Assembly (NCBI GenBank): GCA_027322215.1
Contig: DAHVRW010000005.1
Coordinates: 1-38,186 of the forward strand
DNA from: Marinimicrobium sp.
GTDB lineage: Bacteria > Pseudomonadota > Gammaproteobacteria > Pseudomonadales > Cellvibrionaceae
Direction: 5' to 3'
Length of the DNA stretch: 38,186 bases
The notes beneath the pieces are model-generated. The model ran no database searches. It was given only the letters and a program-made list of their open reading frames with translations, and was not told where the DNA came from. The position numbers were made by a program, and so were the translations under genes. Of the stretch, positions 1-38,186 are shown one piece after another. Position 1 is the first letter of the stretch; each line of letters opens with the position of its first letter.

Positions 1-641
1 AGCGCCAGGAGTAAATCCTGGTGAGGGGGCTCGGCCCGACTCAGTATCCATTGGCGTAATTGCTGACGCCACACGTCCACCCCGGTGCCGGCCGGTGCCA
101 GCATCCGATTGGCCTCATCGGCGCGCACATAGCCACTGGCGTGGATCCCTTGGCGCAGCAACCAGCCTTGATAATCAAATCCACCTGGATTAACAAAGCC
201 GCGGGGCGTATTAAGGCGCACGCGCATTTGCCAGCGCTCGCCACTCTTGGGAATCTCGCCCCTATACCAACTGATTAGAGCCCGCTCGGGCATGCGTACC
301 AAGGGGATGCCATTGACCGGTTCGACCGATTCCAGCTTAAGTGTAAAACGGGTCCGCCGGGAATCGGTATCCGGTAGCCCGACGACCACACCGCGAACCA
401 GAAAGTCTTCACCGCTGCGCTCGGAGGGCAGCTGTGATTGCACCAGCAAGTGCCCATTGAGCACACCCCACGCAACGCCGGCACACAGACAAGCGGGCAG
501 ACTCAACCAGCGCCGGGAACGACGCCAGACGCACAGCAGTGGGGGGAGCATAAGCGGGAGCAACCATACTAACGAAGGAAGAAAACGTAGATACCCAACA
601 CTTAAGATGCCGACGCAAAAAATGAGAAGCCGCGCGCTCAT
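1..641 (-). CDS. comEC: ComEC/Rec2 DNA internalization protein, N-terminal part
   Basis: This is the first 213 residues of a ComEC/Rec2-type protein; the rest lies beyond the left edge. ComEC forms the inner-membrane channel for single-stranded DNA during natural transformation. The protein begins MSARLLIFCVG, has hydrophobic segments over roughly residues 4-35 and 47-65, then a soluble DUF4131-like domain (about 70-185) with the typical stretches RGVVVGLPD, RMRLN-like QMRVRLNTPRG, FVNPGGFDYQGWLL and GIHASGYVR. The ATG at 641 is preceded by a GGGAGGG ribosome site. The diagnostic NPGGFDYQ-type motif makes the family call secure; whether the full gene is intact cannot be seen. It is divergent from the DUF2062 gene, an arrangement also found near comEC in related bacteria. 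Confidence 0.9.
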   Translation of the reverse strand, partial: MSARLLIFCVGILSVGYLRFLPSLVWLLPLMLPPLLCVWRRSRRWLSLPACLCAGVAWGVLNGHLLVQSQLPSERSGEDFLVRGVVVGLPDTDSRRTRFTLKLESVEPVNGIPLVRMPERALISWYRGEIPKSGERWQMRVRLNTPRGFVNPGGFDYQGWLLRQGIHASGYVRADEANRMLAPAGTGVDVWRQQLRQWILSRAEPPHQDLLLA

Positions 642-755
642 TCAAAGCCCTCCCTGGCAAGTCCGTTGCTAACAATAAAGCTGTGGCCAATTAGGGCAGC
701 GAGTACCGCAGAGGCAAGTGGGTTTGTGAAGCCCGCCACAGCGCTTGAATCCGAG

Positions 756-785
756 TTGTTCGCCGGCCGCCCCCCAAGGCATAAT
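756..785 (+). promoter_or_regulatory. Candidate sigma-70 promoter for the DUF2062 gene
   Basis: TTGTTC (756-761), an 18-base spacer and CATAAT (780-785) lie 31 bases before the ATG at 817. Both hexamers are near consensus. Read by eye only. Confidence 0.4.
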
Positions 786-816
786 AGCCCTTTCGCCCGC
801 AGTCATGTGAACCCGT

Positions 817-1386
817 ATGGCACGCAAGATAATCCGGCGGTTTGTACCCAGCCCCGCGGCCATTAAGGACAAGCCTGGGCTGCGCTTCCTGGGTGGACTG
901 CTACAAAACTCAAGCCTTTTCCATCTGAACCGACAATCGGTTTCGATGGCGTTTTTCGTGGGTATTTTTGTGGCGTTCTTGCCCATGCCATTTCAGATGC
1001 CTTTAGCGGCTCTCCTGGCCCTGTGGGTACGCTGCAACCTGCCTTTGGCCGTGGCGCTGGTCTGGATTACCAACCCACTTACCATGCCCGTCATATTTTT
1101 TGTCACCTACCAGTTCGGCCGCTGGTTGTTACAAACCCCACCTATGACGGTATCTCTAGAACTCTCATGGGATTGGCTCATCAATGAATTTGGGCTGATC
1201 TGGAAACCGTTGCTAGTGGGCTCGGTATTAAGTGGTCTGTTTTTCGCCACACTCGGCTTTGTCGCCATTCAGGTATTTTGGCGCTGGCAAGTGGCTAAAA
1301 GCTGGCAGTTACGCAAGCTCCGCCGTCGCCAGCGCGCGGCAGAAACTCGCCAGAACGACCTCCAAAAGAACGACCGCCATAAGTAA
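817..1386 (+). CDS. DUF2062 domain membrane protein
   Basis: A 189-residue protein with the DUF2062 pattern: basic start MARKIIRRFVPSP, then FLGGLLQNSSLFHLNRQSV, a hydrophobic segment around FVGIFVAFLPMPFQMP (residues 48-65), a second around ALVWITNPLTMPVIFF (about 85-105), and a third near residues 130-155. The C-terminus is strongly basic (LRKLRRRQR) and probably cytoplasmic. The FxPMPFQM and TNPLTMP motifs are characteristic. The biochemical role of the family is not known to me; it occurs near comEC and lol genes in related genomes. The ATG at 817 gives the usual family length; no strong ribosome site is visible. Confidence 0.85.
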   Translation: MARKIIRRFVPSPAAIKDKPGLRFLGGLLQNSSLFHLNRQSVSMAFFVGIFVAFLPMPFQMPLAALLALWVRCNLPLAVALVWITNPLTMPVIFFVTYQFGRWLLQTPPMTVSLELSWDWLINEFGLIWKPLLVGSVLSGLFFATLGFVAIQVFWRWQVAKSWQLRKLRRRQRAAETRQNDLQKNDRHK

Positions 1387-1418
1387 ATGCGAAAGGAAAC
1401 GACCCCCGAAGACAAACG

Positions 1419-2654
1419 TCACTCGTAACGCAGAGCCTCGGCAGGCTGAACCCGGCTGGCTCGCCATGCGGGATACAAGCTAGCACACAGACAAATTGCC
1501 AGCGCCGTCACCGCCACCTGAATAACATCCGGCCAATGGATACTGGACGGCAGGTAACTGATGGGATAAACGTCGGCCTGTAAAAACTGGATGTGCAACA
1601 AACGCTCTAGCCAGAGCACAAAATCGGTCACTCCAAGCGCCAGTAACACGCCCACAATCACTCCCACTCCGGTACCGATCAAGCCAATCAAGCCTCCCTG
1701 GACCATGAAAATGCCCATAATTTGTAGCGATGAAGCGCCTAGGGTACGTAAAATGGCAATGTCGCCGCGCTTGTCCACCACCACCATGATCAGCGTGGAC
1801 ACCAAGTTGAACGCGGCGATGGCGATGATCAAAAATAACAGCAGGCCCACCATGCGTTTGGACATATGGATCGCCTGGTAGAGATTGCCGTGGGTGCGGG
1901 TCCAGTCCGACGCATAATAGCCCGCCGGCAGGTTGCGCACCAGCTCCGTGGCCACCCGTGGCGCTTGAAACAGATCGTGCATCTGCAAGCGAATACCGCT
2001 CACCGCACCGGGAAACTCCGACAGATCCGAGGCGCGCTCCAGCCCGGTCACCGCAAAATTATTGTCGATTTCTGTGCCGCTATCGAAAATCCCCACCACC
2101 TCCAAAGCGCTGACCGCCGGCGCCACGGTGTTTTGGCCCCGCCGCGGCACCACCAGCGTGAGCCGATCTCCTGGTGCCACGTCCAAACTGCGCGCCAAAC
2201 CGACCCCAAGCACCACGCCTTGCGGGTGCTCCATCAGGGCGGCCAATGCCCCTTGAGGCAAAAAGCGCTCAAGCATATCCCGCTGCCCTGGGGCCTCTAC
2301 ATCAAGGCCGTACAGCTCCACCGGCGCCACTTGGCGATGACGGGACACGAGACCCTGCAGGCGTACAAAGGGCGTAGCCGACTGCACCTGGGGGTGCTGT
2401 CGAAGCTCATCCAGCAAGGGCTGGGGCTCATGGATGCCGTTACGGTGGTACACCGCGGCATGGGGCATAATGCCCAGGATGCGCTCCCGTAACTCCCGGT
2501 CGAAACCGTTCATGACCGAGAGCACCACGATCAACGCCATAACACCCAGGGCCATTCCCACGAGGGAAAAGCCGCTGACAAAAGAGATGAACTGATTGCG
2601 GCGCTTAGCGCGGGTGTAGCGCAGGCCTATAGTCACAGGGATCAAATTCAGCAT
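1419..2654 (-). CDS. LolC/LolE-family lipoprotein-releasing permease
   Basis: A 411-residue permease of the LolCDE system, which extracts outer-membrane lipoproteins from the inner membrane and hands them to LolA. Family signs: the N-terminal GLRYTRAKRRNQFISF, first membrane helix with GMALGVMALIVVLSVMNGFD, a large periplasmic MacB-like domain (about 50-265), and the FtsX-like C-terminal half with three helices, RTLGASSLQIMGIF and the end RVQPAEALRYE. I start it at the ATG encoding MLNLIPVT, which matches family N-termini; a GTG 33 bases upstream is possible. Only one permease is present and no LolD ATPase is adjacent, so I cannot tell LolC, LolE or a LolF-like hybrid apart. It is convergent with DUF2062 and divergent from the PilZ gene. 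Confidence 0.88.
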   Translation of the reverse strand: MLNLIPVTIGLRYTRAKRRNQFISFVSGFSLVGMALGVMALIVVLSVMNGFDRELRERILGIMPHAAVYHRNGIHEPQPLLDELRQHPQVQSATPFVRLQGLVSRHRQVAPVELYGLDVEAPGQRDMLERFLPQGALAALMEHPQGVVLGVGLARSLDVAPGDRLTLVVPRRGQNTVAPAVSALEVVGIFDSGTEIDNNFAVTGLERASDLSEFPGAVSGIRLQMHDLFQAPRVATELVRNLPAGYYASDWTRTHGNLYQAIHMSKRMVGLLLFLIIAIAAFNLVSTLIMVVVDKRGDIAILRTLGASSLQIMGIFMVQGGLIGLIGTGVGVIVGVLLALGVTDFVLWLERLLHIQFLQADVYPISYLPSSIHWPDVIQVAVTALAICLCASLYPAWRASRVQPAEALRYE

Positions 2655-2778
2655 GGGCGCATTAAAACCTATTGACCGACCCGCCACAAGCTTGACTGTT
2701 GCGGGCTTTGACCCGCTTCCGGCCTCTGGCGCCTATTGCGCTTCGAGGTTATGCTATGAGCAGTACAGGAGCCGCTAA

Positions 2779-3354
2779 ATGTCTGAACGCCGCCGTTTTT
2801 TCCGCATCGACGATTACGTCCGCCTCACTTATCAAACCGTATCCCGGGAGACCGTGGAACAGGTTCAGCCAGAGAGTCTGTTTCCCGATGCGGGCTTACT
2901 CAGCCTGCAAGCGGAACTCAAAAAACTCGACAGTGAGTCGGCCCAACTGTTGTTCCAAATCAAAGATCAAGACCGGCGTCTGGGGGATTACCTACATCTT
3001 CTTAACCGCAAAATTGAGCTGGTATCCCAGCAATTGATGGCCGATCGCGCATCCGGGGAGACCAACGCTATGCGCCGGGAGGTGAATCTCAGCGAAGGCG
3101 GCGTCGCCTTCAGTAACCCCACGGCGATTGAAGAAGGCCAGTTTCTCGCACTGCATTTACTGTTTTTACCCAGTTACGCTGGCGTGGTACTCTTCGCTCA
3201 AGCGGTACGATGTGAAGCGCAGCACAACGGCCAATTCAACATTGGGGCAAACTTCCATAAAGCGTCGAGCGCGCAAAAACAATTCCTGAGCCAGCAGATT
3301 ATGCGTGCTCAGATGGCGGATAAACGCCGCCGATTAGAAGAAAAAACATCCTAA
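2779..3354 (+). CDS. PilZ domain protein (c-di-GMP receptor type)
   Basis: A 191-residue soluble protein. The c-di-GMP binding pattern is split: the arginine motif RRRFFR is at residues 4-9 and the second motif VNLSEGGVAF at about 102-111, separated by a helical insert (about 40-95: LQAELKKLDSESAQLLFQIKD and following) that may form a coiled coil. Both PilZ half-motifs are intact apart from N instead of D in the D/NxSxxG motif, so ligand binding is plausible. An AGGAG site lies 7 bases before the ATG. The next gene starts 12 bases after the stop, so the two are probably co-transcribed. The effector output is unknown. Confidence 0.85.
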   Translation: MSERRRFFRIDDYVRLTYQTVSRETVEQVQPESLFPDAGLLSLQAELKKLDSESAQLLFQIKDQDRRLGDYLHLLNRKIELVSQQLMADRASGETNAMRREVNLSEGGVAFSNPTAIEEGQFLALHLLFLPSYAGVVLFAQAVRCEAQHNGQFNIGANFHKASSAQKQFLSQQIMRAQMADKRRRLEEKTS

Positions 3355-3366
3355 GGGGTCGAGACT

Positions 3367-3669
3367 ATGAACATAGCCAAATGGTTGGGATTAATGCTTC
3401 TGGTAGGTGTAGCGCATGGCGCTCATGCCGACCAAGTGCGCATTCCGGTCAGCCAGCAACCGGGAGCCAATGTGGAGCGCCCTTCCCCGGGAATGAGCAA
3501 AGAACGAGTTGAAGAACGATTCGGCGTCCCTGTGGAGCGTCGTGCTGCGGTAGGCGACCCGCCCATTTCCAGCTGGGATTATGGGGATTATGTGGTCTAC
3601 TTCGAATACAACACTGTATTGCACAGTGTTCTCAAGCACCGTCCTCAAGCCTCTGCTGACTCTCGCTAA
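3367..3669 (+). CDS. Small periplasmic protein with BamE/SmpA-like fold pattern
   Basis: A 100-residue protein with a clear Sec signal peptide (hydrophobic WLGLMLLVGVAHG, probable cleavage after AHA at residue 21). The mature part has PSPGMSKERVEERFGVP, VGDPPISSWDYGDYVVYFEYN and VLHSVLKH, a spacing that resembles the BamE/SmpA-type domain (GMSxxxVxxxFGxP ... W.Y ... V.FE...V). No lipobox is present, so it is not a BamE lipoprotein itself. It follows the PilZ gene by 12 bases with AAGGGG 9 bases before its ATG, and is likely in the same transcript. Function is not known; the pairing with a PilZ protein suggests, without proving, an envelope role. Confidence 0.75.
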   Translation: MNIAKWLGLMLLVGVAHGAHADQVRIPVSQQPGANVERPSPGMSKERVEERFGVPVERRAAVGDPPISSWDYGDYVVYFEYNTVLHSVLKHRPQASADSR

Positions 3670-3785
3670 AGTCCGAGCCCGGCTTTTCGGCTAACAGCGG
3701 CAATGGTTAATGACACCTTGCCGCTCTGCCTCCTGAACCAAATCCATCACCGACGCCAGCTTGGGCGTCGGAAGCCCAGGGATTG

Positions 3786-4043
3786 CTATCTATCGTCTGA
3801 AACCGGTGCGGCCTTAACCTCGTAGCCCAGGTTGTTAGCGACGTTATCGTCCCGCCCGGCATTAAGGTCTTTACATTTGTTTTCGTCATTGCCGCAAAAA
3901 TCACACACGTAATCCTTTTCATTGAGCGCCCGGCCCACACCGCCGCAGGACCCCGCCAACGGTTTGCGCCCGAACATGACGCCCACAGACATCGCAGCCA
4001 CCACGCTCAACATCACTACTAAAGTGACTATCATCATTGCCAT
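3786..4043 (-). CDS. nqrM: Na+-NQR maturation protein NqrM (DUF539)
   Basis: An 85-residue protein required for assembly of the iron site of Na+-NQR in families studied. It has one N-terminal membrane helix (residues 3-23), then GRKPLAGSCGGVG and CDFCGNDENKC. The four cysteines expected of NqrM are all present (C33, C47, C50, C57). It is the last gene of the nqr group, 12 bases after the apbE stop, and TTTAGGAGG is placed well before the ATG at 4043. An in-frame ATG two codons later is a weaker alternative. Its C-terminal tail (about 62-85) is variable. Confidence 0.93.
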   Translation of the reverse strand: MAMMIVTLVVMLSVVAAMSVGVMFGRKPLAGSCGGVGRALNEKDYVCDFCGNDENKCKDLNAGRDDNVANNLGYEVKAAPVSDDR

Positions 4044-4055
4044 AAATAAAGCCTC

Positions 4056-5135
4056 CTAAAGGGTTTGCTGCCTAAAGCGTTCAAATGCACTGGAATGTTG
4101 GTCGGCAAAGCCCTCATCCTGTATTAGAACCATATACACCGGCAGTTGTTCCCTCTCCGCCAGGGCCATGCCCCGCTCCTCTCCCAACACACTCATGGCC
4201 GTAGCCCAGGCATCGGCCTCGGCCGCCGTTGGTGCGATCACAGAAACCGACACCAGCCGATGGCGCACCGGATAACCCGTGGTTGGATCAATCGTGTGGG
4301 AAAAGCGCTCGCCGTCCAGTTCGTAAAAATTGCGGTACTCGCCCGATGTCACCAGACCTTGATCGGTCAGCGAGACCACTAGCCGTGCCTCTCCGCGCAA
4401 CATACTGGGTTGTTCGATGGCCAGCCGCCATGGGCCGCCTCGCGGAGCTTCCCCTTTGACGGCCAGATCGCCCCCGATTTCCACCAGTATGTTCTCAAAA
4501 CCCCGCTGCTCGAGCATCCGAAGCATCCAATCGGCGCTATAGCCTTTAGCGACTCCACCCAAATCGATACTAATATCCGCTAAACGACGCGCCTGCCCCT
4601 CACCCAGCTCCAGGTGCTGGTAGCCGACCCTCGAACGCAAAGCGTCCACCTCTGATGCACCCGGGGTTTGCGCAGGGCCGGGGTCGGGACCAAAACCCCA
4701 GAACCTCACCAGAGGCATAATAGTGACGTCAAAAGCACCACCACTACGCGCACTGATGTCCTGGCTGAGCTGAAGCACATCCATTAAAGGCTCGGAGATC
4801 GACAGCCATTGGCCAATTTCGGCCCGATTCAACTCCATCAACTCCGAATCTTCGATGTAGATGGAAAACACCTGATTCAGGTAACGAAATTCGGCATCGA
4901 CCGCCTCTTGCAAGGCTTGTGCATCGGCCTGTAAAGGCTCGCCCGCGACGGCGGACAAGGTGATGTTGTAGTGGGTGCCCATGGTGTGGCCGGTCAGCTT
5001 GATATGCTCACGGACCGACTGGTCCTGACAGCCAAACAGCAATAGGCACAGAAACAAAAACGAGGCTCGCAACGCCAGCCTCGTTCTGTTATTTGCCGGA
5101 TTTGTCGGGACGTGCAACTTAACCCCCGAAGTCAT
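4056..5135 (-). CDS. apbE: FAD:protein FMN transferase ApbE
   Basis: This lipoprotein attaches FMN covalently to threonines of NqrB and NqrC, using FAD as donor, on the periplasmic side. Visible motifs: [78 protein letters not shown] and [13 protein letters not shown]; length fits the family. The lipobox LLFGC is clear. The start is uncertain. The ATG at 5135 lies inside nqrF with GGAGGAG 12 bases upstream, but gives a long hydrophilic leader. A TTG at 5072 with GAGG 6 bases before it gives a compact, ideal lipoprotein signal ([14 protein letters not shown]). I list the ATG and consider the TTG at least as likely. A terminator-like hairpin overlaps this region. Confidence 0.93.
5051..5085 (-). 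terminator. Terminator-like hairpin after nqrF, inside the 5' end of apbE
   Basis: Read on the minus strand: perfect 9-bp stem AACGAGGCT / AGCCTCGTT (5085-5077 and 5067-5059), 9-base loop, followed by a tail running TTTTTGTTT. This is the shape of a Rho-independent terminator and begins 34 bases after the nqrF stop. It overlaps apbE coding sequence, and a possible TTG start of apbE sits in the loop. Confidence 0.5.
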
Positions 5136-6342
5136 CCAGCATGATGTTCTCCTCCTCAACTCCCAGGTCTTTCAGGAGTTTGATAACGGCGGCATTCATC
5201 ATGGGCGGCCCACACATGTAGTACTCACAGTCTTCTGGTGCGGGGTGGTCTTTCAAATACTGCTCGTACAAGACGTTGTGAATAAAGCCCGTTGGGCCAT
5301 TCCAGTCGTCTTCCGGTTGCGGATCTGACAGAGCCACATGCCATTCGAAGTTCTCATGCTCTTCCGCCAGCTTGTCGTACTCTTCCTGGTAGAAAAGCTC
5401 TTTGAGAGAGCGGGCACCGTACCAAAACGTCATCTTCCGGTTGGTTTTTAATCTCAGCAGCTGGTCGAAAATATGGGAGCGCATGGGCGCCATACCCGCA
5501 CCACCGCCGATGAAAACCATTTCGTTATCGGTGTCTTTGGCAAAGAACTCCCCAAACGGTCCGAACACCTCGATCGTATCGCCCGGCTTCAGGCTGAAGG
5601 TGTAGGACGACATAATGCCCGGTGGAATCCCTTTGCTACCGGGAGGAGGTGTGGCGATGCGAATATTAAACTTCACAATGCCTTTCTCTTCGGGGTAGTT
5701 AGCCATAGAGTATGCGCGCTGTACGGGCTCTTTCACCACGGATTCAAGCTCGAAAAAGCCGAATCGCTCCCAGTCGCCGCGAAATTGCTCTTCAATGTCA
5801 AAATCTTTGAATTCGACATGATGGGGCGGACACTCCAGCTGCACATAACCGCCCGCACGGAAATCCACGTCTTCCCCTTCGGGGACACGAAGCGTTAGCT
5901 CTTTGATAAATGTCGCCACGTTAGGATTAGCTTCCACGGTACAGGTCCACTGCTTGACGCCAAACACGTCCTCAGGCACCTGAATGACCATATCCTGTTT
6001 AACGGGAACCTGGCACGACAGACGCCAGCCTTCACGAGCTTCGCGCTTGGTAAAGTGTCCCTCTTCACTGGGAATCATAGCGCCGCCACCGGATTCTACG
6101 ATGCAGCGGCACTGGGCACAGGTACCGCCACCACCACAGGCCGACGGCAAGAATAAACCTGCACTGGACAGGCTCTGCAGCAACTTACCGCCAGCCGGAA
6201 GAGTCAGCGTTTTCTCACCATTGATTGTAACCTGTACATCGCCTCCGCTCACGAGCTTGGCCCGCGCACTCAAAATAACGAGTACTAGCAGAAAAACGAG
6301 CAGCGTAAACATTCCTACGCCAAGAATAATTTCCAAAGCCAT
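5119..6342 (-). CDS. nqrF: Na+-NQR subunit F, NADH dehydrogenase flavoprotein
   Basis: The 407-residue electron-input subunit oxidises NADH and passes electrons through FAD and a 2Fe-2S cluster. An N-terminal membrane helix (residues 3-25) is followed by a ferredoxin domain with [12 protein letters not shown] (C69, C75, C78) and the fourth ligand C110 in RLSCQ. The reductase half has RAYSMAN for FAD binding, [13 protein letters not shown] for NADH binding and CGPPMM near the C-terminus, ending in the conserved LDDFGG. Length and motifs are fully typical. It follows nqrE by 18 bases and its 3' end overlaps the possible ATG start of apbE. Confidence 0.98.
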
Positions 6343-6360
6343 CTAAAGCTACCTCGCTGA

Positions 6361-6969
6361 TTACAGGTCGATGCCGCCAAAAGACATGAAGCCAAGGGAC
6401 ATGAGACCGGCGGTGATGAAGGTAATACCCAAACCCTGCAGGCCTGCCGGCACGTCGCTGTATTTCAATTTCTCGCGAATCCCCGCCAGTGCTGTGATTG
6501 CAAGGGCCCAACCCACTCCGGTACCGGCACCGAAGGCGACACTTTCACCAAAAGTGTAGCTGCGCTCAACCATAAACAAAGTACCGCCCATGATTGCGCA
6601 GTTCACAGCGATTAGCGGTAGAAATACACCCAGCGCGTTGTACAGCGCAGGGACATACTTATCCAACACCATCTCCAGGATCTGTACCACCGCGGCAATA
6701 ACACCGATATAGACGACCAGGCCGAGAAAGCTCAGATCCACATTCGGCATACCTGCCCACGCAAGAGCCCCGTCAGACAGGACGTAGGTAAACAACAGGT
6801 TGTTCAGCGGCAGCGTGATGGTTTGTACAACAACCACCGCAATGCCCAAACCAAACGCCGCACCAATCTTTTTAGAGATGGCCAAAAAGGTACACATCCC
6901 CAGGAAGTACGCCAGCGCCATGTTTTCAATGAAAACGGAGCTAACAAAAATGCTCAGATAATGGTTCAT
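6361..6969 (-). CDS. nqrE: Na+-NQR subunit E
   Basis: A 202-residue integral membrane subunit with six predicted helices. The cysteines that, with those of NqrD, hold the intramembrane iron-sulfur centre are present: C26 in FLGMCTF and C124 in [11 protein letters not shown]. Other family stretches include [14 protein letters not shown] near the start and [11 protein letters not shown] at the end. It starts 2 bases after the nqrD stop, implying tight translational coupling, with GGAGG just upstream inside the end of nqrD. Confidence 0.98.
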
Positions 6970-6971
6970 TT

Positions 6972-7628
6972 TTACGCCTCCTGAGGCTTGCTATTGGGGG
7001 CTATTTTAAAATCCGGTTCTTCCACCTGTTCTTTTTTCCAGGTGCGTATACCCCAGATAAAAAAGCCAATCAGGAAAAAAGCGCTGGGTGGCAGGATGAA
7101 CATACCATTAGGCTCAAACCAGCCCCCTTCCGCCAGCAGAGGCAGTACGGGGTAATCCAGCAACGTTCCCGAACCCAGAAGCTCACGGAAAAACGCCACC
7201 GCTATCAGAATCAGGCTATAGCCCAAGCCGTTCCCAATACCGTCAAGAAAACTGGGAAAGGGCTTATTGTTCATGGCAAACGCTTCCGCCCGCCCCATAA
7301 CGATACAGTTAGTAATGATCAGGCCCACGAAGACCGACAGCTGACGGCTCGTATCATAGGCATAGGCTTTAAGAACCTGGTCAACCACAATCACCAGCGA
7401 GGCAATTATCGTCATCTGCACGATGATGCGAATGCTGGATGGAATCTGTTTGCGCACCATTGAGACAAATAGGTTCGAAAATCCCGTCACGAGCGTAACC
7501 GCGACACACATAACCAGCGTCACTTTAATGTTGACGGTGACCGCAAGCGCCGAACAAATCCCCAAAATTTGTAGAGTAATGGGGTTATTACGAATCAGCG
7601 GTACGAACAACAAATCTCTCGCTTTCAT
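6972..7628 (-). CDS. nqrD: Na+-NQR subunit D
   Basis: A 218-residue membrane subunit, inverted-topology homologue of NqrE. It has [20 protein letters not shown] (C25) and [16 protein letters not shown] (C108), the cysteines that complete the shared intramembrane iron centre. The variable hydrophilic C-terminus ([11 protein letters not shown] onward) is typical. Start ATG at 7628 is 3 bases after the nqrC stop and has GGAGG upstream within the nqrC end. Confidence 0.98.
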
Positions 7629-7631
7629 GAT

Positions 7632-8405
7632 TTAAGCCTCCTCTTGTCGGCCGACCAAGTAGGATTTAAAGCCTTTCTCGCCAAGCCAAAATTTAATCAT
7701 GCTATCCGCCCCTCTCGTGGTCAGAGTCGCACCGGACAAGCCATCGATTCGGTACTCGGCACCGGGTTCAGCCGGGTCTACGGACCCTTTTACCACCGAC
7801 AAAGCCACATCACCTGCGTCGTCATAAACCTGTTTGCCCTCCCAGCGAGCCTGCCAGCGCGGGTTGTCGATCTCTCCTCCAAGCCCCGGTGTTTCGCCAT
7901 GTTCGTAGAAGCGCAAACCACGCACAGTGTTCGCGTCCGCCTCGAGTGCCAGAAAGCCCCACATGGTGGACCAAAGGCCGTAAGCCCGCACGGGCAGGAC
8001 AATACTTTCAAGCTCACCCTGGGTATCTTGGACCAGATAAACCAAGGCGTAGTCTTCCCGACGCTGGATGCCGGCAATGTCTTCGGTCCGGCTCAGCCCA
8101 AGAGAAGTGCTCGGGTCACGGGCGACACGGCGCTGGTCATACTCCTGCACAGAAATATCGTCCGTGTATTCACCCGTGTTCAAATCCACTACGCGGATCT
8201 CCACGCGCTCATTAAACACCTCGTCTACGCTGCGCGCCGGATCAAGCAAGCCCACGGTAGAGAGAATGTTACGCTTAAAATCCAGCTCTTGGTTGGCAAT
8301 CTGTGCCGGTCGCAGAATCACTGCGGCTCCGGACACAAGTACCGAACACACCAGACACAACAACAGGGTAACTGTGATGGTTTTTTTAACCGTTTCGTTA
8401 GCCAC
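7632..8405 (-). CDS. nqrC: Na+-NQR subunit C, covalent FMN subunit
   Basis: A 257-residue subunit with one N-terminal membrane helix (about 8-32) and a periplasmic FMN-binding domain. The flavinylation motif DGLSGATLT places the FMN-bearing threonine at about residue 227. I start it at GTG 8405, which overlaps the end of nqrB: GGAGG lies 7 bases before that GTG and the N-terminus [12 protein letters not shown] then matches the family. The longer frame to 8450 would add 15 residues read over nqrB and is not supported. Other conserved stretches are [13 protein letters not shown] and [11 protein letters not shown]. Confidence 0.97.
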
Positions 8406-9600
8406 GTGCCAACCTCCGCTTAATGTTCGCCTGCACAACACCGTGGTCAATTAGAGGTGCGAACAGGTTGGCAAATAGGATCGCCAACATCATTCCCTCT
8501 GGAAACGCAGGGTTTATTACTCGAATAATGACCACCATAAAACCAATCAGCGCCCCAAACCACCATTTACCGACGTCTGTCATGGCGGCTGAAACCGGAT
8601 CGGTTGCCATAAAAATCATACCGAAGGCAAAACCACCCAAAACCATATGCCAGTACCAGGGCATCGCGTACATCTGATTGGCTTCAGAACCGATAACGTT
8701 GAACAACAGAGCTGTGGCAATCATTCCCAGCATAACCCCAGCGACAATGCGCCAGGAGGCAATGCCCATGATCAACAGAACGGCGCCACCGATGAATATC
8801 GCCAAGGTGGAGGTTTCACCAATTGAGCCGGCCATACTGCCAAAGAAGGCATCCAGCCAGGTCAGTTGGTCGGTCAGCCCGCTCATGCCATCGGTAAAGG
8901 CTACCGACAAAGCCGTGGCGCCAGAGTGACCATCCACTGCGGTCCACACTTCGTCACCGGAGATATAGGCCGGGTAAGCGAAAAACAAAAAGGCACGGCC
9001 CGTGAGTGCCGGGTTGAGAAAGTTTTTGCCGGTTCCGCCAAAAACTTCTTTTCCCACCACAACCCCGAAGCTGATACCCAAGGCCGCTTGCCACAATGGC
9101 AGATCGGGAGGACAGATCAACGCAAACAGCACAGAGGTTACGAAGAACCCTTCATTCACCTCGTGACCTCGCACGGTGGCAAACAACACTTCCCAGGCGC
9201 CGCCCACGGCGAACACCACGAAGTAGATGGGCAAAAAGTACGCCGCACCGTGCCAGAAGGAATCCCAGATGCTGTTGGCGTCGTAGCCGCCAAACATTTC
9301 AATAAAGCTGCCGCGCCAACCTTCCACGGCCGTCAGGCCCAACTCGGCCATAGCCATGTTGGCCTGCATACCGACGTTGTACATCCCGTAAAACATGGCG
9401 GGAAAGGTGCACAGCCAAACGGTGATCATGATCCGTTTAAGGTCGATCCCATCGCGCACATGGGCCGTTCCTTTGGTGACGTCCGGAGCGCGGTACAACA
9501 TGGTATCCAACGCTTCGTAGAGCGCATACCATCGCTCCCATTTGCCGCCTTTTTCAAAGTTGGGCCCGATATTGTCGAGGAAATTTCTCAGAGGTTTCAC
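8398..9600 (-). CDS. nqrB: Na+-NQR subunit B, membrane FMN/riboflavin subunit
   Basis: A 400-residue membrane subunit, with about ten helices, that carries covalent FMN and takes part in sodium translocation. The ApbE target [10 protein letters not shown] places the FMN threonine at about residue 229. Also visible are the N-terminal [17 protein letters not shown], the helix with GGAWEVLFA (the glycines linked to quinone and inhibitor sites in Vibrio), [17 protein letters not shown] and [16 protein letters not shown]. The end overlaps nqrC by 8 bases. It begins 3 bases after the nqrA stop with GGAGGGTTA-type sequence just upstream. Confidence 0.98.
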
Positions 9601-9603
9601 AGC

Positions 9604-11421
<1,818 letters not shown>

Positions 11422-14400
11422 ATGACGCTCCAACAGCCATTGCACCCACCCGTCTCCACCCGAGCCGGGAACCGTCAACATTGGGGCCAGCTGCACGGTG
11501 CCGCCCCGGCCCTGGCCATCGTCAGCGCCGCCCGTGCTTTTGACGGCCTGAGCCTGGTAATTACTCCGGACACCGGCACTGCCTTGCGCCTGCAAAGCGA
11601 GCTGCGGGTGTTCTCAGGGGCCGACCCGGCTCTGCCTGTTCTGCATTTAGCCGATTGGGAAACCCTTCCCTACGATAATATCTCGCCCCACCAGGACATC
11701 ATCTCCGAGCGCCTCGACACTCTTTATCGGTTGCCCAGCACACAAAAGGGCATCCTGGTGGTGCCCACCACAACCGCACTGCAACGGCTCATGCCCCTTG
11801 AGTACCTGATCGGCAATAGCTTAATGCTCAAGGTTGGCGAACGGCTGGACATGGAAACCATGCGGCGCACCCTGGAAAATGCCGGTTACCTTTGTGTAAA
11901 TACCGTTTATGAGCATGGCGAGTTCGCCGTCCGCGGCGCACTGATGGATATTTTCCCCATGGGCAGCCCCCACCCCTACCGGATCGATCTGTTCGATGAC
12001 GAAGTGGAGACCCTGCGCACCTTCGACCCCGAAACCCAGCTAACCCTGACCCAGGTGGATGCCATCCAGCTACTGCCAGCGCGTGAGTTCCCGCTGGATA
12101 AAGCCGGCATTAACCGTTTTCGTCAGCACTGGCACGAGCAATTCGACGTCGATCATCGGGCTTGCTCCGTTTATCAGGATGTGTGTGCCGGTATCGCCGC
12201 ACCGGGTATCGAGTATTACCTCCCGCTTTTTTTTGAAGCCACCAGCACCCTGTTCGATTACCTGCCCGAGCAGACCCAGGTATACACCTTCGGGGCGCTG
12301 GGGGATGCGGCGCAGCGTTTCTGGCAGGAAACCCAGAGCCGCTACCAAAGCCGGCGGGTGGATCCGCAACGGCCCATACTGCCGCCGCAAGCTCTGTTCT
12401 TAAACCCGGACGAGCTCTTTACCCAGCTCAAAAGTCACTGCCGAACATTTGTGCAAACCGAGCCTTTGGAAGCCGGTGCCGGGCGTTATAACTTCGCCAC
12501 GGAAGCGCCCCCATCATTGCCTGTACGGGCCCAGGCCGAACATCCTTTAGGTGCGTTGGAAAGCTTTCTAACGGACTATGATGGTCGCGTGTTGTTTTGC
12601 GCCGACTCCGCAGGCCGGCGGGAAAGCTTGCTGGAGCTGCTGGGGCGCATCCGCGTTCATCCCACAGTGGTCGACAGTTGGGAACAGTTTCTCTCCGGCT
12701 CCGACCGGCTGGCGCTATTAGTCGCGCCATTGCAGCAAGGATTGATGCTGCCTGAGGCCGGCTTGGCGATCATCTCGGAAGCGCAGCTGTTCGGCGAGCG
12801 CATACAGCAAACCCGGCGCCGCAGAACCGCTCAGGACAACACCGAGCTGGTGGTCAAAAACCTGACGGAATTGAGCGTGGGGGCGGCGGTGGTCCACATA
12901 GACCACGGCGTGGGTCGCTACCGCGGCCTGGAAACCATTGATGTCGATGGCGCTACCTCTGAGTTCTTAACTCTGGAATACGCCGAAGGCACCAAGCTCT
13001 ACGTTCCGGTGACCAATCTGCACCTGATCAGCCGTTACGGGGGTACCGAGCAGGAGTTGGCACCGCTGCACCGACTGGGCAGCGAGGTATGGGACAAAGC
13101 CAAACGAAAAGCGGCCGAACAAATTCGCGATACCGCCGCCGAACTTCTGGAAATCTACGCCCGCCGCGCCGCCCGCAAAGGCTTTGCCTTTGAAGACCCT
13201 GAAACCGCGTACGAGGCGTTTTCCGCCGCCTTTCCATTCGAGGAAACACCGGATCAGGAACGGGCCATCGCCGCTGTGCGCGAGGACATGCTGGCGCCTC
13301 AACCTATGGATCGTCTGGTGTGCGGGGATGTGGGCTTTGGTAAAACCGAGGTCGCCATGCGCGCGGCGTTTATTGCCAGCCACAGCGGCAAGCAGGTAGC
13401 CGTACTGGCGCCCACCACCCTGCTCGCCCAACAGCATTATGATTCGTTCCGCGACCGTTTCGCCGACTGGCCCATCAATATCGAGGTGCTCTCGCGCTTT
13501 CGCACGGCAAAAGAGGTGGCGAGCGTGCAGCAAGGCCTGGCCGAAGGCAAAGTGGATATTGTCATTGGCACCCACAAGCTGCTCAGTAAAGATATTAAGT
13601 ACAAAAACCTCGGCCTTTTGGTAATCGACGAAGAGCATCGCTTCGGCGTGCGTCAGAAAGAGCAGCTCAAAGCGCTACGCACTGAAATTGACATACTGAC
13701 CTTGACGGCAACACCGATACCGCGGACTTTGAACCTGTCCATGGCGGGCATTCGAGACCTGTCCATTATCGCCACCGCGCCCGCCCGACGTTTGTCGGTC
13801 AAAACCTTTGTTCGCCAGTATGATCAGGCCACGATAAAGGAGGCCATCCTGCGGGAAATCTTACGTGGCGGCCAAGTGTATTACCTCTATAACGAGGTCA
13901 AGAACATCGACCGCATCGCGCGGGAGCTGGGCGAGTTGGTGCCAGAAGCGCGGGTGGGCATCGGACACGGCCAAATGCGCGAGCGCGACCTGGAACGTGT
14001 CATGTCGGACTTCTACCACAAGCGTTTCAATATCTTGGTGTGCACCACGATTATAGAAACCGGTATCGACATCCCCAGCGCTAATACCATTATTATTCAC
14101 CGGGCCGACAAGTTCGGTTTGGCGCAGCTCCACCAGTTGCGAGGTCGCGTGGGCCGCTCCCATCACCAGGCGTATGCCTATCTGTTAACGCCCGATCGGC
14201 GCGCCATGACCGGCGATGCCGTAAAACGTCTGGAAGCCATCTCCAGCGCCCATGACCTGGGCGCCGGTTTCACTCTGGCGACACACGACATGGAAATTCG
14301 CGGCGCCGGGGAGCTGCTGGGTGAGGAACAAAGCGGGCAGATGCACACCCTGGGCTTCTCGTTGTATATGGACATGCTCGAGCGCGCCATCAAGGCCATT

Positions 14401-14895
14401 CGCCGGGGCGAGGAGCTGGATATCAACACACCCCTGGAAGAGGCGGTGGAAATCAATCTGCGCATTCCGGCCTTGATTCCCGACGACTACCTTCCCGACG
14501 TACATAGCCGCCTGGTGCTCTACAAGCGTCTTGCTAACGCGGAATCGGAAGACGCCTTGCGAGAGCTGCAAGTGGAGATGATCGACCGTTTTGGACTTCT
14601 TCCCGAGCCGGTTAAAAACCTGTTCCGCGTCACCCAGTTTAAGCTCCAGGCCCAGGCCATCGGTATTGACAAGCTGGAAGCGGGCAGCCAGTCGGGACGG
14701 GTCGAATTCTCCGAGCAAACTCAGGTCGACCCCATGGCGATTGTGCAGCTGGTGCAAACTCAGCCGCAAATATACCAATTAGCGGGTGCCAATCAGCTAA
14801 AATTCAAGCAGGATATGAGCGACACTGAAAAGCGCCTCAGCGCCGTCAGTGAATTATTGGCCTTGCTGACACCAAAGGAAACTACCGCACCATGA
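11422..14895 (+). CDS. mfd: Transcription-repair coupling factor Mfd
   Basis: The 1157-residue translocase removes RNA polymerase stalled at DNA lesions and recruits UvrA. Order of parts: UvrB-like N-terminal domains (about 15-400), RNA polymerase interaction domain (about 480-560, VHIDHGVGRYRGLE), RecG-type helicase (about 590-950) and the C-terminal TRCF domain. Walker A is GDVGFGKTE (K641), Walker B DEEHRFG (736-742), followed by LTATPIPRTLNLS, and motif VI region QLRGRVGRS. Length matches E. coli Mfd. The ATG at 11422 follows GGGAGAG; the open frame upstream to 11347 adds a low-complexity leader that the family lacks. It overlaps csiV by 4 bases (ATGA). Confidence 0.98.
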   Translation: MTLQQPLHPPVSTRAGNRQHWGQLHGAAPALAIVSAARAFDGLSLVITPDTGTALRLQSELRVFSGADPALPVLHLADWETLPYDNISPHQDIISERLDTLYRLPSTQKGILVVPTTTALQRLMPLEYLIGNSLMLKVGERLDMETMRRTLENAGYLCVNTVYEHGEFAVRGALMDIFPMGSPHPYRIDLFDDEVETLRTFDPETQLTLTQVDAIQLLPAREFPLDKAGINRFRQHWHEQFDVDHRACSVYQDVCAGIAAPGIEYYLPLFFEATSTLFDYLPEQTQVYTFGALGDAAQRFWQETQSRYQSRRVDPQRPILPPQALFLNPDELFTQLKSHCRTFVQTEPLEAGAGRYNFATEAPPSLPVRAQAEHPLGALESFLTDYDGRVLFCADSAGRRESLLELLGRIRVHPTVVDSWEQFLSGSDRLALLVAPLQQGLMLPEAGLAIISEAQLFGERIQQTRRRRTAQDNTELVVKNLTELSVGAAVVHIDHGVGRYRGLETIDVDGATSEFLTLEYAEGTKLYVPVTNLHLISRYGGTEQELAPLHRLGSEVWDKAKRKAAEQIRDTAAELLEIYARRAARKGFAFEDPETAYEAFSAAFPFEETPDQERAIAAVREDMLAPQPMDRLVCGDVGFGKTEVAMRAAFIASHSGKQVAVLAPTTLLAQQHYDSFRDRFADWPINIEVLSRFRTAKEVASVQQGLAEGKVDIVIGTHKLLSKDIKYKNLGLLVIDEEHRFGVRQKEQLKALRTEIDILTLTATPIPRTLNLSMAGIRDLSIIATAPARRLSVKTFVRQYDQATIKEAILREILRGGQVYYLYNEVKNIDRIARELGELVPEARVGIGHGQMRERDLERVMSDFYHKRFNILVCTTIIETGIDIPSANTIIIHRADKFGLAQLHQLRGRVGRSHHQAYAYLLTPDRRAMTGDAVKRLEAISSAHDLGAGFTLATHDMEIRGAGELLGEEQSGQMHTLGFSLYMDMLERAIKAIRRGEELDINTPLEEAVEINLRIPALIPDDYLPDVHSRLVLYKRLANAESEDALRELQVEMIDRFGLLPEPVKNLFRVTQFKLQAQAIGIDKLEAGSQSGRVEFSEQTQVDPMAIVQLVQTQPQIYQLAGANQLKFKQDMSDTEKRLSAVSELLALLTPKETTAP

Positions 14896-15797
14896 TCCAA
14901 CGTCCGTTTTACCGCATCGCGCAGCGAATCCTATCAAGCCTGCTGATCGCACTGCCTGTGCTGCTGTTGAGTCATGGCAGCCTCGCCGATGACGATGAGC
15001 GATGGTTTCAAGTGGAGGTGATTATTTTCGCCCGCGGCAATGGCGATTCAGGCGAAGAGAACTGGCCCCGCAACCCAACCCTGAGCTACCCGTTCCACTG
15101 GGTCGAGCTGCGGGATCCGGATGCCCCGCCCCCCAGTCGTTTTTCCCGCCTGAGCGAAAGCCGGTCTGTACGTGATCCGCTGACAGACAACCTTACGCCC
15201 CCGGATTTAGAGCGCGAGCCGTACTACCGCCTACCCAGCAGCGAGCGGGAATTAAACCGCCACGCTGTGGCTTTAGCCCGCCACAGCGGGCACAGAGTGT
15301 TGTTCCACGAAGCCTGGCGGCAACCGTTTCGGGACAATCGTGAGGCACCCGCGCTCGTTGTTTCCGGTGGTGATGCCTATGGCAGTCATTTTGAGCTGGA
15401 AGGCAGCATTCGGTTAACCCTGTCCCGGTATCTGCACCTGAACACCAATCTCTGGTTGACCCGGTTTGATCCCAACACCGGCCAGACACCCGGCACCTGG
15501 CCGCAGCTACCCAACCGTCCCACCCGGTACTCCGTGGATGTGCCTGCCCAGATCGATGCGCCGCTCAGCTCACCGTTTGAGAACCCCGAACGCAATGCCT
15601 GGGGACTGGACCTGCGCACCGACACAACAACGGCGAATCTGCCAGAGTTTCTGCGCGAGCCCTACTTGCCCAGCCGCATCGTCACCATGAACCAGCAACG
15701 GCGCATGCGCAGTGAGGAACTGCATTATCTGGATCACCCGCTGATGGGGCTGTTGATTCGGATAACGCCCTATGACCGACCGGAGGCGGCCCGCTGA
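14892..15797 (+). CDS. csiV: CsiV-family periplasmic protein
   Basis: A 301-residue exported protein of the CsiV family, described in Vibrio cholerae as a peptidoglycan-binding partner of LpoA-PBP1a in cell-wall stress. The signal peptide spans about residues 1-32 (ILSSLLIALPVLLLSHGSLA, cleavage near SLA/DD). The mature start DERWFQVEVIIFARG is the family hallmark, and the C-terminal SEELHYLDHPLMGLLIRITPY is also typical. The middle (about 100-200) holds ELEGSIRLTLSRYLHLNTNLWL. Start ATG overlaps the mfd stop (ATGA), so translation is coupled. The name rests on family resemblance and the mfd neighbourhood. Confidence 0.88.
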   Translation: MIQRPFYRIAQRILSSLLIALPVLLLSHGSLADDDERWFQVEVIIFARGNGDSGEENWPRNPTLSYPFHWVELRDPDAPPPSRFSRLSESRSVRDPLTDNLTPPDLEREPYYRLPSSERELNRHAVALARHSGHRVLFHEAWRQPFRDNREAPALVVSGGDAYGSHFELEGSIRLTLSRYLHLNTNLWLTRFDPNTGQTPGTWPQLPNRPTRYSVDVPAQIDAPLSSPFENPERNAWGLDLRTDTTTANLPEFLREPYLPSRIVTMNQQRRMRSEELHYLDHPLMGLLIRITPYDRPEAAR

Positions 15798-15915
15798 CCG
15801 CCCGGTGGCCTCTTCTAAGGTTAAGGTCGCTTCTAGGCACCGCTTAACACCAAGCCGCCTCTAACGCCAAGTCGGTCACCCGGCTGAGTTAGACCGGCGG
15901 CCCAGAGTACGGCGT

Positions 15916-16155
15916 CTAGTGAATAACGGCTTCAGCCTCGGCGGTCACAGAGACCACATCCTCGGCCTGCAAGCCTTTTTCACCTTCAAGAATGGCAAAC
16001 TCCACAGCCTGGCCTTCGCTCAAAGAGCGAAAACCTTCGCCGCGAATATTCCGGTAATGGACAAATACATCGGCACTACCTTCACCGCGGGTAATAAAGC
16101 CGTAACCCCGGGCGTTATTGAACCATTTGACCGTACCTGACTGACGTTCAGACAT
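15916..16155 (-). CDS. Cold-shock domain protein
   Basis: A 79-residue CspA-family protein, a single-stranded nucleic acid binder. It has [16 protein letters not shown] (RNP1 region) and [10 protein letters not shown] (RNP2), with the usual end of the beta barrel. RNP2 reads VFVHY as in most family members. An acidic tail ([11 protein letters not shown]) extends slightly beyond the typical length. The ATG at 16155 follows GAGGT by 8 bases; the longer open frame upstream is not CSD-like. The 198 bases between mtnP and this start could act as a structured leader: an 8-bp stem GAAAGCGG / CCGCTTTC lies at 16266-16299. Specific paralogue (CspA, D, E) cannot be assigned. Confidence 0.92.
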
Positions 16156-16353
16156 ATTGACGTACCTCATTATTGTTATCGAACAGAACTGGTCGCGGAT
16201 TGAGTGCCGTCGAACACCGGCGCAGCTGCGCAAATCACATAGCTGCACGGTTCGCACGGCGCCGGGAAAGCGGATGAAGCAAAGCCGCGACCCGCTTTCA
16301 CGCATCGCCCCGGCACGCTCTCGTTTTAAGGCAAATAGGCGTCAATGTCCAGC

Positions 16354-17163
16354 TTAGGGTAACAATTTTGAGAGCTCTTGCGCCTTTTGCTGATTCTGGC
16401 GCTGGTGCTCCCCAGCCGTGCGCAACGCCTCGAGCAACACCTCCCGCACGATCGCCATACCCGAGCGCAAAATGCCGTAGATATCGGGCAAGCTCAGCGG
16501 CGTTGCATCCAAACCGGCCGCCCGGTTAACGCACAGGCACAGCGCCGCGTAATCCATGCCCAACTCTCGGGCCAGGGCGGCTTCTGGCATAGCGGTCATG
16601 CCCACCATGGTGCCGCCATCGCGTATCAGTCGGCGCACTTCAGCGGCCGTTTCCAATCGCGGCCCCTGGGTGCAGGCGTAAACCCCCGCATCGTCATGGG
16701 GCACGTCCAACTGCACCAGAGCCTTCAACAGTAAGCGGCGCAGCGACGAACTGTAGGGATAGGTAAAGTCGATATGCTGCACCATCCCTTCTAAGCGCTG
16801 ATTGAAGGTGTGCTCACGCCCCCAGGTATAATCGATCAGCTGGTCGGGCACCGCCAGTTTCCCCGACGACAGCGTCGGTGTCAGGCCGCCGACGGCGTTG
16901 ACCGAGAAAACGTTTCTCACACCCAATTGGGACAGCGCCCACAGATTCGCGCGGTAGTTAATTTCATGGGGCGCTAATCGATGACCCCGTCCGTGGCGCG
17001 GTAAAAATGCCACCGTCCGGCCCGCTAACCGCAGCAGCAAAATGTCATCGGACGTGGCGCCATAGGGTGTAGGATCAACAACCCGGGCAATGATTTCCGC
17101 ATCGGGCAGCTGGTCCAAACCCGAGCCGCCAATCACCGCCCAATCCGCGCGTAGCTCGCTCAT
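16354..17163 (-). CDS. mtnP: S-methyl-5'-thioinosine phosphorylase
   Basis: A 269-residue member of the MTAP/PNP type II family. Signs: IGGSGL near the start, LPRHGRGHRLAPHEINYRA (phosphate site region), NAVGGL, QGPRLETAAEV and VGMTAMPEAALARELGMDYA. At the purine-recognition position the sequence reads CVNRAAG with Asn213, where adenosine-preferring MTA phosphorylases have Asp; this favours the 6-oxopurine enzyme known from Pseudomonas that splits methylthioinosine to hypoxanthine. Its start overlaps the hpt stop (ATGA), which fits a hypoxanthine-salvage pair. A 5'-methylthioadenosine phosphorylase is the alternative; the Asn argues against it. Confidence 0.85.
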   Translation of the reverse strand: MSELRADWAVIGGSGLDQLPDAEIIARVVDPTPYGATSDDILLLRLAGRTVAFLPRHGRGHRLAPHEINYRANLWALSQLGVRNVFSVNAVGGLTPTLSSGKLAVPDQLIDYTWGREHTFNQRLEGMVQHIDFTYPYSSSLRRLLLKALVQLDVPHDDAGVYACTQGPRLETAAEVRRLIRDGGTMVGMTAMPEAALARELGMDYAALCLCVNRAAGLDATPLSLPDIYGILRSGMAIVREVLLEALRTAGEHQRQNQQKAQELSKLLP

Positions 17164-17723
17164 TCGTGGGGCCCCGGCTCAAGAACATAGATTCCCGGCA
17201 AGTTACGCCACAGGCCCCGATAGTCCATGCCATACCCTAGAACATACTCATCTGGCACCTCCAGGGCCGCAAAGTCCGCCTCGATTACCGGCGGCTGCGG
17301 TCGCTGTTTTCGCGCTAAAACCGCCGTCTTTACATCCGTTGCGCCCGCTTGGCGACAATGCTCCACAAGCGCGGCCAGGGTAATTCCCCAATCCAGAATA
17401 TCGTCAACGATTAAAACCTGCCGTCCTGCCAGGGGCTCTTCCGGGCGGCGCAGCCACTGCAACTCCCCGCCGGTTTCCCCCTGCTGATAGCGTGTCGCAT
17501 GCACATAGTCCAAATACAGCGGAAATTTCAGGTCGGTTAACAGCTGCCCCAAAGTCACCAAGGCGCCGTTCATCACGCCGAGTACCACCACTGGCTCGGC
17601 CCCACTGAACGTCGCGTTAATTTCCCCTGCCATACGCTTGAGGGCATCTTTCACCTGCGCCTGATCGTACAGACAACGCAGCCGCTGCCCATGCAAAGGC
17701 GCCATAAATTCTGGGGACGTCAC
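17160..17723 (-). CDS. hpt: Hypoxanthine(-guanine) phosphoribosyltransferase
   Basis: A 187-residue type I phosphoribosyltransferase that makes IMP from hypoxanthine and PRPP. The PRPP loop VLIVDDILDWGITL, the N-terminal VVVLGVMNGALV, LDYVHATRYQQG-type flexible loop and the C-terminal VPDEYVLGYGMDYRGLWRNLPGIY are typical of the family, with the D before YR that contacts the base. The GTG start at 17723 has GAGGAGG 6 bases upstream; the ATG six codons later has no comparable site. It overlaps mtnP by 4 bases, so the two enzymes are made together; the product of MtnP is the substrate of this enzyme. Confidence 0.92.
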   Translation of the reverse strand: MTSPEFMAPLHGQRLRCLYDQAQVKDALKRMAGEINATFSGAEPVVVLGVMNGALVTLGQLLTDLKFPLYLDYVHATRYQQGETGGELQWLRRPEEPLAGRQVLIVDDILDWGITLAALVEHCRQAGATDVKTAVLARKQRPQPPVIEADFAALEVPDEYVLGYGMDYRGLWRNLPGIYVLEPGPHE

Positions 17724-18225
17724 AACAGGCCTCCTCGCACAGAGGAAGCATAAATTTTCGTGACATAAAGTGTCCCTCGCTCACAATTATTGCAACACTC
17801 GAGCAAACTTTTCCCCGACCCCATCAACGTATCTCCCAATTATCTGACCGACTTTACCCGTCACTTCGTTTGTGTCCCTTGCCTATGTTGCATCGGATAA
17901 AGGCCCGTTTCGCCACGACGCGTTTCCCCCTAAAGCAAGAGGGGCTTAGACCGTTATTGCCTTGCGACCATAGCGAACTAGAGTGTTTGGTACTGACAAA
18001 AGTATACCTTTCGCCATCTTAAAGCCAAAACTCGCTGAGTAATTAACCATTTAGCATCGAATGCGAGAAAAACCCTGAACTGCCTTATTGCAGACCCGCT
18101 TGGCACTCCTCCACAAGCTCCATTTGGCCAGATACAAAGGCGTGCTATGGTGTTCTGAAGCACCCCGTAAAATTTACAGGTATAAATTTCTCACACAAAT
18201 TGCTGGTAGAGATAGGAGTGCAGCT
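17724..18225. other. Divergent intergenic region hpt / DUF6763 gene
   Basis: A 502-base, comparatively AT-rich gap that should carry the promoters of hpt (leftward) and of the DUF6763 gene (rightward). Apart from one candidate promoter at 18124-18151 I see no recognisable gene, RNA or repeat. The open frames across it on both strands are not supported. Confidence 0.55.
18124..18151 (+). promoter_or_regulatory. Candidate promoter for the DUF6763 gene
   Basis: TTGGCC (18124-18129), a 16-base spacer and TATGGT (18146-18151), about 75 bases before the ATG at 18226. Moderate match to sigma-70, read by eye. Confidence 0.33.
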
Positions 18226-18543
18226 ATGGCGCTTCAATATCCATTAATCGGAACCTGGTACCGGGATCAGCAAGAGCAACAGACGTTCGAAGTTGTGGCC
18301 ATTGACGATGAACTCGGCAGCGTCGAAATACAGTACGTCGATGGCGCTATCGGCGCCTTTGAGTTGGAGGCTTGGTACCGGCTGCCCTTGGTGCCCATAC
18401 CATCCCCGGAAGACACCGATAGCGCCCTAGACCTGAGCCGGGAAGACCGCTGGTGGCACGATCAAACCCCCTCACCCCCGCCCTGGGACGACCCGTTGGA
18501 GCGCATTGAGGCGGATTTTTTCCCCGGCACAGACATAGACTGA
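18226..18543 (+). CDS. DUF6763 family small acidic protein
   Basis: A 105-residue, acidic, cytoplasmic protein beginning [16 protein letters not shown]. The pattern [34 protein letters not shown], then [18 protein letters not shown], agrees with the small conserved family labelled DUF6763 in gammaproteobacteria. The front half looks like a small beta-barrel and the tail is rich in W, D and P. TAGGAG lies 8 bases before the ATG; the upstream extension of the frame (starting at a TTG at 18088) has no support. It precedes lexA in the same direction, but lexA has its own promoter in the 137-base gap. Function unknown. Confidence 0.75.
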
Positions 18544-18609
18544 GCGCCCTTTCACGCCTCAAAGAACACCGCTCCGCTAAGCGGCACGCGCCTGAGCAGA
18601 AAAATAAAG

Positions 18610-18637
18610 TTGCACCTAAGCCAACACTGTATATAAT
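18610..18637 (+). promoter_or_regulatory. lexA-sulA promoter
   Basis: TTGCAC (18610-18615), a 16-base spacer and a perfect TATAAT (18632-18637). The first LexA box overlaps the -10, so LexA binding would block polymerase. Confidence 0.75.
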
Positions 18638-18642
18638 CCCAA
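18627..18642. promoter_or_regulatory. LexA box 1 (SOS box)
   Basis: CTGTATATAATCCCAA matches CTG-N10-CAG except the last base (CAA). It covers the -10 of the lexA promoter. Confidence 0.75.
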
Positions 18643-18645
18643 TAC

Positions 18646-18661
18646 CTGTACAAAAACACAG
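18646..18661. promoter_or_regulatory. LexA box 2 (SOS box)
   Basis: CTGTACAAAAACACAG is a full CTG-N10-CAG match, centred 19 bases downstream of box 1, between the -10 and the lexA start. Tandem boxes are the usual autoregulation layout for lexA. Confidence 0.85.
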
Positions 18662-18680
18662 ACACGTATTGGGGGCACAA

Positions 18681-19283
18681 ATGTACAACCTCACTAATCG
18701 ACAAGAACAAGTGTTGCAGCTGATCAAAACCTACGCCGAAGAAACGGGCTACCCGCCCACGCGTGCGGAAATTGCCCGCATTCTGGGTTTCAAATCCGCC
18801 AACGCTGCGGAGGAACACATCAAGGCCCTGGCCCGCAAAGGTGCCATCGAAGTCATTCCCGGCGCATCCCGGGGAATCCGTCTGCCCGAGACGCAGCAGG
18901 GAATTCCGCTGGTTGGACGGGTGGCGGCGGGCAGCCCGATTCTGGCCGAGGAGCACATCGAAGATTACTGCAGCCTGCCCCATAATTTTTTCACCCCACG
19001 GGCTGACTACTTGCTGCGGGTAAATGGAATGAGCATGAAGGACGCGGGCATACTGGATGGCGACCTGCTGGCCGTTCACCGCACGGAGCAGGTACGCAAC
19101 GGACAGATTGTGGTGGCGCGCATTGGGGACGAGGTAACGGTGAAGCGGTTCAAACGCGTGGGCAATCGAGCCCAAGTGGAGCTGTGGCCCGAAAACCCCG
19201 ACTTCGACGTGATCGAAGTGGACCTGCGGGACCAAGAGTTTGCCATTGAAGGGTTGAGCGTGGGAGTCATTCGTCGTGATTAG
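18681..19283 (+). CDS. lexA: SOS repressor LexA
   Basis: A 200-residue repressor that self-cleaves when RecA filaments form after DNA damage. The N-terminal winged helix-turn-helix includes [23 protein letters not shown] (about 24-46). The cleavage bond is A83-G84 in GRVAAGSP; the catalytic pair is S118 (NGMSMKDAG) and K155 (EVTVKRF). All needed residues are present. The ATG at 18681 (MYNLTNRQ) is preferred over a TTG 12 bases upstream because it fits the family length and has GGGGG nearby. Two LexA boxes precede it and sulA overlaps its end by 8 bases, so the two are one SOS operon. Confidence 0.98.
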
Positions 19284-19680
19284 TGCGCAGCGACCAAATG
19301 TCGCCTTCCAAAGCCAGACCAGAGCCGGCATCACCGAACTGGTACTCACACGAAATGCACCGGAGCAGTCACATTTGCTGCTGCCCATGGTGGCGCACCT
19401 GAGCCAGAGCCACCCCGATCGTTGGGTAACCTGGGTGAACCCCGGCGCGATTGATCGCCAGACCCTCGAGCATTACGGGGTCGATACCAAGCGCATACGC
19501 TTGATCCATGCGGCCAACCCCCGCGATGTACGCTGGATCGCCTGGGAGGCGATGGCCACGGGAACCAGCCATACTGTCATTGCCGCACCTGGAAAACTGA
19601 CCCGTAAAGATGTCCAGCTATTGGAAGAAGCCGCCCAACGGGGCCAGTGTCAGGGGTTGTTGCTTAGCCTGCGTCATTAA
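19276..19680 (+). CDS. sulA: SOS cell-division inhibitor SulA
   Basis: A 134-residue SulA-family protein. SulA binds FtsZ monomers and blocks septation while DNA is being repaired. Visible family stretches are [58 protein letters not shown] and the C-terminal GLLLSLRH, close to the SulA superfamily of Pseudomonas; conservation with E. coli SulA is low. The GTG start at 19276 overlaps the lexA stop by 8 bases, with GGGAG 9 bases before it. Co-transcription with lexA places it under the same SOS boxes. The C-terminal residues recognised by Lon cannot be judged here. Confidence 0.88.
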
Positions 19681-19700
19681 AGCGCCAGGATTAGCACCGG

Positions 19701-19745
19701 TATCCCCTTCGGGATAAAGGTCATTACGGCAATGCGCTTCGGCGC
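19701..19745. other. Two small hairpins after sulA
   Basis: TATCCC-CTTC-GGGATA (19701-19716) and GCGC-TTCG-GCGC (19734-19745) follow sulA. Both are compact stem-loops with stable tetraloop sequence, but neither is followed by a run of T, so I call them structures between convergent genes rather than proven terminators. Confidence 0.3.
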
Positions 19746-19820
19746 TTAAGCGTTAGGCAAAAAAAGAGATTAATCAGAAAGGAATCCGCTGGCGTTTTAA
19801 GACTCGCGCCCGGCCGAGGA

Positions 19821-20075
19821 TCAGTGGTACACGGGCGTTTCTGTCACCATAGAATCGTCCATCAAATCGCTTTCGGCATCAAACACCAAGTCGCTGGCCG
19901 CTTCCATACCCGCCTCAATCATGGCCTTAGCCACATCAAAGGTTCCCTCTTGCATGTACGACAGGGTCTCCGCCGAGAAGCGGATGCTGACCAGCGGTGC
20001 GCCTTCTTCATCGGCACGCTGCAGCACCACGTCGCCATTGGCCAGCTCAACAATTTCGTAAAGGGGTGATGACAT
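19821..20075 (-). CDS. Conserved small acidic protein of the lexA-topA neighbourhood
   Basis: An 84-residue acidic protein, start MSSPLYEIVELANGDVVLQRADEEGAPLVSIRFS, then LSYMQEGTFDVAKAMIEAGMEAASD. Similar small proteins lie between sulA and topA in Pseudomonas, as I recall; none has a known function. No membrane segment or cysteine motif. The ATG at 20075 has GGAG 6 bases upstream; the longer frame to 20108 has no support. The acidic C-terminus (DAESDLMDD) could be a flexible tail. It lies 86 bases downstream of the DUF6586 gene and may share its transcript. Confidence 0.75.
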   Translation of the reverse strand: MSSPLYEIVELANGDVVLQRADEEGAPLVSIRFSAETLSYMQEGTFDVAKAMIEAGMEAASDLVFDAESDLMDDSMVTETPVYH

Positions 20076-20161
20076 AAACGCTCCACATGCCTGACGCCCA
20101 ATCGCCAAGCCTTAGATTGGCGTCAATTCTATCACAATGACACGCTCCTCGCGACCGACCG

Positions 20162-20674
20162 CTACCACTCAGTAACGCTCTCCCGATGCCGGGTTATCAG
20201 CTCTTCCGCCGCCTCGCACATTCCCTGAAGACGCTTTTCTGTCATGGCGAGCGGCGCGGAAGCCGCCTCCAGATCCAGAGCCTGGATGCGCATCGCGCTT
20301 TGCACCGGCTTTTGATTCGGCAGGCGCCAACAAGCGTCGTAGCTGGCATGGAGCTGGGTGAGCCAGCTCTCGGGCTGGCGACGCAACTCCTGAAGCTCAT
20401 GCAGCTCCGCGGGGCTCTTCCCCTGGGCCAATAGAGCCTGCTCCAAGTCATTTTCCGTCGTTATCTGCTCTACCTGAGTCACCGCGTAATGCTCAGCCAG
20501 CTCCCGAAGGTAATGGTTGTAGGCGCACACCAAGTGAAATATGCCAGCGTCCAACACAGCCTGTCTGGCCAACCGCTGGCCAGCGTTCGCCTCTGGCAGC
20601 ACCCGTAATTGCGTCAGTAGCGCACGGGTATACGCCAGCTTTTGGTTGACCATGCCAAGACTGGCCGATCCCAT
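20162..20674 (-). CDS. DUF6586 family protein
   Basis: A 170-residue, mostly helical soluble protein: KLAYTRALLTQLR, AVLDAGIFHLVCAYNHYLRELAEHY, then SWLTQLHASYDACW and a C-terminal helix LQGMCEAAEELITRHRESV. The pattern matches DUF6586, which is encoded next to topA in related genomes. The start codon overlaps the topA stop (TAATG), so translation is coupled to topA. An alternative ATG is seven codons in. Function is not known; coupling to topoisomerase I could mean a DNA-related role, but nothing in the sequence shows it. Confidence 0.78.
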   Translation of the reverse strand: MGSASLGMVNQKLAYTRALLTQLRVLPEANAGQRLARQAVLDAGIFHLVCAYNHYLRELAEHYAVTQVEQITTENDLEQALLAQGKSPAELHELQELRRQPESWLTQLHASYDACWRLPNQKPVQSAMRIQALDLEAASAPLAMTEKRLQGMCEAAEELITRHRESVTEW

Positions 20675-23289
20675 TACTCAACCCACTTGCCGTTTTTATA
20701 AAACACTTTCCAGCCTGTGGCCTTACCGTCTACCTCCGATTGCACATACTGCTCTTTGGTTTTACGGCTAAAGCGAATCACCGTCTTGTTGCCGTCCGGA
20801 TCGTGGGTAGGCGCGGAGAATAAAAAACAATATTTGGGATCGATTTCATCCTTATGGGGCAATAACTCCTCCACTAAGGGCGCACGGGTTTCGCGATTTT
20901 TGGGAAATTGGCTCGCGGCCAAAAACAGTCCCGACGCCCCATCGCGCAGCACATAGTGATCATCGACTTTGACACAGCGCAGCTCAGGCATGGGCACCGG
21001 ATCCATCTTGGGTGGTGCTGGCTCGCCGCTTTTTAAGAGTTTGCGGGTGTTTTTACACTCAGTATTCGTACAGCCAAAGTACTTGCCAAAACGCCCGGTT
21101 TTGAGCTGCATTTCACTGCCGCACTTGTCACACTCCAGGGTCGGCCCCTCGTAGCCTTTGAGCTTAAAGGTGCCTTCTTCCACCTCATAGCCCGGACAGT
21201 CCGGGTTGTTGCCGCAGATATGCAGCTTGCGCTTCTCGTCCAGCAGATAGCTGTCCATGGCCGTGTTGCACAACCTGCAGCGACGCTTAGTGCGCAGCAG
21301 GCGGGATTCGGCCTCTTCATCCGCCTCGATGTCGACGGCCTCATCCCCGGAGACCAGGTTCATGGTGTTTTTACAACGCTCTTTAGGCGGCAGCGCGTAG
21401 CCCGAACAGCCGAGGAACACCCCGGTACTGGCGGTGCGAATTTGCATGTGCCGGCCACAATTGCTGCAAAGAATATCCGTATCCGTGGGGTCATTGGTAC
21501 GCATGCCTTTTTCTTTGCTCTGGGCCTGCTGCAACTGTTTGGAAAAGTCGGCGTAGAAGTCGTCCAGCACTTGTCGCCAGTCGCGCTCGCCCTGGGCAAC
21601 GCTGTCCAAAGACTCTTCCATACTGGCGGTAAAGCCGTAGTCCATCAGGTCGTTAAAGCTTTCCACCAGCCGCTCGGTGACGATGTCACCCATTTTTTGC
21701 GCATAAAACCGGCGATTCTCCAACTGCACGTAGCCGCGATCTTGAATCGTGGAAATAATGGCCGCGTAAGTGGACGGACGCCCAATACCGCGCTTTTCCA
21801 GCTCTCTCACCAAAGTGGCTTCGCTGTAACGGGCCGGGGGCTTGGTAAAGTGTTGAGTCGGATCGAGCTTGGTCAGAGGCAGGATCTGCCCAACTTTCAA
21901 GTCGGGCAGTACCACATCCTCTTCTTTTTTCGATACCGGCGGCAGCACTTTCAAAAACCCATCAAAGCGTATGACGCGTCCGCGAGTACGCAGCTCATAG
22001 TCTCCCGCTTTAACCGCCACCGAGGTGCTGGTAAATTCCGCCTGACTCATCTGACAAGCCACAAACTGCTGCCAAATCAGGGTGTACAGCCGTTCGGCAT
22101 CGCGCTCCATGCCCTTGAGCTGATTGGGCTTAACGCCAACGCTGGAGGGGCGAATGGCTTCGTGCGCCTCTTGCGCGCCCGCTTTGCTGGAATAAACCAC
22201 CGGCTTTTCCGGTAAATACGGTTTTCCGTACTCCTGTTCGATAAACTCACGGCAGCTCGCCACGGCGTCTTTGCTCAGCGCTGTGGAGTCGGTTCGCATG
22301 TAGGTGATATAGCCCGCTTCATACAACCGCTGGGCCATCATCATGGTTTTCTTCACCCCAAACCCCAGTCGCGTGCTGGCGGCCTGCTGCAAGGTCGAGG
22401 TGATAAAAGGCGCCGGCGGTTTGGAGCGCGTGGGTTTGTCTTCCCGATCTATGACCTCGTAACGGCTCTTTTCCAGCTCGGCAACCGCCGCCATCGCCTG
22501 ACTTTCGTTGACCGGTTTAAACGCCTCTCCGCGGTGCCGTCTCACCTCAAAGCGAACGTCTTTGGCATCGTTGGCGCGTAGTTCGGCAAATAAGCTCCAG
22601 TACTCCTCGGGAACAAAAGCGCGAATTTCCCGCTCCCGCTCCACCACCAGCCTTACCGCCACGGATTGCACACGACCGGCGGAAAGACCACGGGCGACTT
22701 TCTCCCACAGGAGTGGCGAGACCATATAGCCCACTACCCGATCAAGGAAACGTCGCGCCTGCTGGGCCTCTACCCGGGATTGGACAATGCGGCCCGGTGT
22801 TTTAAAGGCGTTTTGGATCGCACTTTTCGTAATTTCGTTAAACACGACGCGTCGGTACTGCTCTTCGTCTCCACCAATAGCCTGCTGTAAGTGCCAGGCA
22901 ATGGCTTCCCCTTCCCGGTCCAAGTCCGTAGCCAGATAGATCGTATCGGCGCGAGCGGCCAACTTTTTCAGTTCATCGACAACCTTTTCCTTGCCTGGCA
23001 GGATTTCATACCGGGCTTCCCAATCGTTTTCAGGATCAATGCCCATGCGGTTAATCAATTGCTGTTTTTGTTTCTTCGCCTTGTAGACGGCCTTTTCGTC
23101 CGGCGCCATCTTGCGGGTTAGAGCGGCCTGGCGCGCACGCTCTTTCGGATCCACCGGTTTGGAGCCTCCGCTGGTAGGAAGATCGCGAATATGACCGATA
23201 CTGGACTTAACGATAAAATCGCTGCCCAGGTATTTATTGATGGTCTTCGCTTTCGCGGGCGACTCAACGATAACCAAGGATTTACCCAT
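20674..23289 (-). CDS. topA: DNA topoisomerase I
   Basis: The 871-residue type IA enzyme relaxes negative supercoils. The Toprim domain has [10 protein letters not shown] and [12 protein letters not shown] (D122, D124), the active-site tyrosine is Y330 in [10 protein letters not shown], and [16 protein letters not shown] and [10 protein letters not shown] are also present. The C-terminal part carries three Cys4 zinc modules (CSNCGR, CRLCNT, CDKCGS with their second halves), as in the E. coli enzyme, and ends in a domain with GKWVE-type tail. Start [16 protein letters not shown] is canonical. It has its own promoter about 120 bases upstream and overlaps the DUF6586 gene by 1 base. Confidence 0.98.
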
Positions 23290-23408
23290 AATGCGCTTCT
23301 TATATTCCCGTAACAGTGAAATGGGCGAGCCGAACGTACCTTCGCAATTGCGCGAACCGGTACCGGCAAGGTGACTGGCCCGCTACAAAAAGGGCCAAGA
23401 GCTGCGCA

Positions 23409-23437
23409 TATATAAGACCTGATTCTCTCAGGGTCAA
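23409..23437 (-). promoter_or_regulatory. topA promoter
   Basis: On the minus strand: TTGACC (23437-23432), a 17-base spacer and TATATA (23414-23409), with a predicted leader of about 110 bases. The leader includes the stem TGGCCC / GGGCCA. Good sigma-70 match. Confidence 0.65.
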
Positions 23438-23519
23438 GTGGAGTCAGGGCGCCCCTGGCATCAAAAACAGTGGTTTTCACCCCGGATTGTTCGTTTTCAC
23501 GCGCTCACGCCCACCCTGA

Positions 23520-23539
23520 CATACTTTCTAGAAAGTATG
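23520..23539. promoter_or_regulatory. Perfect 20-bp palindrome
   Basis: CATACTTTCTAGAAAGTATG is fully self-complementary. It looks like an operator for a dimeric regulator (TetR or MarR size). Its last three bases are the ATG of the small frame at 23537; it lies about 85 bases upstream of the topA -35. No cognate regulator is in the window. Confidence 0.5.
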
Positions 23540-23680
23540 CGTAACCCGCTGAAATTAAACAATATTTATGACAAAACCACATTTGATCGGCGGACCAGAT
23601 CGTGCTTTCTCTACCGGCAAGAACGATTTTTTAGTCTCGACGGTAAATTCGGCCTCCACTTTCAACCTATTCGAACATAG
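23537..23680 (+). pseudogene. Possible truncated DUF6316-like gene
   Basis: A 47-codon frame beginning MRNPLKLNNIYDKTTFDRR. The part RTRSCFLYRQERFFSLDGK resembles the N-terminal half of DUF6316 proteins, small proteins whose next segment normally reads WYFxTREG...GPF. Here the frame instead runs FGLHFQPIRT and stops, and I find no continuation in the other two frames, so the second half seems to be lost. There is no ribosome site, and the ATG is part of the 20-bp palindrome. The resemblance is from memory of the family and is short; this could equally be a chance frame. Confidence 0.28.
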
Positions 23681-23798
23681 ATCCGACTCGCGGGTTCTGG
23701 TGCCTTGGCTTTATTTCCGGCTTCGCTGCCGGTGCCAACCCCCCCAGAGCTTCTATATGACCGATTGCCTCAGCTCAAAAGTAAGCCCCGATAAAGCA

Positions 23799-24305
23799 CT
23801 AGCGCCTACGGGCAACCGCTTGGGTCTCGGACAAGGTTTTCAGCGTTTCATACAAACCCTCAAGCTCCCCTGGATGAGAGCTTTCGGTCCAATAGGCATA
23901 CCAACCTCCTGAGTCAGCCCCCAGCCCCAGCACCGATTCCGGCAAAACCGCGACGACCCTTTCTAAAACCGCTTTTTCCCGCGCATCAGGCCGCCCCGCG
24001 CCCTGCCACGCCCAACGCTGCAAAAAGTGCTGGTCGTGGTCATAGGCGGCCCGCAGTAACAGCCAGGAGCGGTTCAGCGCTCGGGAGTGATGACGAGACC
24101 ATCGATAAATCGCCATCATTCCCGGGGCCTCCAGGTCGGTACCCTGCCTTGGCAAAGCCCCAATCGACACGCTCAATCCCAGCTGCAGAGCCCGGCTACG
24201 CAACTGAGCCTGGCGCCGCTGGCGGGGGTTGGGCTGCAGCATAAGAATGGGCCCGAGCGCCATAGCGACAACGCCCACGACGAGCACTAGCATCCAAATT
24301 GTCAT
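23799..24305 (-). CDS. Uncharacterized membrane-anchored protein
   Basis: A 168-residue protein with one N-terminal membrane helix (TIWMLVLVVGVVAMALGPILML, residues 2-23) and a cytoplasmic domain: QPNPRQRRQAQLRSRALQLGLSVSIGALP, MMAIYRWSR, WLLLRAAYDHDQHFLQRWAWQG, VLPESVLGLGADSGGWYAYWTE and a helical tail. The order helix, NPRQRRxAQLRxxAxxLGL is shared by hypothetical proteins found beside usp and uup in Pseudomonas, as I recall. I cannot assign a function. The ATG at 24305 places the helix at the N-terminus; the longer frame to 24425 would run into the uspA start and is unlikely. The ribosome site is weak. Confidence 0.7.
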   Translation of the reverse strand: MTIWMLVLVVGVVAMALGPILMLQPNPRQRRQAQLRSRALQLGLSVSIGALPRQGTDLEAPGMMAIYRWSRHHSRALNRSWLLLRAAYDHDQHFLQRWAWQGAGRPDAREKAVLERVVAVLPESVLGLGADSGGWYAYWTESSHPGELEGLYETLKTLSETQAVARRR

Positions 24306-24376
24306 AATCTGTTTCTGCCAACAATGGCCGTTACGCTCAACGGCAGTAGTTAATACTGGTATGACGATCATGCTAC

Positions 24377-24382
24377 TATAAT
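24377..24382 (+). promoter_or_regulatory. Candidate -10 of the universal stress gene
   Basis: A perfect TATAAT 41 bases before the ATG at 24424. No good -35 hexamer is placed upstream, so activation or an alternative sigma factor is possible. Confidence 0.4.
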
Positions 24383-24423
24383 GACTCGAACGGTTTACGA
24401 GCGAACCCACGGGGGTAGCACTC

Positions 24424-24876
24424 ATGGCCTGTTACAAACACATAATCGTTGGGGTAGACCTCTCTGATGACTCATCAAAAGTGCTGGCGCGAGCATCGGA
24501 GCTGGCCCGCGCCTGTGGCGCCACGCTCAGTTTGGCTCATGTGATCGAACCATTAACCTTCGCCTATGGCGGGGATATGCCCATCGACCTGTCAGAGGTT
24601 CAGGAGCAGCTTCAGCTTAAGGCACAACAGGAGCTGCAGCGTTTGGGCCAGCTGATCGAGCATCCGGTCAAACACGAACACGTCCTGGTGGGGCAAGCCG
24701 CTACTGAGCTGCGCTATCTGGCCAGCCAGGAAAACGCGGATTTGATCATTGTCGGCAGCCGTGGCCGCAAGGGCTTTGCCCTGCTGCTGGGGTCCACTTC
24801 CAACAGCGTACTACACGGGGCCGGGTGCGATGTTTTAGCTGTGCTGGTAAAGCCCCCGGCTGATCAAACCAAATAG
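24424..24876 (+). CDS. Universal stress protein, UspA family
   Basis: A 150-residue single-domain USP. It has YKHIIVGVDLSDDSSKVLARA at the start, DLIIVGSRGRKGFALLLGSTSNSVLHGAGCDVLAVLV at the end. The glycine motif GSRG-x8-GS is one residue shorter than the G-2x-G-9x-G(S/T) pattern of ATP-binding USPs, as in UspA-like proteins that may not bind ATP; I regard nucleotide binding as undecided. GGGGGT lies 8 bases before the ATG. It is divergent from the membrane protein gene and convergent with uup across a structured gap. Confidence 0.93.
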   Translation: MACYKHIIVGVDLSDDSSKVLARASELARACGATLSLAHVIEPLTFAYGGDMPIDLSEVQEQLQLKAQQELQRLGQLIEHPVKHEHVLVGQAATELRYLASQENADLIIVGSRGRKGFALLLGSTSNSVLHGAGCDVLAVLVKPPADQTK

Positions 24877-24928
24877 CAGAATGAGATACTCACCGGGCTG
24901 GATCCATCAGTCATTAACACGGCTTCAA

Positions 24929-24986
24929 GTGATGTACTCCGTAAGGCGAATCCCAGGCGCTTCGCAGGAGGCCTTATCGGCATCAC
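24929..24986. repeat. Imperfect palindrome, REP-like
   Basis: Nested arms GTGATG / CATCAC (24929-24934, 24981-24986), TAAGGC / GCCTTA (24942-24947, 24971-24976) and GCG / CGC around CTT (24957-24965) fold into one interrupted hairpin of 58 bases. The composition and size recall extragenic palindromic repeats of gammaproteobacteria. No second copy is seen in the window. Confidence 0.4.
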
Positions 24987-25055
24987 GTAAGTCATTTTTA
25001 TCAAAGGATATTTGCCCTTTAAAGCTAAAAAGAATGCCGTTACTCGGGACTGCTG

Positions 25056-25160
25056 GGGCCGTGCAGGATGAGTGTTCAGCAAGCCTCACAAGAGGGATCT
25101 TGTGGGGCAGTCCCCAGGGAGGGTCCACGACGTTTGCTGAACACTCATCCTGTACGGCCC
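25056..25160. repeat. 27-bp inverted repeat with nested hairpin
   Basis: Arms 25056-25082 and 25134-25160 are complementary over 27 positions with one mismatch; the 19-base core is CAGGATGAGTGTTCAGCAA. The 51-base centre contains a second stem of 12 pairs (25083-25094 with 25097-25108 less the loop GGGA; core CACAAGA / TCTTGTG, one G-T pair) directly abutting the left arm. Far too long for a simple terminator; compatible with a small non-autonomous element or a structured RNA. Confidence 0.65.
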
Positions 25161-25206
25161 GGGGGCTGACTTACGAAGCTGCAGACCTTCCAGCGTGCAC
25201 GTAGAC

Positions 25207-27102
25207 TTAGTCCAGCTGCATATCCTCCAGCTCAGCCCAGCGCTCGAAGCATTGCTCCAGCTCCTTCTCCAACTGCGCCATCTGCTGCATATGCCTCTCG
25301 ATCTCCGACGCCTCACCCGCGTAAAAATCCGGCTCCGCCGCTTGCGCTTGCAGGGCCGCTAACTGCTCCTCCAAAACTTCAATGCGCCCGGGTAACTCGT
25401 CAAATTCACGCTGTAATTTATAACTCAGTTTCTTACCCTTGGACCGCTTTGGTTCAGCAGGCGCAGCTGCGGCCGGCTTGGCCTCAGCCGCTTCAGCGGG
25501 AGCATCCTCCTCGGTCCAGCGACCGCCCTGGCGGAGCCAATCATCGTAGCCGCCCACATACTCCTGTACCCGGGCTCGACCCTCGAAAGCGATTACGCTG
25601 GTGACCATATTGTTCAAAAACGCCCGGTCGTGACTTACCAACAGCACGGTGCCGTCGTATTCCATTAATATTTCTTCCAGCAGCTCCAGCGTTTCCACGT
25701 CGAGATCGTTGGTGGGCTCGTCAAGCACCAGGAGGTTGGCCGGCTTGCTGAACAACTTGGCCAACAGCACCCGGTTGCGCTCCCCCCCCGACATGGCACG
25801 CATGGGTGTGCGCGCCCGCTCGCCGGTAAACAGGAAGTCACCCAGATACGAAATAATATGACGGGACCGGCCGTTAAGCTCAATGAACTCTCGCCCCTCG
25901 GCAATGTTGTCCACCGCGCTTTTGTCCAGGTCCACCTGATCGCGCAGCTGGTCGAAATACGCCACGGACAGATTGGTGCCCAAACGCACTGTGCCTTTTT
26001 GAGGCTCCAGCTCGCCCAGAATCAGTTTTAATAACGTGCTCTTGCCCGCGCCGTTCGCCCCCACTAAACCAATGCGGTCGCCGCGCATGATCACGGTCGA
26101 AAAATCTTGCACAATTTCCTTGTCGGGATAGGCATAACTGACGTTCTTGAGCTCGGCCACCAATTTGCCCGAGTTTTCTCCGGAGCTGACGGAAAATTTG
26201 GCATTGCCGATGAGCTCACGCCGCTGACTACGCGTCTCGCGCAGGGCCTTAAGGGCCCGCACCCGGCCCTCATTACGGGTTCGCCTCGCCTTGATGCCCT
26301 GACGAATCCAGGCCTCTTCCTGGGCGAGTTTTTTATCAAACAGTGCGTTGTGGCGCGCCTCTTCCGCCAACGCCTGCTCCCGATAGACCAGATATCGTTC
26401 ATAATCACCTGCCCAGGTGCGTATCTGGCCACGGTCGAGCTCGACAATGTGAGTGGCAACGTTCTGCAGCAGGGAGCGATCGTGAGTGATAAACACCAGA
26501 GCGCCGGTGTAGCTCAGAAGCTGTTTTTCGAGCCATTCAATGGCCGCGATATCCAGATGGTTCGTGGGCTCATCCAGCAGCAATATATCCGGCTCGGCCA
26601 CCAGCGCCTTAGCTAGAGCTACCCGCCGTCGCCAGCCGCCGGATAATTCCCTCATGAATCGCTCGCCCGGCAACTCGAGCCGGGTCAGTACCGTTTCCAC
26701 CTGCTGCTGCAGTTGCCAGCCGTCTCGCGCTTCGATCTGTTGCTGTAACTGAGCCATGCGGTTCAAGCTGTCTTCGTCCGCCTGTTGCGCCAATCCATGA
26801 TATTCGCTCAACAAAGCGCCCATGCCCTCTACACCATCGGCGACCACATCGAATACCCGGCGGTCGTCGGCCTCGGGCAGGTCTTGCTCAAGGCGCGCCA
26901 GGCGGATCCCGGGGTCGCGACTGATGCTGCCGCTGTCCAGATCAACCTCACCAGCCAGCACTTTAAGCAAGGTGGATTTACCCGTGCCGTTGCGCCCAAT
27001 CAAGCACACTCGCTGGCCCCGTTCTATATTAAGATCCACATTATCCAGCAGGACCTGCAACCCGTAGCTTAAGCTTGCTTTATCAAGAGTAATCAAAGGC
27101 AT
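25207..27102 (-). CDS. uup: ABC-F ATPase Uup
   Basis: A 631-residue soluble ABC-F protein with two ATPase cassettes. First: Walker A GRNGTGKST (K42), signature LSGGWRRRV, Walker B ILLLDEPTNHLD. Second: GANGAGKST, MSGGERNRV, LLVLDEPTNDLD. The linker between them (about 235-310) is basic and helical. A P/A-rich stretch (about 530-560) leads to a C-terminal coiled coil (KLQREFDELPGRIEVLEEQLAAL onward), the DNA-binding-type domain that marks Uup among the ABC-F proteins. Uup is linked to transposon excision and to ribosome or branched-DNA functions in E. coli. Start MPLITLDKASLSYG is canonical. Confidence 0.93.
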   Translation of the reverse strand: MPLITLDKASLSYGLQVLLDNVDLNIERGQRVCLIGRNGTGKSTLLKVLAGEVDLDSGSISRDPGIRLARLEQDLPEADDRRVFDVVADGVEGMGALLSEYHGLAQQADEDSLNRMAQLQQQIEARDGWQLQQQVETVLTRLELPGERFMRELSGGWRRRVALAKALVAEPDILLLDEPTNHLDIAAIEWLEKQLLSYTGALVFITHDRSLLQNVATHIVELDRGQIRTWAGDYERYLVYREQALAEEARHNALFDKKLAQEEAWIRQGIKARRTRNEGRVRALKALRETRSQRRELIGNAKFSVSSGENSGKLVAELKNVSYAYPDKEIVQDFSTVIMRGDRIGLVGANGAGKSTLLKLILGELEPQKGTVRLGTNLSVAYFDQLRDQVDLDKSAVDNIAEGREFIELNGRSRHIISYLGDFLFTGERARTPMRAMSGGERNRVLLAKLFSKPANLLVLDEPTNDLDVETLELLEEILMEYDGTVLLVSHDRAFLNNMVTSVIAFEGRARVQEYVGGYDDWLRQGGRWTEEDAPAEAAEAKPAAAAPAEPKRSKGKKLSYKLQREFDELPGRIEVLEEQLAALQAQAAEPDFYAGEASEIERHMQQMAQLEKELEQCFERWAELEDMQLD

Positions 27103-27369
27103 AGAAGCGGCTTTTAAAAAAGGAATGAACTAGAAAGAGGCTGGCGGCACAGCCCCGAGACTGGTATGCTCAAGAGCATTTCCCAGGCACAAACGTGCCC
27201 TGGCCGCGCCGCATATCATACAGGGTTTGCCGCTGCTCTTCCCAGATTTCGGCGCACAGGCACATGTTGTAGATGCATGTATAGATAAAAAATCCAAAGC
27301 GGCCGACGAAGGACTACACTTACCACCACTGAAGGTCCGACGACAAATCACATAGCTGAGGTATAGTCA

Positions 27370-29349
27370 ATGTGGGCGATTTTTCGCGCGCGGCGAGCCT
27401 GGGTGGCTCTGACGCTGTTCAGTGCGCTCTGGGCAACAGCCGGTGTTCAGGCTAGCGACCAACCGGTCGATAAAAAGCCAGGTCAATTGAGCTTAGAGCA
27501 GCAGCGTGAGACCTATATAGAGGCACAGCGTGCTCTGAGCCAGCGTCAGATGAAACGCTATCGCGCACTGGCCGCTGAGCTGCAGGATTACCCCCTGCTG
27601 CCCTATCTGCAGTATCAGGAGATGACCCGCCAGCTCAGTAATCTGAGCAGCGAAGAAGTGGCCAACTTTCTGTACGAGCACCCGTACAGTTATCTGGGGG
27701 AGCAGCTGCGCCAGCGTTGGTTGCGCCATCTGGCAGCCCACAAACGGTGGGATGAATACCGCCAATTTTATCATTCCGACCTGAACGACACCCGCCTACA
27801 CTGCCACCAGCTCTTCGCGCGACTTGAAAATAATGACGAGAGCGCGCTGGATGAGGTGGCACCGCTGTGGAACGTGGAGCGCTCGCAACCGGACGCTTGC
27901 GACCCGCTATTCGCCCGCTGGATGGAGGCTGGCGGCCTGACCCAGGACATCGCCTGGGAGCGTCACCGCAAGGCGCTTAAGGCCCGTAACCGCAGCCTGG
28001 CAACTTATGTCGGGCGGCTTATGCCCGAAGAACAACAGCGGCTGGCGGCCCTGTACCGGGAGGTCGACCGCAACCCCGAGCGCTTGCGCCAAATGGGCCG
28101 TTTCAGCGCGCAGTCACCCGAAATGCGGGAAATTATTCTGCACGGTCTGGACCGTTTAGCCCGCCGGGACGCTCCCAACGCTTTACACTTGTGGCATCGC
28201 TACGACGCCCAGCAGTTATTCGAAGATCAGGACCGTCTGGAAATTCAACGGCACATTGCCACCCGGCTGGTACTGCAAAACAATTTCGAGGCGGCGAAAA
28301 ATCTGCTCACGCAAAGCCCTCAGCTGACCAGCGAAGACCTGACCGAGCGTCTGATCCGCAACGCCCTGCGGCAACAGGACTGGCAGAGCGCCTCACAATG
28401 GCTGGCGCAGTTGCCCGAGGCCAGCCGGGAAAGCGACCGCTGGCGCTACTGGCGCGCCCGCGTAATGGAAGAGCTTGATCTGGAGCCTGAGGACGGCCCC
28501 AGCGCCATGGATCTGTACGCCGCCGTTGCCGCCACGCGCAGCTTTTATGGTTTTTTATCCGCCGATAAACTCGGTTACGAATATCGGCTGCTGGACCGCC
28601 CCGTGGATGTCACCGACACCTTACTGGAGCAGGTTGAGCGTTTACCCGGCATAACCCGAGCCCGGGAACTATTGCTGGTAGGCGATCTCACCAATGCCGG
28701 CCGGGAGTGGTTTCATACCACTCGTGCGCTCGATAGCAAATCCATTATTGCCGCCGGCAAATTGGCGGAGCGCTGGGGTTGGTACCGCAACGGGATCCAG
28801 GCCACCATTCGCACACGCTCCTGGGACGATCTACAACTGCGCTTCCCCCTGGCCTATCGGGAACAAATGGACAGCGCCGCCGAAGCCACATCCATCAACC
28901 CGCACCTGCTGTTCGCCATTGCCCGTCAAGAAAGTGCGTTCATGGCCGACGCCCGTTCGCCTGCGGGCGCCCTGGGGCTAATGCAGCTGATGCCCACCAC
29001 CGCTCAGTACACCGCGCGTCGGGCAGGCATTCCCTATCGCAAGCACGATCTGCTAAGCCCCGACACCAACATCGCACTGGGCAGCCGTTATTTGCACCAG
29101 CTGTTGAACGAGTTCAATGGCAATCGAATCCTGGCCGCGGCCGCTTATAACGCCGGCCCGACGCGGGTACGGCAATGGCTCGGGGCCACGGAACGCACAC
29201 TGCCCTACGATGTGTGGATTGAAACCATTCCGTTTCGGGAAACCCGGGGTTACGTGCAAAATGTGCTGGCGTATTCGGTGATCTACGGCTATCGTCTGGG
29301 TGAACTGAGCCCCATTATCACACCTGAGGAAGCTCAAAATTTACTGTAA
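27370..29349 (+). CDS. slt: Soluble lytic murein transglycosylase
   Basis: A 659-residue periplasmic enzyme that cleaves peptidoglycan glycan strands to 1,6-anhydro ends. Signal peptide about 1-28 (WVALTLFSALWATAGVQA/SD). The long helical superhelix (about 40-480) is followed by a linker and the SLT domain (about 495-640) with the catalytic E521 in ARQESAF, then GALGLMQLMPTTA, AAAYNAGPTRVRQW and the C-terminal ETIPFRETRGYVQNVLAYSVIY. Length and domain order match Slt70. GAGGT lies 9 bases before the ATG. It is divergent from uup with 267 bases between, which hold a small frame of uncertain status. Confidence 0.96.
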   Translation: MWAIFRARRAWVALTLFSALWATAGVQASDQPVDKKPGQLSLEQQRETYIEAQRALSQRQMKRYRALAAELQDYPLLPYLQYQEMTRQLSNLSSEEVANFLYEHPYSYLGEQLRQRWLRHLAAHKRWDEYRQFYHSDLNDTRLHCHQLFARLENNDESALDEVAPLWNVERSQPDACDPLFARWMEAGGLTQDIAWERHRKALKARNRSLATYVGRLMPEEQQRLAALYREVDRNPERLRQMGRFSAQSPEMREIILHGLDRLARRDAPNALHLWHRYDAQQLFEDQDRLEIQRHIATRLVLQNNFEAAKNLLTQSPQLTSEDLTERLIRNALRQQDWQSASQWLAQLPEASRESDRWRYWRARVMEELDLEPEDGPSAMDLYAAVAATRSFYGFLSADKLGYEYRLLDRPVDVTDTLLEQVERLPGITRARELLLVGDLTNAGREWFHTTRALDSKSIIAAGKLAERWGWYRNGIQATIRTRSWDDLQLRFPLAYREQMDSAAEATSINPHLLFAIARQESAFMADARSPAGALGLMQLMPTTAQYTARRAGIPYRKHDLLSPDTNIALGSRYLHQLLNEFNGNRILAAAAYNAGPTRVRQWLGATERTLPYDVWIETIPFRETRGYVQNVLAYSVIYGYRLGELSPIITPEEAQNLL

Positions 29350-29513
29350 TTTAGCGCACACGCTCCCGGCTTACCTCAATACCGGTGAGGGTTCTCACAT
29401 GGATAAAGGTCGCAATCGCGGGGCTAAGATGCACGATTGCTCACATGGCGGTGCGTTAACCACGTACCGTCGGCCCCAGGCTCAACGCTCCAACGGAAGC
29501 TGGTCGTTTTCCC

Positions 29514-30749
29514 ATGCCTGAGCTACTCCCACTGTTAGCACGCCAACCGATCTTCAACCGCAAGATGCAGGTGGTCGCTTATGAGTTGCTGTATCGCTCC
29601 AGCGATATGAATAAGGCCACCTTCAACGACGGGGACCGCGCCAGCTCTCAAGTCATCCTGAATACGTACGGCAATCTATCGATGGCCGCGGTGGTGGGAC
29701 CTCATCAGGCCTACATCAACTTCTCCCGCGCCTTGCTTCGCACGCCGCCACCGTTCGATCGCCGTCAGTTGGTTATCGAAGTGCTGGAAAACCAAGAAGT
29801 CGATGCCGACATGTTGGACAGTCTGAAAAACTTGAAAAAACAGGGCTATACCATCGCGTTGGATGACTTTGTATTAGGACCCGACACCTGCCGATTACTG
29901 CCCTACGCCGACGTAATCAAACTGGACGTGCTGGCGCTGGACCAGCGTCAGCTGCACGAGCACATTAACTATGTGAAGCCCCTGCAAAAAATACTTTTGG
30001 CTGAAAAAGTTGAGACCTATGAAACCCTGGAGTTTTGCAAGAGTGTGGGCTTTGACTTATTTCAGGGCTACTTTCTTGCGCGGCCGAAAATTATTAAAGG
30101 CCGTCAAGTTTCCGAGAGCAAACAAGCCGTACTCCAGTTGCTGACTATTTTGCACGACCCGGAGGTTTCGATAGCCCAGGTGGATCGGCTGATTTCTCAA
30201 GATCCCATGCTCAGCTACAAGCTCTTGAAACTGGTCAATTCAGCCGCTTTTGCGCTGCCGCGCAGTATCAGCTCTTTGCGTCAGGCGATCACATTGCTGG
30301 GCCTGAACATCATTCGAAACTGGGTCAACTTGCTGGCTATGGCAAACCTGGGCGACAAGCCCTTGGAACTCAGTGTCGCGGCCATGACCCGAGCGCGAAT
30401 GTGTGAGGTGATCGCCCAAAAGATCGACCAGGAGGCCCGTAGCGATTCCTACTTTACGGTGGGCCTTCTATCCACGCTGGACGCCTTTATGGATGTGCCA
30501 ATGGAATCACTGCTGACCAACATCGCCCTCAGCCCCGAGCTAACCGATGCACTGCTCGCCTACGCTGGCGACGAAGGCGCGGTGTTAAAAATCGTTGAAC
30601 ATTACGAACGCGCCGAATGGGAGCTGATCGATTGGCAATACCTGGAACAGCGGAACATTTCGCCAGGCCAACTTTCACATATTTACCTTGATGCCCTGAG
30701 CTGGGTCTCCGACACCATGGACAACATGGGCATCAGCCGAACTCATTAA
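29514..30749 (+). CDS. EAL-HDOD signalling protein (YuxH type)
   Basis: A 411-residue cytoplasmic protein with an N-terminal EAL-like domain (about 1-200) and a C-terminal HDOD domain (about 205-400). In the EAL part ARQPIFNRKMQVVAYELLYR, INFSRALL, VIEVLEN, ALDDFVLGPDT, IKLDVLAL, LLAEKVET and LFQGYFLARP can be aligned with the canonical motifs. EAL reads ELL and DDFG reads DDFV, but the main acidic, lysine and glutamine positions seem present, so phosphodiesterase activity is open. The HDOD part has SQDPMLSYKLLKLVNSAAF and SLRQAITLLGLNIIRNW, without HD catalytic residues. ATG 29514 has only a distant GGAAG. Its stop overlaps that of the convergent glutaredoxin gene. Confidence 0.9.
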   Translation: MPELLPLLARQPIFNRKMQVVAYELLYRSSDMNKATFNDGDRASSQVILNTYGNLSMAAVVGPHQAYINFSRALLRTPPPFDRRQLVIEVLENQEVDADMLDSLKNLKKQGYTIALDDFVLGPDTCRLLPYADVIKLDVLALDQRQLHEHINYVKPLQKILLAEKVETYETLEFCKSVGFDLFQGYFLARPKIIKGRQVSESKQAVLQLLTILHDPEVSIAQVDRLISQDPMLSYKLLKLVNSAAFALPRSISSLRQAITLLGLNIIRNWVNLLAMANLGDKPLELSVAAMTRARMCEVIAQKIDQEARSDSYFTVGLLSTLDAFMDVPMESLLTNIALSPELTDALLAYAGDEGAVLKIVEHYERAEWELIDWQYLEQRNISPGQLSHIYLDALSWVSDTMDNMGISRTH

Positions 30750-30991
30750 CTCTGGCGGCGCACAAAATCTTCCAGCTCCTGGCTGTCAAACGGCCAATTC
30801 AACTCCGCGCCCGCACCCCCCATCGCAATAACGGGAATACGGACTCCATAATGCTCAAGCAGCTCATCCGAGTCAGCGATCTCGACCTCCTTTAGCCACA
30901 ACCGTCGCGAGGTAACGAGCGGCTCCAACAGCGCCTTGGCTTGCTCGCACAGATGACAACCGCTCGTGGTATAAAGAATAATCTGCTTCAT
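30746..30991 (-). CDS. Glutaredoxin-like protein (DUF836 family)
   Basis: An 81-residue thioredoxin-fold protein with YTTSGCHLCEQAKALL near the N-terminus; the redox motif is CHLC (C12-C15). The remaining pattern, LKEVEIADSDELLEHYGVRIPVIAM with cis-proline P54, fits the small glutaredoxin-like family often labelled DUF836. It probably handles thiol exchange, but no partner is indicated. Its last bases overlap the EAL-HDOD stop in a TTAA shared by both strands. The start ATG is clear; the ribosome site is weak (AAG-rich). Confidence 0.9.
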   Translation of the reverse strand: MKQIILYTTSGCHLCEQAKALLEPLVTSRRLWLKEVEIADSDELLEHYGVRIPVIAMGGAGAELNWPFDSQELEDFVRRQS

Positions 30992-31062
30992 AAAGCCGTA
31001 CTTCCTCTCATGACGTTGTCAACACCGCGTCATCACAAAATGCATCGGATAGCGTGTGAATC

Positions 31063-31094
31063 ACGGCCGACCAGCACGCCGGCTGATCGGCCGT
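31063..31094. repeat. 13-bp inverted repeat between glutaredoxin and FHA genes
   Basis: ACGGCCGACCAGC (31063-31075) and GCTGATCGGCCGT (31082-31094) pair with one G-T exception around a 6-base loop. It lies just after the FHA stop, but neither side has a convincing T-run, so it may stop transcription in another way or be a palindromic repeat. Confidence 0.5.
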
Positions 31095-31121
31095 TTACGG
31101 CTTATGATACCTCACTGGCCG

Positions 31122-32003
31122 CTAGCGACCGTAGTGATACACCAAGGCGCCACTGACCAGAAACAGCAAAACCACCGTAAGCCAAACCCGGCCCGCACCA
31201 GATGCCCGGCGGCCTGGCCCCTTCACTTCGAGGGCTGGGCTTGGCGGTGGCGCGGCCGCCGGTTGTGGCACGGCTCGGCGTCGAGCGCCAGGCTGCGTTC
31301 GCGGTTTAGGGGCAATGACGGATTTTTGATGACGGTGAAGGCTCGGCGCCGACGCAACGTTTGAAGGTTTAATGCGGATACTGGTGCGATTCAAATCATC
31401 GAGCGGGCCTATGACACCAAAGCTGAGCGTATCAAATGACAACTCATCGCCACGACGCACCCGGGCCTCAGACACCCGCACGCCATTGAGATAAGTGCCA
31501 TTGGCCGAGCCTAGATCTTTAACGTACAAGAGCCCATCTCGCACAAACAAGCTGGCGTGACGGCGGGACAAGTGAGCCACGGCCAACGAAATGTCGCACT
31601 CGCTGGATCGGCCGATCAGCACGGTGCTGCCTAGCGGGTACACGCGCCCGCCCAGCGCCGCACTGTTGGCTTTTAATGCCCAAGTCGTTCTTGTGTCTTC
31701 AGGAGAACGTGCGAATTTCTTTGGGTCGACCAGTTGCAACTCCACCGCGCCAAACCCGATGAGATCCCGTTCGCGCAACACATAGCCGTCGGCCACGGGC
31801 TGACCATTGACGCTCAGCGGATAATCGGGAGCACGATTGCGAAGAACGAACTGTTCACCCTTCACGCGGATTTCAAATTGACAATCCGCCACGTCCGGGC
31901 GATCGATCACCAAATGGTTGCCTGCGCGGCGGCCGACGGTTACGCCGGGTTCCACCAGCCATACGGCGCCGTGCCGGTTTTTTGGGTCGCGAAGTTTAAG
32001 CAT
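31122..32003 (-). CDS. Double-FHA, C-terminally membrane-anchored protein
   Basis: A 293-residue protein with two FHA domains, a P/A-rich basic linker and a C-terminal membrane helix (about 272-289). FHA domains bind phosphothreonine peptides. Domain 2 (about 120-200) has the conserved GRS (131-133), SRRH (146-149) and NG (168-169) in SANGTYLNG, so binding is likely. Domain 1 (about 12-92) has GRR (24-26), but ADCQ stands where SRxH is expected, so it is probably degenerate. ATG 32003 (MLKLRDPKN) follows AGG by 9 bases; longer starts to 32279 cross the kinase gene and are rejected. It lies 70 bases after the histidine kinase. No Ser/Thr kinase is nearby. Confidence 0.85.
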   Translation of the reverse strand: MLKLRDPKNRHGAVWLVEPGVTVGRRAGNHLVIDRPDVADCQFEIRVKGEQFVLRNRAPDYPLSVNGQPVADGYVLRERDLIGFGAVELQLVDPKKFARSPEDTRTTWALKANSAALGGRVYPLGSTVLIGRSSECDISLAVAHLSRRHASLFVRDGLLYVKDLGSANGTYLNGVRVSEARVRRGDELSFDTLSFGVIGPLDDLNRTSIRIKPSNVASAPSLHRHQKSVIAPKPRTQPGARRRAVPQPAAAPPPSPALEVKGPGRRASGAGRVWLTVVLLFLVSGALVYHYGR

Positions 32004-32073
32004 GGTGCTATACCTGTGTTGGGAGAGTTCCATTCCGGGAACCATCTGGAATGAACCAGACGCTCCCCTCCCG

Positions 32074-32796
32074 CTAGGGCAGGTAAAGCGACAACACCCC
32101 ACCGCCCAGCGGCCCATTATTTGCCAAGTGTATGCATCCTTTGCGCCCACGGGCCCGGTGTAGTGCGGTGACCCGATGGGCAAACAACAACCCCAAATTG
32201 GTACTGCCGGTATCGAAAGAAACGCCGGCATTTTCCAGCTGAGGCGCATCCAGCATTGCCTGCGGATAGCCACGGCCATCGTCGGCTATTGTTAAGCACA
32301 ACATGTCGTCCTCCACCTGCACGGCAATTTGAATCCGCGCGTGGGAGTAACGCACACAATTTACTAAGATATTATTGACAATGCCACCAATCAGATCACA
32401 GTCGAAGTACCAACGCAGCGTCTCGTCACACAACACCTCTACCTGCATATTGCGGGTTTCGAAAAGCATCTCGTTACGTGCCAACTGATCCTCGATGACA
32501 TCAATCACGACGTGCTCATCCACCTGCACCATGAATGTTTCATGCTGTATGCGGTACAGTGCTAAAAGCTGTACTAATTCATTATTGATGCGGGACGCTT
32601 CATAGCTCAGCGTCGAATAATATCGTTTCTGGGCCTCATTCTGTGGCGGCGCGTCTTGGGCCATCGACTCTAACGAATTGAGCAGCATGCCTAACGAGTT
32701 TTTCATGTCGTGGACGCTGGACGCCAGCACGAAACTGAAATCCAGAGTGTCGTCCTGATCCCGATCCGCGCTAGAGTTATCTTTATCGTGGCGCAT
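32074..32796 (-). CDS. Soluble histidine kinase without sensor domain
   Basis: A 240-residue cytoplasmic protein. The dimerisation region has the phospho-acceptor pattern SSVHDMKNSLG with H29, followed by helices to about residue 85. The HATPase domain has the N box GIVNNILVNCVRY (140-150), ADDGRGYP (171-178) and TNLGLLFAH (199-207) and a short C-terminus. There is no transmembrane helix, PAS or other sensing module, so input must come from elsewhere. It starts 14 bases after the stop of the response regulator (GGAG 8 bases before ATG 32796). The three genes at 31122-34448 read the same way and are probably one unit. Confidence 0.85.
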   Translation of the reverse strand: MRHDKDNSSADRDQDDTLDFSFVLASSVHDMKNSLGMLLNSLESMAQDAPPQNEAQKRYYSTLSYEASRINNELVQLLALYRIQHETFMVQVDEHVVIDVIEDQLARNEMLFETRNMQVEVLCDETLRWYFDCDLIGGIVNNILVNCVRYSHARIQIAVQVEDDMLCLTIADDGRGYPQAMLDAPQLENAGVSFDTGSTNLGLLFAHRVTALHRARGRKGCIHLANNGPLGGGVLSLYLP

Positions 32797-32810
32797 AGAG
32801 GTCTCCGTGC

Positions 32811-34448
32811 TTAAGAGGAAGAGGCTTTTCGCTCGCACTGCTTGAGCATGTCCAGCAGTTGTCGATAGCGTGGCAATTGCTCGTGCCGGGCTTCAATGTG
32901 TTCACCGACAAACGCTAACATGCCACGGGCATCGGCCAGGGCCGCCTCGGTAGGCTCGTGGGCCTGAATTTGGTCCAGTTGTGCCTGAGCCAGGTTGAGT
33001 CTGATCCCCAAATGGTATGGAAACTTTCTCAACGCCAACGAGAAATGTTCAATGGCATCGGCGTATTCACCCGCGTTGTAACAGGCGATGCCTTTGCGGT
33101 TAATCTCCGCCACCAGTTGGCGATTTTTCTTACTGGCCGGAACCTGCAACAGCCGATCCAACCGCTGTAACTGCTCTTCATCGCCGTCATGACGTTGCAC
33201 CAACTCGCGCAAAAGCGTTTGTGCTTTGTCTTTCTGCCCTATGGCGTGGTAGGCCTGCACCCGCTCCATATCGATGTCCAGCCCGTTTAAAGGAACCGAC
33301 TCCAGCAACTCTTCCGCCTCGGCCAATAGACGTTCACTTTTTAACGTATCGCCCTGCCCCGCGGACAGCTGACATTCCACCAGCATACGCTGGGCTTTTA
33401 CCTCGGGGCTCTTGGCAAAGCGCTGGTCGTATTCCGTTAGGGCCTTTAACGCATCACGACTTAGGCTCTTGGCCTGTTCTTGGTTTTGTTCCCACAAGCT
33501 GGCCACGCTGCGCCCCAAGTTTAAGTAATCGTCGGCGCGCTCAAAACAGGAATGTTCGCTTAGCCGCACCGCGCGTTTGTAAGCCTCCGCGGCCACCATC
33601 AAATCATTGTTTGCCGCGGCCACATCAGCCAGTCGTTGCTGTCGTAAAATCGAGAGCGGCGACGTCTCCGCCGACTCCATCAATACGTTTTGCAATCGCT
33701 CACTGGAGCCCTGCTCGCGCAAAAGATCCGCATGCACATCATACGCTTTCATGTAGAGCGGGTTGACGGTTAAGGCCTCTTCCAGCCACTGCTGAGCGCT
33801 AAGCAAATTGCCCTGCGCCCGTTTTACCTCGGCCATACCGACCAGCGCCCAATCCAAAGATCGTTGCGCCAGCACCGTTTGATAAACTTCCTCCGCCTGT
33901 GCGTAATCACCGCGCTGGCAGTACAAATTCCCCAGAAGTTTCTGGCACATGCCCGCATAGCGAGTATTGGCATCGATGTGCTGACGACACAGGCCGATGG
34001 CCGCGTCAGCGTCGCCGCTTTCTATGGCTTTGTGGATGGGCGCCAGAGTATGCCGGCGCTTCAGGAGTCGATCCAGGCGCTGACGCAGTGCACGGGTGGT
34101 GACCGGTTTGGCCAAGTAATCATCCGGCTCACAGTCGTACGCCGCCATGACCACATTTTTACTGGATTCGGCCGAAACCAGCACAAACAGGCATTGCGGA
34201 GCCAACAGACGCCGATGACGCAGTTCCTCCAGCACCTGCTGGCCGTTTTTTCCGGTGCCCAGATTGTAATCGCACAGAATAAGATCGTACCGATTCTCAC
34301 TGCACAGCTGCAGAGCCTGGCGCCCGTTGCTGACGGTATCCACATCCCGGGCGCCATATTCCTGTAGCATTTTGCTTACGGCCATGCGGAAATTGTCGAA
34401 ATCATCGACAATAAGCACTTTCAGCTTGCTGTAGTCCGCGTAAGCCAT
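32811..34448 (-). CDS. Response regulator with TPR output domain
   Basis: A 545-residue protein: receiver domain (about 10-128) then a long helical TPR region. The receiver has D15-D16 in LIVDDFDNF, phosphoacceptor D60 in LILCDYNLG, S92 in LVSAES, and K114 in DDYLAKP, all intact. From about 145 on, tetratricopeptide-type repeats recur (KLLGNLYCQRGDYAQAEEVYQTVL, LVGMAEVKRAQGNLLSAQQWLEEAL, GIACYNAGEYADAIEHFSLALRKFP). No DNA-binding or enzymatic output is present, so it should act through protein contacts. ATG 34448 (MAYADYSKLK) fits the receiver start. First gene of the cluster with the kinase and FHA protein; divergent from cmoA. Confidence 0.87.
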   Translation of the reverse strand: MAYADYSKLKVLIVDDFDNFRMAVSKMLQEYGARDVDTVSNGRQALQLCSENRYDLILCDYNLGTGKNGQQVLEELRHRRLLAPQCLFVLVSAESSKNVVMAAYDCEPDDYLAKPVTTRALRQRLDRLLKRRHTLAPIHKAIESGDADAAIGLCRQHIDANTRYAGMCQKLLGNLYCQRGDYAQAEEVYQTVLAQRSLDWALVGMAEVKRAQGNLLSAQQWLEEALTVNPLYMKAYDVHADLLREQGSSERLQNVLMESAETSPLSILRQQRLADVAAANNDLMVAAEAYKRAVRLSEHSCFERADDYLNLGRSVASLWEQNQEQAKSLSRDALKALTEYDQRFAKSPEVKAQRMLVECQLSAGQGDTLKSERLLAEAEELLESVPLNGLDIDMERVQAYHAIGQKDKAQTLLRELVQRHDGDEEQLQRLDRLLQVPASKKNRQLVAEINRKGIACYNAGEYADAIEHFSLALRKFPYHLGIRLNLAQAQLDQIQAHEPTEAALADARGMLAFVGEHIEARHEQLPRYRQLLDMLKQCERKASSS

Positions 34449-34518
34449 CAAATACGTTCCCCACGTGATTCTCTGGGTTGAGAATAGCTTAATTCCACGC
34501 CTCGGGCACGGCAAGCCA

Positions 34519-34547
34519 CTGACGTCCGGGCGCCCTTGCCCTATAAT
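34519..34547 (+). promoter_or_regulatory. cmoA promoter
   Basis: CTGACG (34519-34524), a 17-base spacer and a perfect TATAAT (34542-34547), 32 bases before the ATG at 34580. Good match to sigma-70. Confidence 0.6.
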
Positions 34548-34579
34548 GCCTTGCCCACACATTGCTCCAGGGGAGTCTG

Positions 34580-35338
34580 ATGCCCGACCACAAAGCCGAC
34601 CGCCTCTATGCCGACCCATTGGCTCAAGTGAGCCAATTTGCGTTCGATCAGGCCGTGGTAGAGGTGTTTCCGGATATGATCAAGCGTTCGGTTCCAGGTT
34701 ACGCCACCATTATCAATATGATCGGCGATCTGGCCGAGCGCTACGTGCAGCCCGCGAGCCAGTGCTACGATCTGGGCTGCTCACTGGGCGCCGCCACTCT
34801 GGCCATGCGCCGCCGCATCCGTGTACCCCAGGTGCGCATCGTAGCGGTGGACAACTCACCGGCTATGATCGAGCGCTGCCAGCAGCACTTAGCCACTAAG
34901 CGTTTAGCCAGTAACCCCGAACCCGAAATGGAAGTTGACGTGGAGTTGCGCTGTGCCGACATCCAATCGCTGACGCTAGAGAATGCCAGCATGGCGGTAC
35001 TGAACTTCACCCTGCAGTTTGTGCCGCTCAGCCAGCGCTTATCGGTTTTAGAACAGATTTATAAAGGGCTGAACCCAGGGGGCGTCCTGATTTTGTCGGA
35101 AAAGGTCGTGTTTGACGATGAGCCCCACAACGAATTGATGATTGAGCTGCACCATAATTTCAAGCGGGCCAACGGATACAGCGACCTGGAAATCGCCCAA
35201 AAACGCTCCGCACTGGAGCAGGTGCTATTACCGGAATCCTTGGCGACCCATCGAAGCCGTTTGCGCCACGCCGGTTTCAGCAGCGTCGATGTGTGGTTTC
35301 AATGTTTTAACTTCGCCTCTTTAATCGCCATAAAATAA
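34580..35338 (+). CDS. cmoA: Carboxy-S-adenosyl-L-methionine synthase CmoA
   Basis: A 252-residue SAM-dependent enzyme that makes carboxy-SAM from prephenate and SAM, for wobble uridine 34 (cmo5U) of certain tRNAs. Motifs: [28 protein letters not shown] at the start, [13 protein letters not shown], the SAM loop [28 protein letters not shown], and [12 protein letters not shown] 34580 follows GGGGAG by 4 bases; a TTG 18 bases upstream is not supported. It begins 131 bases from the divergent response regulator gene and precedes cmoB by 12 bases, forming a cmoAB operon. Confidence 0.97.
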
Positions 35339-35350
35339 ACCACGCCTGTC

Positions 35351-36325
35351 ATGCTGAAAGCCTATCAAAATTTATTGGACGCTCTGTCCGATACCCCGTT
35401 GGCCCACTGGGCAGAACAACTGCCCGCGCAAATCGAGGCGGGCCTTTGCACCCAGCGCTACGGGGATTTGCCCGCCTGGCAGCAGGCACTGGCACGTATT
35501 CCGCCGCTGCAACCCTCATTTTTGGACTTCACCGATAGCGTCACCATTGGCCGCGCCTCCGACTGCGATGCCAATACCCAAGCGGCATTGCACGCGGCGC
35601 TGGCTGAGCTCATCCCCTGGCGCAAGGGGCCCTATCATCTATATGGCATTCACCTGGATACCGAGTGGCGCTCGGACTGGAAATGGGACCGGGTCAAACG
35701 GCACCTGGCGCCGCTGGAGCATCGTTTGGTGCTGGATGTGGGCTGTGGCAACGGCTACCACTGCTGGCGCATGCTGGGTGCGGGTGCGCAGCGGGTTATC
35801 GGCATAGACCCTTCGCCGCGGTTTGTGGTGCAGTTCCAGGCGATAAAGACGTTGGCCGGAACGCATCACCCCGTCGATGTGCTGCCGGTGGGCATCGAAG
35901 CGCTGCCGCCAAATTTGCAGGCCTTCGATACCGTGTTTTCCATGGGTGTGCTCTATCACCGCCGCTCGCCGATGGACCATCTTCGCGAGCTCAAAGACGC
36001 GCTGCGCCCGGGCGGGCAATTGGTGCTGGAAACGCTGGTCATCGAAGGCAAGTTGGGGGAGGTATTGGTGCCGGAGGGACGCTACGCCAAGATGAACAAT
36101 GTGTGGTTTTTGCCAAGTTGCCCCAGTCTGCTTTCCTGGCTGACCAAAGTGGGGTTCAAAAATGCCCGTATGGTGGATTTATGCCCGACCAGCTCCGAGG
36201 AGCAACGGGCAACCGAATGGATGCGTTTTCAATCACTGGCGGATTTTCTCGACCCACACGATGTCTCGCGAACGGTGGAAGGTCACCCAGCGCCCCTCAG
36301 GGCGGTGTTTGTTGCCGAGGTATAA
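35351..36325 (+). CDS. cmoB: tRNA U34 carboxymethyltransferase CmoB
   Basis: A 324-residue enzyme that transfers the carboxymethyl group of carboxy-SAM to 5-hydroxyuridine at tRNA position 34. The family-typical N-terminal helical part precedes the methyltransferase fold, with DTEWRSDWKWDRVKRHL, the SAM loop VLDVGCGNGYHCWRML, VIGIDPSPRF, and VFSMGVLYHRRSPMDHL. The C-terminus has NNVWFLPSCPSLLSWLTKVGF. Length agrees with E. coli CmoB (323). It starts 12 bases after the cmoA stop. No strong terminator follows; TGACCC / GGGTCA with a 17-base loop (36358-36386) is the nearest structure. Confidence 0.97.
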   Translation: MLKAYQNLLDALSDTPLAHWAEQLPAQIEAGLCTQRYGDLPAWQQALARIPPLQPSFLDFTDSVTIGRASDCDANTQAALHAALAELIPWRKGPYHLYGIHLDTEWRSDWKWDRVKRHLAPLEHRLVLDVGCGNGYHCWRMLGAGAQRVIGIDPSPRFVVQFQAIKTLAGTHHPVDVLPVGIEALPPNLQAFDTVFSMGVLYHRRSPMDHLRELKDALRPGGQLVLETLVIEGKLGEVLVPEGRYAKMNNVWFLPSCPSLLSWLTKVGFKNARMVDLCPTSSEEQRATEWMRFQSLADFLDPHDVSRTVEGHPAPLRAVFVAEV

Positions 36326-36431
36326 CGACGTGAGCTTTTAGCTCTCATCTTTTACCTTGACCCTTCACCTTTCACCTTTCGGGTCATCGTCCGGTGTGTG
36401 CCTGGGCAAGTTGCCTCGTCCACGAGGCGGT

Positions 36432-36974
36432 TTAGGATTCTAAAGGCTGCAGGGGGCTGGACAAACCGAATTCCCCGTGAATTTGTGCACACCAGCGATT
36501 GAGTCGATCCGCCGTCAATTCCTCCTGCTGGTCCTCGTCAATCCCCAGTCCCACAAACTGCCCCGCCCCTGGAATCTCGGCTTTGGAAGCTTCGAACTCA
36601 TAGCCTTCAGTGGGCCAATGACCTTTAATCTCCGCGCCGGACGCCAGCACAATATCATGCAGCATACCCAGGGCATCCAAAAAGTAATCGCCATAGCCAA
36701 ACTGATCGCCCAGTCCAAACAGGGCCACCTGCTTACCGGAAAAATCCACCTCAGCGATATCGTCCCAAAACTCTTCCCAATCCGATTGGATCTGGCCGAA
36801 ATCCCAGGTGGGAATACCCAAGATCACTTTTTGATAAGGGCCGAAGTCCAGCTGCGTGGCATCGGCGATATCATGCACATCCACCACAGTCTCGCCCAGG
36901 CAGTGCTGAATTTGATAAGCTACCCGTTCAGTGTTTCCGTCATCACTGCCAAAAAACAATCCAATTTCGCCCAC
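36432..36974 (-). CDS. fldB: Flavodoxin, FldB type
   Basis: A 180-residue FMN electron carrier. It has the FMN phosphate loop GLFFGSDDGNTE near the start, GIPTWDFGQIQSDWEEFW, the FMN-stacking loop ALFGLGDQFGYGDYFLDALGMLHD, and WPTEGYEFEASK. These match the E. coli FldB more closely than FldA (LGIPTWDFG, LGDQ.GYG, LDALGMLHD). The start is a GTG at 36974 with GAGG 5 bases upstream, giving the canonical two or three residues before IGLFFGS; GTG 36980 is the alternative. The longer frame to 37217 covers the cpxR promoter region and is rejected. It is divergent from the CpxR-like gene. Confidence 0.92.
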   Translation of the reverse strand: MGEIGLFFGSDDGNTERVAYQIQHCLGETVVDVHDIADATQLDFGPYQKVILGIPTWDFGQIQSDWEEFWDDIAEVDFSGKQVALFGLGDQFGYGDYFLDALGMLHDIVLASGAEIKGHWPTEGYEFEASKAEIPGAGQFVGLGIDEDQQEELTADRLNRWCAQIHGEFGLSSPLQPLES

Positions 36975-37130
36975 AATCACCTCTAGCCGCCAGAACCGTG
37001 AACGGATTTTCCCAATATTGCCGCAGGCGCGCAAGAGTTCCGCACCCAGTCCATGAACCGTCGAACGCCGTGCCCGCCCTCTTACCCAGCCCCCAGTTTC
37101 GCTGTAATGGCGTAACCATAGCAAGCCTAT

Positions 37131-37145
37131 GTTAAGAATGGTTAA
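37131..37145. promoter_or_regulatory. Direct repeat, possible CpxR-type site
   Basis: GTTAA-GAATG-GTTAA is a 5-5-5 direct repeat with 10-base spacing, like the GTAAA-N5-GTAAA pattern bound by CpxR. It lies 85 bases before the cpxR-like gene and 157 bases from fldB. A further GTTAA is at 37192-37196. Confidence 0.4.
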
Positions 37146-37229
37146 ATGCCGCGGCGAGCCATGACAGGCACTGCAGTCTGTAGCACACTGAGTTAAGCGA
37201 CTGTCCGATGACGACAAAACGAGTAGGAT

Positions 37230-37934
37230 ATGGCCAAACTATTATTAATTGATGATGACCAGGAGTTATGCCAACTTCTGCAGGAATACCTCACCGCCGA
37301 GGGTTTCAGTGTCGACCTGGCCCACGATGGCCAACAGGCGCTGGAACAAGTGCAAAAAGTCCCATATGCCGCCATAATTTTAGACGTTATGCTCCCGATC
37401 CGCAGTGGTTTTGAGGTTCTCAAAGAGTTGCGCCAAAACTACAGCACACCGGTATTGATGCTCACCGCCAAAGGCGACACCATCGACCGGGTGGTGGGGC
37501 TGGAAATTGGCGCCGACGATTATCTGCCCAAGCCCTGTGATCCCCGTGAGCTGGTAGCACGAGTGCGCGCTGTGTTGCGTCGCGCTGCGCCCAACATTCC
37601 AACCGGCAGCTCGCCCGAACGATTAACCGTCGAAAACATCAGCCTTCACCTGGGCAGCCGCACCACAACATGGCAGGATATCGAGGTTCCATTGACGGGG
37701 ACCGAATTCAGCGTTCTGGAGCTTTTAGTGCGCCAGGCGGGCCGGGTAATCAGCAAGCAGGAACTGACCGAGCAAGCTCTGAACCGAAAACTGACGCCCT
37801 ACGACCGCAGTATTGATGTTCACGTCAGCAATATTCGTAAAAAGCTCACCGCCGCCGGCGCCCACAAAGATTTAATCATCAACGTGCGCGGCGCGGGTTA
37901 TATGCTTACTGTGAGTGACACCTCCGCCCAATGA
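37230..37934 (+). CDS. cpxR: OmpR-family response regulator, CpxR-like
   Basis: A 234-residue regulator with an N-terminal receiver (DDDQE at 8-12, phosphoacceptor D52 in ILDVMLP, K in LPKP) and a winged helix-turn-helix output (about 135-228) with LTGTEFSVLELLVRQAGRVISKQEL and DRSIDVHVSNIRKKL, the DNA recognition region, and VRGAGYML. All phosphorylation residues are present. Envelope-stress response is the family role of CpxR. It overlaps the kinase gene by 4 bases (ATGA), and TAGGAT lies just before its ATG. Symbol assignment rests on resemblance plus the CpxA-like partner. Confidence 0.88.
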   Translation: MAKLLLIDDDQELCQLLQEYLTAEGFSVDLAHDGQQALEQVQKVPYAAIILDVMLPIRSGFEVLKELRQNYSTPVLMLTAKGDTIDRVVGLEIGADDYLPKPCDPRELVARVRAVLRRAAPNIPTGSSPERLTVENISLHLGSRTTTWQDIEVPLTGTEFSVLELLVRQAGRVISKQELTEQALNRKLTPYDRSIDVHVSNIRKKLTAAGAHKDLIINVRGAGYMLTVSDTSAQ

Positions 37935-38186
37935 CACGCCTTTATCTTAAAGTCTTCTTCACCTTCTGGTTGATTACGGCCCTGATCATCGTCGCGACCA
38001 ATATCATTGTGCATTGGTTCGACCTGACGCCCGAGCGCAAGCTGCACAAACACCAGTACGACCGGGATTACGAGCCAGCGCGTCGTTTGCTGTTTCAAAT
38101 GGTGGGCTCAGCCATCAACCGCGACACCGCCGAGCTGGTGGGCGACATGGAAGCCATGCCGGTGTGGTCCACGCCCTACTTTTACA
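37931..38186 (+). CDS. cpxA: CpxA-like sensor histidine kinase, N-terminal part
   Basis: Only the first 85 codons are inside the window. The start overlaps the cpxR stop (ATGA). MTRLYLKVFFTFWLITALIIVATNIIVHWFDLTPER gives the first membrane helix (about 7-28), and the following HKHQYDRDYEPARRLLFQM is the start of a periplasmic region, as in CpxA-type sensors. The kinase core lies beyond the right edge, so its integrity cannot be judged. The start LKVFFTFWLITALII resembles the CpxA N-terminus. Confidence 0.85.
   Translation, partial: MTRLYLKVFFTFWLITALIIVATNIIVHWFDLTPERKLHKHQYDRDYEPARRLLFQMVGSAINRDTAELVGDMEAMPVWSTPYFY

Follow-up and report, generated by a model that had tools for sequence, protein, structure and literature searches.

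A 27-bp inverted repeat with a branched centre separates two convergent genes in a Marinimicrobium sp. contig, and the question is what kind of element it represents. The window analysed here is the whole 38,186-nucleotide stretch of contig DAHVRW010000005.1. A reading made from the letters of the window and its open reading frames (the sequence-only reading) had left the choice between a small non-autonomous mobile element, a REP-type doublet and a structured RNA, with a local chance inversion as the null case. On the evidence below we regard it as reasonably probable that the hairpin is one copy of a high-copy, non-autonomous, REPIN-like mobile repeat of Gammaproteobacteria that is related to the TwoAYGGAY motif, folds strand-specifically and carries CsrA-type loops.

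Results

The hairpin is a three-way junction

The flanking open reading frames, usp-like (24424-24876, + strand) and uup-like (25207-27102, - strand), bear the names assigned in the sequence-only reading and converge on the spacer that holds the element (Table 1). The arm GGGCCGTGCAGGATGAGTGTTCAGCAA pairs with its counterpart over 27 positions as had been claimed, and the single position then counted as a mismatch, the only one in the outer stem that is not Watson-Crick, is a wobble on the + strand (G25063·T25153). An inverted-repeat search recovered the same repeat and extended it to 32 nt at 91%. The minimum free energy of 25040-25175 (+ strand) is -84.6 kcal/mol compared to -50.0 ± 3.8 for 200 dinucleotide shuffles (z = -9.04), none of which reaches the native fold energy. 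The 51-base centre (25083-25133) is also as described. It contains two small hairpins rather than one, and the whole is therefore a three-way junction, in keeping with the branched structure between convergent genes that had been proposed. Inner hairpin 1 abuts the left arm as stated, but has 10 pairs (25083-25092 with 25099-25108), or 11 if A25093-T25098 closes the loop, instead of the 12 claimed. Inner hairpin 2, which had escaped the earlier reading, is built from GTC/GAC and CCC/GGG pairs and is followed by an ACGACGT box that extends to 25133; in other copies its loop reads ATGGAT, ACGGAT or AGGGAT.

The GGA strand of the element is sense to usp. Neither a sigma-70-like promoter nor a terminator-like site was found in 24700-25400, the window element has no GC stem followed by a T run as in an intrinsic terminator, which agrees with the earlier judgement that the structure is unlike a terminator, and there is no GTAG beside the arms. 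Upstream lies a remnant of a partner, hairpin A, that has retained its 5' flank and one arm while the core and the other arm are deleted. The inverse of the conserved outer tail, GCTTCGTAAG, is found outside hairpin A in loci L003 and L007.

Table 1. Features of the usp-uup spacer (window coordinates)
Feature	Position	Strand	Basis or remark
usp-uup spacer, insertion, 330 bp	24877..25206	.	absent from sister genome G001
Remnant of partner hairpin A, outer motif CTCCGTAAG	24937..24993	-	by-eye alignment with intact hairpin A of L003, L007, L011
Left arm of outer stem, hairpin B, 27 nt	25056..25082	+	sequence, fold, inverted-repeat search
Inner hairpin 1, loop AGGGAT at 25093-25098	25083..25108	+	sequence, fold
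Inner hairpin 2, loop AGGGA at 25116-25120, then TCCAC bulge	25110..25131	+	sequence, fold; same pairs covary in related copies
Right arm of outer stem, hairpin B	25134..25160	+	sequence, fold, inverted-repeat search
Covariance model R1 match, 97.5 bits	25068..25148	+	window copy outside the 16 R1 sequences
Outer tail CTTACGAAGC, conserved 3' of hairpin B	25170..25179	+	alignment of copies

The element is a high-copy, patchily distributed repeat

The suggested search of the genome and its relatives returned many further copies. G000, the genome of the window, is a 2.5 Mb draft with 86.8% completeness. Counting the window copy, it has 12 near-full copies that align over at least 123 of 136 bases with 86-100% identity, besides a further one at 77% and a number of partial ones. 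In G001, of the same genus, almost all of the 105-base hairpin is matched at 40 or more places; there were 71 candidates, of which 40 were scored. Hits restricted to the centre proved to be second hairpins that lie in inverse orientation and share this centre, with a different outer stem.

We then searched with a covariance model, R1, whose alignment comprised 16 hairpins, drawn from either kind, out of 37 that passed a pairing filter; three G026 hairpins, which MAFFT had shifted by one column, and the window copy, which is one base shorter, were left out of the alignment. With the best 38 candidates per genome scored, R1 matches at E ≤ 1e-4 in 82 of 120 family genomes, representing 21 of 32 genera, and has no match in the other 38. 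Within 400-kb stretches it has 12 matches in G114. The 19 in G001 include three weaker ones that fall on the opposite strand of an element already in the count, and the two stretches point to on the order of 120-160 copies per genome if these are evenly spread. An unbiased scan of 800 kb of G114 for long hairpins (arms of at least 18, spacer above 20) yielded 37, among which we read 28 as the element, 8 as members of an attC-like array and 1 as another repeat.

Among the matches listed, an exact 24-base core pattern occurs in at least 116 stretches, with contigs named Microbulbifer, Marinobacter, Xanthomonas, Stenotrophomonas, Rheinheimera, Oceanisphaera, Halopseudomonas, Alcanivorax, Marinimicrobium and others. 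A 22-base pattern was looked for in evenly drawn genomes and detected in 10 of the 369 from the class; of the 398 from the phylum 13 had it, every one of them a member of the class. A single genome has up to 99 matches, the backwards control gives 0, and in the genus g218 the pattern is matched 47, 45 and 60 times in G437, G811 and G902 and not at all in G328. These pattern-based figures represent one core variant and are thus lower bounds. Such a patchy and high-copy distribution is as expected of a mobile element. Plasmids and phages gave no match for the window copy or for one copy of g4, a group inferred from its copies to be most like Microbulbifer, and viral contigs gave none to one exact pattern. 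Core matches were also seen in L293 (a record titled Bacillus subtilis SK7B5) and L329 (a Klebsiella pneumoniae MAG), hosts of a kind in which the family was otherwise not seen, and these possibly reflect contamination or mislabelling.

Insertion, turnover and pairing of copies

In G001 the stop codons of uup (protein 86% identical) and usp overlap by two bases, and in G002 they are 28 bp apart. The window spacer is therefore best read as an insertion, and the empty site looked for in a relative is the one in G001. Target duplications, which had also been proposed as a check, are not recognisable at the window site, where both gene ends differ as well; of the terminal inverted repeats and target-site duplication of a MITE of a DDE transposon, what was observed is a short outer inverted motif, GCTTCGTAAG/CTTACGAAGC. 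Separately, TTATTCCGGACAGCAGTGCGC-like and CCCGCCTTCGCGGGCATGACGAGAA-like repeats adjoin the element in G000 (flanks of L002, L004, L006 and L009), pointing to insertion hot spots or nested repeats.

Occupancy changes between close species, with sites gained, lost or exchanged. A ptsP-like gene (named by eye) is present in all 48 g4 genomes searched, and at 24 of 30 fetched loci examined the element beside it is intact in G114 and in G035, there with a different downstream gene, while five loci hold what by eye look like remnants (L176, L179, L181, L184, L187) and no element was seen in the other 17. For 10 of 26 G114 elements both flanks could be matched in the G153 stretch examined, the other 16 falling outside the comparison. 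Three of these ten sites carry the same element, once with a ~60-base insertion; three carry a different one, once in opposite orientation; one is a mosaic of two elements, two have a stub or nothing, and one is a dimer whose two stems are apparently exchanged. Viewed from G153, two further sites behave differently, 363773 being shared almost letter for letter and 329721 absent from G114. That the same element is kept at some sites between related species could reflect persistence or host selection.

Many copies come in pairs. Of 283 elements 101 belong to a close pair (<300 bp), and in 53 such pairs the orientation is 44 times (-,+), 6 times (+,-) and 3 times (-,-), or 43 of 52 (-,+) in a slightly different count, with a median spacer of 100 bp for (-,+) pairs. 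The window fits this dimer pattern, as hairpin A, intact in the loci of Table 1, has left its remnant beside hairpin B. We infer that the dimer was the original unit and that at the window partner A was deleted while hairpin B stayed intact; as 182 of the 283 elements stand alone over a range of 300 bp (24 of all 283 being close to the edge of a locus), the dimer as a unit is a guess.

Stems differ from copy to copy and remain paired

The covariance analysis that had been called for gives a strong signal. In the 16-sequence alignment 99.2% of the cells are paired and 17 of 31 pairs have changed on both sides; 0 of 500 shuffles reach either value, and sliding the partner by one column lowers pairing to 43-49%. 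In most lineages the outer stem is different in nearly every copy, yet 96-98% self-complementary. For g4 and the rest of the family genomes, identity between copies is 56% over the 18 inner bases of the arms and 77% over the core, compared to 98% complementarity within a copy, and arms with 90% or more likeness occur in only 3 of 1035 pairs; the class-wide set gives 48% between copies, 96% within and 68% for the core. In the window's own genus, by contrast, arms of such likeness are found in 177 of 666 pairs, which we read as a probable recent burst of family B. Copies whose core has the most frequent length were compared throughout (46 of 70 for g4 and the rest of the family genomes, 38 of 92 for the class, 37 of 48 for the window's genus). 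Arms that diverge while staying complementary may result from template-switch correction of the palindrome or from exchange between copies, and the mosaic site between G114 and G153 suggests the latter.

GGA is present in the loop of hairpin 1 for 204 of the 220 elements in which this hairpin was scored, and for 83 of 93 in the class-wide set. The scan that collected the elements required hairpin 2 and the outer arms, not hairpin 1; the g1 and g4 loci had partly been fetched by searches that saw hairpin 1, and the class-wide set alone was fetched by hairpin 2 only. An A stands two before GGA in 167 of 207 loops, the next letter is free, and T or C follows GGA in 199 of 207. A variant core was noticed at six G114 positions (C1:46070, 111366, 410725, 492071, 497050, 707735), where the 3' box is interrupted or substituted by a GGGGGGCGCCTAGCTCG-like stem, which looks like a swappable third helix.

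Folding is constrained on the GGA strand, whatever the host gene orientation

When a transition strikes a palindrome, one strand is left with G·T and its complement with A·C, and either outcome is equally likely for a given strand. On the GGA strand the outer stems of 222 elements contain 277 G·T versus 25 A·C (125 versus 18 in the class-wide set alone). Elements with more G·T than A·C outnumber the opposite 155 to 7, with 60 ties, and do so in each set (g1, 45 to 0 with 12 ties; g4 and other f1, 47 to 3 with 20 ties; class, 63 to 4 with 28 ties). P-values over related copies are too small; the fair test, with one value per taxon (18 taxa), gives 13 to 2 with 3 ties (p 0.007). The excess demonstrates that folding of the GGA strand is constrained. 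An attC-like array used as positive control (identified by eye) shows 17 G·T and 0 A·C over 13 hairpins; as attC sites fold as single-stranded DNA, the test detects strand-specific folding and cannot separate RNA from single-stranded DNA. Such attC-like arrays (core ...GGGAGCGCAGCGACC), with the same excess, lie at G114:C1:548614-568183 and G153:C2 ~759117-764512. If the origin is taken to lie at base 1, elements would be distributed about evenly over the replication strands (27 leading, 29 lagging, among the matches listed in the single-contig genomes G035, G094, G114, G118 and G139).

In tandem gene gaps the orientation to the genes is random (42 elements sense, 48 antisense), and the wobbles are biased alike in sense (54 G·T : 3 A·C) and antisense copies (64 : 5); gene context follows a crude longest-ORF rule, by which 55 of the 222 elements are 'inside' such an ORF and 14 are unplaceable. 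Since antisense copies keep an equal excess, the constraint is not due to host read-through and must come from the element.

Relation to TwoAYGGAY, Ysr224 and CsrA

At gathering thresholds Rfam yields nothing in the window, and at permissive thresholds mostly miRNA models, which match any long hairpin and were disregarded. The TwoAYGGAY model (RF01731) has no match in the window region even at E 10. At E ≤ 1 it matches in 7 of 10 element-bearing genomes (53 matches in G651, 10 in G114, 1 in G000) and in 0 of 14 control genomes, with one match only over the gathering cut-off across the ten; it has none in G412, G231 and G243 despite their 99, 42 and 9 core-pattern hits. R1 hits the same places at all five RF01731 loci tried (L414, L415, L416, L419, L420), and the two models coincide also in L149, L212, L218 and L237. 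Thus, the RF01731 matches are these elements. The TwoAYGGAY alignment shows an outer stem, a CAUGGAUG hairpin, AG, a second hairpin and a UUUAC/CGNCG box, i.e. a long outer stem around two hairpins with A-Y-GGA-Y loops, an AG joiner and the same box as the element. The window loops AGGGAT and AGGGA differ in being A-N-GGA rather than strict AYGGAY. The structural kind is therefore already known, and the window subfamily is beyond the reach of the Rfam model.

In the accessible text of the cited sources, TwoAYGGAY was listed in 2010 as an RNA candidate with no function from the gut, gamma-proteobacteria and Clostridiales (PMC2864571) and was predicted in 2014 to bind CsrA (PMC4333381); multi-copy mobility, dimers or per-copy stems were not met in the accessible portion of the former. 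More generally, literature searched by sequence strings and topic, largely outside subscription journals and in partial texts, yielded no description of a mobile, partly dimeric repeat with per-copy stems and a strand-specific, orientation-independent constraint. A second Rfam family is also involved: by eye, the consensus of the Yersinia sRNA Ysr224 (RF02770) is the reverse complement of the element core. Ysr224 differs in that it is listed as an sRNA with expression, read from the complement of the GGA strand, and is counted among the most prevalent bacterial sRNAs in the available part of that report (PMC9029176). Ysr224 matches were seen on the opposite strand of the repeat at L415:1529-1618 and L419:1527-1627. 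A Ysr141 match in L272 is unrelated, lying in a coding-like stretch (by eye) with no hairpin found nearby.

TwoAYGGAY and CsrB share the Rfam clan CL00106. The loop bound best by RsmE/CsrA is A(N)GGAX, described in the accessible text as a high-affinity RsmE hexaloop (PMC4005645). The letters around GGA in the hairpin 1 loops of the family agree with it; hairpin 1 of the window presents such a loop on a stem (AGGGAT), and hairpin 2 has the five-base AGGGA. A csrA gene is present in 10 of 11 genomes searched, including G001, and was not found in the G000 draft at its 86.8% completeness. An RNA reading through from usp would present two CsrA/RsmE-type loops and would probably bind CsrA.

Weighing the alternatives

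If the hairpin were a regulatory RNA under host selection, either a CsrA sponge or a CsrA-binding element of the 3'-UTR that is retained where transcription from usp passes through it, the fit of the loops to the RsmE hexaloop, the clan shared with CsrB, the predicted CsrA binding of TwoAYGGAY, the occurrence of csrA and the sense orientation to usp would all be accounted for. The random gene orientation, the turnover of sites between close species and the strand-specific folding of antisense copies, which host read-through could not maintain, speak against this, and we consider it unlikely. In the mobile-repeat reading that we favour, CsrA binding would be a property of the element and not the reason for its staying at the usp-uup site. 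A host role as CsrA sponge is possible; it leaves the antisense copies unexplained. Dedicated sponges of the CsrB/RsmZ type likewise present GGA in hairpin loops. They are single dedicated genes with their own promoter, in contrast to a dispersed repeat with random orientation and a long variable outer stem.

Turning to mobility, a REP or BIME mobilised by a RAYT (Y1/HUH) transposase would resemble the element in being a small, mostly intergenic, high-copy and strand-specific palindrome that forms inverted dimers, and Y1_Tnp matches are present in 9 of 12 genomes searched. However, there is none in the element-rich G000 and G001 (E ≤ 1e-4) or G118. A hairpin of ~105 nt is far larger than REP palindromes, given as 20-50 nt in the accessible text (PMC8266576), and its conserved unpaired part is the GGA loop and not a GTAG tag. 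A RAYT origin is thus very improbable, and of the REP-type doublet proposed in the sequence-only reading the doublet holds for part of the copies, in (-,+) arrangement, whereas the strict REP character does not. CGTC-tagged REPs are ruled out as well, with stems of 8-9 bp in the part of the source available (PMC3733652). The attC sites of integrons share the strand-specific folding with the same G·T excess and are distinguished by a different core and by their cassette-array arrangement, which the element lacks.

Movement through RNA by a resident reverse transcriptase would agree with the RNA-like covariation and wobble use, and RVT_1 matches occur in 4 of 11 genomes. G000, G001, G153, G118, G902 and G437, with many copies each, have no such match at E ≤ 1e-5; a transient supply could rescue this reading, but copies were not found in plasmid, phage or viral records, and we give it as little credence as the RAYT origin. 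No autonomous copy was seen in two hairpin-flanked (-,+) intervals of G114, which contain only housekeeping-like ORFs that by eye resemble fmt, rsmB, orn, rsgA and psd. As RAYT and reverse transcriptase are both without match in element-rich genomes, the mobilising factor would be of another kind, or was transient.

A role as structural barrier or as bidirectional terminator would suit the window position between convergent genes. In a smaller set elements lie near gene 3' ends (median 65 bp), in 13 convergent versus 3 divergent gaps; this set used a loose GGA count and at least one of its hairpins (G001 151028) is probably another repeat. The larger set shows no clear preference for convergent over divergent gaps (35 versus 28), and with no T run or terminator-like site at the window this explanation is slightly less credible still. 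A local chance inverted duplication, finally, is refuted by the other copies, the covariation and the empty site in G001, and its probability is next to nil.

Discussion

The window hairpin has been inserted between convergent genes, it has many copies, its sites turn over, and some copies form inverted (-,+) dimers ~100 bp apart. The GGA strand, and only the GGA strand, is kept foldable into an outer stem with two GGA-loop hairpins. Together with the empty site and the covariation, the copies support the small non-autonomous mobile element among the kinds originally suggested.

In the mechanism that we favour for such a mobile repeat, the GGA strand would fold when single-stranded, either as RNA or as single-stranded DNA in the manner of an attC site. 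A mobilising factor acting in trans may recognise the folded strand through its three-way junction and loops, and would move the hairpin, singly or as a dimer, to intergenic positions close to the ends of genes. Copies that happen to be transcribed in sense would expose their CsrA-type loops.

More tentatively, TwoAYGGAY could possibly represent, in its folded state, a novel type of bacterial mobile element, namely a hairpin dimer that is selfish and is neither REP/RAYT nor an IS-derived MITE. Such an element would be recognised by its single-stranded three-way junction, would renew its stem arms while keeping them complementary and, by carrying CsrA-decoy loops, would fill genomes with potential CsrA sponges by transposition.

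The finding connects an orphan RNA motif, for which a role with CsrA has been predicted, with a mobile DNA repeat that populates the spaces between genes in many Gammaproteobacteria. At least one Rfam 'sRNA' family, Ysr224, may be read-through of the same repeat, as its matches lie on the opposite strand of the element. This bears on counts of the commonest bacterial sRNAs, which in such cases may be counts of a mobile repeat.
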